Assembly: GCA_029834535.1 (NCBI GenBank)
Contig: JAQMWT010000035.1
Span: 62,001-126,000, forward strand
Length of the DNA: 64,000 nucleotides
Origin: Chrysophaeum taylorii
Taxonomy: Eukaryota; Sar; Pelagophyceae; Pelagomonadales; Pelagomonadaceae
Direction of reading: 5' to 3'
Shown here one piece after another: positions 1 to 64,000 of this stretch. Numbering within the stretch: the first letter of the stretch is position 1; each line of letters starts with the position of its first letter. A program made the position numbers and the translations under genes. The notes under the pieces were generated by a model, which had not been told where the DNA came from, did not search any database, and saw only the letters and a list, made by a program, of their open reading frames with translations.

Positions 1-31
1 TCGCAACCGCAGTCGGCGATCAGGGTAAGGG
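1..31 (-). repeat. 5' end of a LINE-derived short element (S0), cut by the window edge
   Basis: These 31 bases match the 5' ends (in reverse) of the short elements at 20989-21357, 21379-21741 and 38428-38790, which all finish with the same GCGATCAGGGTAAGGG sequence. The rest of the element lies left of the window. It supplies the stop codon that ends the minus-strand reading frame next to it. Confidence 0.75.
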
Positions 32-1048
32 TGCATCAGCTATGAATGAGACAGGAGCCAGTAGCAGCGCAAGGTCAGGTGACAGAACGTGTGTGTGGTC
101 GAGCAATTGAGCGTTGGACCTGAGCATCGTCTGCATAGTCTGGAATCGTGCTGTGCAGTTGGTTTGCTTTGTCTCGTCTGCTACATCAATGAGCTGGCTG
201 GTGTAGCTGGCCGTTGTGGTCTTATCTTTCGTCTTGTCGTCCAATAGAGACTGAGAGATAGTACTCGTTGCTATGTGTGAGACTATAAGTAGCTGTTGAG
301 CAGCTGTGGAGAGCTGAGTGCTTTCTTGTCTGGCAGTTTCTGTGGCTTTGGAGTTCCAGAGACATGATTGCGCAGCTTCAGACGTCTTGGCGTTGGGGAT
401 TGCCATAAAGTAACTCGCAAGTTCAAAGTCGGACGTCGGAAAATGCATGGAAAGACCTGTGGGGTCACCAATTGAAGTACGCCCTCGTAAGGCGTGCGCG
501 ACGTGGTGCGGGCCCGAGCGACTTATGTTGGTAATCTGAAGGTCATGAGATACGTGGCGGCGCAGAGCGTCGGTGGGAATGACGAGTGTCTCGGTATTAA
601 AGGCGGTGACGCGGAGAGCATTGAAAAGCGTGGTATGCTCCAAGAGCAAAAGCGCATGATGCAGGTGGTCCGAAGTCAGTGCAAAAAGGGGTGTGGCTCG
701 CGGCTGACCTGTCTGCAAGGTAGGGCAGATGGGCGCGTGAGCTGAGATCCCGTGGTGGAGATTAACCGGCCTGGAATGCTGGGGGTCCAGTGCGGGAATT
801 CGAAAAGAGGGATCGCCGAAGGAGAGTGCAGTAGAGCCAAGGGCGATGAAAGGGTCAGTCCAGCTGGGTGCATCCTTAATGGCGGAGATGTTGGGACCAG
901 AGCAGTGAGTGCCGTAGTGACCAGGGTTGCCCATAGGCGTGTAGAGCATTCGAAGGTGCGGGCATTTGACATGCGTCCTCAAATGAGGAGTGACGTGCTG
1001 AGCGATAAGACGCTTTTTAAGGAGGCAACGTACGTGATTTGGGTGCAT
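32..1048 (-). pseudogene. C-terminal part of a disrupted minus-strand protein gene (unknown function)
   Basis: A minus-strand frame is open across this stretch (about 345 codons) and has a protein-like composition rich in His, Ser, Thr and Leu. I recognise no domain. The LINE at 1058-3970 splits the gene. If the LINE and one copy of its 9-bp target duplication are removed, the same frame continues from about 4140 down to 3980 into 1048, so this was one coding region. Its true C-terminus is lost because short element S0 supplies the stop. It could be a gag-like protein of an unrecognised retroelement or a host gene. Confidence 0.45.
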
Positions 1049-1057
1049 GTTTGTGGT

Positions 1058-3970
1058 CGGAACCGCGCCTGACGAGAAGCGGGACGCGTTCTTCGACGAC
1101 ATTGACCTTGCGCTTCAAGCGCGGCGGCCGGAAGACATCCTCGTCCTGGGGATGGACGGGAACGCGGCTCTCGGCGTGCGCTCCAAGTACGTCGTCGACG
1201 GCCCCTGTGGGCCCTACGGGGCGCCTTACGTCAACAACGCTGGCCGCCGTCTCCACACGTTCCTCGCAACACGGCGTCTGGCGTCGGTCGGCGCGTTCTT
1301 CCGCAAGCGCGCCTACGCGTCGTGGCTGCACCCGCGCTCCTGGAAAACGTACCAGCTCGATTACATGATCTCACGGCGGCGCGACGTGCACCGGTTCGCT
1401 GATGTGGGTTTGACCAGCATCCTCGTGGACTCGGACCACCGCGCTCTCAAGTGCATCGTGCGCGTCAGAGTCCGCCTCGCACGGCCTCCTGGCACACGGC
1501 CCTCTCTGGCGCGCCTCGACTACGCTCCCCTGCGCTCAGAAAGCACGCGCTTCGGATTCCGGCGCCGGTGGTGCTCGAAAGTGCTCGACATCTTCGGCTT
1601 GGGCCGTGGGTCACATGACAACGCGACCGACGACGCACCGACCGACGCCACGGACGAGGTACCCGACGCCGACCAGGGCTCGCCGTCCTCGCCGTACTCC
1701 CGCCTTGCGCGGGCGGCGGCCTCGGCCTCTGACGCCTTACTGCCGAAGACCCGACGCCTCCGACCCGGATGGTTTGAGGACGCGGCGGAAGAGCTCCAGC
1801 CTCTGATCGAGCGACGCAACTCCCTCCACGCGTTTGTGCTCTCGCTCGGTGCCCGGCGCCGTCTTCGCTCGGCGTCCACGATCCTCGACGACCTTCGGGC
1901 GATCAAGTCGCGGCTCGCGAAGGCCGTAGCACGGGCGAAAGAGCGATGGATTACTCGTCTGTGTGCCGGACTCAACGCGGGAAGCGAGTCGCTCGGCGGC
2001 ACCTCGAAATACTGGAATACGGTCGGACGGCTCCGACGCGGTCTCACGAAGACCACATTGGCTAGGCAGGTGCAGATGACGAAGGCCGACGGTAGCAGGT
2101 GCTCGTCGCCACAGGAGAACGCCGACGTGTTCAAGGCGCACTTCAAGCAGCTCCACAGTCGACAAGCTCGCTACGACCCCACCGTGATCAACGACGTTGA
2201 CCAGTTGCCGATCCGTCCGGAACTCGGGGAACCACCGACGCAGGAGGAGATAAAACGGGCCGTTGGTCAGCTGAACTGCACCGCGCCCGGCGAATCGGGC
2301 CTGCGCGCGGAGGTCTGGAAGGCGCTCGCCACCGACGCTCGCACGCTCCCGCTGTTGGAGCGTGTAGTCCTCGAGTTCTGGGAGTCCGAAGTCCAGCCGG
2401 CCGAGTGGGACGTAGGCCTCCTCGGGATTCTCCCCATGAAGGGGGACCTCTCCCTGCCGGGCAACTACCGCGGGATCATGATGCTCGAGGTCGCGCAGAA
2501 GATCGTTTCGAACATCGTCCGTGCGCGACTCAACGTCATCTGCGAGGCCCTCGATCACGAGTCCCAATGTGGCTTCCGACCCGAGCGCGGTACGTCCGAC
2601 GCCACCTTCTCGCTCAAGCTAGCGCTGAAGAAGCGGCGTGAGCACGGTCAGGACTCGTGGGTACTGTTCATCGATTTCGTTAAGGCGTTCGACCGCGTCC
2701 CGCGAGAGCTTCTCTGGGAGGTGCTCCTGAAGTTCGGCGTCCCGCCGAAGCTCGTCGCAGTCATCAAGGGCCTCCACCGAATCCAGGTCCACTTCTCGGT
2801 CAGCGGTGTCGTCGCCTCGGTTGACTCGATCATCGGCGTCAAGCAGGGCGACGTCCTGGGCCCCGTCCTGTTCGTGCTGTTTATGGCGGCACTGACGACG
2901 TCGTTTCGACGACGCCATGGCCGCGCCCCGTGTGTATACCGTACGCGGAAAGACTTTCAGATGACGAACCGGGGTTGGTCCGCTCGCGGCGACGAGTTTC
3001 CCTTCGATGAATCGGCGTACGCCGACGACGTTGCCTTTCTCTTCTGGGACCGCCACATCGCCGCCAGCGAGACACCGCGCCTCGTCGAACACTGCGACGC
3101 CTGGGGCATGGAGGTGCATTGCGGCAACCGACACACGAAAGCGGCGTCCAAAACGGAGATGCTGTTCGTCGCTCGCCCGGTACACCCGTACGGCGACCCA
3201 AAGTCGTTCGACGACACGAACCTCTCGGACATCGAGCTCGGGCGCGGCCGCTTCATACCGGTCGTCGACCAGTTTAAGTACCTTGGCTCGGTCCTCTCGC
3301 GCGACTGCCGCGACGACTCAGACGTCGACGCGCGGATCAAGAAGGCGTCTCAGGCCTTCGGTGCCTTGCGGGACTGCATCTTCGCCTCGAAGTCCGTCTC
3401 TGCTCGCGCCAAGCGCCTCGTCTATGTCTCGCTCGTCCTGGCCATCCTCCTTCACGGTGCGGAATCGTGGTGCCTCACCGAGGTCCTGTTCCGCCGGCTG
3501 CGGTGTTTCCACGCGCAGTGCGCCCGCGTCATGTGTCGTGTGACCCGGAAACACACCTGGTTCCACCACATCTCAACGGAGATCCTGCTGCGGCGCCTCG
3601 GCCTCGAGTCCATCGACGTCTACGTCTCGCGCCGCCAGCTCCGCTGGGCCGGTCACGTCGCCCGCATGCCCTTCTCCCGACTCCCTCGCAAGATGCTCTC
3701 GTCTTGGGTCCGCTCCAAGCGCCCACCGGGGGCTCCGCAGATGACGTACGGGAGGTCGCTCGCCAAGGCACTCCGGAAATGCGACATCCCCTTCAACTCG
3801 TGGCACGACCTCGCACAAGACCGCGCGCAGTGGCGGTCCGCCATCCATGCACTTTCATCCCTCGCCTCTACCCCAACTGTGTGATTTTTGCTCTGTGATC
3901 CTGGACCGGCTACTACCGGCCCAGCCTGGCTCCCATGCCCGGGAGAGGTCCGAAGTTAGTTAGTTAGTTA
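1058..3970 (+). mobile_element. 5'-truncated non-LTR retrotransposon (LINE), recent insertion
   Basis: The element is flanked by a perfect 9-bp direct repeat, GTTTGTGGT, at 1049-1057 and 3971-3979. It ends in a TTAG tandem-repeat tail rather than poly(A). It begins inside the endonuclease domain, the usual result of incomplete target-primed reverse transcription. Its ORF has no frameshift or stop, so the insertion is young. It interrupts a minus-strand gene. The same 3' end recurs at 22673-22924 (minus) and 49068-49377 (plus), and the last ~70 bp are shared with short elements S1-S4. Confidence 0.93.
1059..3884 (+). CDS. LINE ORF2: AP-like endonuclease (partial) and reverse transcriptase
   Basis: About 941 codons are open; there is no native start because the element is 5'-truncated. 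The first ~140 residues are the C-terminal half of an exonuclease-endonuclease-phosphatase domain, with GMDGNAALG, LDYMISRR and SDHRAL matching its late catalytic motifs. The reverse transcriptase follows: TAPGESGLRAEVW, NYRGIMML, CGFRPERGTSDA, FIDFVKAFDRVP, KQGDVLGPVLF and the catalytic YADD (near 3016-3027). The C-terminal region (RRQLRWAGHVARM ... LPRKML) is typical of APE-type LINEs. The protein nicks DNA and copies its own RNA at the nick. I cannot fix the exact clade from sequence alone. The missing half of the endonuclease makes this copy inactive. Confidence 0.92.
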   Translation, partial: GTAPDEKRDAFFDDIDLALQARRPEDILVLGMDGNAALGVRSKYVVDGPCGPYGAPYVNNAGRRLHTFLATRRLASVGAFFRKRAYASWLHPRSWKTYQLDYMISRRRDVHRFADVGLTSILVDSDHRALKCIVRVRVRLARPPGTRPSLARLDYAPLRSESTRFGFRRRWCSKVLDIFGLGRGSHDNATDDAPTDATDEVPDADQGSPSSPYSRLARAAASASDALLPKTRRLRPGWFEDAAEELQPLIERRNSLHAFVLSLGARRRLRSASTILDDLRAIKSRLAKAVARAKERWITRLCAGLNAGSESLGGTSKYWNTVGRLRRGLTKTTLARQVQMTKADGSRCSSPQENADVFKAHFKQLHSRQARYDPTVINDVDQLPIRPELGEPPTQEEIKRAVGQLNCTAPGESGLRAEVWKALATDARTLPLLERVVLEFWESEVQPAEWDVGLLGILPMKGDLSLPGNYRGIMMLEVAQKIVSNIVRARLNVICEALDHESQCGFRPERGTSDATFSLKLALKKRREHGQDSWVLFIDFVKAFDRVPRELLWEVLLKFGVPPKLVAVIKGLHRIQVHFSVSGVVASVDSIIGVKQGDVLGPVLFVLFMAALTTSFRRRHGRAPCVYRTRKDFQMTNRGWSARGDEFPFDESAYADDVAFLFWDRHIAASETPRLVEHCDAWGMEVHCGNRHTKAASKTEMLFVARPVHPYGDPKSFDDTNLSDIELGRGRFIPVVDQFKYLGSVLSRDCRDDSDVDARIKKASQAFGALRDCIFASKSVSARAKRLVYVSLVLAILLHGAESWCLTEVLFRRLRCFHAQCARVMCRVTRKHTWFHHISTEILLRRLGLESIDVYVSRRQLRWAGHVARMPFSRLPRKMLSSWVRSKRPPGAPQMTYGRSLAKALRKCDIPFNSWHDLAQDRAQWRSAIHALSSLASTPTV

Positions 3971-3979
3971 GTTTGTGGT

Positions 3980-5585
3980 GGGGCCGGCAGCTGGCGTGGA
4001 ACGTTTGTCGTACATTCCAGTGATGCGAAAGTGCTGACAGAAGCGGTTCAGGTAGAGCGAGTCTGTGCATTGTGCGCGGAGAATGTTTCCTGAGAGCGCA
4101 ACATGGATTTTCCGGAGGCAGCGCAAGCGTGTGGCGTCCAGAAGAGAGCTATGCTAGGGGACATAAGGGAAGTGGTCGCAATGGAATCGTGCATAGTTTG
4201 CGGCTGATCGGGTCGTTCAGAACTCTCGAAATCTTTGTCTATTGCTACAGCCATGGGGAAAGCGTTCCATAAGCTTGGTCGCGGTGAGACATAAGGATCG
4301 GCAGCCGAAAGGATGCAGCCGAAAGGATTGCGTCCTCTGACTGAAAGTTGGGGAGGGGGTGATCATGTGCCGCGACTGGTGCTCGTGCGAAGACATCCAT
4401 CGAATCGTGACATGGTGGTCGCAGATGGGTCCATGCAACCTGCTGAGCAGTGTCATCCAGTGCATCCGGCCGAGAAGGTGGATGGTGGGTGCAGCAGCGA
4501 GCGCCGGTGAGCGACAGTGCGCGCCTGTCTTCAGGGAGAGAAGGCAGCGAGGTGGAACCAGCTTCGAAGTGATCGTGAGCTGCTGATCGAGAGATATCGA
4601 TCAAGGCGGGAGTGCCTTGTGAGTCTGAGCTGATACCTGCAGGTGCGGTCAGTACCTGCGAGTATGTTGACCGTGGGACCGTTGACAGCGTGTCTTGTCC
4701 TTGTGGATACGGCGCTGCGGGGGCATTGATGGTGCTTGGATCCGGCGGCTGATCTGGAATGGTCGAGGAGACCATCTTCGAGACTAGTGAAGTGGGTCTT
4801 GCTTCTTTGCTGCATGCATCATACCAGGGGGCTGAATCCGAGGGGATGTTGTCAGTAGCCTGCGGTTCTTGTGTCTGGGGCATAGAGTACGGCGTAGAAT
4901 ACGGCGGAGCCTTAGGTTCTTGGGGTGTGGTTGCCATAGTCGATGTAGGCATACTACTCGGGAACATCTCGAGGTGTCTTGTTCTTTGACTTGTCGAAAG
5001 TGGGAACGAGGTGGCTTGGTGTTCCTTCGACAAGACTGCTTCCTGGGCCGTTGTGCCCCAAGAGAGAAGAAGCCCTTGTGCATGTCTTGGCAGCATGATG
5101 GTGAGCATGACCATAAGGGAAAGAGCTGTCTTTTGATAATTCGGAACTTGTCGACTCTTGATGTTGGTGGTCTTGTTTCTTGGTGGGACTTTGCACGTGG
5201 TGATCGTCGCTGGTGGTAGGGGTACGGTCGCTGGTGTTGAATGTACGCCCTCGCAACTCGGACGCGGGGATGTGTTCGAGTTGGGATGAACCAGGTGACT
5301 GATAAGGCGAGCGGGTGCAAAGGGGTTCCGGGGGTGCCAGAGAGGCGAAGAGTGAGCTGGCAGAGGAGGAGGGGCCAGAGATGGCGGGGGGTTGAGAACT
5401 GAGAGACGGAGTGGGTGGTGAACCAGGAGAACCAGGTCCGGAGCATCCGTGGAGGTGGTGATGATACTCGGGGAGAATCGGGGGAGAGGCATTGGAGGTT
5501 GGTTCGGAAGGGGATGAAGGATGGTTGTTGAAGGGGAAAGGAGGTGAAAGATGCGATGCAGCATCGTTGGTGGGGTGGGTGGCAT
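3980..5585 (-). pseudogene. Middle part of the disrupted minus-strand proline-rich gene
   Basis: The minus strand is open from 5585 to 4245 (about 446 codons), encoding a Pro/Ser/Thr/His-rich, probably disordered protein with no recognised domain. Between 4244 and 3980 the coding signal moves to another frame: a stretch from about 4140 to 3980 reads in frame across the LINE insertion point into the ORF at 32-1048. At least one frameshift and one stop separate the two parts, so the gene is decayed. It belongs with the ORFs at 5586-7044. A structural or gag-like role is possible but unsupported. Confidence 0.4.
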
Positions 5586-7044
5586 CTAGTGAGGTGAGAA
5601 TGGTGTGGAGGACGGCGTTGGTTTCAAAATGGGAGTTGCGGATATCAGCGTGGACAGTTTCGATGCCTTGATGTGTGTGTGGGTGAGATGGAGTTCCGCG
5701 TGGGTGGAGACCAGTTCGTCGGCTTGGATGGCGAGCTGGGCAGTGGCGAAAGCCAGGGCGGCGTCGGTGATCGTGAGTTTGGCGGCTGTGGAGGACAAAG
5801 CGTCATCATTGCGAATGAGCGTGGCCTTGGTTGCGGCCAATTCAGCGGTTGGGAGCGGAATGCAGCCTTAGTGGTGGCCAACTCGCGTTGGAGCGCAGCC
5901 GGAGGTGCATTGGAACTTTGAGAAAGGAGGTGGGTTTTTGCTTGGGTGGAGACGGAGGAATGGTCGTCGTCGTGGAATGCGTAGTCACGCGGGTGGAGAT
6001 GCAAATCGGGGGAACGGCGACTTTCGAAAGGTGATGAAGGTCTGTCAGGAGGGTTCGATGGTTGGGCGGCAGTAGCTTGAGCCGCGGAAGGAGCTTGGGT
6101 AGGAATGGAAGTGCCGGGGCCGTCGTGGCCGTAGGTGGCATGGTCTTGTGGATGGAAAGGAAAGTCCTGAGGAGAGTGACTTGCGGAAGATGATGGATAT
6201 CGGACAAGAGAGTCCGACGGTGGGGCGGCAGGAGCTTGAGCCGCGGTGGGGGCTTGGTCAGGGATGACGGTGCCGGGGCTGTCATGGCCGTAGGTGGCAT
6301 GATCATCAGGAAGGAAATGAGTGTTGCGGCGAGGGGGTTGACGAGGATGTTGGGGAACTTGAATAGATGGTGACGGGAGAGCCGCCGATAGTCGGGAGTT
6401 AGGCTCCAGTGAAGGAGGTGGAGGCTCCGGTGGAGTTGGTGGAGTGAGGGGAGTAATATTTAGAGGTGGTGGAGTGTTCAACATTGCTGGTGCGATATTC
6501 GAACAAGGTGGAGTGTCCTCGTGAATGTGGGGTGTGCCAGGTTGTGGAGTAACCTTGGCGATGCATGGGTCCGGAGGGAAGGCAGTGGGGTCTGAGACTT
6601 TGCCGTGGGGTGTTTGACATCCGGCGGAGTTGTCGGCATGAGGGGGGGTGACCATCGAGATGATCGGGTCTTGGGTCGCGACTTCGTGAGAAGTTTGCTT
6701 TTGCTTGAGGGGAGTTGCCGTAAGAACAGCTGGTTGGGGAGCTTGTTCAAATTGCTCGTCTTGATCGAGTTGCTCGTCTTGAGCTTCGATTGTGGCAGTG
6801 ATTTTGGCTCTGAGATCAGCGTACTCAGCGGCGAATTGATCTAATAAATTAGCTTTGAGCCGTTGGCAATCAGCGGCGAAGTGATCAAAGAAATCGGCTT
6901 TGAACTGTTGCAAGAGAGCCTGTTGTGTAGCGAATTGCGTCGCTACTTCCAGACTCGGGACTTGTGGGTCGTGAGGTCGCCATCGTGTTTGGGGTTGCGT
7001 TTTGCGCGTTATTGGTTGCCTTTCACACTTTTTCGCACTTGTTC
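5586..7044 (-). pseudogene. N-terminal part of the disrupted proline-rich gene: coiled coil plus ~53-residue repeats
   Basis: The minus strand is open from about 7044, after an in-frame TGA, to 5645. No ATG occurs near the start. The first ~60 residues (around 6913-6730) form a charged helical, coiled-coil-like segment. A Pro-rich linker follows, then about three repeats of ~53 residues marked by DHATYGHD-PGT-IP-QAP. Near 5870 the coding signal shifts into the frame 5840-5586, which reads as an Ala-rich helix. The shift breaks the gene. I recognise no family. With the ORFs at 3980-5585 and 32-1048 it made one minus-strand gene of more than 1200 codons. Confidence 0.4.
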
Positions 7045-7203
7045 ACCAGTAGCAAGCGATGAAACTTGACTACGGTCTTAAAACTTTCAGGAACTTCAGG
7101 AGATTGCTCTTGCCTGGAAATCCTGAGTCTTTGTCGGATACGTCGATCGAGATCGATGTCTTTCGGAGGACGTTTCTCTACCAGTACCGGACTGGGTCCA
7201 AAC

Positions 7204-7481
7204 CTAGAGAACAGTAAAAATCACTGTGCCCCTGGTAGAGAATGGTGGCAGTGGTAGTGCCACTCTTATTGCCCTGTCTCTAACGACACAAAGAGCAGCA
7301 CGGTGTTCGACACAGCGATTTTGGGTTGTTTAGTGTGAGTGTGAGATTAAGGGGGGGGGGTCCTAACCCTAAATGGAATTTTCTATCTCTACTTTGTGTC
7401 GTAAGAGGACAGGACAACAGGGTGGCACTACCACTGCCATCATTCTCTACCATGGGCACAGTGATTTTTACTGTTCTCTAG
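7204..7481. mobile_element. MITE with ~90-bp terminal inverted repeats
   Basis: The left arm (7204-7292) and the reverse complement of the right arm (7392-7481) match over about 90 bp with few mismatches; both start CTAGAGAACAGTAAAAATCA. A 3-bp AAC flanks both sides (7201-7203 and 7482-7484), a possible target duplication. The centre carries poly-G and one TAACCCTAA stretch. It has no coding capacity. A related, right-truncated copy lies at 38829-39024. A 3-bp duplication would fit CACTA or PIF/Harbinger-type mobilisation, but the family is not identifiable here. Confidence 0.85.
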
Positions 7482-7779
7482 AACCCTCGGTGCGCACACA
7501 ACCGCTCTTTGTAGCAGTCGACCCCCGCACGACCCTCAACGCCCGTACCCCCCCTCTTAGAGATCTTTTTTTTTACCACTACGGTGAAAAGATGCCGGCC
7601 GGGCCAGCGTGAGATTCCTGATGATGTTTCCAAGTGGCGCGCATATGGCGTGTCGTTCAGGGTCCTGCACCGTCGGCAGCAGCAGCAGCACGGGGGAATA
7701 TGGAAAGTCAGAAATCGATACCAGCCGAAAGTTGGGTCTATATACAACATTCGGGGTCAAGCTATAACACCACGAATCG

Positions 7780-9000
7780 CGGTGCGGCTTTCGGCCGTAA
7801 CGGGGAACTGCCTACGCAAGCTTAAGCCCGAAGATGGCATTGAAGAAGTGTCGTGAGCATGGGATGGAATCATGGGTTCTATTCATTGATTTCGTCATGA
7901 CTTGCGAAACGGTCCCGCGAGAACTACTACGCAAACTGCCATCGAAGTTCCGTGTTCTAGCGGGAAAGTTCGTGCGCCTCACTCACTCATTATAGCGTTC
8001 CACACCTGCAACTGCGGTTACCTGTCTCCGGCGCTACCGCTTCGATCGACTCAATCAGCAGGGTGATGTCGCAGGACAGGTTCTTTTCGTTCTATACGTG
8101 GTGGCGGCATCGACCATCTCGCAGCGACGACGCGAAGGTCGGGAACCAGTATGCGTTTTCAAGACGAAGCAAGACGATGTACTCACTGGACGTCGCTACC
8201 ACGCAAAATGCGGCATTGCTGAGGTTGTCGCACTCGAAGAAGAAGAGTCGTCAGCGCGTGCAGATGGTATAGCGTTTCCGTTTTTACCCGATCCGAGGTC
8301 ACGCCTCGGCAAGCACTTTGCCGGATGGGGTATGGAAGTCCACACGGACGACCGCCAAGCAGGGTTCGAAGGAGTGGAAATAATCCGATATACTTGTAGT
8401 TGCTAAGCCAGCCGTTCTCTACAATGACCCGAAAAATTACGATTGTGCCTCCAACTTAGACGTTGATGACGACCGACCCGTCGTCTCAGGGGTTGCGGCG
8501 ACGTTCAAATGTCTGGACTCCATACTGCTTACATTCTCGCAACTGTAGTGAGCGTCGACCCTCGTATCAAGAAGTCCCCTTGGGTTCGCCTCGTTTAGGT
8601 TTCGATTCGAAATGCGTCTCCGCTCGAGCCGAGCCGAGCTCGAGCGAACTGTCAACGTCGGTCTCGTGGATCCTAGACATAATCCACGGTGCGAAATCAT
8701 GGTGCCTTTAGAACCGAGGTTTTCTTCGATCGTCTTCGGCGCTTTCACGCACCGCGCTACACGACCAGGACTGACCAGGACTGGAAACACCAGCTCGAGA
8801 CTATTCTTCGAACAGCGCCTTGACCAGCGGCAATAGTCAAAAAAGTTCGGCGAGTACGATTGCGGGCGACACCACTTTCCTGCGCCCGCAGTCTTTGCCT
8901 TCTTCTGGGTCTCTCGTTGAAACAATTATAGGAGTCTATCCTCGTTGTCGTCGCCGTCGGCCAAGTCGCGTGCCAACATGGCATCCTTCGATGGCAGTGC
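7780..9000 (+). pseudogene. Degenerate LINE reverse transcriptase
   Basis: The sequence follows the ORF2 of the LINE at 1058-3970 but is full of stops and frameshifts. Around 7833-7930 it reads ALKKCREHG-ESWVLFIDFV-TC-TVPRELL, matching the LINE segment at 2620-2710. Near 8070-8100 it matches QGDV-GQVLFVL; at 8320-8380 the GMEVH segment; near 8735 the RRLR-FH segment; and near 8930-8985 the RRQ-RW-HVARM segment. It is an old, diverged relative. Nothing here can be functional. Confidence 0.8.
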
Positions 9001-9861
9001 AATTAGAACCGAGCGTCCGGTAGCAGCGAGATCTTCCGAGCACGGCCGTGGATCTTCCGGCTTATCATTGAAGCATCAATTTAATTGTCCCCTTGACTGC
9101 TGGGCATTGGATGGATCTCAAGCCCGACCGCGGCGAAGGGCCTGAGCCAAGAAGAAGAGAGTCTAGGGCTGGACCGGACGTGTTGCCAGGTATAGAATCG
9201 TCGCTTGAGTTCATGAGTACCTGGCTTGGGTCGGCAGACATCTCGCCATCTTCCGTGCAGGCAACACTCGGAGGATTCGGGCAGGCCGCCAATGAAGGTT
9301 CCTTAGCTGGAGGAGCAGAAGACGGGTCGTGTCGTCTTATTGAATAGTGGGAGTGCGCGTTGGGCCAGCGCAGTATCATCGCCACTATCATCGGCGCAGC
9401 GACGACCTGGTATGTGGAGTACGAAGCCTGCGCAATCAACAGAGAATACTGCCGTCAAAAAACGCTTGAACTGGACCTTCTCTCCATTCGGGATTCGTAG
9501 TCGTCCGCGTGAGATTGATGCGCCTTTCCGTTGCGCCAGCATTGAGCGGTCGCATTGCTTTGCGCCACGAGAAAACCTTGAAATGTCGGTCGGTCGTGCC
9601 AACAAGGAGAACGGAGTCTTGCGAAATCAATCACGGGATTTAAAAGGTACCGCTTGATGTCGTCGTCGTCGTCCGGGATGCCATCATACTCGCCCTCGGT
9701 GGCGTCGTTGGTTTGGTTGCTGCACTCGCTCTCGTCGGCGATGAAAGGACCGTTACCGCTGGCGCAGAGACCGCGCTCTTGGCGGCGCCCCCCGCATAAT
9801 ATTATCGGCGAGCGTCGTGCCGCGAGGCAGGAAATGGACAAGCACGGACTGAGGCGATTGT
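9001..9861. other. Intergenic sequence left of Ty3 element 1
   Basis: I see no convincing gene. A minus-strand frame (about 9866 to 9455) is open and includes an acidic stretch (GIPDDDDDIKRYLLNPVIDF), so it may be a fragment of an old gene, but nothing extends it on the far side of Ty3 element 1 at 18056. The region contains GTC/GTCGTC-rich simple sequence near 9657-9670. Confidence 0.4.
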
Positions 9862-9866
9862 GGTAG

Positions 9867-10244
9867 TATGGCGGCACAGAAAAAAAAACCTTCCCGACCC
9901 CCGGGTGACAGACAAAGGGGGTACTCACCGACTCGTCCTAGACCTCACTGAACGAGGAAAACACGGACGCGGGGTCGGATAAGCTCGCCACACATCTTGC
10001 TCACGCTCACCAAGCCTCTCAACAAGATGGAGAGATGGAATATGATAGCAAGGAAACTACAAGAATACAGCAAGAATGCTTCTCACAAAAGAGTGGTATG
10101 ATGTCTTTAAATGTCGACTGCTAAGAGGGGGGGGTGTGTGTGGTATGATGTCACTAAAAAGATCGGGAAAGGTGTCCCGTTGAACGGGTATCAAGCCTCG
10201 AGAGAGGGGGGGGTAAGCCTTAGCGGTCCGGAGTTGCCGCCACA
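9867..10244 (-). repeat. 3' LTR of Ty3 element 1, with a 47-bp insertion
   Basis: Matches the other LTR (17725-18050) almost base for base. The main exception is about 47 extra bases at 10106-10152, flanked by a direct repeat of TGGTATGATGTC (10094-10105 and 10141-10152). The inserted bases match a motif repeated in the Helitron-like elements of this window (TTTAAATGTCGACTGCTAAG). On the plus strand both LTRs start TATGGCGG and end CCGCCACA, so the minus-strand ends are TG...TA. Confidence 0.92.
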
Positions 10245-10274
10245 GGACTCCCCTGGTGAGAACACGAGCTGCCC

Positions 10275-12397
10275 TCAGCGAGTCCGGCGAGAAGCACGAG
10301 CCTTGGCTGAATGAGCATCTCGAGAACGAATCTTCTTGTAGGCACGTTCAACGACAGGTTCAGGAACGCGTCTACCACGTAAAGTGAACTTAGGAATCAA
10401 CACATCGATCTCATGAGGGGCGAAGTCGGTGACACAAGGAGTGGTACTGTTGTTGACCTTGGTCTTGTCGGTGAAACTGCGACCGTCCACGTCCTTGTAT
10501 TCCGGCTTAAGCTTGCGAGTAGAGAGATGTGAAGTAGGCTTGTAATAAGAAACCTTGTCATGGGGACCGAGATCAGCATAGAAATGCAGAGCGACTCGAT
10601 CATTCACAAAATCATAGGGTTCATAAACTTCAGCGACGTAAATCTTCTTTCGCCAATCGGACCGTTTATTATCCGGAATCCGAAAAATAACGAACTTACC
10701 ATGCTTGTAATCATCCCGAAAGGTCTCCTTGGGCTTGGGCACAGCTCGATCGACCACTGGAGAAACCATCACAGGGGTAATCTGACTAACATGAACACAA
10801 CGGCGTTCGGGAGGATAATCAAGAGACTCAATCCTGTAAGTGACCGGGGACAAGCGTTCCAAAATAACGAATGGACCGCGCCATTCCGGTCGAAGCTTGT
10901 TCTGAAGAAAAGGGATGTAGAGCAGAACATGTGAACCTTCTTCATACTCCACATCAACATGGTCCGCATTATAGGCGAGACGTTGTTTACGAAGAGCCTT
11001 CTCACGAGCTTCGTTCACCGTAGCGGTATAGAACTTCAGCCTCTCGCGAGTCTCTGCCACAACATCGGAGCGAGTTTTCGGCAGGCGGCGGACATCAAGA
11101 TCCATGATCGTGTAATCGGTTGGCAATAAAGGCTGCCGGTTAAGACGAAGCATGAAAGGTGAGATCTGAGTCCCCGGAATAAATTTACGATTATAACAGA
11201 AAGCAATGTACTCCGCGAATTCGGGCCATTCCGTGATCTTGCGGTTTTGAAGCCACGCACGGAGGAAAGCCTTGATAAAGCGGCTGACCCTTTCCGCTGG
11301 ATTAGCCTGAGCATGATACGGAATCTATACCGAACATTGAAAAGATGACAAAACTCTTCCATCAACTTGTTGACGAACTCTTTCCCATTGTCGGTACGAA
11401 TCCTCTGAGGTAGATAACCTTTGAGTAATATATTCGCGACAAAAGACTCGAGGATTGACTCAGCAGTCTTATGGTGTAGTACGTCAAGAATCAAGAAATG
11501 AGAAAATGGATCAAAAAAGACGATGAGATATGTCTCGGGACCAGCACTGGGCAAAGGTCCAAACAAATCCATACAAAGTACGACACAATCACCATCATAC
11601 ACCGGTTGCTGAAGCAGACCTGCTCTCTTTGGTTCAGGCGTACGAGCTTTCTTGCACACTATGCAACCAGCAATGTAAGCACCCACCTCATTAGACATAT
11701 GAGGCCACCAAAAACGTTCAAGTATCGACTGCACTGTACTTTGACGACCCATATGACCACCATTGAGAGGTGTGTCATGGTACAATCGGATGATGCGCGT
11801 CCGTAAAGTTCGGGGTGCGACTATCATCGGGTGCAAGTCGGGTGCGGCACGGTAGAGAACTCCTTTCACCACTTGATAGCGATAATTGGCTCCGTACCGA
11901 CGAAGAGAATGGCCCTGAGCCATGCGATAACGAATGTCCTCGCAAGTAGCATCAGTGATCTGCTCTTTGGCTATCTCTTCCAAAGTCAAATTATCCGGAA
12001 TCTTGTCGATGTACTCTTGGTAATCATCGGCATCACGGAAAATACTAGGCTGGGTCTGAAGTCGTTGCTTCTGACGTTGTTTCGTAGCATGAGACGTGAC
12101 CAATTGCATCGGATCATCGAGGTCTTCCTCCTCTTCCTCCACAGGCAACTCAGTCGTAACAAACGACAGAATGACATGGCACCCAGGTAAAGGTACTCCT
12201 TCATCATCAACAGAACGAGGGAGTTCTTGGCACACTAGATACGCGTGGTTCAAGGGTTCACCAAACTCGTCCGTCTCGATGACATGATCTATAGGATTGC
12301 GAGAGAGACAGTCAGGGATGCTCATTCCCGGCGACTTCCCTGGCTTGTAACCCAATTCAGGATCAAAATTGGCGAGCCGCATCGCCCATCGAGCCAA
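10275..12397 (-). pseudogene. Ty3 element 1 integrase with one frameshift
   Basis: From 12397 downward the minus strand encodes the end of RNase H (ARWAMRLANFDPELGYKPG), a linker, and the integrase zinc finger (H...GGHMGRQ...C-VC near 11760-11660). The catalytic core has CMDLFGPLP and RTDNGKEFVN. Near 11335 the frame breaks; the next frame carries NPAERVSRFIKAF, holding the catalytic Glu, and continues to 10275 through a GPF-like motif (W-RGPFVILERLSPVTYRI) and a long basic C-terminal tail. One small indel therefore separates the second Asp from the Glu. Integrase inserts the cDNA; this copy would be inactive without frame restoration. Confidence 0.88.
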
Positions 12398-13440
12398 CTG
12401 CCCAGACGAGTGCTTCGCCTTTCGTAAAACGTCAAGTTGCGATGATCTGTTTCAAGGATCGTCTTGTGACCTTCAATATAAGAGCGGAAATGCTCAAGAG
12501 AAAGAATAACTGCCAGTAGCTCTAGCCGGCGAGGCTCATAGTTCCGCATCTCTTTCGGCACAGCTCGGCTCCAATACTCAATTACTCGTTCCTCTCGTGT
12601 CACCTTGCCGGTTTCGTCCTTGATTTCCACGAGCTGAAAAAGATACGCACCCAGACCATCCTTGGAAGCATCCGAGCGGATCTGAAAAGGAAGATCGTAG
12701 TCAGGATGATAAACTCCACGAGAATCCACCAAAGCTTCGATGATCGTGTCCCATGCCTTTTGGCACTCAGGCGTCCACTCAAACTTAACGCCTTCAAGAC
12801 ACAATCGCCTAAGCGGCTCCACAATCTTCGAATAATTCTTCACATATCGGCGGCAATAGTTGCTCATACCAATGAAAGATCGAATCTGGGTCTTCGGGGA
12901 CGTATTGGGCAACGTACCGGGAATCGGCATCTGCTGCAACGCTTCTAACGTCTTGGGATTCGGCTTCAAGCCTTCCGGAGTCGAAATATGTCCCAAAAAC
13001 TCGATTTCATCCTTGAGGAGGTGGAACTTCGAAGTTCGCCCACTATATCCTCGCTGTGCTAAATGGCACAGCACTTCAATCAAAACTTGTAAATGTCGAT
13101 GGACTTCATCCGATCCCATCATAATATCGTCGACAAACGCGACCAAGTCCTTATACATCCATGTGGACAAATCGCTAGCCATCTGCTTACAAAAGAGAGC
13201 TCCTGCTGTTTTTACTCCTAGAGGCAAGCGCAAGAAACTATGGGGTCCAAGTGGACTAACCATCGTAACAGCGTCCTGAGAAGCGGCGTCCAAACGTAAG
13301 TTATGATAACCCCATCGAATATCAATGCACGTCCGCCAACGGCGCATGGCAAGAAAAGCCAAAGCATCATCTTGACGAATATTCGGCCAACTGTCATTGA
13401 CTAGCTGATCATTGAGCTGACGCAAATCAACGGCAGCACG
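12322..13440 (-). pseudogene. Ty3 element 1 reverse transcriptase/RNase H, N-terminally deleted
   Basis: The frame begins abruptly at RAAVDLRQLN, directly after the protease ORF, so the first RT motifs are missing compared with Ty3 element 2. The rest is well kept: DIRWGYHNLRL, LPLGVKTAGALFCKQM, the catalytic FVDD, FLGHIS, a connection region, and RNase H with SDASKDGLGAYLF and ETDHRNL. The ORF runs out by frameshift near 12425, where the RNase H sequence continues in the frame of the integrase ORF. Lost N-terminus plus frameshift make it non-functional. Confidence 0.88.
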
Positions 13441-14950
13441 AAAAGCACTTCTTTTCCTCCTCGTCAGTTCGTCGGTCGAAATCGTCGTTACCGAGCGATT
13501 CTTGACGAGAACTCTTCTTCTTATCGGCAGAAGGAGACGCCTTCTGCACTGAGCTCAAAAGCATCAGTTCAGGAGCCGCATTGCCTTGAGTAAGACGGCT
13601 TGCGACCGAAACAGTGAATGATAGGTTAGCCTTGTTAGATTCGGCTTCACCATCCTTCGTTAAATCGTCGACCCTCACAGCATTCAGCTCGTCATCAAAA
13701 CGAACAATATCGCCCAAAGCAAGGACTTCACCTTGAGTGATCACGGTCGGCACATCCTGGGTAGAAGATATCGCCACTCGAGCTGCGAACTTATCATGAT
13801 CCTCAGGAGAAGAACACATTCCTTCGACTACCCCGAGTTGCTCGTACCCAGAAGACGTAGCAACGAAAACTTGCCCAGTTTCCACGGGCTCTGAAAGAGC
13901 GACTGGCACGCAGTAGGTGCGCCCAGGCTCGACCTTCGTCGTGCGCGCAGCATAGGCTTTCACTTCATAAGCATCGCTGTTCGAACTTTGAGAAGGCGTA
14001 ACTGGAGGAACTCCCCAAGTCGTCGAAGCTCCCGCTCGTTTCGGCGGTGGACGCTGGAGGTCTTCAATCCTGCACAAGCGAGCGTAGACTCGGTTCTCAA
14101 CTGTGCTCAGGCTTTGTTGCATCGCATGGTGCTGTTGTCCATACACCTGAACTACCACGGGATTGCTCTCGTCATAAGTTGTTCTGAACGTCAAAATCGG
14201 AGAATCTACTCGTCGATCCTGCACCTTTAACTTCTTGCGCCCGTAAGCGACTTGTGTGCGTAGAAACGCAATGCGATTCCGCGGGTAATCCACTATGGCT
14301 CCAAACACCCGAATATCGCGCGCTCCCAGCAAAAAAAGATGATTAGTATCGGCCACAATAGCAACAACTGGAACGGCAACGTCGTCCGCAAGCGCAATCC
14401 GCAATGCAACCCATTGGTGGATAGTCGTTTTGTTCAATCCTGACCCATACAAAGTGCGCTCGACTGGAAGATCGCCCCGGTCAAGGATGATGCTATCCTT
14501 TTCCAGTTTTTCAACCATCCCACGACAAATATAAGAGACATCAGCCATTCCATCCACGCCTAAAGTCGTTGCAAACTTCGGCCCGTCTCGTCGTCTATAA
14601 ATATGACCCACTATAAACCTAAGGGTACCAGGGTCTAGGCAGCCGATGGTGATGAGGTCTTGCTCGATCCTTTCCCCATCGCTCGGCGACAGTGCAGTGT
14701 GATGACATCGTATCTCCGGTTTCGCATCGCCCGGAATCTGCATCGTCACCGCTGCTATATCTGGCGTACTACATCTCGCCGTTGAATCTATATTGGCGCT
14801 CGCCGCTTCGGCTGCTTCTTCATTCCCCAGTTTCGCTGACAACAAATTCTGACACTTCTCAATCGGAGGCACATATACCTCCTCATTTATCTCTTCTGGT
14901 AATCGTTTCTCGTCGAACAAATCGGACATTCCCGTCAACTTCTCCTCCAT
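13427..14950 (-). CDS. Ty3 element 1 protease-region ORF, divergent retropepsin
   Basis: About 507 codons from ATG at 14950. The first ~120 residues are unstructured. A retropepsin-like domain follows, with GVDGMADVSYI in place of the usual D-[ST]-G-A motif, and LFLLGARDIRVFGAIVDYPRNRI matching the second conserved strand. Ty3 element 2 has the same variant (LDGMADSPYI), so this is a family trait rather than damage. The C-terminal half is a linker towards reverse transcriptase. The ORF ends at the internal deletion near 13430, where the downstream RT resumes in another frame. The enzyme should process the Gag-Pol polyprotein. Confidence 0.75.
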   Translation of the reverse strand: MEEKLTGMSDLFDEKRLPEEINEEVYVPPIEKCQNLLSAKLGNEEAAEAASANIDSTARCSTPDIAAVTMQIPGDAKPEIRCHHTALSPSDGERIEQDLITIGCLDPGTLRFIVGHIYRRRDGPKFATTLGVDGMADVSYICRGMVEKLEKDSIILDRGDLPVERTLYGSGLNKTTIHQWVALRIALADDVAVPVVAIVADTNHLFLLGARDIRVFGAIVDYPRNRIAFLRTQVAYGRKKLKVQDRRVDSPILTFRTTYDESNPVVVQVYGQQHHAMQQSLSTVENRVYARLCRIEDLQRPPPKRAGASTTWGVPPVTPSQSSNSDAYEVKAYAARTTKVEPGRTYCVPVALSEPVETGQVFVATSSGYEQLGVVEGMCSSPEDHDKFAARVAISSTQDVPTVITQGEVLALGDIVRFDDELNAVRVDDLTKDGEAESNKANLSFTVSVASRLTQGNAAPELMLLSSVQKASPSADKKKSSRQESLGNDDFDRRTDEEEKKCFSCCR

Positions 14951-15151
14951 CGGCGCCGCTGTGGTCTGCTCTGCTGCGACTACAACGGTATCGGCTAAAA
15001 CATCGGCAAAAACGGTCTCGGGGGGCCCCGGTAGGAAAAGAAGACGTCGTCCTCGACGTCAACTCACAAGCTTCCACATACGATGTAGAAGGCCACCGAA
15101 CGATCCGAGCGTTGGTGGTATGTTGCTCCTGTTGCAAACGATGGCTGCTTG

Positions 15152-17293
15152 TCACAGCGACATCGGCAACATCATCGGAGACTCGGGCAGGGCGCGCCGT
15201 CGGGTAAAAGACAACCCCCGACATTGGCGGCGCGTCGCATAAAGATTGGAACGCGAAAGATGCGCTCGAATGTCCCGAACTATCCTGATATCTGCCTCCG
15301 TCATCTCGTCATCGTAATGTCGATGACGTCGGCGCCGGCGCGAATTGCGACTAGAGCTCCGGTGACGGCAAGGACTCGGGCTGTCTTGAGCAGTATGGGC
15401 TTTTCGACTAGGGCTCTGGCTTCGATGTCGGCGTGACGATCGTCTAGAAGGTGATCGTCCGTCTCGCTGTCGTGTAGAAAACGACGTAGTATCCTTGATG
15501 CTTCTGACCTCGCTCACCATGGTCGCCATTGTGGTTCCAAGATCGGTGAGGGCCGTTTGAATTTCATTAGAAGGCTCCGATCCGTGCGTGGCGTTCGCAT
15601 TAGATGCATCATCACGCTTTGCCCAATCGGACCGCGATATGGGCTGCTTCTTCTGCTTACGAATTCGCTTCCACATGGCACAGTAGTAACGATCCGGATC
15701 GCGGTTGCAAACTACGCGATTTCCGTGTTCATCTTCATCATGGGTGGTCCTGAAGAACCCACAGTGCGGGCACGTTCTCTTGCCCCACAAAAAAGGATCT
15801 CGTAAAATCAGCGGATCCGTATTCCCAGACGGTTTATCCGCATCTTGCTTGGCTTGTTGATCGGAGGCCATAGCTCGAACTCCCCGCCCTCGCGGCGGTT
15901 TATTCGATTTCGGATTAGGTGGGCCTTGGTCCTTCTCCTCCTCCATCAACTTTCGTAAGTCGTTCTCGAGCCGCGTAATAAGCGCTACCATCGACTTAAA
16001 AGTCACGTAACTATCAGGATGTCCGCTCCTCATAGTCCGCACACGGGTCCTCAACTCCTTGGACGTCAATCCACTGATAAGCTGGTCGAGGATATCGACA
16101 TCATCCATCGTGCGGCTGGACACGGAACAAAACTTCAATGCTTCAGATTGGAATCGGGTACAGTACGTTTGGACGTGCCGCTCCCCAGACTTCTTCGGAA
16201 CTGAAGCCTGGGTGACCTTCCGCAGCTTGTCAAGCAGCTCCTGCTGCGTGCGCGGAGGTCGGCAAGTCGATCTAAAATAATCCAAAATCTTGTCGCAATA
16301 CGTCTTGTTAAGACGACGGATACGACGAACCGAGACTCCATGCTCTTCATCGTCAATATCTAATTTCAAGTAAAACGACGGACTGTGAGGTAGCTCACCG
16401 CAGAGCTCCTCGTATTTCTGCAAGTGTTCCTCAAAAATTGGTGCAACGGTGTCCCGTAGATGCACAGGTAGTAAGTAACGTAATTTCTCGACCGAGTAAT
16501 GGTCATCTGCTAAAGTATGCATCATCGCCGCCGAATCCAAATTAAATTGCCGTTGGTCTCGGCCGTCGATGACGAGTTTGAGGTTATCAGGCTTCAAACT
16601 GGAAGTGGGTCGATGGGATCGGCTCAAGTTGCCCTTTTCGAAGGCGTTGGCAGCCGTCTGCGATATCCCCCGCGATAATTCCCGTAAAATTTTCGTACTT
16701 TCATTCTCAATGTCCGCCCTACCCTCATTCTCCGTATCGACTCGGGGCGGGGGTTCATTCCCCGTTTCAGTGTTCCTTTCCGGTTCAGGCGGCCCCACGG
16801 GCGTTTCCGGTTCGGGTCGACTCACGGGTCGTTCGCGGCTACTCTCCCGACGCGTACGTTCGGCTAACAATTCATCTCGTTCACGACGAAATCGTTCAAC
16901 CTCTTCGCGTAGGGTCTTCGAGTTCTCGATCTCTTGCTGTAATGCATCATTGAGCATATCAACTTCTCGTCGAGCCGCCTCCTCTTTCGCTTCAGCCATT
17001 TCACGAGCAAAAAGCCCAGCTAATCGTTCATTTTCGCGACGTCTCCGCTCGAGGTCTTCACGAAGTCGACTTCGGGCTGCAGATCCGCGCTCAATAGTAA
17101 CACGCTCGCCACGATCCGGAGTCGTTGGACTCAACGGCGAAAAAATGGCAGCATCCGGAGGCACATCAGGGGGCACGTCAGCAACGTCGACTGCCTTGGC
17201 CTCTCTTAATTCACCTTCCTCGCGGCCTATCTCAGGGGCGGCGGGAAGAACTGGAGGAGATTCTTCCTCACGCACGTCTGCGTTTATCTCCAT
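15152..17293 (-). CDS. Ty3 element 1 Gag-like protein
   Basis: An uninterrupted ORF of 713 residues from ATG at 17293. The N-terminal third contains a long charged coiled coil (around 17100-16850), then a Pro/Glu linker. The capsid-like middle has the Gag pattern of a W/F-poor helical domain (FYLKLDIDDEEHGV ... YFRSTCRPPRTQQELLDKL). Near 15790-15690 a cysteine cluster, CPHC-x18-C-x8-C, may bind nucleic acid. The C-terminus is Arg/Ser-rich (SRRSSRRHRSQSPSRK), resembling an RS domain. It should form the particle that packages element RNA. The ORF is intact, unlike pol. Confidence 0.8.
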   Translation of the reverse strand: MEINADVREEESPPVLPAAPEIGREEGELREAKAVDVADVPPDVPPDAAIFSPLSPTTPDRGERVTIERGSAARSRLREDLERRRRENERLAGLFAREMAEAKEEAARREVDMLNDALQQEIENSKTLREEVERFRRERDELLAERTRRESSRERPVSRPEPETPVGPPEPERNTETGNEPPPRVDTENEGRADIENESTKILRELSRGISQTAANAFEKGNLSRSHRPTSSLKPDNLKLVIDGRDQRQFNLDSAAMMHTLADDHYSVEKLRYLLPVHLRDTVAPIFEEHLQKYEELCGELPHSPSFYLKLDIDDEEHGVSVRRIRRLNKTYCDKILDYFRSTCRPPRTQQELLDKLRKVTQASVPKKSGERHVQTYCTRFQSEALKFCSVSSRTMDDVDILDQLISGLTSKELRTRVRTMRSGHPDSYVTFKSMVALITRLENDLRKLMEEEKDQGPPNPKSNKPPRGRGVRAMASDQQAKQDADKPSGNTDPLILRDPFLWGKRTCPHCGFFRTTHDEDEHGNRVVCNRDPDRYYCAMWKRIRKQKKQPISRSDWAKRDDASNANATHGSEPSNEIQTALTDLGTTMATMVSEVRSIKDTTSFSTRQRDGRSPSRRSSRRHRSQSPSRKAHTAQDSPSPCRHRSSSRNSRRRRRHRHYDDEMTEADIRIVRDIRAHLSRSNLYATRRQCRGLSFTRRRALPESPMMLPMSL

Positions 17294-17724
17294 ACCGTAT
17301 TAAATATCGATCAAGAATCTCGAAACACGTCCGGATCCGATCACTCGAAGTAATTCACGTTGATTCCAACAACGCTATCTGTCGCTGTAAAAACAGCACT
17401 CACGGAATTCCAATCCGCTGGCAATTCAAAAATGCCCGTGGGTAGCGATCCCACTCGCTAAACAGCTTCCACCGTTCAGCTATACCAAAATCAATTCCCG
17501 GGAGAATGCGCTGCGATTTCCAACTCGCACGCGTGTTCGTCGTCACTCGGATCGTACGAACACAAACAACGTTCGCGTATATTCTCAACGCAAACCGGTC
17601 CAATGGAACTCCGTGTGCTTGATCAGGGCGCACGTACAAATCCGGACCTCGTAATACAACACGTACGGCAGCACTCGCTCGTCGGCGACCGATGTAGTCG
17701 CACGATCTCGTGTACTCCACCACG

Positions 17725-18050
17725 TATGGCGGCACAGAAAAAAAAACCTTCCCGACCCCCGGGTGACAAAGGGGGTACTCACCGACTCGTCCTAGACCTC
17801 ACTGAACGAGGAAAACACGGACGCGGGGTCGGATAAGCTCGCCACACACCTTGCTCACGCTCACCAAGCCTCTCAACAAGATGGAGAGATGGAATATGAT
17901 AGCAAGGAAACTACAAGAATACAGCAAGAATGCTTCTCACAAAAGAGAGGTATGATGTCACTAAAAAGATCGGGAAAGGTGTCCCGTTGAACGGGTATCA
18001 AGCCTCGAGGGAGGGGGCGTAAGCTTTAGCGGTCAGGAGTTGCCGCCACA
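17725..18050 (-). repeat. 5' LTR of Ty3 element 1
   Basis: 326 bp, nearly identical to 9867-10244 without the 47-bp insertion. It is followed on the right by target duplication GGTAG (18051-18055). On the minus strand it is followed by a primer-binding site starting TGGTGGAGTACACGAG. Confidence 0.92.
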
Positions 18051-18055
18051 GGTAG

Positions 18056-19077
18056 CACGGTATGCCGCGCCCCCCCCCCCCGAGTACGCTTATTACATAT
18101 ATTGGCAGTGTTCAACTCGGTGGTGCCTCAGTGAAAAGCAAAGTCTCAGGACGTCCGTCGCGGAAAAGGAGGTACACGCTGGACATCGAGAGTGATGGGC
18201 AGAAGGCGAATTAATTAGATCCTGAATGACAAGGCGCTGGCGTCGTATGTTGGTACGTACCACGATTCGACGTTGACTACCACGGCTCTGGTTGTGTCGC
18301 GACGACAAATGGTGTGCTGAAATTATCTCCTAAGTCGTCGTACTCCGTCCAAGCGACGGGTCGCCGCGGATATCTATCCTTGGGTCGCTGGTTACTGGTC
18401 CAATAATCCATGTGGAATAACGGGGCCAGTTATCACGCGAGCCGTTCTCGAGCGCGACGACGGTAAAAGTAGAAACGCGGTGGTTAAAGAGAGGGTGACT
18501 TTCCCGCAGAGATTCGAGCACACTCAAATAAACAGAGATATGCAATTATGGCATCCTCTCATGGAAAGCGTTTGTCGCTGGAGTTTCAGTCCGCCGATCG
18601 AGCGGGGCTTTGTGTTCCTGAACAAAGTTCGGCTTAACTAATATCTTCTGTTTGTGTGCAACATCAACTCTTAGAACATCGCCTCTATATCCTCTTGCTT
18701 CTTCTCTCGGACTTGCTGCCACCCTGGGCATTGACATGTCGGCCAAGAGTGGACCGCCCAGTGCAGTGATCGACAACTCGGGCATGCGTAGCGGCGGGAG
18801 TGTGCGTTTGCCAAATGTCGAAGCATGGTAAGACAGACAGACAGCAGCTCTGACCAGCACTCCAATGAGCCGCCAGGGCGCGAGAGAGTGTCACGTGGAT
18901 CTATCTATGCGCCTGCCCCCCCCCCCCCTTGAAAGTGGAGGGGATGCGCCGGCGGCGCACAGGAGTCAACCGTGCCTCGTCGGAAAAAAACTCGGACAAC
19001 ATCCATACGCCGCCGGGAGAAGCAAGATGGCCACGTCACGCGAGCACCATCCTTACGCCAAACGAAGGAGCGGCCTA
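18056..19077. other. Intergenic region between Ty3 element 1 and presenilin
   Basis: No supported gene. It contains poly-C/poly-G runs (near 18070 and 18917), a CAGA repeat near 18830 and short minus-strand open frames without recognisable motifs. The right part must hold the 3' untranslated region of the presenilin gene. Confidence 0.5.
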
Positions 19078-19911
19078 CTAGACGTATGCTGTCGAAGGGA
19101 GGTGGGAGGTTATGGGGTTGGTGGCGAAGAAGGCGGCGATGCCGAGGAAAATGGAAAGGGGAAGGGCTGGGAGCGGGCGTTTGTAGATGGCGAGGGCGAG
19201 GAGCGTGATATTCAAACCGAGGAGGGTGGCGACAAAGCAGGCGGCTGCAGCAGAGAGCGAACTCCGGGAGGCGGTCGCGACGAGAACGGAATAAAAAACG
19301 AAGTCTCCGAGGCCGAGGCTAACGTCAGCGGTTTGGAAGAGGAGCGCCGGAGGTAGGTCGCCTTGTGCGACGAGGATCCTGAGAGGCCCACAGGGCGCGA
19401 GCACGGCGAAGAGGTCCCAGAGCGCGAGGCCTCCGAGCGCACACCAAGTCGTCGTCCGAGGAATAGACGAGAGCTGCCGCGCGACGTTAACGGCAATCGC
19501 GCACAGGTAGAAGCGCGACAAGTGATGGCCGGTGGCGATGGCCCAAACCCCGCACGCTGAAAAATTCCAAGCGACTATCGCCATCGACACGGCGTCGAGC
19601 GGCAGCGCGGTAGAGAGCGATGCGAGGAGCAACCCCGCGCTCGCTAAGAGGTAAGCGCGCAGGCACCACGCGCAGTGCCTGTGGAGTGCGACGACCAACA
19701 CGGTGACGACCGCGACGGCTGCGACCAGGACCAACGCAGATCCTGGCGTTCCGTCCTCCAGCGGCGACGACGCCGGCTGGCTCATCGACCCCAACGCTAT
19801 CGTCGCCGCCATCGTCGCCCCAACGAAGGGCACAACGGACCCGACGCTCCGCCCAACGGCAATACCCTCGGACAACGTCGCGACCAGCGGCGTCGTCTCT
19901 TCCCCCTCCAT
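19078..19911 (-). CDS. PSEN: Presenilin, short-loop form (gamma-secretase catalytic subunit)
   Basis: 277 residues from ATG at 19911; the frame is open 57 bases further upstream but with only a GTG. Presenilins are multi-pass aspartyl proteases that cut substrates within membranes as part of gamma-secretase. Clear family marks: IVAWNFSACGVWAI (TM4 region), LALWDLFAVLAPCGPLRILV with the first catalytic Asp (about residue 166; WD instead of the usual YD), GLGDFVFYSVLV with the second (about 203), and PLPALPLSI, the PAL motif (about 248). GLGDF-FYS and ALP mark presenilin rather than signal peptide peptidase. Only ~37 residues separate the two Asp, so the large cleavable TM6-TM7 loop is absent. 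The ORF is intact and unspliced and looks like a functional host gene. Confidence 0.9.
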   Translation of the reverse strand: MEGEETTPLVATLSEGIAVGRSVGSVVPFVGATMAATIALGSMSQPASSPLEDGTPGSALVLVAAVAVVTVLVVALHRHCAWCLRAYLLASAGLLLASLSTALPLDAVSMAIVAWNFSACGVWAIATGHHLSRFYLCAIAVNVARQLSSIPRTTTWCALGGLALWDLFAVLAPCGPLRILVAQGDLPPALLFQTADVSLGLGDFVFYSVLVATASRSSLSAAAACFVATLLGLNITLLALAIYKRPLPALPLSIFLGIAAFFATNPITSHLPSTAYV

Positions 19912-20351
19912 CACGCTTAAACTCGTCGCTCCGCCATCCTCCTGCTCCTCGACATGTTTTAGGTTCACTTAATTCACTAAACCCTCTTGTCTTGTGTGAA
20001 GTAGTGATTTGAAGGGTTACAAGTGCAGGCCAGTAAGTTCACCTAGTCCCAATCTCTAACCCCAGTAAGTTCACCTGTTCCCAGTAAGTTCACCTGGTCA
20101 GTAAGTTCACCTAGTCCAAATCTCTAACCCCAGTAAGTTCGGTGTAAACCCAATCGTGTTCACACCCACTCCTTTGAGCTCGTCGCTCTCACCCCCGCCA
20201 ATCCAAGCTGCTTTGATCCGCACGCGCCGCCAACCCTTGTCCTTGGGCCTTGAGTTTACTCTAAAAACCCCCAGTAAGCTCACCTGGTCCAAGTAAGTTC
20301 ACCTGGTCACTCAGTTCACCTAGTCCCAATCTCAAACCGCAGTAACTTCAC

Positions 20352-20965
20352 CTGGTCCAAGTAAGTTCACTTACAGTGCGCGTGTAGACGCCGGGAGGGG
20401 GCTTATCGGTATTGCGCAGCATGCGTGGGGTAGGGTGGAGTCGTCGACTCAGAAGAGCATATCCTCGGGGTTGCCGGTCGACAGAGAGCCACGTAGGGCT
20501 GGACGTGACAGAAGACGGGCTTCGCCAAGAGGAAGCCGACCCCGCGGGGCGTCTGGCCCTGGCTCTTGTTGATCGTTTGGCGTCGCCGGGCCTTAAGGGA
20601 TACAGGTTGGAGGAGCCTCGGTGACACGACACGATCGATCATGTATCTGGTACCGTTGCAGTGGCCGTGCGACGGGTCGACGTTGCGAAGACTTTAAGCT
20701 CGCGATCAAAGTCAGCATGCCGTTGGTTGTCAGGGAGTCGAAAACTCGACTGTAAAGAGCGAGGCGTCGTCTTCCGACCCAACCTAGCCTGCCGAAAAGA
20801 ACTCCGACGCCTCGTCTCCGGGGGAAAAGGCCGCGGTCATGCACGCGTTGTCAGCATATCGACAACATCGTTTCGACGGGGCGTGAGAATGGCGCGCTGA
20901 AAGAGCCGCCGCGGGTCGTGGAAATAGTCTGCGAGGTCGCCGTAGACGGCTTGGAGGATCAATGT
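20352..20965 (-). pseudogene. Helitron-type PIF1-like helicase fragment (copy A)
   Basis: Two overlapping minus-strand frames together match the C-terminal part of a PIF1/Helitron helicase. The frame 20642-20403 has RQTINKSQGQTPRGVG and KPVFCHVQPYVALCR, the typical end of the helicase. The frame 20844-20593 has F-SLTTNGMLTLIASLK, from just upstream. Further left at 20965-20850 lies an FQRAILTPRRNDVV-like segment. Frameshifts separate the pieces. There is no Rep nuclease domain or Walker A segment, so the copy cannot move itself. Confidence 0.75.
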
Positions 20966-20988
20966 CTGGCTCGCGGGCCTACCTGATC

Positions 20989-21357
20989 TAACTAACTAAC
21001 TTCAGACCTCTCCCGAGCATGGGAGCCAGGCCGGACCGACAGGTGCCAGTCCGGAATCACGGGCCTGTAGACGAGGAGCGCCGAAAGGTCGGTCGGCGGA
21101 GAGTGACCATCAAGCTTGTCGCCATGCGACGAGGAGACCGCGATGTGACTGACAACCAACTCGTCGATAACCTTCCGTCTTCGCCCCCCGGCCATACCCC
21201 GTCCCACTGCGAACGTTCCGGCTGCCAACCGGCCCGCCCGGGAGGCGAATAGGTGCCAACCTACGCCGGGAGGGCGGATGCCCTCGCAAGGCTCAGGATT
21301 CATGAGGCACCGTCCTCTCTCTCCATCACAACCGCAGTCGGCGATCAGGGTAAGGGT
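20989..21357 (-). repeat. LINE-derived short element S1
   Basis: Flanked by a 9-bp target duplication, TACCTGATC (20980-20988 and 21358-21366). It has a TTAG-repeat tail (AACTAACTAAC on the plus strand), a 3' ~70 bp shared with the LINE at 1058-3970, and a unique 5' part shared with S0 and S2-S4. A 103-codon frame is open, but its conservation reflects recent copying. Confidence 0.88.
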
Positions 21358-21378
21358 TACCTGATCGTTAGTTAGTTA

Positions 21379-21741
21379 ACTAACTAACTAACTTCCGACC
21401 TCTCCCGAGCATGGGAGCCAGGCCGGACCGACAGGAGCCAGTCCGGAATCACGGGCCTGTAGACGAGGAGCGCCGAAAGGTCGGTCGGCGGAGAGTGACC
21501 ATCAAGCTTGTCGCAATGCGACGAGGAGACCGCGATGTGACTGACAACCAACTCGCCGATAACCTTCCGTCTTCGCCCCCCGGCCATACCCCGTCCCACT
21601 GCGAACGTTCCGGCTGCCAGCCGGCCCGCCCGGGAGGCGAATAGGTGCCAACCTACGCCGGGAGGGCGGATGCCCTCGCAAGGCTCAGGATTCATGAGGC
21701 ACCGTCCTCCATCGCAACCGCAGTCGGCGATCAGGGTAAGG
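21379..21741 (-). repeat. LINE-derived short element S2
   Basis: Near-identical to S1 and inserted into the tail-like GTTAGTTAGTTA next to it; the same GTTAGTTAGTTA flanks its other end at about 21742-21753. Same 5' start, same LINE-shared 3' end. Confidence 0.85.
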
Positions 21742-21924
21742 GTTAGTTAGTTAGTTACCCTGAATCGGGGACAACTGCCCCACACCTCGGCGATGACCCC
21801 GACTAGGTCTTTCGTACTTATTTCCGCCCGTCAGGCACATCCCTCATACCCCACAAACCCACCCACATCCTTCATGCTCCCCACACACACCCCCCTCTTA
21901 GCAGTCGACATTTAAAGACAAACC

Positions 21925-22551
21925 AACGACATAGGCCGGGCTCGCTGCGCCCTCACCGCCCTCACCCATGTCGCCGCCTCGGGGAACCCCACCCAGGCCG
22001 CCCGATCCCAGCAGAACGTCACCCTTCGTCGCATATACGTCAGGCGGCAGCATGCGTACGACCTACGGGCGGGGCCCGTCCTCTCTTCGCCTGCCCCACG
22101 CCTCGGCGATGACCCCGACTAGGTCTTGCGTACTTATCTCCGCCCGTCAGGCACATCCCTCATACCCCGCAAACCCACCCACATCCTTCATGCTCCCCAC
22201 ACACACCCCCCTCTTAGCAGTCGACATTTAAAGACAAACCAACGACATAGGCCGGGCTCGCTGTGCCCTCACCGCCCTCACCCATGTCGCCGCCTCGGGG
22301 AACCCCACCCAGGCCGCCCGATCCCAGCAGAACGTCACCCTTCGTCGCACATACGTCCGGCGGCAGCATGCGTACGACCTACGGGCGGGGCCCGTCCTCT
22401 CTTCGCCTGCCCCACGCATCGGCGATGACCCCGACTAGGTCCCGCGTACTTATCTCCGCCCGTCAGGCACATCCCTCCTACCCCACAAACCCACCCACAT
22501 CCTTCATGCTCCCCACACACACCCCCCTCTTAGCAATCGACATTTAAAGAC
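21925..22551. repeat. Tandem repeat, 316-bp unit, two copies
   Basis: The sequence starting AACGACATAGGCCGGG at 21925 repeats at 22241 with few differences. Each unit ends with the motif CTCTTAGCAGTCGACATTTA. A related partial unit precedes it (21768-21924), and the same sequence returns in copy B (34017-34190 and 34545-34640) and copy D (54690-54890). It is the subterminal part of the Helitron-like family. Confidence 0.85.
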
Positions 22552-22672
22552 AAACATGTGCAGGCCAGTAAGTTCACCTAGTCCCAATCTCTAACCCCAG
22601 TAAGTTGACCTGGTCCCAGTAAGCTCACCTGGTCATTAAGTTCACCTAGTCCAAATCTCAGTCTAACCCCAG

Positions 22673-22924
22673 TAACTAACTAACTAACTTCAGACCTCTC
22701 CCGAGCATGGGAGCCAGGCCGGACAGGCAGGAGCCGATCCGGAATCACAGAGGAAAATCACGCAGTTGGGGCAGAGGCGAGGGACGAGGACTCGTTGATG
22801 ACGGACCGCCACTGCGCGCGGTCTTGTGCGAAGTCGTGCAAAAGCGTCGCAGGCCGCAAACGTGTTGGCCCACGAACAATCGACCTGTCCGACGGCGTTC
22901 TGCCCAACCGAGCGAACCCCATCC
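22673..22924 (-). repeat. LINE 3'-end fragment (severely 5'-truncated copy)
   Basis: On the minus strand this encodes the last residues of LINE ORF2 (a QDRAQWRS-like segment) and then its 3' UTR and TTAG tail. It sits inside Helitron B's CCCCAGTAAGTTCGG sequence. The flanks CCCAGTAA and CCCAGCAA look like a diverged target duplication. It is most similar to the copy at 49068-49377. Confidence 0.82.
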
Positions 22925-23474
22925 CAGCAAGTTCGGCGTAAACCCACTCGTGCTCACACCCACTCCTTCGAGCTCGTCGCTCTCGCCTCCGCCAATCTAA
23001 GCTGCTTCGATCCGCACACGCCGCTGGCCTTTGAGTTTACTCTAAAACCCCCAGTAAGTTCACCTGGTCCCAATAAGTTCACCTGGTCACTATATTCACC
23101 TAGTCCCAATCTCAAACCCCAGTAAGTTCACCTGGTTCCAGTAAGTTCACCTACAGTGCGCGTGTAGACGCCGGGAGGGGGCTTATCGGTATTGCGCACC
23201 ACGTGTGGGGTAGGGTGGAGTCGTCGACTCAGAAGTTGCCGATCGACAGAGAGCCACGTAGAGCTGGACGTGACAGAAGACGGGCTTGGGCAAGAGGACG
23301 CCGACCTCGCGGGGCGTCTGGTCCTGGCTCTTGTTGATCGTTTGGCGTCGGCGGGCCTTAAGGGATACAGGTTGGAGGAGCCTCGGTCACACGACACGAT
23401 CGATCATGTATCTGGTACCGTTGCAGTGGCCGTGCGACGGGTCGAGGTTGCGAGGACTTTAAGCTCGCGATCAA

Positions 23475-23796
23475 CCGTCCCCAGGAAGTCGATTTTTTTT
23501 ATGCCCAGGTGGCCGAGCTCGTGGCGAAGCAGGGTTTCGGCACGGTGACGATCGCCGTCGCGGTCGATGCCGATCCGGCGGGCGCCTGCGGGGCGTCTGA
23601 TCTGGGAGGTGCGCTGTTTTTTCGCAAGTCTACTCGCGGACGGTGCGGCTCGTAGCGTCGGCTGACGGGGTCTTGGGCGGAGGCGGGGGAGGCGGTCGCC
23701 GCGCAGCCGGCGCGAGAGCTTTCAAGAGGCGTTCGACGGCAGGTGGAAAGGCGGCGGCGTCGGCTTTGGCTCGTTCCACGGCCTCGAGGGAGTCGA
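23475..23796 (+). other. 322-bp segment foreign to the Helitron family
   Basis: Copy D reads straight from GCGATCAA to AGTCAGCATG at 54351-54367; copy B has 322 extra bases there. The plus strand is open at its start with a protein-like sequence (FYAQVAELVAKQGFGTVTIA) ending at a stop near 23655. The minus strand is open at its end with a helical stretch (FDSLEAVERAKADAAAFPPA). Captured host gene pieces would explain this; I recognise neither. Confidence 0.5.
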
Positions 23797-23807
23797 AAGT
23801 CAGCATG

Positions 23808-24139
23808 TGTAGTGGTTTTCTCAGATACCCACCCCTCCTGGCCGGACCGGGGGGCTCAACAACCCTTCCTCCCAACCCGAACCGCGGGTAAAACCACCAC
23901 ACGCCCGATCTCAGCGTAATACCTCACGCCATCACGAAATCGGACAATCAAAAGAGGGTAATATCAAGAAGACAGCAAGAAAGCAATACAAATGCCCGGT
24001 ACATTGGGTCCAGTGGAAGCGCAGGTGAAGGTGTCGAGATGACACCCCCCCCCATAAATGCAAGGTCAATACCAGAGCAACAATCAGGGTAAGTCAGGTG
24101 GCAGGCAGGCAAGTGGGGGAAATGGGCGTTACTGCCACA
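23808..24139 (-). repeat. 3' LTR of Ty3 element 2
   Basis: 332 bp from TGTAGTGG to GCCACA; matches 33340-33671 with about six differences. Confidence 0.95.
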
Positions 24140-24173
24140 GGAGCCCCCTACTTGAGATGAAGTCGTCCTCGAC

Positions 24174-24357
24174 TTCAAGGGTGACGAAGGTCACGCTCAC
24201 GAATGGTACGATAAGCTCGTTCAGCTACATCAGCAGGAACTTTGTTGCTGTGGAGACCGAAGTTAGTGACGAGGACATCGATTTCATCCGGGCGAAAATC
24301 AGTCACACAGGGTTCACAGCCCTCCATGTTTGGTCGTAGGCGTTTGAAGCTACCTCC
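24174..24357 (-). pseudogene. C-terminal remnant of the Ty3 element 2 Pol protein
   Basis: The minus strand reads CVTDFRPDEIDVLVTNF ... VAERAYRTIRERD and then a stop at 24174. This matches the end of Ty3 element 1 Pol (CVTDFAPHEIDVLIPKF ... VVERAYKKIRSRD). Everything between the RNase H linker (near 24710) and this tail is missing, including the integrase zinc finger and D-D-E core. The element therefore lost its integrase by internal deletion. Confidence 0.85.
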
Positions 24358-24703
24358 GTCAGGATCTTTGTCTTCTGGTTTTAAGCGTCGTTCTTCAGCA
24401 GAAGCGGTCGCAGAACAAACGTCAGTCTCCTCTAGTTTCCATGGTGCGGTTTCTCTCGGATATCAACGGCTATCTCGAACACCAAAACTTCTCGTCGAGC
24501 AGCAAAATTTGCCGGCTACTGTTCGACTCGCGCGGTTGACCGGTGCGACGGACTTACACGGCAAAAGCCTTTTGCCTCGCCAGAGACTATGGTTGGTCTC
24601 AGAGACTATGGTTGCTCTCTCCGGGCCTTCTTTCTGCCTCTTTTCGGAGACTGTGGGTGGTCTCCTGGGCTCGCTTTTTGTCTTGAGACCCACAAAAATC
24701 CGC

Positions 24704-27068
24704 TCAATTTCCGAGTAGTGATCCGTCAGCTTGTTCTTTCGCTATCTCATCGAGAGTGATCTCATCCTCCGCTTGATCCGAAAAAGGGAGACGTTCGACG
24801 GATTCAACTGGCTCAGACGAGAATTGAGGCGGTCGTACGTTCTGTCGCGTACTAACTGCTACCATAGCTGCGGTGGGTCCGCTGTCCGTCAGCATCGGCA
24901 TCGTCACCGAAGAGAAGGTGAAGCAAGCGGTGCCAGGGACATCGGTGGGGATTCCTTGGAAAATAAAAAAACTTCATTGATCGGTTCCCCGTCTTCATCT
25001 TTCTCGATCAATTTTTCGATAGGGATGCGCGACAGACAATCCGGAATACGCATGCCAGGGGAGCTTCCAGGTTTGTATCCGAGCTCCCGGTCGAACGCAG
25101 CAAGCCGCATAGCCCATCGTGCTAACTGTCCAGACGTATGATTCGAATCCCGCAGAAACGTCAAATTACGATGATCCGTCTCTAACTTCGTATGATGACC
25201 TTCGATATAAAATCGGAAATTTTCGAGAGCAGAGAGTACTGTAGGAGTTCCAAGCGCCGAGGATCATACTTCCTCATCGACTTAGGCACGGTTCGACTCC
25301 AGTACTCTATAACTCTCTCTTCGATTCTTTCTCTTCCATCGTCGTCAACGACTGGTACTTTTTGAAATAGGTAAGCACCCAACCCATGCGCGGAAGCATC
25401 AGCTCGAATGTAAAAAGGTAATGAGTAATCAGGATGATAGACGCCCTTCGAAGTGACAATAGCCTCGATGATGGCATCCCAAGCTTCCTGACACTCTTTC
25501 GTCCACTTGAATTTCACGTCCGGCAACGTCAGTTGTCTTAATGGCTCTGCAACTTTCGCAAAATTCCTTACATAACGCCGGCAAAAGCTCCCCATTCCAA
25601 GGAAAGATCGCACTTGCTTCTTAGGGTCAGCATCCGACAAAGTGCCAGGAATTGGCATGTGTATGATGGCTTCTAAAGATCTTGGTGATGGAAGAAGTCC
25701 GTTCGGGGTAGATAAATGACCCAAAAACTCAATGACTTCTTGCATAAAATGAATCTTCTTGATCTTGGCGCTGTACCCCTTCAAGGCGAGATGGGGAATA
25801 ACTTGCACAAGGCACTGCAAGTGATTCTTTGTATCTGCGTGACCGGCGAGAATATCGTCGATATATGCCACGAGATCACCATATAGCCATTGCGACAAGT
25901 CAGTGTTCAACTGCTTGCAAAACAAACTTCCGGCTGGTTTGACTCCCAAAGGTAGACGCATGTATCTGTACGCTCCCAGAGGACTAGTGAAGGTGACCAC
26001 ATCTTGTGCATCCAGCGACAATCGTAAATTGTGATAGCCCCAACGAATATCCGAACTGAAACGACAAAACTTGTCAATGAGAAACATCAACGCGTCAGCC
26101 ATGCTCACACTCGGCCAGCTATCATCCTTGAGCAATGCATTGAGGCGCCGTAGGTCGACAGCTGCTCTGTAAGCATTGGAAGTGTCAGGCTCGGCACCTT
26201 TCTTAGGCAACATCAAGATAGGGAAACCCCATGGAGAATTCGCGGGACGAATAACTCCGTCTCGGGTCCATGCTTCAATCTGCATCCGCAAACATTCAAT
26301 CTTTTCTTTCGACAACCGATATGGCCAGAGTTTGACGGGAGTCGGGTTCTCTTCTTTGAACCGGAGCGTCACTTCAGGTGAATCAACAGGTCTCATCACA
26401 TCATCGAAAAACGCCCACGAATACGAGATTAAATGCTTCATCATCAGCTTCTCGTCATCATCTAAAGCAGGATGCTCTGTAATACCCAATTCAGTCATCA
26501 CCTCTTCGACCTGCGCGACGGTCGGAGGGATGACCTGCATGCTCTCCTGATCCGCTAAATGAGGAGGCATCACCGGTGAAGGTTGACCATGTTCGTCGTG
26601 AGGCGCGTCCGCCCACGGAACGTCGTACGTATTGAAATACGCTGGTCGCTCTTTCGCAGTGTCTTCTTCTTCATCAGTTGCGGAGGGCTGGTTATCGACT
26701 TGATTGCTCTGCATAACAGCCGTGGCGACGGTGCCCCCTGCAAAAGAGGAAGCCGTCCCAGGCGATGTAACTGAAGGTGGTGGTGGGGTGGTGGTGGCAG
26801 CAGCTGATGGTGCAGGACTCGCAGGAGAATAGAGTTCATCGGGCGCAATCCATGATACACTTCGAGTGGCAGGGTCGAGCGTTGGAATGCGCGACTCTAC
26901 AGCAAAAGGTGAAAACCGTAGAATATGGTGATCAGGTTGGGCTAGCGTAGTCGTCGCAATATTCCGCAACTTACCCAAATTTCGAAGTGAAGGTTCAAAC
27001 GAATTGTGCACTGCTAGCGCAATCCGCGTCATAGTCGCGGGTGGCACCATACTGCCAAGCATCTTCAT
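24704..27068 (-). pseudogene. Ty3 element 2 reverse transcriptase/RNase H, frameshifted
   Basis: The frame 27068-25182 has a Pro/Ala-rich linker and then a complete RT: LWPYRLSKEKIECLR, GFPILMLPKKG, AAVDLRRLN, DIRWGYHNLRL, LPLGVKPAGSLFCKQL, the catalytic YIDD, FLGHLS, and the start of RNase H (RADASAHGLGAYLF). Near 25182 it shifts frame; the rest of RNase H (ARWAMRLAAFDRELGYKPG) is in 25164-24904. A further shift leads to 24907-24704, which ends just after EIAKEQADGS, where integrase should begin. RT itself looks intact. The start at 27068 is only the first Met; the frame is open further upstream. Confidence 0.88.
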
Positions 27069-27098
27069 AGCTACTGTCTGGCACAGATTTATGAGCAG

Positions 27099-27797
27099 AT
27101 GTCGAGCGATGAGCTCGAAGATTCGAGCGAGGAATTCGAAGCTCCACGATACTGGGAAGGCGATTCAGATTTGGAAGATGAAGAAGCTACACCTTGTGAA
27201 CCAGTGTCCGCGATAACGTTATTTGACGAGTCGTCCACGGACGACCCACCGTTTATTTTTGACGAGGAAGCCCTCGATGCCACCGGCTTATCTTTGGACC
27301 TTCAGAACCACATCTACCATGCGCATTATGTCTATAATGCCTTTCTGGACACGCCGTTCAACCCTGAAATCCATGTACCAGCTCACTACATCGACTACAT
27401 GCGCCATGTCCAGCAACAACTGCGCCAGATCACCACGGACGCTTCTCTCCAAATTCCCGACGACAAGATCCTCGAAGAAATTCACCAAATTCTCTGCTTC
27501 AAGTACCCCCCAAGCTTGCTTGACTCCCGCGCCCCAACACACATCAAGGGCTTTGCACGTCTTGCCAACTGTCTGCGCAATCCTAACGACTCGCTGTTAC
27601 TCGACGAAGACAAGGAAGCCATCCACCACCTTCCTAAGCTCATCGCTCGTATCACCGTCATTTCCACGTTTGAGCGCAACACTTGGGCTCACCTAAAGCC
27701 CCACCCAACTCTCAACTTCAAGCCTTTACGCTTCGCCACCGACTTCTCGCGGAGATATACGGTGAAGTCGGCTTCTTCTCCTTGGAGATGGGGATGA
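27099..27797 (+). CDS. Unknown acidic protein ORF, opposite strand to the retroelement
   Basis: 232 codons from ATG at 27099. The N-terminus is very acidic (ELEDSSEEFEA ... DSDLEDEEA); the rest is helical with no recognised domain. Third positions are rich in C, as in a real coding region, so this is not a shadow of the minus strand. The real signal seems to stop near 27745, where a minus-strand coding-like stretch begins. It lies between the methyltransferase and the RT of Ty3 element 2, a position where extra antisense genes sometimes occur in retroelements. It may equally be a captured host gene fragment. Confidence 0.5.
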   Translation: MSSDELEDSSEEFEAPRYWEGDSDLEDEEATPCEPVSAITLFDESSTDDPPFIFDEEALDATGLSLDLQNHIYHAHYVYNAFLDTPFNPEIHVPAHYIDYMRHVQQQLRQITTDASLQIPDDKILEEIHQILCFKYPPSLLDSRAPTHIKGFARLANCLRNPNDSLLLDEDKEAIHHLPKLIARITVISTFERNTWAHLKPHPTLNFKPLRFATDFSRRYTVKSASSPWRWG

Positions 27798-28185
27798 GTA
27801 ATCGGATATAACGTGCCTTTTGTCATATCGGTCGGGTCCTTGTTTTTGTCTTTAAGTTCTTGGAGCTTTGGCTCGTAGACGTTGTCCAGGAAGTGCGTGC
27901 CGAACTTGCGGTAGACACCAGCTGCACCCCGAATGGTCTGGTGCCCAGAAGGAGCTGTACCGGCACATGCGAACTTTGTTTCCCGAGAAGGAGGACGAGC
28001 GTGTGGATCGGCGGACGGTCCAGAAGCCGTTGCTTCTGAAGAAGGCTACGCTGAGTAGGATCAATTTTGAGGCTCGGTTCAACGGTCGGTGGCGTTCGAG
28101 CGTCGGTTACTCTCTCCGTTTCGTTCGCGAGGCCCTAGAGGCGGGCGTGGGACATTGGGAGACGGGACGTAAATTGTTAGTGTAG
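27740..28185. other. Mosaic of short coding-like fragments in both orientations
   Basis: The minus strand from about 27930 to 27745 reads like protein (VYRKFGTHFLDNVYEPKLQE ... ADFTVYLREK). The plus strand from about 27935 to 28183 also does (EWSGAQKELYRHMRTLF ... LEAGVGHWETGRKLLV). Neither belongs to a retroelement family I know. The stretch looks like joined fragments of host genes. Confidence 0.4.
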
Positions 28186-29110
28186 GGTACTCTTCAAACC
28201 AGGCATCAATTTTACCTTGGCAATCGAGTGAGATGGAGCCATCGGTAGTGCGAGTTACTACTGTCTCGGAAACTGTCGCACCCCATTGCCACGTAGCAGG
28301 AACGGTCATAATTTCCTGGTGCATCTGTAACGTGAGTGGACGGGTGTTCGAGAAATGAGGTCCTAAGCGGAGCTTATTGCGCGTCACCGTGAAGGCAGGG
28401 CCGATAGCCGGGCGTGTAGATGAGAAACTGTTCACTATAATGAGCGGGTGACCACCTGTAAATCCCAACGCTTGGCCAAAACGGTCCCTTAAATTCGGTG
28501 GTATACGCGATAATAACGGCAGTTCCAAGCGAACATTGCAAGCAAGTAGGCGCGTGCGCGAGCACAGCAGCTCTGGCGTGATACTATAGAAATCAACAAT
28601 ACGCGGCACATAAAATTGGTGATGCACAAAAGGGATCACTGATGGTTCCTGCTCGACCGTCCATCGTCCAATCGCATAAGGTGCGTTGCGGAAATGACGC
28701 AGGACCCAAGAAGTAATAGTAGCGCCCTTGCGTGCGTCCCTGTAGTGCAAATTGGCAGTCGATCCATAGATACTCGGCGGACTGGCGCGAAAATAAGAGT
28801 GCTTCCAAAAATCTGAGTGTAAATACGACAACACCAAGTCGTATGTACGACGATGAGATTTCCCCAACTCATGCAAAACATAGGGAATCTTCGGAAAATT
28901 GAGTTCAAAGGTGGCTCGGACTTGAGGACAAGCATCCAAAGCCAGGACAATGCGAAATGAACTGCCATATAGCTCATTGCATTGCCGGATACCCAACGTT
29001 GATCCTCCAGCGCCAGCAAAGTAGACGACGACAAAGGTGTAGGTGATGGGTATCCAAACCAAGGAGGCGTGCTTAGATAGCAGCTCCTTAACAGTCGCCT
29101 CCATCTCCAT
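28079..29110 (-). CDS. Retrotransposon-borne C5 cytosine DNA methyltransferase, catalytic Cys replaced
   Basis: 343 codons from ATG at 29110, overlapping the protease ORF by 23 nt and following it in another frame. Family marks in order: motif I VVYFAGAGGSTLGI (about residues 28-41, SAM binding), motif IV ASPPS (about 109-113), ANLHYRDARKG, a motif VI-like EQEPSVI, a motif VIII-like CSRTRLLACN, and RPLTLQMHQEI near the end, like motif IX. In active enzymes motif IV is PPC and the Cys attacks cytosine. Here the codon at 28772-28774 is AGT (Ser), one base from TGT, so this copy is probably dead. The last ~35 residues run into the mosaic insert. Such enzymes in retroelements are thought to methylate element or host DNA. 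Confidence 0.8.
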   Translation of the reverse strand: MEMEATVKELLSKHASLVWIPITYTFVVVYFAGAGGSTLGIRQCNELYGSSFRIVLALDACPQVRATFELNFPKIPYVLHELGKSHRRTYDLVLSYLHSDFWKHSYFRASPPSIYGSTANLHYRDARKGATITSWVLRHFRNAPYAIGRWTVEQEPSVIPFVHHQFYVPRIVDFYSITPELLCSRTRLLACNVRLELPLLSRIPPNLRDRFGQALGFTGGHPLIIVNSFSSTRPAIGPAFTVTRNKLRLGPHFSNTRPLTLQMHQEIMTVPATWQWGATVSETVVTRTTDGSISLDCQGKIDAWFEEYPTLTIYVPSPNVPRPPLGPRERNGESNRRSNATDR

Positions 29111-30698
29111 TTCTGGTGCTTTTTTTCACGTCTTCATCTGGAGGTGGCTGAGGAGGAGGTCTGTCACTCAAGACATCCTCCTCGACTTCGTCGTCGTCAA
29201 CAGCAGCCGTAAGAGTGGCATGACACACGTCATCAGTGGCTTCTAGCTGCATGTTGACACATCCTTCATGCGGCATGATCTCGCCTTCGACCACCGGGAC
29301 TTCGGGGTCGATACCAATGGGTTCGTCACCAATGTGCTCCACAGCCACATGAACTTCGTTGGGCTCATCAGCACAATACGATGAATAGGAACCAGGTACA
29401 AGACGGAGATCTTGGAAGAGTGACCGATAAGGTCGGAATACGTGACTCTTTTCCAGCGGCACGTCGCACTCCATCTCCAAGAAGTACGGCTGGTTTGGAA
29501 GAAGAAATCGAGTACTCGTCACGTACGCGAAATGAGGGATGATATCTTCCTCGTCTGCAGGGCATTCAAATTGGTCTTCAGCTTTTCCAGCAGTCTGATC
29601 ACCGGGAGGAATGTGATGGTGATTCGCTCTGATACGAATAGAGCGCAATAGACTGTCATAACTCCACGGTTTACCAACTGGCGTCCAAGTTTGGACATTT
29701 CCGTATTGCACAGCAAGCTTAGCTGTCGGGAACATCTGCACTACCTGCGGAGTCGCATCGAATGCATCATTGTAAAGGACAATTCCATGCTGGTCTTGTG
29801 GCGAGGCGGAAGTCCGATTCTTGAGAACTCCAATGGTCACTTCAGAACGCCGAAAAATAGCTTTCTCTGTCGCATAATCCAAAATCGTACCCAAGAGTCG
29901 TAATTCTCGTGCTCCTAATAGTAACTGCCTATTCGTTTGACCAACGAAGAACATGAGCAGCATGGATGTCGTCGGCACCAAGGAGATCCGGAGGATGACC
30001 CATTCTCGAATAGCAGCTCCCGAACCTCCTGGCCCATTTAGAGTACGAATCGTAGGGAGTGGCTGACGATAGATGATTTTGCCGTCACGATCAAGTTTGC
30101 GATACAAGCGGTGATCGATGTAGGGGGAATCAGCCATGCCATCCAAGCCGGCAGCGATGATGGAATATTTCGAACCATCTTGCGAAGAGATAGCCACAGG
30201 CACATACGTCAAAGAGGCGGATCTCGTGCCATCGTACCTTACGGCTTTGTTTTCACGATGGTCGGGATCCTGAGTGATATTCAACGCAGTCTGAGGGCAG
30301 AAATTCTCGAAATCCGAAGAGATGGAAGGGTGAGCAACATAAACCTCGGCACAGTCGTCCCTCGGTGGCACTATATCCATGGCAACCAAGGTATCTTGTC
30401 CCACACGAACAATCGTATACCCCAATTCGTCACGATTATCTTCGTCTTCCGAAAGAACTCTAGATGCAACTCCAATCACTTCGGTACTTTGCTCCTGCTC
30501 CTCCACCCATGCATCTTCAGTGATGACCAAAAAGGAAGGAGGTTCCATGGGGTCACCAGGGGAATAGCCTTCTGCAGAGAGGCTATCATCGTAGCCCCCA
30601 ACCTCGTCATCGTCATACACGTTTCCCTCCATGAGCTCAGAATACTGCACAGTGCAGTAGTCCGCTCGCTTAGTGTCATCCTGATCTTCGCCAAGCAC
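29088..30698 (-). CDS. Ty3 element 2 protease-region ORF
   Basis: About 536 codons. There is no ATG at its start: the frame opens after a TAG near 30750 and the first listed start is GTG, so expression would need readthrough or frameshifting from gag. The retropepsin-like domain has AAGLDGMADSPYI and QLLLGARELRLLGTILDY, the same DGMAD variant as Ty3 element 1. Long acidic linkers surround it, and the C-terminus is Asp/Glu-rich. It ends in GVKKST...GGDC-stop, where the methyltransferase ATG overlaps it. Confidence 0.72.
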   Translation of the reverse strand: MLGEDQDDTKRADYCTVQYSELMEGNVYDDDEVGGYDDSLSAEGYSPGDPMEPPSFLVITEDAWVEEQEQSTEVIGVASRVLSEDEDNRDELGYTIVRVGQDTLVAMDIVPPRDDCAEVYVAHPSISSDFENFCPQTALNITQDPDHRENKAVRYDGTRSASLTYVPVAISSQDGSKYSIIAAGLDGMADSPYIDHRLYRKLDRDGKIIYRQPLPTIRTLNGPGGSGAAIREWVILRISLVPTTSMLLMFFVGQTNRQLLLGARELRLLGTILDYATEKAIFRRSEVTIGVLKNRTSASPQDQHGIVLYNDAFDATPQVVQMFPTAKLAVQYGNVQTWTPVGKPWSYDSLLRSIRIRANHHHIPPGDQTAGKAEDQFECPADEEDIIPHFAYVTSTRFLLPNQPYFLEMECDVPLEKSHVFRPYRSLFQDLRLVPGSYSSYCADEPNEVHVAVEHIGDEPIGIDPEVPVVEGEIMPHEGCVNMQLEATDDVCHATLTAAVDDDEVEEDVLSDRPPPQPPPDEDVKKSTRNGDGGDC

Positions 30699-30774
30699 TT
30701 CAAGCCACTGAGCGGCGACACCATCATTGTGCTGGCTAGGGTTCGCTCTCTAAGACTGTCGCCCTCTACCCGGC

Positions 30775-32866
30775 TTAGCCGTCTGCTGTGCCTGACGAAT
30801 CAAGTTCGTCGTGTTGAGAGCCGTAGTCAGATCCTCCAGGCGCGCCGAGGTCTGAGCGGTCCGCTGCACTGCGGGCTGCCTTCGGAACACCTGTTGTTGA
30901 GAGCCTGCCAACCAAACGCTGCGCTGCGGGCTGCCTTCGGAACACCTGTTGTTGAGAGCCTGCAACCAAACGCTGCTGAGTGCCTGCAACCAGCTGCTGT
31001 TGACCTGCACCTGGCACCTGTGCTGCTGTGTAGACCACCTGCGGCTGTTGCACAACGCGCGGCGCCAGCTGAGTCACTGAAGCTTGTCCTGCTGCAGCTA
31101 AAAGCGTCCGTCGGTATTGCTCCTGTCCCTCTGGCGTTGCTGGAAAACCCGCGGCCGTCAACGTCTGAGCAGCACGCCTCTTCCTCGAGGGATTGTCCGG
31201 CACAGGACATACACCGTTGTCGTGGTAAAAACTACCATGCCGGCCGCAACTGAGGCACGTCGTAATTGCTTGACGCGTATGGTTATCTATCCCCTGTGGT
31301 AGCCAGGTTCCAACTCCCGAGTCAGTAACATAACCAACCCGTTGGACTGGCTGCAACTGCTGCCTCTGCTGCTGCTGCTCTCTCCTCATTCGTGGTGCGT
31401 GCTCCTTTCCTTTCTCCTTCTTAATCGCCTCTTCGATGTTGGTAGTAGGGTTGGCTTCCAGAATCTTGGAAATTTGGATGGTCAATTGAATGACATCGTT
31501 GAGGGTGAGAGTAGATGCTTTCATATGCGGTGAGGCCTGAGCAAGTTCGACGCTCGTCCGCAAGCGCTCAGAATTGAGACCAGCAATAAAGTGCGAACGG
31601 AACGCAGCCGGATCAGTATCGCGACCTGACATTGCTCTCCACTGGCCGAATTTCTGCACCCATCGCGCGATATACTTATTCAATGACAAATTCCCTTGCC
31701 GTAAATTGAACCATTCACGTTCAAGCTCCTCAACCGTAGCCCGAGGTGGACAAGGAAGCTTCGTCGCCTCTTGCATAGCATCCAAACAGTCCTCATCATG
31801 CTGGCGCAACTCTTTCATTGTGATGGTCCCATCCTTGTATTGTTTCCACATCTGCGGTCGTTCAACTTCCCACTTGCGATAAGCTTCCATAGGGGCGAGT
31901 TGATACTCGCCTCCAATCACATTCATCGCTATTGAAGGTTTATCAATCTTACCTTCCATCATACGCCGCAATTGCATCCACCACGCGTCCACCTCATCAC
32001 GGTCCTTGGTAATTTGCCCCGTGAGATTCGAAAATGTGATACGTGTCATACCAGCAGCTCCCTTCTTGACACGAAGTATCTCTTCTTCGTCACGAGGACG
32101 CGCCGAACCGGGGTCAGTATGATGGTGCGGGGTAGGCTCCGGTCGACTTCGCGGTGGCTGATCGTCGGTCAGTGCCGATACAGCGTCATCATCGTCGTTG
32201 GGCGTAACACGCGTAGCATTCGGAGAGGTTGGCCGTGCCTCTCGAGCATGCGCCCGCATGGATTCCTCCATCATTCGCCGAAGTCGATCGTTGTCGATCC
32301 GCTGTCGCTCCACTTCTGAGCGTTGTTGTTGAGCGTCGCGGCGGGTGTTCTCGAGTTCACGTATGATTTGCTCCATCTGCGACTGGTACATCTCGAATCG
32401 TTCGTTGATGGTCTGCAGAACCTCGGGGTCGACATCCCCGCGAAAATCTGTCGCTCTCGTATTCACAGATGGTGGCCGGAGGTGCACTCTCCTCTGGTCC
32501 ACGCATCGCCGTAAACGGTCCGGGTTCCGCTCGAGATGACTCCGTAGTATTCATCGCACGTTCGTAGGGTCGTGCGTACGGGAACGTCGGCTCACCTTGT
32601 CTTGAAGTTGCGTCTGACGCAACCGTAGCTCCCCCTTCGCCGCCGCGTGGATCCGGAAGGATGACCACGCTTGGGGGGCTGTCGAGGCTATCATATGATC
32701 TTGCCTCTCTTCCGATGCCGCTTTCCTCGGCTTCCTGTCGTTGAAAGGGCGTACTGTACGGTGTTCTTCCAATAGACGCAAATGGAGTCCCTGCACTGAA
32801 TCGTTGCAGACGCCCCTGTGCGTCCCGAAACCACTGCGATCGTTCTGTCATTGGCCTCTCTACCAT
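30775..32866 (-). pseudogene. Ty3 element 2 Gag-like protein, one frameshift
   Basis: An N-terminal part starts at ATG 32866 and runs to about 32440, where the coding signal passes into the frame ending at 30775. The second part has a coiled coil (QSQMEQIIRELENTRRDAQQ), an Asp/Pro linker, a capsid-like helical region (WWMQLRRMMEGK ... EWFNLRQGNLSLNKYIARWV), and a cysteine motif, CLSCGRHGSFYHDNGVC, like a zinc knuckle. The C-terminus is Gln-rich with a short tandem duplication (near 30870-30965). It should form the particle; the frame change near 32440 means this copy is damaged unless the shift is programmed. Confidence 0.78.
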
Positions 32867-33339
32867 GATCGCGATTTGCCCGGATAATAGGTTTGTTCCG
32901 GACGTTCTCAACTCACTTGTTGTATTCTTTTCGTCAGACGACAATTGCCGGCAGCCGTCTGACTACTGCGCGCTGTACCGGTGCGCTGGTCTTATGGAAG
33001 TAGTAGCCTTGCGCGTGGAGACTATGGACGGTCTTCCCGGTGTAGTCGCTCGCCGTCAGGGAGGTGGTCTGCATCGCGCGAGCTAGTTAGGTCTTATAAC
33101 AGTGCCTTACGATATGACGATATGCAAAAGTATGCAAAATGAGTCGTAGTGACTCCGCTCCCCGTTCGATCCGAATCACGTAAAATGAACCCCGCGGCGG
33201 TACCCGTGATCCCTCTGGATCTTCACCCACAAATGCGTCGGCTTCGCACTCACTCGACCGTTACGAACCGACTCGCCCCCGAAAAACAGGAGATCGATAG
33301 TCCGGGAGTTGGACTATCGATTCCCGTTTCTGAGACCAC

Positions 33340-33671
33340 TGTAGTGGTTTTCTCAGATACGCGCCCCTCCTGGCCGGACCGGGGGCCTCAACAACCCTTC
33401 CTCCCAACCCGAACCGCGGGTGAAACCACCACACGCCCGATCTCAGCGTAATACCTCACGCCATCACGAAATCGGACAATCAAAAGAGGGTAATATCAAG
33501 AAGACAGCAAGAAAGCAATACAAATGCCCGGTACATTGGGTCCAGTGGAAGCGCAGGTGAAGGTGTCGAGATGACACCCCCCCCCATAAATGCAAGGTCA
33601 ATACCAGCGCAACAATCAGGGTAAGTCAGGTGGCAGGCAGGCAAGTGGGGGAAGTGGGCGTTACTGCCACA
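33340..33671 (-). repeat. 5' LTR of Ty3 element 2
   Basis: 332 bp, TGTAGTGG to GCCACA, followed on the right by target duplication CATG at 33672-33675. On the minus strand, positions 33338 downward read TGGTCTCAGAAACGGG, a tRNA-3'-end complementary primer site. Confidence 0.95.
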
Positions 33672-34682
33672 CATGCCGTTGGTTGTCAGGGAGTCGAAAA
33701 CTCGACTGTAAAGAGCGAGGCGTCGTCTTCCGACCCAACCTAGTCTGCCGAAAAGAACTCCGACGTCTCGTCTCCGGGAACAAAAGGCCGCGGTCATGCG
33801 CGAACTCCGACGTCTCGTCTCCGGGAACAAAAGGCCGCGGTCATGCGCGCGTTGTCAGCATCGACAACATCGTTTCGACGGGGCGTGAGAATGGCGCGCT
33901 GAAAGAGCCGCCGCGGGTCGTGGAAATAGTCTGCGAGGTCGCCGTAGACGGCTTGGAGGATCAATGCCTGGCTCGCGGGCCTACCTGATCCTTATTCTGA
34001 ATCGGGGGACGTACGACCTACGGGCGGGGCCCGTCCTCTCTTCGCCTGCCCCACGACTCGGCGATGACCCCGACTAGGTCCCGCGTACTTATCTCCGCCC
34101 GTCAGGCACATCCCTCCTACCCCACAAACCCACCCACATCCTTCATGCCCCCCCCCCACACCCCCCTCTTAGCAATCGACATTTAAAGACAAACAAACAA
34201 ACAAACAAACAAACAAACAAACAAACAAACAAACAAACAAACAAACAAACAAACAAACAAACAAACAAACAAACAAACAAACAAACAAACAAACAAACAA
34301 ACAAACAAACAAACAAACAAACAAACAAACAAACAAACAAACAAACAAACAAAAACAAACAAACAAACAAAAAAACAAAAAAACAAAAAAACAAACAAAC
34401 AAACAAACAAAAAAACAAACAAACAAACAAACAAAAAAACAAAAAAACAAAAAAAACAAACAAACAAACAAACAAACAAACAAACAAACAAACAAACAAA
34501 CAAACAAACATCTGCCAATTAGTAGTAAAGACAAACATCTTGTCTCCGCCCGTCAGGCACATCCCTCCTACCCCACAAACCCACCCACATCCTTCATGCC
34601 CCCCCCACACACCCCCCTCTTAGCAGTCGACATTTAAAGACACGCAAACAAACAGACAGACAAACATCTGTCGATTAGTAGT
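33672..34682 (-). mobile_element. Helitron-like element copy B, right part
   Basis: Continues copy B from CATGCCGTTGGTTGTCAGGG, exactly as the unbroken copy D does at 54365. It holds further decayed helicase sequence, a ~50-bp tandem duplication (near 33745-33845), the CTCTTAGC-GTCGACATTTAAAGACA motif twice, and a long CAAA microsatellite. It ends CGATTAGTAGTA at about 34682, the family terminus. Confidence 0.78.
34184..34511. repeat. (CAAA)n microsatellite, about 325 bp
   Basis: Near-perfect tandem CAAA with scattered A-run interruptions, inside the terminal part of Helitron copy B. Copy D has a CAGA repeat at the equivalent place (54895-54993) and copy C has a short TTTG/TCTG repeat (50200-50237), so the microsatellite belongs to the family. 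Confidence 0.97.
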
Positions 34683-34698
34683 AAGGAATTATTAATTA

Positions 34699-34931
34699 TT
34701 ACAGTGATTTGAAGGAGGTAAAGGTAGTAAAGGTGTTTGGGTCGCGTTGGAGGCTTTTTCGACGGTTCCCGGCGGCGAGGTTTGCTCGACGGATTCTGGC
34801 GACCCGGACGAGGCCGCTCATCGCATAGTCGCGGCCTTGGCGAACTTCATTTTTGACAATCCCAAGCGGCGAAACAACCGGAGCGCCGGTCATTAGAGTG
34901 ACGCCGCTCGATCCAGTGGCACTCCGCAAAT
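34699..34931 (-). pseudogene. C-terminal fragment of an unidentified minus-strand gene
   Basis: About 77 codons are open, ending at TAA near 34699, with a protein-like composition (GIVKNEVRQGRDYAMSGLVR). The DNA transposon at 34940-37384 is inserted right at its upstream edge. The remainder, if any, would lie beyond 37392, where I cannot confirm a matching frame. No domain recognised. Confidence 0.35.
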
Positions 34932-34964
34932 TCAAATTCGGCGCTGATTTTGGGCCCCGGGCTC

Positions 34965-35010
34965 TATAGTCAGCTAACTCGCGTTCTTAGCCACACGTTA
35001 GCTGACTATA
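34965..35010. repeat. Subterminal hairpin: perfect 14-bp inverted repeat
   Basis: TATAGTCAGCTAAC at 34965-34978 pairs with GTTAGCTGACTATA at 34997-35010. A third related copy (AAGCTGACTATA) lies at 35050-35061. They may be transposase-binding sites. Confidence 0.75.
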
Positions 35011-35093
35011 CGTGGCGCTTCAATAAAACGAGTGACGGAGAGCGCGAGTAAGCTGACTATAATACGTCAGCAGCAGACGAGGGTGATGACGAG

Positions 35094-36960
35094 ATGTATT
35101 TCAGCCGCCTCGTGGAGGTCATTCGTTGGCTAAATGGCGAATTCAACGAAGGAAGCAGCCCCGCGATGGAGTCAACTGGCGACGCCGCCGCGCGTGAAGA
35201 GGAGCTTGACGAGATTCGGTTACCGAACGAGGCTGCGAGCGTTAGCACGGAGACTTGGACGGAGATGACACCGACAATGGCGGTTGTGATGTCGAAGTCC
35301 CAGCAGTGGAACTCGATCCTGGTCTTGGAGGCACGGCTGCGAAAGAAAGAAAACTGGCGCCTTGTGCGCAGCATAAAGCTCGACTGCCTTCATGCTATAT
35401 ATGATGCGATTGCAGCGGACGCTTCGACGAAAGTCGCACGGTGCACACGACCATTTCCTCCTTAGTAGGCTTCGAGATGCGTTCTTCTTTGTCAACGACG
35501 AAGATGTTCAAAGTCTCCGAAGCATCTTGAAAGGCCGCTACGTTCGATTCGACGGCGGCGAAAGTCAACGTCTTTGTCCGACGCTGAATTGGAGCGTCTT
35601 GCGGAGGAGTATGTCGAGCGTCGATGTCGCGAAAACTATCCCTACTTTGCGCATAAGATGCGGCGCACGGTCCCACCGCCGGATGTATTGGAGGCCGAGC
35701 TGGCAAAGGTCGTCGAACTTTTCGCGAACTGCGTCGAGGCCGCAAGTGATAAGCAGCTCTTCGCCAATCAGGCGTGTCGCGATTATCGCGCCATCATTGG
35801 GCACGTTCGACGTGGGTGTCTATCAGATCACCCACCAGAGCTCAATTACTATTTTGTTTGCAAGATTACTCGCGATGGGCGTCCTGTTTACTGCACTATT
35901 CGTGGAACTTCACAGCTGGAAGGATACCATTTTCGCTTGCGAAATCTGGTGGTGGCAGTCGCGTCGCACTCGCCACGTCTCTGCATCAACCTCGTTCGCG
36001 GATTCAACTACCGCTGGAACAACGACGCGGCTGTGGACAACGGCGACCTGCCCGCCGATGTACCGCGGCTTCTACAATCATTGGTTGATCGAGGGAATTC
36101 AAGAGAGGACAGCTTCGTGGTATGATAGGCCGGCGCATCCATTCCTTGTTTCAACTCAGGATTTTGCTTTTCCACAAACGAGCAGTTCTATGTCGTCAAC
36201 TCTCGCGACGATGTGAATGAGGACGAGGCGAAGGTCGATGTCGGTGATGACGATGATGATATTTGCGAGTCTGATGATGTTGTCTTGTGGCGATCGACGC
36301 TGCCTGAGGCATTGCGCTGGTGGGGCACAGCCGAGGGATATTTCATTCCGGTTACGGAGATTTCAACAATGGCGGAGAAAGACCTGCTCAAATCAAACTA
36401 CCGGCGTTTCATGAACAATACCTCAAGTGCCAATGTGCACGACGCTATCAATTACTCCGAGGAGTTTGCTGACTGGTGGGAGAATCAAGTCAAGGCTCTC
36501 GAATCTCACCGAGACGTTTCGAGCGTGATTTCTTTTCGGAAGAATGCGGGCCTCCTGCGCAAACATGGCAAGGAGCGGCCGCGGGTTTTGAATATTGCAT
36601 GCACAATCGCTGGTCCTGCGCCGAACAAGTCGACGTCCACTGAAGTGATCCCTCGCGTGAAGGGAGCGCCACCTTTCAAGATCCCGCACCCCGACTGCCA
36701 ATGGCCCGCGGCGGATCGGAGGAGCCAAGGAATGATATGGATTCGCCGTTCATCGAGGAGCATGCCGATACGTCCACTGCCACTGAAGCCGCCGTGGTGC
36801 CTCCGGAGCTACCAACAACCTCCTGTCGCGTTGCCGTGCCCCCACGTTCATTCAGGTCGCCCGCAGTCAGCTGCGACACGAGCCCGAGCCTACTCCGTCG
36901 GCTGCTCCCGCTGCTCCCACACATAGTCTGTCCGTGCCCCGGACATGCCCGACCAGAATC
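35094..36960 (+). pseudogene. Transposase-like protein, C-terminal half, frameshifted
   Basis: Consecutive plus-strand frames form one protein-like sequence: 35094-35465 ending KLDCLHAIYDAI, then SRLRDAFFFVNDEDVQSL (about 35460-35520), then 35574-36125 with YVERRC ... VPPPDVLEAELAKVVELF, RRGCLSD, IRGTSQLEGYHFRLRNLV and LVRGFNYRWNNDAAV, then an acidic stretch from 36213. The order LRDAFF / PPP / GCLSD / RGTS-LEGYH-HLR / FNYRWN matches, from memory, a widespread uncharacterised protein family of algal and oomycete genomes that behaves like a transposon protein. Frame changes near 35465, 35560 and 36130 make it a pseudogene unless introns intervene. The N-terminal catalytic half is missing. Confidence 0.55.
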
Positions 36961-37955
36961 TGGCTAACACTCATACGAACCCCGTATGTCGCCGCTCTGG
37001 CCGCTGCAAGAAAAGCGACCCTATTGCTGCTATTGGAAAGCTTGGGAACCGGATAAAGAAGAAAAGCGCCCGCGCCTTCTGCCGCGTCGATGAAAGCGAC
37101 AGGAAGCCAGGTTTCCCCTTGGCAAGCTATGAATGCACCGAATAGCTCGACTCCACTACACTTGTATAATCACCATTATTCCTAGTTGTGTGCTTTCTCA
37201 CTATATACGCATCCAGTAGTAAAAACGTAGGATACGCACAGGCCAGGGGAGCTGGCACGATGGAGGGCTGATGGGGAAGGCGCGCTGAGAGGCCCGCCAC
37301 CTCCGGTGACGCGGGATACGGCCTAAAAACGCCGCCTTGATTAATGAAATATTTGTCTAGAGCCCGGGTAATAAAATCAGCGCTGCAAATTCCTTCCGCA
37401 TACCAACGGACCGACCGTCCTCCGCGAAATCGGGCGGTGGTCGACCCGGGGTTGAGCGCTGCAAGAACGTCCGGTCGCGCGTTGGACCGCACACGTCCCG
37501 GACGTTCGTCCACCTTCCCTCGCGCCCGTAAAACCTCGAACCGCAAGCCCGATCAATTCCAGCCTTTATTTTAGAATTCCAACCACCGTCCTCTCTGCGC
37601 CTGCTTCGGGCACATCCCTCGCGTCCCCGCTCAAAAGCCTTCTGAGCACCCACCCCTGTTCGCAGACCACCTTCAAACACCCACACACCTTCCCAAGCGA
37701 ATAAACGCCCTGCCGTTACTGTACCCCTGTAAGCAGTCAAACTCGGTGCCCGGGGGGGGGGGGGCGAAAGAAAGCAGCGCAGCGCGGCCAACAAGACGCG
37801 CGCCGGGAAGGACGCGTGCCGCGCGGCCTGCCGGCGGTAGGGTCGGAGGGCGCGGCCTTGATTGAAAAAAGCCTAGCCGCGCGGCGCTCGGGGGGGGGTC
37901 GTGGAGCTTGCGGCCGGGCTGCTGCGGGACGTTGGCGCGCGGGGGAGGATGCCCC

Positions 37956-38144
37956 ATGGCCAAGCTTCGTTTTCGAGGTGGGTTTGGTGGCATCGCGCTT
38001 CGGGGACGACGACAGATGACGACGATAGGATCGGATTGCAAGCTCCTCGTCGTGGACGCGCGAGGGGTTGAGGAAGATGAGGTCGAACGCGCACTCGGCG
38101 GCGAAGACCGACACGTCATCGAGGAGCTGAAACGGAGCTCCTAG
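37956..38144 (+). CDS. Small hypothetical ORF in GC-rich sequence
   Basis: 62 codons from ATG at 37956, ending CKLLVVDARGVEEDEVERAL ... VIEELKRSS. After the stop, another frame reads SNYEKLIADRAHALLKARDA to 38264, so this may be a decayed fragment of a longer gene. The opposite strand is also open across much of the region (38153-37737), and the true coding strand is uncertain. The rest of 37393-38427 is GC-rich with poly-G runs at 37752 and 37891 and no recognised feature. Confidence 0.25.
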   Translation: MAKLRFRGGFGGIALRGRRQMTTIGSDCKLLVVDARGVEEDEVERALGGEDRHVIEELKRSS

Positions 38145-38427
38145 CTCGTTCACTTACGAGGGCGAGGTGGGTCGAACTACGAAAAGCTCATCGCGGACCG
38201 GGCGCACGCCTTGTTAAAGGCGCGCGACGCGGAGAGGGTGGTGCGTCGTGAGCACTGGGAATGACCGCGGCGCAAGCCGCCGCGCGGCCGTGCTTAGTTC
38301 AGAGAAGAGCGCAAAAAAGCCGCAGCAGTGCGGACTTCTAACCCTGACCCTTACCCTGTACTCAGGAACCACCTTCTTTCAGTTGTTAGTTTCTCTATTT
38401 GAACACCGTTCGAATGAACAGAAAAAC

Positions 38428-38790
38428 TAACTAACTAACTTCAGACCTCTCCCGAGCATGGGAGCCAGGCAGGACCGACAGGAGCCAGTCCGGAATCACG
38501 GGCCTGCAGACGAGGAGCGCCGAAAAAAAGGTCGGTCGGCGGAGAGTGACCATCAAGCTAGTCGCCACGCGACGAGGAGACCGCGATGTGACCGACAACC
38601 AACTCGTCGATAACCTTCTGTCTTCGCCCCCCGGCCATACCCCGTCCCACTGCGAGCGTTCCGGCTGCCAACCGGCCCGCCCGGGAGGCGAATAGGTGCC
38701 AACCTACGCCGGGAGGGCGGATGCCCTCGCAAGGCTCAGGATTCATGTGTCCTCCATCGCAACCGCAGTCGGCGATCAGGGTAAGGGCAT
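38428..38790 (-). repeat. LINE-derived short element S3
   Basis: Same structure as S1: TTAG-type tail at 38428, LINE-shared 3' end, and 5' end ...GCGATCAGGGTAAGGG near 38788. Flanks AAAAAC (38422-38427) and AAAAAC (38791-38796) suggest a target duplication. Confidence 0.85.
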
Positions 38791-38828
38791 AAAAACCACA
38801 GCGCTCCCTTTAGATCAACCACACTAGA

Positions 38829-39024
38829 GAACAGTAATCACAACTGTGTTACCCTTCAGCAGAGCGTGAGAACAGTGGTAGTCTGTCCTCGAATCTGTCT
38901 CCTAAACGAGGACAGCCGGTGTGAATAACACAGCGTTTTCTTAAATCAAAAGTGGCGGCAAAGTTAAGGGAACTAACCCTAGAATAGGGGTTACTAACCC
39001 TAATTCAGATTTTCTATCTCTACA
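38829..39024. repeat. Truncated relative of the 7204-7481 MITE
   Basis: Starts CTAGAGAACAGTAATCACAA like the MITE arm and shares later blocks (ACACAGCG, TAACCCTA, ATTTTCTATCTCTAC), but the right inverted repeat is missing. Confidence 0.7.
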
Positions 39025-39712
39025 CCCCACCCCGTGTGGGAGATTCCATTTCCGCGATTCAGCGCCCATGGCCAGCACGGCAGCGCAAGACGGCTCTCGA
39101 CGGGCAGACGAGGCAACCAGTCCGCGTAGAAATCCGATTATGTTTCCCTATGAAATGAGATTACCTGGGCAAAAAATGATCGCCGGCCTCAAAATCCGTC
39201 CCCCCAGACGGACCGACACGGGTCGACTTCCCTCGGCTCGACTTCTTCCCGAACCTAAGCCGTTCGAATCGCGACGACAAAGGACAGCCGCCGGCTCGTA
39301 GCGGGGGCTGTTTTTTTGTTTGTCGCAAGATTCCTTCGGCGCGGGAGCAGCCACATCGCCCCAACGAGCTCGGTAACCGCATTTTGGTTCGGTCGGGGCC
39401 TCAGGCAAGCGGCTTTGCCCGTCACAACGGCACAACGGACGTGATGGTTCGCAAGTCTCCGTGTCTGGGCTTGGCAACAACCCCCATGACGCCGGCCGAA
39501 CCAGTTGTGATGGTTAGGTCTAGTGACTAGTTCTTCTGTTCATGAAGCAGCTCTGTCGAACTCTGGAAAGATGAACGTTTATAATTCCATGAATTCCCCA
39601 CATAAGAAGATGATGATGTGTTTTTCGTTGACAAAAATGGCCACAAATAGTTGAACAAATCGGGTTCGATTTGTTTGAAAGGCGTGCGTGCTTAGGAGGA
39701 AGATCGGGTGTC
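39025..39712. other. Upstream region of the surface protein gene, with a hairpin at 39655-39674
   Basis: No gene is supported. A perfect 8-bp hairpin with a GGTT loop (ACAAATCG / CGATTTGT, 39655-39674) ends 38 bases before the ATG at 39713 and may lie in the 5' UTR. No clear TATA box was found. Confidence 0.4.
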
Positions 39713-42700
39713 ATGGGGCGGATCTTCCTCGCGAGCGCCACCCTCGCGTTGGCGTCGGCCACGACGTACGAGTGCTCCGAGAACAGCGCATTCGCAGAGC
39801 TCGTCTCCCAGTTCCAGAAGTACTCGCTCATCACGCGCGACGACGCCGACATCACGGCCAAGGAGCTGTACCGGGCGATTGTGGTGGGTGGGACGTTGTC
39901 GCGGTCTCCCGCAACCTACTCGATCGAGGTCGCGTCGCACTACCCTTCTGGCGTGCCGAGCTGCGTGGTGAGAGGTGCGAACACGGTCTCGAACGTCCGG
40001 TTCAATAGCGGCGTCTCGAACGCGTCGGTTTTCGATTGGGAAGAGATCGAAAATCTCGCGCTCGCCGTGCAGTCTTCGAAGAACGTGCACGTCGTCATGC
40101 AGAAGCCCGGCGACGTCTGGAATACCGTCGATTTCGGGGGCGAAGCAGCGCAAGGTAACAACAACGGGGAAACTCTCGTCGTTTTCCTCGGGACGGCCGA
40201 CGTCTTGCTCTCCGATGCTCAGGGTCGGCAGTTTGGGCCTTCGGTGCTCGCACCCTTCGCGAAAGTCGTGTTGTACAGTAGCCAGATTGGCTTCGTCGAC
40301 GGCTTCATCGTCGCAAAGTCCTACGACGGCAGAGACCTCAACGGGATCCAGCTTCACGCGCGGGGCTACAAGAACGAGTACGTGTGTGCTGCCGCGCCGA
40401 GCGCTGGTCCGACGGTGGCATCGAGTGCGGGGCCGACGGTGGCGCCGATGGTGTGGCCGACGTCCGATCCGACCGCGGCGCCGACCGCCAAGCCAAGTGT
40501 TTCGCCTTCTTCGATGCCGTCTCTGGTACCAACGACGAGTCCCTCGGCGGTGCCGGCGAGCGCGCCCACCAGCGTGCCTACGGGATTGCCATCTGCTGCC
40601 CCGACTCCCGCGCCATCTTCAGAACCCACCGTGACACCAACTGCCTCGCCTTCTTCGATGCCGTCGCCGGCACCCACAAGCAGTCCTTCGGCGGTGCCCG
40701 TGAGCGCGCCCACCAGCGTGCCTACCGGATCTCCGTCTGCTGCCCCGACTCCCGCGCCATCTTCATCACCCACCGTGGCACCAACTGCCTCGCCTTCGTC
40801 GATGCCGTCGCCGGCACCCACAAGCAGTCCTTCGGCGGTGCCCGTGAGCGCGCCCACCAGCGTGCCTACCGGATCTCCGTCTGCTGCCCCGACTCCCGCG
40901 CCATCTTCATCACCCACCGTGGCACCAACTGCCTCGCCTTCTTCGATGCCGTCGCCGGCACCCACAAGCAGTCCTTCGGCGGTGCCGGTGAGCGCGCCCA
41001 CCAGCGTGCCTACGGGATCTCCGTCTGCTGCCCCGACTCCCGCGCCATCTTCATCACCCACCGTGACACCAACTGCCTCGCCTTCTTCGATGCCGTCGCC
41101 GGCACCCACAAGCAGTCCTTCGGCGGTGCCGGTGAGCGCGCCCACCAATGTGCCTACCGGATCCCCGTCTGCTGCCCCGACTCCCGCGCCATCTTCATCA
41201 CCCACCGTGGCACCAACTGCCTCGCCTTCGTCGATGCCGTCGCCGGCACCCACAAGCAGTCCTTCGGCGGTGCCGGCGAGCGCGCCCACCAGCGTGCCTA
41301 CGGGATTGCCATCTGCTGCTCCGACTCACGTGCCATCTTCATCACCCACCGTGATACCAACTGCCTCGCCTTCTTCGATGCCGTCGCCGGCACCCACGAC
41401 CAGTCCCTCGGCCGTACCGATCAGCACGCCAACGACAGCACCAACAAGCAGTCCGTTGCCCGCTCCGACGCGCGCCCCGGCTCCAGAGCCGACGGGTAGT
41501 CCAACTGGCCCGCCCAGCTTGGCACCATCGCCAGGGCCCACGGACTCGCCGGTCAGCGCGCCCACGGCGCTACCCACGCTCGATCCCTCGGGCGAGCCGA
41601 GTAGCGCGCCGTCGCCAGGACCGACCGCGATGCCGAGCGCTGGGCCGTCGGCGCACCCGTCTCTCGCACCTACAACGGGTGCGCCGACGTGCTCTTCGGT
41701 CTCGCGGCCTTGCGAACGGATTAGGGCGTTCAACCCTCTCATCACCGAATTTCAAAAGTGCGCGCTCATCACTCGGAGAAACGCTCGCGTCGCCGCGCAT
41801 TTGATCTATCGAAAAATCATAGTCGGTGGAAATCTCACGAGAAGCGACAACACCCACAGCATCGAGGTCGCGTCGAACTATCGGGACGACGGGCCCAGCC
41901 ACGTCGTTGGCGGGACGAATTTGCCCGACGTGACTTTCCAGAGCGGGGTTAACGCGTCTTTGCCCGCGTGGTTCGACTGGAAAGTCATCGAGGAATTCGC
42001 ACTTTCGATCGAGCCGTCGGACACAGTGCACGTCGTGACGCAACAAAAGAACGACAAGTGGAACCTGTTCGACTTTGGCGACCAAGATGCGCAGGGCGAC
42101 AACGGAGGAAAAACTCTGGTAGTTTTCCTAGGGACCGCAGACGTTGTTCTCACCGATGGCGGTGGGCGCCAATTCGGGCCATCGGTTCTCGCGCCCTTCG
42201 CCAAGGTCTTGCTCCTCAACGAAGCCCTCGGCTACGTCGACGGCTTCATCGTCGCCGACTCGTACGATGGTAACGATCTTACCAGCATCGAGCTCCACGG
42301 ACAAGGGTATCAAGGCGAATACGCCTGCGCGGCCAGCACGTGTGACCCGCCGGCACTCCTCACTTTTGCGCCTACGGCGTTGCCAACAACCTCGCCACTA
42401 CCCGGACCGACGACCGCGCCCTCGGAAGGACCGACCACGGCGCCGACTGTGAAGCCCTCTTCGGTGCCGTCCTTGTTTCCGACTGCCACTCCCTCGGGAT
42501 TTCCGGTGAGTACGCCTACGGCAGTACCGTCGACTACTCCATCCTCTGGCCCGACGAGTGCACCATCCCTGACACCGACTTCGGTGCCATCAGGTGCTCC
42601 ATCCCCAAAGCCGAGCGCAGCACCGACTTCGTTGCCATCGGGAGTGCCATCGCCAGCTCCGACTGCGAGTCCTTCGGGTATGCCGGCCAGCGCGCCGACG

Positions 42701-45700
42701 GCGCTGCCGACGGCCACTCCGTCGACCTACCCGACTAGTGCGCCATCTCCTGGACCCAGCGCAGCGCCGACAGCCTCGCCGAGCCCAGGCCCTAGTAGTG
42801 CTCCATCGGAGGGACCAAGCGCAGTGCCAACTGCTGCGCCGACCTCGGTGCCGTCAGGTGCTCCATCCGCAGGACCGAGCGCGGCGCCGACTTCGTTGCC
42901 GTCGCCCGTGCCATCGCCAGTTCCGACTGCGAGTCCCTCTGGCACACCGATCAGCATGCCCACGGCGCTGCCAACAAGCACTCCTTCGTCTGGCCCGACA
43001 AGTGCACCATCTCCTGGACCCAGCGCAGCGCCGACAGCCTCGCCGAGCCCAGGCCCAACTAGTGCTCCATCGGAGGGACCAAGCGCAGTGCCAACTGCTG
43101 CGCCGACCTCGGTACCGTCAGGGACTCCATCCGCAGGACCGAGCGCGGCGTCGACTTCGTTGCCGTCGCCCGTGCCATCGCCAGTTCCGACTGCGAGTCC
43201 CTCTGGCACACCGATCAGCATGCCCACGGCGCTGCCAACAAGCACTCCTTCGTCTGGCCCGACAAGTGCACCATCTCCTGGACCCAGCGCAGCGCCGACA
43301 GCCTCGCCGAGCCCAGGCCCAACTAGTGCTCCATCGGAGGGACCAAGCGCAGTGCCAACTGCTGCGCCGACCTCGGTACCGTCAGGGACTCCATCCGCAG
43401 GACCGAGCGCGGCGCCGACTTCGTTGCCGTCGCCCGTGCCATCGCCAGTTCCGACTGCGAGTCCCTCTGGCACACCGATCAGCATGCCCACGGCGCTGCC
43501 AACAAGCACTCCTTCGTCTGGCCCGACAAGTGCACCATCTCCTGGACCCAGCGCCGTGCCGACTGCCTCGCCGAGCCCAGGCCCAACTAGTGCTCCATCG
43601 GAGGGACCAAGCGCGGTGCCAACTGCTGCGCCGACCTCGGTACCGTCAGGGACTCCATCCGCAGGACCGAGCGCGGCGCCGACTTCGTTGCCGTCGGCCG
43701 TGCCATCACCAGTTCCGACTGCGAGTCCCTCTGGCACACCGATCAGCATGCCCACGGCGCTGCCAACAAGCACTCCTTCGTCTGGCCCGACAAGTGCACC
43801 GTCTCCTGGACCTAGCGCCGTGCCGACTGCCTCGCCTACGGCGCTGCCAACAAGCACTCCTTCGTCTGGCCCGACGAGTGCACCATCTCCTGGACCCAGC
43901 GCCGTGCCGACAGCCTCGCCGAGCCCAGGCCCAACTAGTTCTCCGTCGGAGGGACCAAGCGCAGTGCCAACTGCTGCGCCGACCTCGGTGCCGTCAGGCA
44001 CTCCATCCGCAGGACCGAGCGCGGCGCCGACCTCGGTGCCGTCAGGCACTCCATCCGCAGGACCGAGCGCGGCGCCGACTTCGTTGCCGTCGGCCGTGCC
44101 ATCGCCAGCTCCGACCGCGAGTCCCTCTGGCACACCGATCAGCATGCCCACGGCGCTGCCAACAAGCACTCCGTCATCCCACCCGACAAGTGCACCGTCT
44201 CCTGGACCTAGCGCCGTGCCGACTGCCTCGCCTACGGCGCTGCCAACGAGCACTCCGTCGTCTTGCCCGACGAGTGCACCATCTCCTGGACCCAGCGCCG
44301 TGCCAACAGCCTCGCCGAGCCCAGGCCCAACTAGTTCTCCGTCGGAGGGACCAAGCGCGGTGCCAACTGCTGCGCCGACCTCGGTGCCGTCAGGGACCCC
44401 ATCCGCAGGACCGAGCGCGGCGCCGACTTCGTTGCCGTCGGCCGTGCCGTCGCCAGCTCCGACCGCGAGTCCCTCTGGCACACCGATCAGCATGCCCACG
44501 GCGCTGCCAACAAGCACTCCTTCGTCTGGCCCGACAAGTGCACCGTCTCCTGGACCTAGCGCCGTGCCGACTGCCTCGCCTACGGCGCTGCCAACGAGCA
44601 CTCCGTCGTCTTGCCCGACGAGTGCACCATCTCCTGGACCCAGCGCCGTGCCGACAGCCTCGCCGAGCCCAGGCCCAACTAGTTCTCCGTCGGAGGGACC
44701 AAGCGCGGTGCCAACTGCTGCGCCGACCTCGGTGCCGTCAGGCACCCCATCCGCAGGACCGAGCGCGGCGCCGACTTCGTTGCCGTCGCCCGTGCCATCG
44801 CCAGTTCCGACTGCGAGTCCCTCTGGCACACCGATCAGCATGCCCACGGCGCTGCCAACAAGCACTCCTTCGTCTGGCCCGACAAGTGCACCGTCTTCTG
44901 GACCCAGCGCCGTGCCGACTGCCTCGCCTACGGCGCTGCCAACGAGTACTCCGTCGTCTGGCCCGACGAGTGCGCCATCTCCTGGACCCAGCGCCGTGCC
45001 GACAGCCTCGCCGAGCCCAGGCCCAACTAGTTCTCCATCGGAGGGACCAAGCGCGGTGCCAACTGCTGCGCCGACCTCGGTGCCGTCAGGGACCCCATCC
45101 GCAGGACCGAGCGCGGCGCCGACTTCGTTGCCGTCGGCCGTGCCATCGCCAGCTCCGACCGCGAGTCCCTCTGGCACACCGATCAGCATGCCCACGGCGC
45201 TGCCAACAAGCACTCCGTCATCCTACCCGACAAGTGCACCGTCTCCTGGACCTAGCGCCGTGCCGACTGCCTCGCCTACGGCGCTGCCAACGAGCACTCC
45301 GTCATCTTGCCCGACGAGTGCACCATCTCCTGGACCCAGCGCCGTGCCGACAGCCTCGCCGAGCCCAGGCCCAACTAGTTCTCCGTCGGAGGGACCAAGC
45401 GCAGTGCCAACTGCTGCGCCGACCTCGGTGCCGTCGGGTGCTCCATCCGCAGGACCGAGCGCGGCGCCGACTTCGTTGCCGTCGGCCGTGCCATCGCCAG
45501 CTCCGACCGCAAGTCCCTCTGGCACACCGATCAGCATGCCCACGGCGCTGCCAACAAGCACTCCGTCGTCCTTCCCGACTATTGCACCGTCTCCTGGACC
45601 CAGCGCCGTGCCGACTGCCTCGCCGAGCCCAGGGCCAACTAGTGCACCATCACCTGAACCAAGCGCCGTGCCAACTGCCGCGCCGACATCGGTGCCATCA

Positions 45701-48469
45701 GGTGCTCCATCTCCCAAACCGAGCGCGGCGCCGACGTCGTTGCCATCGCCTGTGCCATCGCCAGCTCCGACTGCCAATCCCTCGGGTGAGCCGATAAGCA
45801 TGCCAACGGCGGTGCCGACGAGCACTCCGTCGTCCATCCCTACGCATGCGCCATCGCCTGGACCCAGCGCGACGCCGACTGCCTCGCCGACCTCTGGGCC
45901 GACTAGCTTGCCGACGCCAAAGCCGTCGCCAGCTCCTACTGCCAGTCCCTCGGGTTGTCCGTCTAGTACGCCCACGGCACTACCAACGCGCAAACCTTCG
46001 TCCAGCCCGACTCGCGCGCCATCTCCCGCGCCTAGCGCGGCACCGACATTCTCGCCCACGTCGAATCCTTCTTCCGCACCGACTCCTAGTCCCTCGGCGG
46101 AGCTGTGCTCGTCCAACAAGACTTACGCGTGCGGCGACAATAGCGTCTACGAGAAGCTCGTCTCAAAATTTCAAAAGTACTCTCTCGTCACGCGCGACGA
46201 CGCGATTCTCGCGGCAAAAGTTTCCTATCGACCAATCATAGTCGGGGGAAATTTGTCGCGAACATCTAAAAGCAATAGCATCGAAATCGCTGCGAATTAT
46301 CACGACGACGGACCGAGCTACGTTCAACAATTGATAGACCTCTTCGACGTTCGGTTTCAAAGCGGCGTGAATACGACCCACTTACCTGAATGGTTCGACT
46401 GGGAGGCCATCGAGGCGCTCGCCTCGGAGGTCAAGCAATCCAAGAACCTGTACGTGGTCACGCAGCAGAAGAGCGACGCTTGGAACTTGCTGGACTTTGG
46501 CGACGAAAACTCGCAGGGCGACAACGGAGGACAAACTCTCGCTGTTTTCCTCGGCACTGCTGACGTCGTCATCACCGACGCTGACGGTCGGCAGTTTGGT
46601 CCCTCGATTCTCGCGCCCTTCGCCAAGGTCGTTCTTCAGGGTCTGGATTTGGGCTACGTCGACGGCTTCATAGTCGCGAGATCCTTCGACGGTAACGACA
46701 TCACGAGCGTCGAGCTCCACGGTCAAGGCTATTCCCAAGAATACGAATGTACCTGTGCTCCTCCCCCGATCACTACGTCACCCATCCTCGAGCTCAAGTC
46801 GACTATCGTATTATTCGGTCCTGATGGCGCCGAGCTCGATTTGGTAGATACTCCTGATCGTGATGATGATGATGGAAGCAGCAGGAGCCAACAACAACTT
46901 ACCGTTGGGGACGCATTGACGCTGTCGTACTTGTTTGGTGCTGACGGCACCACGTCTCTGGAGATCGAAATCGCGGCTTACTTATGCATTGCTGGCGACG
47001 AGGACGCGCCGTGCGGCGAAGTGTCTGATGTCATCGTAGCGAATTTGACGAAACCGTTATATGCGGGAACCACCGAAACATTAGTTGCCTTGAACTACAC
47101 GCTTCAGCAACCTCCGACGCTTGGCTTGAACGAGACCTATCGCATCGTCACGCGCGTCGTCGCAACAACCCAACCGCAACGACGCTTCTTATCTTCTTCT
47201 TCTTCGACGGGAAGTATCGTAGAAGCCGGCGAGACGTACGAGTTTTTCACCGGCGTGTTTAAGATCGTAGAATCCACGCTGAATCCGACGTCGATGCCAA
47301 CGCCGCAGCCGACTCCGTTGCCAACGCTGATGCCGACGACGTTCTATCAACTTATCGATCCAGAAACGTCGTCGTCCGGGGGGTACCACCTGACGGTCGA
47401 CAATCAGGAAGATTGTCTGTTTGTCATTTTCGCGCTCGTCCTCGTAGGATGGTACGTCATCATCGCCGCGTTGCGCGAGCGGAAACTCATTACGAAAGAA
47501 GTCCGTTATCAGTTCCAACGACGCGGTTCCTTGCTCCCTTTTCTGTTTTTCGTCGTTTTTGATGCCGGGTGCGACGGGCTCTTCGTCTGCATTCGCAGCG
47601 CCGACCGTCGCTGGACCTTTTTCTGGGCTGGCCTCGCGATCATTTCTGTCCGAGTCGTGCTTTCGTTCCTCGCGAATCGCGCGTTGGTCCGCGAGCATTT
47701 GACCTCGGCGAGGCACAAACTGCCATCCTACAAATTCCTCAACACCAAGGCGATGGACGCCCAAGGCGCGGTCTACGGTGCTCTCCTAGTAGTCAGTGCC
47801 GCAACGAATCCCTGGTTGTTGGTTCTTCTCCCGTGGTACCAAAAACCCTCGCTCTCCGAAGCGCTCGACGGTATCCCGAGCCCGCGCGTGTATTTGTGGA
47901 CGACGGGCACGTCCGCCATTTCTTCCGCCCTTCATCTCCTGACGAAACTAGTCTACTTGTCCAAGCCGTACGAGCGCGACTACGCTACCGAAATGGGCGC
48001 GATCGCCAACGCCGTCGTCCTCGTCTACACGCTTTCCGCGCTATCTCGGGGGGGCCTCAGAGCTCTCAAAGGAAGGAACTTCAGTTTCGCTGACGTTCGC
48101 GACCAAAAGAAAGAATTGTTACCGGTCCTGGGTGAAGAAGAAGGTGGTGCAATCGAAGCGCCACCAACGCAAAAGGCGGGCGACGGGGAAGTGATGCTCG
48201 ACGTCTCGGAGGAAATACTGACGGCAGGGTCCGAGGACGGCGTCTTCGCGTCGTTTGCCCAGCCAGACGCGCCTTTAAACCATGCACCCGACGTCGCCTC
48301 CGACGTGTTCTCTTCGTTTGTGCCGACGTCCGATGCACCTCCTCGTCACGACGCCAAAACGGACCTCGTCAGTCTCGTAGTCGAAGGGCAGGAAGATTCG
48401 CCGACAACCGCCGCCGCCGCCGCCGCAACCACCACCAAAACGTCGCGCTGGTTCTTTCGCCCTTCTTAA
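39713..48469 (+). CDS. Giant surface protein: three choice-of-anchor-A-like domains on PT-rich repeat stalks, multipass C-terminus
   Basis: 2918 residues from ATG at 39713; the frame is open 14 codons further up but only this Met precedes a signal peptide (GRIFLASATLALASATTYEC). Three copies of a ~210-residue domain occur at about residues 20-226, 660-879 and 2130-2349, each with IIVGG-L-R---SIEVA, a WFDWE-IE segment, TLVVFLGTADV and GRQFGPSVLAPFAKV-L---GYVDGFIVA-S-DG. This pattern fits the bacterial choice-of-anchor A family. Pro/Thr/Ser arrays with periods of 48 and 88-116 residues separate the domains. After ~200 more extracellular residues come about six membrane segments (about 2563-2789) and an acidic cytosolic tail. 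It probably sits in the plasma membrane as an adhesion or wall protein. The ORF is unbroken and intronless. Confidence 0.85.
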   Translation: MGRIFLASATLALASATTYECSENSAFAELVSQFQKYSLITRDDADITAKELYRAIVVGGTLSRSPATYSIEVASHYPSGVPSCVVRGANTVSNVRFNSGVSNASVFDWEEIENLALAVQSSKNVHVVMQKPGDVWNTVDFGGEAAQGNNNGETLVVFLGTADVLLSDAQGRQFGPSVLAPFAKVVLYSSQIGFVDGFIVAKSYDGRDLNGIQLHARGYKNEYVCAAAPSAGPTVASSAGPTVAPMVWPTSDPTAAPTAKPSVSPSSMPSLVPTTSPSAVPASAPTSVPTGLPSAAPTPAPSSEPTVTPTASPSSMPSPAPTSSPSAVPVSAPTSVPTGSPSAAPTPAPSSSPTVAPTASPSSMPSPAPTSSPSAVPVSAPTSVPTGSPSAAPTPAPSSSPTVAPTASPSSMPSPAPTSSPSAVPVSAPTSVPTGSPSAAPTPAPSSSPTVTPTASPSSMPSPAPTSSPSAVPVSAPTNVPTGSPSAAPTPAPSSSPTVAPTASPSSMPSPAPTSSPSAVPASAPTSVPTGLPSAAPTHVPSSSPTVIPTASPSSMPSPAPTTSPSAVPISTPTTAPTSSPLPAPTRAPAPEPTGSPTGPPSLAPSPGPTDSPVSAPTALPTLDPSGEPSSAPSPGPTAMPSAGPSAHPSLAPTTGAPTCSSVSRPCERIRAFNPLITEFQKCALITRRNARVAAHLIYRKIIVGGNLTRSDNTHSIEVASNYRDDGPSHVVGGTNLPDVTFQSGVNASLPAWFDWKVIEEFALSIEPSDTVHVVTQQKNDKWNLFDFGDQDAQGDNGGKTLVVFLGTADVVLTDGGGRQFGPSVLAPFAKVLLLNEALGYVDGFIVADSYDGNDLTSIELHGQGYQGEYACAASTCDPPALLTFAPTALPTTSPLPGPTTAPSEGPTTAPTVKPSSVPSLFPTATPSGFPVSTPTAVPSTTPSSGPTSAPSLTPTSVPSGAPSPKPSAAPTSLPSGVPSPAPTASPSGMPASAPTALPTATPSTYPTSAPSPGPSAAPTASPSPGPSSAPSEGPSAVPTAAPTSVPSGAPSAGPSAAPTSLPSPVPSPVPTASPSGTPISMPTALPTSTPSSGPTSAPSPGPSAAPTASPSPGPTSAPSEGPSAVPTAAPTSVPSGTPSAGPSAASTSLPSPVPSPVPTASPSGTPISMPTALPTSTPSSGPTSAPSPGPSAAPTASPSPGPTSAPSEGPSAVPTAAPTSVPSGTPSAGPSAAPTSLPSPVPSPVPTASPSGTPISMPTALPTSTPSSGPTSAPSPGPSAVPTASPSPGPTSAPSEGPSAVPTAAPTSVPSGTPSAGPSAAPTSLPSAVPSPVPTASPSGTPISMPTALPTSTPSSGPTSAPSPGPSAVPTASPTALPTSTPSSGPTSAPSPGPSAVPTASPSPGPTSSPSEGPSAVPTAAPTSVPSGTPSAGPSAAPTSVPSGTPSAGPSAAPTSLPSAVPSPAPTASPSGTPISMPTALPTSTPSSHPTSAPSPGPSAVPTASPTALPTSTPSSCPTSAPSPGPSAVPTASPSPGPTSSPSEGPSAVPTAAPTSVPSGTPSAGPSAAPTSLPSAVPSPAPTASPSGTPISMPTALPTSTPSSGPTSAPSPGPSAVPTASPTALPTSTPSSCPTSAPSPGPSAVPTASPSPGPTSSPSEGPSAVPTAAPTSVPSGTPSAGPSAAPTSLPSPVPSPVPTASPSGTPISMPTALPTSTPSSGPTSAPSSGPSAVPTASPTALPTSTPSSGPTSAPSPGPSAVPTASPSPGPTSSPSEGPSAVPTAAPTSVPSGTPSAGPSAAPTSLPSAVPSPAPTASPSGTPISMPTALPTSTPSSYPTSAPSPGPSAVPTASPTALPTSTPSSCPTSAPSPGPSAVPTASPSPGPTSSPSEGPSAVPTAAPTSVPSGAPSAGPSAAPTSLPSAVPSPAPTASPSGTPISMPTALPTSTPSSFPTIAPSPGPSAVPTASPSPGPTSAPSPEPSAVPTAAPTSVPSGAPSPKPSAAPTSLPSPVPSPAPTANPSGEPISMPTAVPTSTPSSIPTHAPSPGPSATPTASPTSGPTSLPTPKPSPAPTASPSGCPSSTPTALPTRKPSSSPTRAPSPAPSAAPTFSPTSNPSSAPTPSPSAELCSSNKTYACGDNSVYEKLVSKFQKYSLVTRDDAILAAKVSYRPIIVGGNLSRTSKSNSIEIAANYHDDGPSYVQQLIDLFDVRFQSGVNTTHLPEWFDWEAIEALASEVKQSKNLYVVTQQKSDAWNLLDFGDENSQGDNGGQTLAVFLGTADVVITDADGRQFGPSILAPFAKVVLQGLDLGYVDGFIVARSFDGNDITSVELHGQGYSQEYECTCAPPPITTSPILELKSTIVLFGPDGAELDLVDTPDRDDDDGSSRSQQQLTVGDALTLSYLFGADGTTSLEIEIAAYLCIAGDEDAPCGEVSDVIVANLTKPLYAGTTETLVALNYTLQQPPTLGLNETYRIVTRVVATTQPQRRFLSSSSSTGSIVEAGETYEFFTGVFKIVESTLNPTSMPTPQPTPLPTLMPTTFYQLIDPETSSSGGYHLTVDNQEDCLFVIFALVLVGWYVIIAALRERKLITKEVRYQFQRRGSLLPFLFFVVFDAGCDGLFVCIRSADRRWTFFWAGLAIISVRVVLSFLANRALVREHLTSARHKLPSYKFLNTKAMDAQGAVYGALLVVSAATNPWLLVLLPWYQKPSLSEALDGIPSPRVYLWTTGTSAISSALHLLTKLVYLSKPYERDYATEMGAIANAVVLVYTLSALSRGGLRALKGRNFSFADVRDQKKELLPVLGEEEGGAIEAPPTQKAGDGEVMLDVSEEILTAGSEDGVFASFAQPDAPLNHAPDVASDVFSSFVPTSDAPPRHDAKTDLVSLVVEGQEDSPTTAAAAAATTTKTSRWFFRPS
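40512..41460 (+). repeat. Coding minisatellite, 144-bp unit (48 residues), about six copies
   Basis: The marker CGATGCCGTCGCCGGCACCC recurs at 40656, 40800, 40944, 41088 and 41232, exactly 144 bp apart. Units encode PS/PT-rich sequence such as PSSMPSPAPTSSPSAVP. Confidence 0.95.
42600..46080 (+). repeat. Coding higher-order repeat, 264-bp then 348-bp units
   Basis: The marker CACCGATCAGCATGCCCACG recurs at 42945, 43209, 43473 and 43737 (264 bp apart), then after an irregular 396-bp step at 44133, 44481, 44829, 45177 and 45525 (348 bp apart). The longer unit equals the shorter one plus 84 bp (28 residues, PTALPTSTPSSGPTSAPSPG...). Lengths are multiples of three throughout. Confidence 0.95.
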
Positions 48470-49067
48470 CATTCTATGGCCGCCAATTATGAAGGGGGCC
48501 TTCATCTCTGATACGACGTCTCCTTTGACATATCTTCTTGTTTCTGTGATGCTCTTCCGACCTAAATCCTCCTGTCGCGGCATCATGTCCTACTTTGATC
48601 GATGCCTGGTTTTGGGTCTTGTCTCTTTGCGTGCGTGCACTGCGCCGATATTTTCTCTGTCGTTTCTCGGGTTGCCGAAATTTAATTTGATTTGATTTGA
48701 TTTGATTTAACCCCACGTGTTGCGCCTCGATATTACATGTCTCGGGTCTGTGCTGCCTTTATAAAAGACTTCCTGAATTTAATACATCGCTGCATTTTCA
48801 TTACGCTGCCTCGCCCGGGGTAGAGGAGTTTTATTCCTATATAGATAGATCCCCGACTTAATTTGGTAGGTACCCCGCCACTTCGAAGACCATTTTTGGA
48901 ATGGAAGGCCGGGTGTCCAGGGCCTGCCGGACATCATGTTAGTTGGGGCCCGCCCCTTTTCCGGAACACCGCCGGAGAGTCTGCGGGGCTACGGCAGTGA
49001 CTGTCTCTAGGGCGCCACCCTCATTCGTGCGTATTTCGAAGTGGCATTTGTAGTGAGACGGTGCCTG
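48470..49067. other. 3' flank of the surface protein gene; no gene seen
   Basis: Contains a short TTTGA tandem repeat (about 48686-48708). No convincing coding region. The 3' UTR of the surface protein gene must lie at the left end. Confidence 0.5.
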
Positions 49068-49377
49068 CTCGCCCCCCGCGCTGGCCGGTTAGCACCCGGA
49101 AAAAAAAGTCCTCCGCGCTGGGAATCATGGGGTTCGCTCGGTTGGGCAGAACGCGACGGACAGGTCGATTGTTCGTGGACCAACACGCTCGCGGCCTGCG
49201 ACGCTTTTGCACGACTTTTTTTCGCACAAGACCGCGCGCAGTGGCGGTCCGTCATCAACGAGTCCTCGTCCCTCGCCTCTGCCCCAACTGCGTGATTTTC
49301 CTCTGTGATTCCGTACCGGCTCCTGCCGGTCCGGCCTGGCTCCCATGCTCGGGACAGGTCTGAAGTTAGTTAGTTAG
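49068..49377 (+). repeat. LINE 3'-end copy, 5'-truncated
   Basis: Encodes the end of LINE ORF2 (FAQDRAQWRSVINESSSLAS then stop near 49295), the 3' UTR (CCGGCCTGGCTCCCATGCTC) and a TTAG tail. The first ~50 bases resemble the GGCCGGTTGGCAGCC segment of S1-S4, so the copy may be a LINE/short-element chimera. The left boundary is uncertain. Confidence 0.75.
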
Positions 49378-49396
49378 TTCGTTCGTTTTAATCAGC

Positions 49397-50172
49397 GTTG
49401 GGAATTCACTTCAGCAAGCGAACGTGAACCACTTCACCACGGTCGCAATTCTGGTGAGGTGATTTGAAGTGAACACGTCACCCCACGTGGCTAAAGTGAA
49501 CCTTGGTGAAGTGAACGTCACTTTTTTTTTTTTTTCTAGCCTGGGCCGCGCCCCGTCAGTTTCTTCCGTGCCCCCCCGCCGCCTATTGCCTCTAGGTCGG
49601 GGTGCTCTAAGTTTCATTCGGGTTTCCGGGCGAAGGAGGAGTGACAGTGGATGGTGTTCTGTGTTTCTTGTCTTAGGCGACGTGAGCGACCTCGGTATCT
49701 TCGTCTTGTTCTTCCTCATCAGACCCCATCTCCGCAGAGGGATGGTGCTTCCGGCGTTTTTGAACTTGGTCTCGGCGAGATCGCTATGCTTGATCCGGGC
49801 CGCCGCAACGAAATTCTTTTTCATGTGCAGTAGGGCAACTTTGTCCGTTTCGTCCGCGCCGAGCAACACGTTTCTCTGGTTTATCATCCAGATTCGCCGG
49901 GCGTGTTCGACGTCAGCATCGACATCGGCTTTATCTTGTGCTTCTCCTTCTGTTCCGCGTTTTCCTCCTCATCATCAACATTATCCTCCACATCCGGTAG
50001 CGCGGCTCGACTTCGGTCATCAGACGGGTCAGGGTCAGGCCGTCAGCCAAAGTGAATGAATATGAAGTGAACACTTGACTTCGCACAAAAAATCTCGGTG
50101 AAGTGAAGTGAAATGAAGTGAAGTGAACCAAATTCAGTGAAGCTAGTGAAGTGAGCCCAGTGAACTCCCAAC
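49397..50172. mobile_element. Small TIR element with GAAGTGAA subterminal repeats
   Basis: GTTGGGAATTCACT (49397-49410) is inverted at 50159-50172 (AGTGAACTCCCAAC), 13 of 14 bases. Both ends are rich in GTGAAGTGAA-type repeats. The centre has a minus-strand open stretch (MINQRNVLLGADETDKVALL ... AETKFKNAGS) that looks protein-like. No target duplication is visible, and Helitron copy C lies 7 bp away. Confidence 0.6.
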
Positions 50173-50179
50173 ACTGTCT

Positions 50180-51214
50180 TAACTACTAATCGACAGATGT
50201 TTGTTTGTTTGTTTGTTTGTTTGTTTGTCTGTCTGTCCCTCGATTTAGGGTAAGGATCAAGTAGGCGCGAGAGTAAGGATCAGGTAGGCGCGAGAGCCAG
50301 ACAGTGATCCTCCAAGCCGTCTACGGCGACCTCGCAGACTATTTCCACGAGCCGCGGCGGCTCTTTCAGCGCGCCATTCTCACGCCCCGTCGAAACGATG
50401 TTGTCGATGCTGACAACGCGCGCATGACCGCGGCCTTTTTTTCCCGAAGACGAGGCGTCGGAGTTCTTTTCGGCCGACTAGGTTGGGTCGGAAGCCGACG
50501 CCTCGCTCTTTGCAGTCGAGTTTTCAATTCCCTGACAACCAACGGTATGCTGACTTTGATCGCGAGCTTAAAGTCTTCGCAACCTCGACCCGTCGCACGG
50601 CCACTGCAACGGTACCAGATACGTGATCGATCGTGTCGTGTCACCGAGGCTCCTCCAACCTGTATCCCTTAAGGCCCGCCTACGCCAAACGATCAACAAG
50701 AGCCAGGGCCAGACGCCCCGCGAGGTCGGCGTCCTCTTTCCCAAGCCCGTCTTCTGCCACGTCCAGCTCTACGTGGCTCTCTGTCGATCGGCAACCCCGA
50801 GGATATCCTCTTCTGAGTCGACGACTCCACCCTACCCCACACGTGCTGCGCAATACCGACAAGCCCCCTCCCGGCGTCTACACGCGCACTGTAGGTGAAC
50901 TTACTGGGACAAGATGAACTTACTGGGGTTAGAGGTTGGGACTAGGTGAACTTAGTGACCAGGTGAACTTACTGGGACCAAGTGAACTTACTGGGGTTTT
51001 TAGAGTAAAGGGTTTTTAGAGTAAACTCAAAGGTTGGCGGCGCGTGCGGATCAAAGCAGCTTAGATTGGCGGAGGCGAGAGCGACGAGCTCAAAGGAGTT
51101 GGTGTGAGCTAGGTGAACTTACTGACCAGGTGAACTTATACGAAACTTACTGGGATCAGGTGAACTTACTGGGGTTAGAGATTGGGACTAGGTGAACTTA
51201 CTGGCCTGCACTTG
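50180..51214 (+). mobile_element. Helitron-like element copy C
   Basis: Complete family termini: TAACTACTAATCGACAG at 50180 and GGCCTGCACTTG ending at 51214, flanked by ACTGTCT and TTATTTT with no duplication beyond shared T. It has a TTTG microsatellite at the 5' end, a decayed helicase, then about a dozen AGGTGAACTTACTGGGA-type repeats before the 3' end. At 1.0 kb it is non-autonomous. Confidence 0.8.
50304..50898 (+). pseudogene. Helitron-type PIF1-like helicase fragment (copy C)
   Basis: The frame 50304-50672 reads DLADYFHEPRRLFQRAILTP, RRNDVVDADNARM and FNSLTTNGMLTLIASLK. The frame 50623-50898 reads RQTINKSQGQTPREVGVLFP and KPVFCHVQLYVALCR. These match consecutive parts of a Helitron/PIF1 helicase C-terminal region, displaced by a frameshift. 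It is the best-preserved copy in the window and the reason the family is called Helitron-like. No Rep/HUH domain is present. Confidence 0.8.
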
Positions 51215-51273
51215 TTATTTTCAATTATTAAACCCGAAAAACAAAGCGTTGCAGAACAAAAGTGATTGGCAAC

Positions 51274-51887
51274 TCCAGAGAAATCTGCTGCCTCTTACCC
51301 TTATCCGTCCGTTGAGAACGTGATCTCTTCCTTGCCCTTCTTCGTCCTTTCTACACAATCAAATAGTCGTCTGATTTGTGCCTACGCTCATCATCATGGT
51401 CTAGCGCGTCCCGAGGTATGTAGCACTATACACTTTACCTTTCTCGTGTAGTTCTAGATGCCGCCTGTCGTGTTCTGAGGATATAGGGAACATACCTTTT
51501 CATTCCCCGAATTAATTACTTCCAGACGTTCACGATGAGACGGGATGGTTTCCCGGGTGACTTACCACTGTTTGCTAATGCTCTGCAGGTTATGGGCCCA
51601 GGCGCGTCCCTGAGAAACCATGTGTTAAAACGTGCACGTAACCTATGGGTATTGGGTCGTTACCGCGCCGACTCAGCCTCGCCACGTAAACAACACACTT
51701 GTAAATACAACGCCATTACCATTGGGCTGTATATAATACTTTTTTGCACACGTGATCGTGTAACCTTGTGTGCACCTGTTCATAGTATCGTATTGTCATG
51801 TCAATGTTGAAGTGTGTGTAATTGGCTAACCTGTACTCTTGCACACATGTTATGGAATATTTTGGGTACGTCCACTCGTACATTCCA
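51274..51887 (+). repeat. 5' LTR of the copia element
   Basis: 614 bp, matching 63263-63879 (617 bp) and, for its first ~320 bp, 62942-63262. The 3' edge is set at CATTCCA before TGG by analogy with primer sites; this edge is an inference. Confidence 0.85.
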
Positions 51888-52112
51888 TGGTAATGCACTT
51901 AGCAAGCTCCTTGAGAGCACCAAAACTAACCAGCTGCCTGAGTGACTACGCTTAGCGACACTACTCTGGACTCACAGCTTGCAGAGTCGTCAAATAGACA
52001 TATTTCCATCGAAAAACGATGAGTGTACATAGACACCGATAGACCGGCCCCCTTAGAATGTCTAGACAGTGTCAACTGCGTGACTGAACCCACAGGTTCC
52101 CCGTCAACTGCT

Positions 52113-53708
52113 ATGGCAGAACACGCAGCACGAGCCGCACCCAAGGCGACCACAGGTGCGGATATATTGAAGCTCGAAGCTCCTGTAGTTGAGTTTCTTA
52201 ACGATGGAAATCGATTTCAGCTTCAGACTCGCAAGGTATCCTTGCAAATCAAGCACATTAAGCAATTGTTACGGTCCTGTCATGCCGATGCTTTCCTCGA
52301 GTACGACTCGTACGAAGCATATACTCGGCCATGCAAGGACTACGAGATCCTCCGGAATCAAATTCTCGATCGCGTTTTCCTGGAATGGAAGACCGATAGG
52401 GCTGCTGATCTCCGTTTAGCTGTTGATAAATTGCCCCCTGAGTATCAGCTGAGTATCAGGAATTGCATTTCACCAACGAAGCTTTCCCCCACTTACCTGA
52501 TGCAGAAGTAGCTCAGCTAGCTACTGTCTGTTACGACTATGAAGTCAAGGCATTACGTCCTGAAATCAATGCCCGTTTCTTAGAAGAGGAACGAATCTTA
52601 AATCGCGCGCACCCGAAGGCATTAGCTTTCGACACCCGTGTTCGTGCCCCTGTTACCATGTTTTCGTTAACTGCTGCTGACTGGCACACTTATCAGAACA
52701 CGTATGCTACATTCTTGCATACTTACTTCGATCTTGAAAGTGTTGGAAAACCAGCACTTGCGGCCTGGCCCGCCATCAATGAGGTATATAACAAAAGTTA
52801 TTTACCCAACAAGGCTCGAGCCATTATGCTCATCGCCTTTAGTCACTACGAGTCTGTTACGACTACTGATGTGTCCTATTTGAAACAGCGATTTAACTCT
52901 GTTGTTTATAATCCTAACTGGTATGTCCATGTATTTATCGAAGCTGTCCTAGCATTTAGGCAAATCTCTTACCAACCTAACCAGGAAGAGACTGACCTTC
53001 AATTCGACTTTGGCACTCTTTGTATAAAAATCTATGAAGAGATACATCGGCATTACGCCGATAATACCAGCAACAACCGTTACGATCGTGGTTGGGTAGA
53101 TTGGTGTTATATGTACGAAACCCGATCTTCATCTCGGCCTGTGCCAGAAGCTGAACGATTGTGTCACCCTACCAACCCTAGCTACATTTTAGAATACGCA
53201 CTAGACCTTTACAATGTAGTATCAAATGGGTCGAACAAAAGACGCTTAGAACGCCCTGTTTCTTGGCAACCCTATGTCGAAGGTTTATCGTCTCAACCAA
53301 AGCCAAAGTTACTACTTACAAACACTTTGGACTCATCAGACAAAAATCTGACTCAAACTGCTAACACACTCGCCTTCATCACTTCGTCCCAGCCTGGCAC
53401 ATCTTCTACGTTTAATGCTAGACGCTTGCGTAACTCTAATGATGCTCGCCAGCCTTTCTCTCGCAGCGATTTATCGTATTATCGTTCTGGTGATTCTTAC
53501 GTCACCAAGAAAACTGCCGGACAGTCCCATGACCGTCCAATTTACCCCCGCACTTTTGACAGGTCCTCTCGGTCTAACATGAAATTATTAGATCGAACAA
53601 TCAACACATTAAACACCCTGCGAGAACAGTGTAGTGAACTTACGAAGCATGTGACAGATAATGATACCACGGCTCAGCTACAACAGAATATCAACAAATT
53701 ATTTGAGA
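52113..53708 (+). pseudogene. Copia Gag, frameshifted by an 11-bp duplication and interrupted by Helitron D
   Basis: Starts at ATG 52113. It reads in one frame to 52448, where a tandem duplication of CTGAGTATCAG (52438-52448 and 52449-52459) shifts the frame. Removing one copy joins it perfectly to the frame 52463-53725. The protein is helical and hydrophilic with no zinc knuckle seen. It ends at NINKLFE, where Helitron copy D begins; the same frame resumes after the Helitron at 55016. It should form the virus-like particle. Part of the same sequence reappears at 63903-64000 in the next copia copy. Confidence 0.82.
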
Positions 53709-54026
53709 CAAGTGCAGGCCAGTAAGTTCACCTAGTCCCAATCTCTAACCCCAAGTAAGTTCACCTGGTCCCAGTAAGTTTCATATAAGTTCACCTGGTC
53801 AGTAAGTTCACCTAGCTCACACCAACTCCTTTGAGCTCGTCGCTCTCGCCTCCGCCAATCGAAGCTGCTTTGATCCGCACGCGCCGCCAACCTTTGAGTT
53901 TACTCTAAAAACCCTTTACTCTAAAAACCCCAGTATGTTCACCTGGTCCCAGTTCCACCTGGTCACTCAGTTCACCTAGTCCCAATCTCAAACCCCAGTA
54001 AGTTCACGTGGTCCCAGTAAGTTCAC

Positions 54027-54640
54027 CTATAGTGCGCGTGTAGACGCCGGGAGGGGGCTTATCGGTATTGCGCAGCACGTGTGGGGTAGGGTGGAGTCGT
54101 CGACCCAGAGGATATCCTCGGGGATGCCGATCGACAGAGAGCCACGTAGAGCTGGACGTGGCAGAAGACGGGCTTGGGAAAGAGGACGCCGACCTCGCGG
54201 GGCGTCTGGCCCTGGCTCTTGTTGATCGTTTGGTGTAGGTGTGTAGGATACAGGTTGGAGGAGCCTCGGTGACAACGACACGATCGATCATGTATCTGGT
54301 ACCGTTGCAGTGGCCGTGCGACGGGTCGAGGTTACGAAGACATTAAGCTCGCGATCAAAGTCAGCATGCCGTTGGTTGTCAGGGAGTTGAAAACTCTACT
54401 GTAAAGAGCGAGGCGTCGTCTTCCGACCCAACCTAGTCGGCCGAAAAGAACTCCGACGCCTCGTCTCCGGGAAAAAAAGGCCGCGGTCATGCGCGCGTTG
54501 TCAGCATCGACAACATCGTTTCGACGGGGCGTGAGAATGTCGCGCTGAAAGAGCCGCCGCGGGTCGTGGAAATAGTCTGCGAGGTCGCCGTAGACGGCTT
54601 GGAGAGGATCACTGTCTGGCTCTCGCGCCTACCTGATCCT
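54027..54640 (-). pseudogene. Helitron-type helicase fragment (copy D)
   Basis: The minus strand has the same PIF1-like C-terminal region as copy C (NDQQEPGPDAPRG in one frame, SLTTNGML-like sequence further up), with a small deletion around 54230-54245 removing the KSQGQT-upstream residues. Frameshifted and inactive. Confidence 0.7.
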
Positions 54641-54894
54641 TACTCTCGCGCCTACATGATCCTTACCCTAAATCGAGGGACAAACAAACAAACCTCGGCG
54701 ATGACCCCGACTAGGTCCCGCGTACTTATCTCCGCCCGTCAGGCACATCCCTCATACCCCACAAACCCACCCACATCCTTCATGCTCCCCACACACACCC
54801 CCCCCCTCTTAGCAGTCGACATTTAAAGACAAACAAACAAACATGCTCCCCACACACACCCCCCTCTTAGCAGTTGACATTTAAAGACAAACAA

Positions 54895-54997
<103 letters not shown>

Positions 54998-55015
54998 TCT
55001 GTCGATTAGTAGTTA

Positions 55016-56202
55016 GGACTCTATTACAATCAGCTGACATTCTGTCAACGACATCTACTGAGGACAACAGTAGTTTACTTCGTCTAAACGAACAGCTCAT
55101 GTTTGCAGAAGACATCATTTGTGATGTAGACGTTCATCTATCCTCGACCGAAAAGTCGTTAAACTACGTGGAGCCACAACACCATACTGTTGTTACTGCT
55201 CCCATCCCAAAGGCAACTCCTCCTACTACAAACACACAGGGTAATCCTTCCAATACTGTGCCTAACCTCTTTGCCGCTTCCGCCATCTCGGCTTTACCAC
55301 CAGCATTATTGTCCTCGCTATCTTCACAGGTCCAATCTGCCCTCAACCTACCGTCACAAGCCGAAACCAAAAGGGATGCCGATCATACTTCGCTATCGTC
55401 CTTTGATGAAAAGCACGGCATGGCTGATGAGGCTGACGAACCATCACCACCTGTTCAACCGATTATTATTCCAACGAATCGGTTATTGCTGGCGAACTTC
55501 TTCACAGCCAGCCTCTCCACTACTTGCCCACATTCGGAAAACGCCTTCCTCACCAACTACATGAAGGTAAACAGTGTCCCTCCACATTGCTCTTTTCTAT
55601 GTTTTGACTCGTGTGCTACCATCTCATTGATGTCCACCTACGATTTCGCAATACCCAATCATATAATTCCATTGGATTCCAAATACGCGCCGATTGTTAT
55701 TCAGACGGCTACAGGACAACAACGGGCATCACACATGATGTTAACATATAACATTGTTGTTCCCCTACCAGATCATCCACATGTTGGCTATGTTAAGATC
55801 GACTTCGCTTTATGTCTTCAGCCAGTGCATGACCGACATCTCGCTATCCTGAGCATGCTCGAGTGGAACCAGACGAACCTGACCACTGTGTTCAATGATC
55901 GAGCTGAACCAAAGCTCAGCGCTGTCACGAGCCGCATAGACAAAGATGTACGTATACCCATACACTATGTAGCAGCTAATTTACCTGCTCTCCCTTGTCT
56001 CACCTACAACATCGCGCGCGACAAGGAGCTCGAACTTCGTTCTCTCGTATTTCCCCTCAAGCGATACCATGAAAACAGGGATCTACTGGCATACTACAAC
56101 TACCTACACCAAAGAGTTTTACCAGATCGCCCGTGGATTCGCCCTTTGGTTCTCAATCTTCGGAAACAGAACAAATTTGTTCAGCAAATACGCAGCCATT
56201 AA
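55016..56202 (+). pseudogene. Copia gag-pro continuation: protease with DSCA active site
   Basis: Continues the Gag frame after Helitron D. A candidate processing site, STEKSLNY, lies at 55147-55167. A low-complexity linker follows, then a retropepsin-like domain: FLCFDSCATISLMS (Asp codon at 55606; DSCA in place of D-[ST]-G-A), a flap region with TATGQQRASHM, and HLAILSMLEWNQT like the second conserved strand. The frame stops at 56202 and coding continues in another frame from 56223, so an indel or a programmed shift separates protease from methyltransferase. The protease should cut the element's polyprotein. Confidence 0.75.
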
Positions 56203-56222
56203 CTTGACTACTGTCACGCCCA

Positions 56223-58774
56223 GTGTTTCTCTCACAAGAGTCCAATCTCCGCAAACCCTCTGTCGTGTTACTTTGTTCTGGTTTGTCAACTCCGGCGTTC
56301 CTGTCTCAAGCCACTAATGACTTAGGCTTAAATATCAATGTAAAAGTTGTTGTTGAGTCTGATGATACGCTTGTTCGTATGTTACGCCACCGTTTTCCTA
56401 CTGTATTATTATTTGAATCTCTCCCCGCCTTTATTAACCACCTTCACCTAATCTCACCAGAGGAAAGGCGCACATTCTATTGTGATATAATTGAGATCAC
56501 TCCTCCCTGCAAAAACAGGAATTTACTAAAACAGCATAAGACAGAAGACTTACACAGCCTGCTGGACGACTCTCTTTTCGACAGCATGTTGTCTGTCATC
56601 AAGCTACTCCAGCCCTTGGTGCTACTGGCTGAGATGACGCCTCCGCATAAGTACTGTCATCAAGACCACATCACAGTGGCCAACCTTATCCATACTACAC
56701 TTGATTACTGTGTCGATGTTGTTTATAGGTTCCCAACCTACCTCTGTGGCGACTACCAATCTAGAGAAAGATGGATATGCATCGCACGCAGATATTCTAT
56801 TGGACCAATTAAACTATTGTCGTGGCCCATCCTCCATCCACGCCCCTTCCTAAAGATCGTGGATGATCTACAAGCTATTCCCAAGCGCCTTTGGCTACCT
56901 AAATACGTATCCAAAGACTGGATCCGGGTGTTCCCCGATCCTCCATATATCCCCGTTCCTAAAACGTTTGCACCTTACTCTCGCACAGGTTCTGCTCAGC
57001 TTACTATGGCAGACCTCGAACCCCCCAACGTACTTGCTCGCCCTGGATTCTCTGCTTCTGACATACCATATCGCGACTTATGCACCGACTGCATCGCACA
57101 CAACAAGCGCCACCCGCACAAGCATTTCAATGCGACCAAGGCTTCTTTTGAGCAAACTCACAAAGCCGGCGAAGTCTGGGCGTGCGACGGCGGCTATGTG
57201 ACCATCCCATCCGAATGGGGAGGCTTCACACATATCATCGTCTTCAAGGAACTCATTTCGAAATTTCTCTTGGTGTACTTTACACGCACCACCAACGCCA
57301 CGGAGTTCACTCAAGCTCTGGATTTTGTGTATGACTTCTGTCGTACACAACTCAACGTGCACATGCACACCCTCTACTCCGATGCATGCAAGCCCTACTT
57401 TAGCCAGCACATTACATCCCCGTACCGCGTCGATAAGGGCATTCAACTCATCGCCTTCCCGCCGTACATGCACCACTTTAACTTTGAAGTTGAGTCTGCC
57501 ATCGGTTTTATCGCCTCCGCCTCCTCAACTCGCCTTCGTTCTCTCCTTAATGCTCACTATCGTGGCGCCAAGATCGTGGAACCAGCCATCATGTTCCCGT
57601 GGGCGGTGATACACACCGTTCAAAGCTACAACCTTCTCCCGAACGCCACGCTCGAGCGCATTCATCATGCTATCCTGAGTCCGCAACAGCTACTCTACAA
57701 CCAACTCAACACTCCCCAACATGATATGCTCAAGATTTTTGGCGCTGAATGTTACCTCCTATTGGAGCCCCATGAACACCACAAGTGGGAACCGTGCCGC
57801 CGCAAATATCTATATCTCTGTTGCGCCAACGCGCAAAACCCGCTCGTCTCCCCACGCGTCGACCATCTCGCTGACGTCGTCCTCAACCCTGAAAACGGAC
57901 AAATTCGTGTTTCGTCCAAGCTGCAATTCCTCTACATGTTGCAGCATCCTACTCCTGATCCTGAACTAGCTCCTCCGCCTCACGCTCCTCCCGCGCCATT
58001 CTCGCTCACACCCCACACCGCTATCCAAGACCATGTCATTCAGAGGGGGACAAGGACTCCTCATCAGAGGGGGCACTCCCCACCTCCTTCAGCTCCTTCT
58101 TCGTCCCCTACTCCTGCCTCTTCTCCCTCTTCTAACACTCTCGCCGACGAATCTGGCTCTATGTCACCGCCGCCCTTGCTTCCTTCTTACAAAGACCTTT
58201 TGGCACAAGATGACCTCATTCTTGTTCCAGGTTCCAAACAGCCTAACACTCGCAAGGCCACTTCTATGAAAACTATCCGAGCCCGGTTACAAGCGTCTAC
58301 TATTGGTGCTTACAAAGCCGCTGGTGACAAGCTCGCCGATTTCCGCTGGGATCTTCGCCACCACTTTCTTACGTTCAAGTCTCCCGCCCTCTCCGCCCTT
58401 CATCTCCGTAATGGTATCCTCTGGTCTGCTATCTGCTCAGAGGGGGAACATGCGTTGATAGCTCGTCTTCTTCTCCCGTTGCGCACTGACTTACTTGCCC
58501 GCTACCCGCACGTCGATGGTTACTTCGCCCACGCCAAGTGCGCATCCAGCATCCCAGCTGCAACCTTTTTAACTGCTGATGGTTCACCTGCGTGCCCTAT
58601 TCCTCAGCCCCTTTTATCTGCGTTCACTGAACACGCTGCTGCCTTCGGCACTTCTTCCTTACAATATGCGCTTACGTACCTGGCGCCGACCAGCTTTATT
58701 GATCACAACTCCTCCGAGTTTGGCGCTACTTCTGCATCTCTGGCTGACTTGGAGGAATACCTTCTGGTCTCTAC
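56223..58774 (+). CDS. Copia pol segment: C5 cytosine methyltransferase fused to integrase
   Basis: About 850 codons, no ATG at the start, so it was made as part of a polyprotein. Residues ~14-250 are a C5 methyltransferase: SVVLLCSGLSTPAFL (motif I), DIIEITPPCKNRN (motif IV, catalytic Cys96, codon 56508-56510), LVLLAEMTPP (motif VI-like, with Glu), and GDYQSRERWICIARR (motif VIII, Q179-W184). Motifs IX-X are not evident. From ~280 an integrase follows: a CTDC half of the zinc finger, VWACDGGYVT (Asp322), LYSDACKPYF (Asp387) and NFEVESAI (Glu422 or 424), then GAECYLLLEPHEHHKW. Short element S4 cuts the ORF at 58774; removing it with one TSD restores the frame. The methyltransferase would methylate cytosines in DNA, the integrase inserts cDNA. 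Confidence 0.85.
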
Positions 58775-59136
58775 CCTGATCGCTAACCGCATGGTTGCGA
58801 TGGAGGACGGTGCCTCATGAATCCTGAGCCTTGCGAGGGCATCCGCCCTCCCGGCGTAGGTTGGCACCTATTCGCCTCCCGGGCGGGCCGGTTGGCAGCC
58901 GGAACGTTCGCAGTGGGACGGGGTATGGCCGCGGGGCGCAGACGGAAGGTTATCGACGAGTTGGTTGTCAGTCACATCGCGGTCTCCTCGTCGCATGGCG
59001 ACAAGCTTGATGATCACTCTCCGCCGACCCACCTTTCGGCGCCCCTCGTCTACAGGCCCGTGATTCCGGACTGGCTCCTGTCGGTCCGGCCTGGCTCCCA
59101 TGCTCGGGAGAGGTCTGAAGTTAGTTAGTTAGTTAG
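58775..59136 (+). repeat. LINE-derived short element S4 inside copia integrase
   Basis: Flanked by CTCTAC (58769-58774 and 59137-59142). Starts CCTGATCGCTAACCGC, like the other copies, and ends in the LINE-shared 3' end plus TTAG tail. Precise removal restores the integrase frame (LVST-EFITQV), confirming the insertion. Its own 103-codon frame starts at 58817. Confidence 0.9.
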
Positions 59137-59142
59137 CTCTAC

Positions 59143-60840
59143 AGAGTTTATCACCCAGGTCTTACGCACCGACCCTACTATCCATATCCAACTGGAATCT
59201 GCCCCTACTACTCCTACTGACGCTGTTTCCGCTTATCCCGAAGTTGCGCACACTGCCTAGACCGCAACGTCGCTAAACTATAATTCACCAGCCATTGTTG
59301 GTCCTGACGAATATAAGGTCCAAGAAGCGGACGTTTCCATTGACGAATATAAACTTAAGTGCCTCCACGGTTTGTCGCCTGAAAACAGGCACGCCTACCT
59401 CAAGGCCATCGCCAAGGAACTCCACGACATTATCCGCTTTGGCTGCTTCAAACTTTCCTTACCCGACGGTGTCTCTCGTCCTATTGACAGCAAGATGGTG
59501 CTGAAGATTAAAACAGACTCTGCAGGCAAATACGTTAAGCACAAGGCTCGCCTCGTACTACGTGGCTTCCTAGCATCTCTACGATTTCTTTGGCACCTTC
59601 AGCCCCATGACCACCATGACCGCAATCCGGGTACTACTAGCTATTGCGGCATACAAGCAATTGCCTGTCTACCATGCAGACGTCCCGAACGCCTTCGTTC
59701 AGTCTGACATTGATGCCAATGTCTATGTTCAGTTACCAGACGGCATCAAGCTTATCGACCCCGATGACGCTAAGTACAAGGGCCGACGTCTACCGAAACT
59801 GCTGAAGTCACTTTATGGACTTCGGCAATCACCATCTCTTTGGAACAAAGAGATAGACGGCTTCTTCCGTAGCCTTGGCTACAAACGCCTGCATTCGGAC
59901 TCTTGCCTATATGCTCGAGTATCCGCACATGCTAAGTTCGTCGTATGCAGTCTGTCTGTAGACGACATTGTTATTGTGTCCAATGACGACCCTCTTCGTA
60001 CTGAATTGCAGGTTGCCCTCCACAAACGGCATGCGTGTGTGTCGCACATCTGACGGTTCCATTTCTCTGGATGTGCAAGCCAAGCTGGATGAACTCTTCG
60101 CTGATCACCCAGTCTTGCAGCAACTGACCCCGCTTAAATATCCTATGTCATCGTCCTTCAAGTATAAAGATGGCACTCCCAGCTCTGAAACAGAGTTGTA
60201 CATCAATTCGCACTTTGCCACCCTCCTTGGCAAGCTGGTGTTCATGCAAGTTGCCTGCAGACCTGACTTCTCGCAAGTCTTGGGCAGATGTTCGCGTGGT
60301 ATGCATGCACCCACGTATGTTCACGTCCAAATGCTAGAGCATTTGCTTCGCTACCTCAAGAAGCCGGAAAACCGCTCACTTCGCCTCTGGTTCCATCCAA
60401 AAGGTAATGCCATTGAAGCTCACCTTCGCACTGTCTCCGCTAATCGAATTGATCTATCCACTGTGGTCGACTACCAACCGCAGGATGTATCTACTGGACA
60501 GTTTGATCCCTTAGTTGCCATGGTTGACGCTGACAATGCCCCTTCCTTAGCACAGGAAGATAGGAAATCTACCACCGGGTTTGTCTTCTATCTTTTCAAC
60601 TGCCTTATTGGTTGGAAAAGCAAACTTCAACCGAATGTCTCCAGCTCAACTCACGAAGCTGAGTTGATTGCCCTCAGTATTTGTGCTGATGAAGCTGTTT
60701 GGCTACGCAAGCTGCTGTTGGAACTCTCCTTTGTCGTCAACCCCACCTTCTACGTCAACAATGCTAATGGTGAGAACACCGCTGATCCTGTTGACTTCGA
60801 TGACAATGACAACCCAATTGCTGAAGATATGCGCTTCTGA
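59143..60840 (+). pseudogene. Copia integrase tail, reverse transcriptase and RNase H start, frameshifted
   Basis: The integrase tail (EFITQVLRTDP) runs to an in-frame TAG at 59258, followed at once by the candidate processing site TATSLNY (59261-59281). RT then reads KTDSAGKYVKHKARLVLRG; a shift near 59575 leads to GTFSPMTTMTAIRVLLAIAA, HADVPNAFVQSD, LPKLLKSLYGLRQSPSLW and the catalytic SVDD (usually YVDD). A second shift near 60040 in a GT run leads to the thumb and RNase H (DADNAPSLAQEDRKSTTGFV, LIGWKSKLQPNVSSSTHEAE). It ends at an 11-bp duplication. Two indels and one stop make it inactive. Confidence 0.85.
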
Positions 60841-61154
60841 TGCGCTTCATCAGAAGCCTACCTCTCTTGTCTGACAATGCTGCCGCTGTTCACACCTCTA
60901 ATAACCCAGATGGGTCCTCTCGATCCAAGGCACTGTCGACCAGATGGTTTAAAATCCGTGAGTACATCTCGCTACAGAAAATACGAGTCCATCATGTTCC
61001 CGGCAAGCTGAACGTGGCGGATGGTTTTACAAAGCCACTTGCTGCTGAGTTCTCCACTTTTCGTTCTCTACTCGGTATGCATCATGCCTCTGACGACAAG
61101 CCTTTACAGGATTGAAGATGCCTAACTCTAGTGACCGCAACGTCGTTAAACTAG
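60841..61154 (+). pseudogene. Copia RNase H C-terminal part and processing-site remnant
   Basis: Reads PLLSDNAAAVHTSNNP, STRWFKIREYISLQKI and HHVPGKLNVADGFTKPL, the end of copia RNase H, to TGA at 61115. The same frame continues past the TGA as RCLTLVTATSLN then TAG at 61154, showing that the stop and the TAG (from a Tyr codon) are probably mutations. A 9-bp repeat ATGCGCTTC (60829-60837 and 60840-60848), 11 bp apart, separates it from the preceding frame. Confidence 0.8.
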
Positions 61155-61322
61155 CCCTGGCCTTACCTTCTTTTGCCACAATTTTTGTACGCGTGCGAGT
61201 GTTGCTCATGTCTTTTCTTGGCACTCCCGTGGCCGCGGCATCTCCCTAGTCGGTTGAAGGACAGTCCTTTCTCGCTCTCCACGGCCGAACCTTCCCCCAG
61301 GTTGTCGCAAAAGCAACGAACC

Positions 61323-62106
61323 ATGACTGCTACTACTGCTACCACACTGGCTGCTGCGGTTGCACCGACACCAGCCGTGCATATCTCACCTCAGTCGCTG
61401 ACGTTCCAGGACGGCCTCAGTATTGACTATGCTGCTTACGAGCGAGGAATCTCTCTCCTTGAGAACTTCCGTGTCCCTGTCACCCCATTTCTCTCTTCTT
61501 TTATGCGAGTGGAACTCACACTGCCCTATGAGTCTACTGACTTTTCATTGTTTGTAGACCTGACCACATTCATATCCATGCGCTTACCCATTACTATACT
61601 TTGGGAAGCTGCTCCTGCTATTGCTTCTATTGGCTGCTACAGAGGCCCCAAACGCGAACGTTTCATTTTGTCGCTTTCCTTTTTTGTACGCAGTGCCTCA
61701 ATGATCGTGGACAACCGACTTTCCTAGTCTCGACCACGTACAGTTCCAAGGCACAAACACCTCGTGAACTCCCCACTGAAGTGCTGAGTCACCTCAACAC
61801 GGACGACCATAAGAAGAATGGTCACATCCCCATTGTCACAACACCGATCAGTTTACTTGTGACTCGTCTTCGAACATGGTCACATCCCCATTGTCACAAC
61901 ACCGATCAGTTTACTTGTGACTCGTGTTCGAACACAGAGTCGCACAGCTCAGGCTATACAAGCCATCCATTCAGCATTTGATTACTACTGTTGCTCGATC
62001 GCGTGTACAACATCTTGACGACTACGCATCATCCTCTGATGATACAGAACCGCTATCACTCCGGGATGTAATGTTCGGCCACACTTATACTCAGGCAGAA
62101 CATTAA
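61323..62106 (+). pseudogene. Copia accessory ORF 3, unknown function, frameshifted
   Basis: From ATG 61323 the frame is open to 61727 (134 codons, MTATTATTLAAAV ... ). Coding-like sequence then changes frame near 61680 and continues through a 58-bp tandem duplication (61818-61933) to EHRVAQLRLYKPSIQHLI and a stop at 62106. I recognise no domain. Its place between RNase H and the 3' LTR is where env-like or accessory genes sit in some copia elements; no signal peptide or clear membrane segment supports an envelope. Confidence 0.45.
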
Positions 62107-62134
62107 GACTTCCTGCACCCCTTTTTTAACGTTG

Positions 62135-62404
62135 ACCGAAACGTCGTTAAACTACTCAAACTCCACGCTAGACGCTACTCTGGAGATATCTTCGCCATCG
62201 TTACCTACGTCTTCTGCTTCGCTTGCTGATTTCGACGTCTTGTGCCAACAAGTCGACCAACTTCAGGAAACTCTTCGAATCTATATCACCGAGGCTGCCA
62301 TTGCTTCAATCACCTCCCTGGAGAACCGGCTCTTCCCTCCTACAGCCAACACCCACGTGTTACTTGTACACTGTACAAGATCACAGAGCTGTTGTCTCGC
62401 TTAA
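62135..62404 (+). pseudogene. Copia accessory ORF 4 after a processing-site motif
   Basis: Begins at TETSLNY (62135-62155), then a Ser-rich stretch and a coiled-coil-like segment (DFDVLCQQVDQLQETLRIYI). Coding-like signal continues in other frames to about 62800. No family recognised. 62405-62941 otherwise holds decayed sequence and the polypurine tract. Confidence 0.4.
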
Positions 62405-62941
62405 CACTCACCGCTCATGACCAACATGCTGCCAACCACTCCTCCCCGGACGATCACCTCCTTCATCTACGTGACAAGTTGCTCTCATGCTTCAGAGCAT
62501 TCCGTCCGCTCTCATGTGAATCTGGAGACTCTTCTATCTTCGTTCGCCAAGTCCAACTTTTTTGGAAAACCAACTGGACACCTTTCAACTACACTCTCTG
62601 TCTCCATCCGCACTGAATGCTCTACTTGCACTCACCCTTCTCTTGGCACCACATCATTCAGCTATTGGTGTTCACCACCTTACAGCAGAAGCTGACGATG
62701 ATCAATAATCCTAACACACTGTCTGTTGTATCTGTGTTTCTTAATGTTCTGTTCAAAAGGGTCAAATCGACTCTCAGCTCCACCAAGTCCAAGTCCTAAG
62801 ACCCTTCTATACTCTTGATGCTTCGTATGTGACCTCTGTGACCATCAAGACTGTATTCCTTCTTTTTCTTTTTTCTTCATCATCATCTTTCTCAAGAGAT
62901 GCTCTACAGTCGCACCTTGCGCTTAAGACATCTCGAGGGGG

Positions 62942-63262
62942 TGCAGAGAAATCTGCTGCCTCTTACCCTTATCCGTCCGTTGAGAACGTAATCTCTTCCT
63001 TACCCTTCTTCTTCCTTTCTACACAATCAAATAGTCCTCTGATTTGTGCTTAAGCTCATCATCATGGTCTAGCGCGTCCCGATGTATTTAGCACTATACA
63101 CTTTACCTTTCTCGTCTAGTTCTAGATGCCGCCTGTCGTGTTCTGGGGATATAGGGAACATGCCTTTTCATTCCCCGAATTAAATACTTCCAGGCGCTCA
63201 TGATAAGACGGGATGGTTTCCCAGGTGACTTTACCACTGCTTGCCAAATGCTCTGCAACTCC
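62942..63262 (+). repeat. Truncated 3' LTR of the copia element
   Basis: Matches the first ~320 bp of the 5' LTR, then is cut by the start of a complete second LTR. It follows the polypurine tract CTCGAGGGGG directly. Confidence 0.9.
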
Positions 63263-64000
63263 TGCAGAGAAATCTGCTGCCTCTTACCTAGAAGTAAATC
63301 TGTCCGTCGTTGAAAAGTGATCTCGCCTTGCCTTCTTTTTCCTTTCTACACAGTCAATTAGTCCTCTGATTTGTGCTCAAGCTCATCATCATGGTCTAGC
63401 GCGTCCCGAGGTATGTAGCTCTAGACACTTAACCTTTCTCGTGTAGTTCTATATGCCGCCTGTCGTGTTCTGAGGATATAGGGAACATACCTTTCATTCC
63501 CCGAATTAAATACTTCCAGACGTTCATGATGAGACGGGATGGTTTCCCAGGTGACTAGCCACTGCATGGTAAATGTTCTGCCGGTTATGGGCCCAGGCTG
63601 GTCCCTGAGAAGCAATGTGTAAACGCGTGCTCGTAACCTATGGGTTTTGGACGGTTACCGCGCCAGTCCAGCCTCGCCACGCAAACACGCTTATTTATAT
63701 AACGCCATTACCATTGGGCTGTATATAGCATATTTCGCACACGTGATCGTGTAACCTTGTGTGCACCTGTTCATAGTATCGTACTGTCATGTTAATGTTG
63801 GTGTGTGTGTAAGTTGGCTAACCTGTACTCTTGCACACATGCTGTGGAATATTTTGGGTACGTCCACTCGTACATTCCATGGCAGTGCACTTACCAAGCT
63901 CCTCGAGTACGACTCGTACGAAGCATACACTCGGTCATGCAAGGACTACGAGATCCTCCGGAATCACATTCTCGATCGCGTTCTCCTGCAATGGAAGACC
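63263..64000 (+). mobile_element. Second copia element, 5' part, running off the window
   Basis: A full-length LTR (63263-63879) is followed by the primer site TGGCAGTGCACTT. From about 63900 it jumps into Gag coding sequence equal to 52297 onward, so ~400 bp of leader and Gag start are deleted at a short match (CTCCTCGAG / TTCCTCGAG). Whether it inserted into the 3' LTR of the first element or arose by recombination is unclear. Confidence 0.88.

Follow-up and report, generated by a model that had tools for sequence, protein, structure and literature searches.

A Copia retrotransposon family in the pelagophyte Chrysophaeum taylorii carries a predicted C5 cytosine methyltransferase domain ahead of its integrase

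Cytosine methylation is usually a weapon of the host against transposons. Retrotransposons carrying a methyltransferase (MTase) of their own have been published among the LINE, DIRS and Gypsy elements, and the excerpted text of the 2018 study states that Symbiodinium Copia elements are without a DNMT domain (PMC5890265). Our preliminary description of the locus analysed here had placed such domains in "a few dinoflagellate and charophyte retroelements"; MTase elements are indeed reported, but the known ones are of these three kinds and not Copia. A 2025 paper, in the part seen, has one sentence on DNMT3 in "LTR Copia and DIRS", which cites the 2018 work and names no element (PMC12344493). We suspect that Gypsy was meant, and the sentence may be a prior mention. 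In excerpt, two papers on host DNMT5 in pelagophytes do not describe such an element (PMC9998398, PMC3145265). C. taylorii belongs to this class, the Pelagophyceae; the genome of strain NIES-1699 (71 Mbp, 702 contigs) was sequenced with Illumina, Nanopore and PacBio, and words beginning with "repeat" or "transpos" occur 0 times in its paper's main text (PMC10366177). Among open-licence papers, our search turned up none that describes a C5 methyltransferase in a Copia element. Set against the known LINE, DIRS and Gypsy hosts, a Copia element carrying a C5-MTase-like domain appears to be new.

The domain came to light in a 64,000-nucleotide stretch of the C. taylorii genome (the window), in a single 870-residue frame, open from stop to stop at 56208-58820(+) in the ORF listing, that joins an MTase-like stretch to a copia integrase. 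The preliminary description had read a C5 MTase between the protease and integrase of a Ty1/copia element, and the motifs it quoted are all present in this frame: VVLLCSGLSTPAF, ITPPC, AEM and QSRERW, followed by a CxxC and a D-D-E integrase. The ITPPC cysteine is residue 101 of the 870-residue frame, or 96 when counted from 56223. Pfam finds rve at residues 318-400 (E 0.0089) and SH3_retrovirus (E 0.00021), both under the curated cut-off, and RVT_2 downstream of the frame at 59574-60050 (E 1.7e-28). The position of a C5-MTase-like domain between a protease, recognised by eye, and a copia integrase is supported.

The copy in the window is a decayed member of a Ty1/copia family, with all its features on the + strand. 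Its LTRs (312-316 nt, terminal inverted repeat TGCAGAG...CTCTGCA) lie at 51276..51587 and 62942..63257, the former being 93.3% identical to 62944-63257. ACTCC flanks the element at either end; in the 5' LTR the first bases are altered, and the 3' LTR is preceded by a GAGGGGG tract. Longer LTRs of 1.1 kb, drawn from direct repeats at 51276-52394 and 62944-64000, were rejected, as these repeats consist of the 0.3-kb LTR followed by the beginning of a second copy. Only the start of that second family A copy lies in the window (63263..64000, similar to 51273-52394 and to gag); it runs past the window end into locus L060. It begins five bases past the 3' LTR of the first copy, with the same ACTCC between them (63258-63300), by either an adjacent insertion or a tandem arising through recombination.

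Inside the LTRs, the gag part of ORF1 (52442..53709, within a frame at 52442-53725) is similar to ORF1 of copies L019, L020 and L023 up to 53709. An insertion at 53710..55009, ending in a CAGA microsatellite, has no counterpart in L019, where its flanks are adjacent; besides this long microsatellite it contains AAGTTCACCTGGTCCCAGT-like repeats, and part of it recurs in L023. The remainder of ORF1 (55010..56204) holds a protease-like DSCAT, seen by eye and with no Pfam match, and one base has been lost near its end, before the UGA stop (56205..56207) that separates ORF1 from ORF2. The MTase-like domain follows at 56208..57020, comprising motifs I-VIII and the start of the target-recognition region; its assignment draws on a PHROG match, alignment, homology to a second family (X, below) and purifying selection in the family. 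An in-frame deletion joint (57018..57024, between "SAQLTMADLE" and "PNVLARPGF") connects it to the integrase (CxxC, D-D-E), SH3-like domain and proline-rich spacer (57022..58774), which are collinear with L019 and match Pfam below the cut-off. About 465 residues are gone at the joint, namely the rest of the target-recognition region, motifs IX and X and the linker. The stretch is present in nine other copies, and none of the 139 other stretches listed crosses the joint. The earlier suggestion that the fold is minimal or split does not hold: because the window copy lost motifs IX-X by an in-frame deletion, their absence describes this copy and not the family, in which motif IX/X-like stretches exist. 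Next come a 362-bp SINE-like insertion that is absent from L019 (58775..59136, with a GTTAGTTAG tail and a CTCTAC duplication) and a broken RT and RNase H region (59137..61115, RVT_2) with frame changes relative to L019. Stretches related to the SINE-like insertion recur at 49305-49384 and at L020:8601-8907. The preliminary description suggested that the element could methylate its own copies or alter host silencing, of which this copy would hardly be capable, given the deletion, the base missing before the UGA, the two insertions and the broken RT.

We surveyed the C. taylorii assembly (70,800,356 bases, 697 contigs) for relatives. The family of the window copy, family A, occupies at least 138 places, a lower bound since 138 of 1107 candidates were scored. 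Its 140 matched stretches are, apart from the window itself, 70-97% identical, and by table count 106 of the 140 listed have no internal stop. The domain is found in very many other copies, contrary to the outcome that the preliminary description named as refuting, its absence from all of them. Longer copies have ORF1 (gag, with DSCAT by eye), an in-frame UGA and then ORF2, which runs from motifs I-VIII (residues ~17-200) through a long target-recognition region, a IX/X stretch (~501-570), a linker, a CxxC and the integrase to an SH3-like domain, a proline-rich spacer and RT. One fuller copy encodes rve ahead of RVT_2 in a single 1691-aa frame (RVT_2 E 7.7e-42 in Pfam). Judged by its sequence, family A has the marks of a Ty1/copia family: the order protease-integrase-RT-RNase H, a copia-type RT, and LTRs with a short target-site duplication. 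Its RT and gene order set it outside the LINE, DIRS and Gypsy groups of 2018. Subfamily A' is about 70% identical to A, and subfamily A'' is 54% identical over motifs I-VIII (116/215), for which at least 131 stretches matched, 131 out of 1050 candidates having been scored. Two A'' matches, G000:C25:4145-5020 and G000:C521:4145-5020, agree in coordinates, score and stop; contigs C25 and C521 are possibly duplicates in the assembly.

Several comparisons bear on the identity of the domain. At E <= 1 the window stretch matches, weakly, one PHROG family: phrog_116 DNA methyltransferase (E 0.0077 over residues 17-204). This family and no other is also hit by 12 of 13 aligned copies, at a best E of 0.0021, an agreement that is not independent because the copies are near-identical. 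In a MAFFT alignment with 28 Dnmt2-type proteins, motifs I, IV and VIII fall in register and motif VI out of register; G25, P99, P100, C101, G181, R186 and R188 are invariant in all 29 rows. C5 MTases are described by numbered motifs, with consensus letters FxGxG, ENV, QxRxR and GN. Across 44 copies (36 A and 8 A'), the catalytic Cys and P100 are kept in every one, as are Q184 and R186 of motif VIII, with R188 in 43. The motif VI Glu (E142) is likewise kept in 43 of the 44, in a motif reading AEM and not ENV. Motif I, scored against FxGxG, reads LLCSGLST, with the first Gly in 41 copies of the 44 and the second absent. Motifs IX/X align in register between families, as RYPTRPEL and SNALP in A, STRELAR and ANAIP in A'', and RYATLNEI and ANAVP in X.

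Direct searches with family A were less clear. At E <= 1, Pfam DNA_methylase (PF00145), which the preliminary description had offered as a check, matched neither the window protein nor copies L019, L020 and L066; support comes by way of relatives. The curated PF00145 cut-off is missed by family A and passed by family X and the Gypsy types. NCBIfam named no methyltransferase family for the fuller copy L019, a PDB profile search with family A returned chance matches only (E 1 or worse), and profile-profile tests of family A had a mixed outcome. AlphaFold modelled the window stretch alone at pLDDT 39.3 and pTM 0.28, which is uninformative. Given the alignment with the 28 Dnmt2-type proteins, it reached pLDDT 60.4 and pTM 0.57, with 115 of 272 residues at 70-90 and the expected strand-helix order over motifs I-VIII; since the Dnmt2 alignment steers the model, this speaks for compatibility only.

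The same genome holds relatives that Pfam does recognise. Family X (L031 at C96:61000-69999 and L011-L018; 56 listed rows) is a Copia family in which one frame contains both RVT_2 and Pfam DNA_methylase, and in a similarity test family A resembles it in register. Two diverged subfamilies of Gypsy-type elements, Y and Y' (L029, L030 and L061-L064; 66 listed rows), have a Pfam-positive C5 MTase upstream of RT, with motif IX/X-like stretches. Among host genes, the L009 protein is 100% identical to CTAYLR_008533 of C. taylorii, and we call it Dnmt2-type because proteins bearing the name tRNA (cytosine38-C5)-methyltransferase are among its next matches. L010 and L065 (C621) encode a host-type C5 MTase that matches PF00145 at 65.4 bits. 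Its frame is intronless, 2086 aa long and contains acidic runs; judged by eye only, it is perhaps Dnmt5-like. Pairwise comparison of A or X with the Gypsy-type domains, the host Dnmt2 and the L010 protein was not significant, in a test that also misses Dnmt2 against L010 and is therefore insensitive. The protein database gave nothing at E <= 0.01 for the window domain (1738 candidates) or family X (1245 candidates), and no relative turned up in two viral-contig scans. As far as these search tools reach, no copies from other organisms were seen. Taken together, the PHROG match, the in-register motifs and the similarity to the Pfam-positive family X suggest a C5-MTase domain in family A, and we regard its identity and its place as highly probable.

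Selection has acted on this domain. We calculated dN/dS by averaging dN and dS over pairs and dividing the first mean by the second; across motifs I-VIII it is 0.177 in 36 A copies, a set that leans to open copies (20 picked among stop-free rows, eight for long frames), and 0.172 in 8 A' copies. These values show purifying selection on the MTase domain, as in the elements of 2018. Along ORF2, in 10 copies, dN/dS is 0.157 for motifs I-VIII, 0.218 for the target-recognition region, 0.134 for IX-X, 0.220 for the linker, 0.232 for the integrase, 0.513 for the spacer and 0.169 for RT, so that the MTase-like domain is constrained like RT (0.157 vs 0.169). Within A, constraint is strongest around motif VI (pN/pS 0.034). 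Elsewhere, dN/dS is 0.095-0.383 in X pairs (9 loci), 0.141 in Y (one pair), 0.226-0.340 in Y' (4 loci) and 0.063-0.137 in A'' (4 loci).

A conserved UGA separates ORF1 from ORF2 at 15 of 16 A and 6 of 8 A' junctions (21/24 in total), the other three being rearranged there. Of the 21, 18 have C as the following base and three have A. Constraint extends to the 19 codons past the UGA (pN/pS 0.255 in A, 0.208 in A'), which fits their being translated. On the other hand, 32 of 36 A and 5 of 8 A' copies retain Met20, and ORF2 may have a separate start there. In family X, gag is read in a different frame from pol, which it overlaps, and the protease-like motif lies inside the long frame, so its expression would differ from that of family A; the UGA layout is for this reason a feature of family A.

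The explanation that we consider probable as a whole is a Copia family in which a C5-MTase domain heads ORF2, is reached by UGA read-through and marks cDNA. Occasional read-through would yield a minority of MTase-integrase-RT polyprotein, which would assemble with Gag into the virus-like particle. There the MTase would act on new cDNA, before or during integration, and the copy would enter the genome already marked. Methylation of cDNA by an element's own MTase has been proposed for SymbioDIRS (PMC5890265). Taken by itself, the cDNA role is tentative, a little short of an even bet. Using CpG decay as a proxy for methylation, we compared transitions at CG with those at CH sites; the ratio is 1.11-fold for A and 0.87-fold for A'. 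CG transversions are also up (1.46-fold in A), and there is no signal. With no excess of CpG transitions, the copies lend the cDNA role no support.

Another possibility is an MTase fold whose catalysis is lost or nearly so, serving as a DNA- or chromatin-binding module that, for instance, helps the integrase find or hold its target. In its favour, the domain lies ahead of the integrase within one polyprotein, family A has an altered motif I, and SNALP or ANAVP stands at motif X instead of GN. Against this, 43 or all of the 44 copies retain the catalytic Cys, the Glu of motif VI and the two Arg residues of motif VIII, and the motif VI region is under the strongest constraint in A; we think such a module unlikely. 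An RNA methyltransferase acting on element RNA, the primer tRNA or host RNA also has a low probability in our view. Dnmt2 is a C5-type enzyme that acts on tRNA, as is well established, and the lack of a CpG signal in the copies fits an RNA substrate; the 2018 authors considered RNA for the LINE type (PMC5890265). The enzyme could instead serve self-restraint, marking the element's own copies for host silencing, which would limit damage and favour coexistence. This option, one of those raised in the same excerpt (PMC5890265), agrees with the persistence of copies in large numbers and at different ages, but the copies have no CpG-transition excess and nothing in this analysis shows silencing, and we hold it to be improbable. 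That the domain is no methyltransferase and owes its motifs I, IV, VI and VIII to chance is very improbable: the absence of Pfam and NCBIfam matches in family A and its mixed profile results would allow it, but family X is Pfam-positive at the same place, A resembles X in register, and PHROG names only a methyltransferase.

A wider reading can be proposed. Copia and Gypsy elements would have taken up C5 MTases separately in one small algal genome, each time ahead of the following Pol enzyme and, it seems, directly after the protease (by eye), with the Copia capture predating the split of A and X and kept since. We give this account an even chance. If it is true, a self-carried enzyme that marks new cDNA would recur in LTR retrotransposition as a part maintained by selection, and would be more than an oddity confined to two lineages. 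MTase-carrying elements now include Copia and a stramenopile host, which implies that capture recurs and lasts. The UGA-separated layout provides a definite model for how the enzyme would reach the particle. With a small genome and the PacBio and RNA-seq data that the genome paper lists as deposited (PMC10366177), the question whether new copies are already methylated on entry becomes testable.

Among described systems, orchid Ty3/Gypsy elements with an m6A RNA demethylase domain also show a modifying enzyme taken up by an LTR retrotransposon, although that enzyme removes methyl groups from RNA and differs in fold, superfamily and host (PMC9289625). The remaining comparisons draw on the excerpted 2018 study (PMC5890265). 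SymbioLINE-Dnmt is a retrotransposon with a C5 MTase, but a LINE with the MTase in an upstream ORF, and the one tested gave no DNA methylation in yeast (PMC5890265). SymbioDIRS-Dnmt3 of Symbiodinium has its MTase in the Pol polyprotein, with cDNA methylation proposed and de novo CG methylation shown; it is a tyrosine-recombinase element with a Dnmt3-clade enzyme of tested activity (PMC5890265). KnitGypsy-Dnmt3 of Klebsormidium nitens is, like family A, an LTR element in many copies with an MTase in the Pol frame and a reported Ka/Ks below 0.2, and differs in being a Gypsy element of the green lineage, with a Dnmt3 type recognised by Pfam and an LTR arrangement like that of DIRS (PMC5890265). 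In C. taylorii itself, the Gypsy-type Y and Y' elements share with family A a C5 MTase in the Pol frame upstream of RT, under purifying selection.
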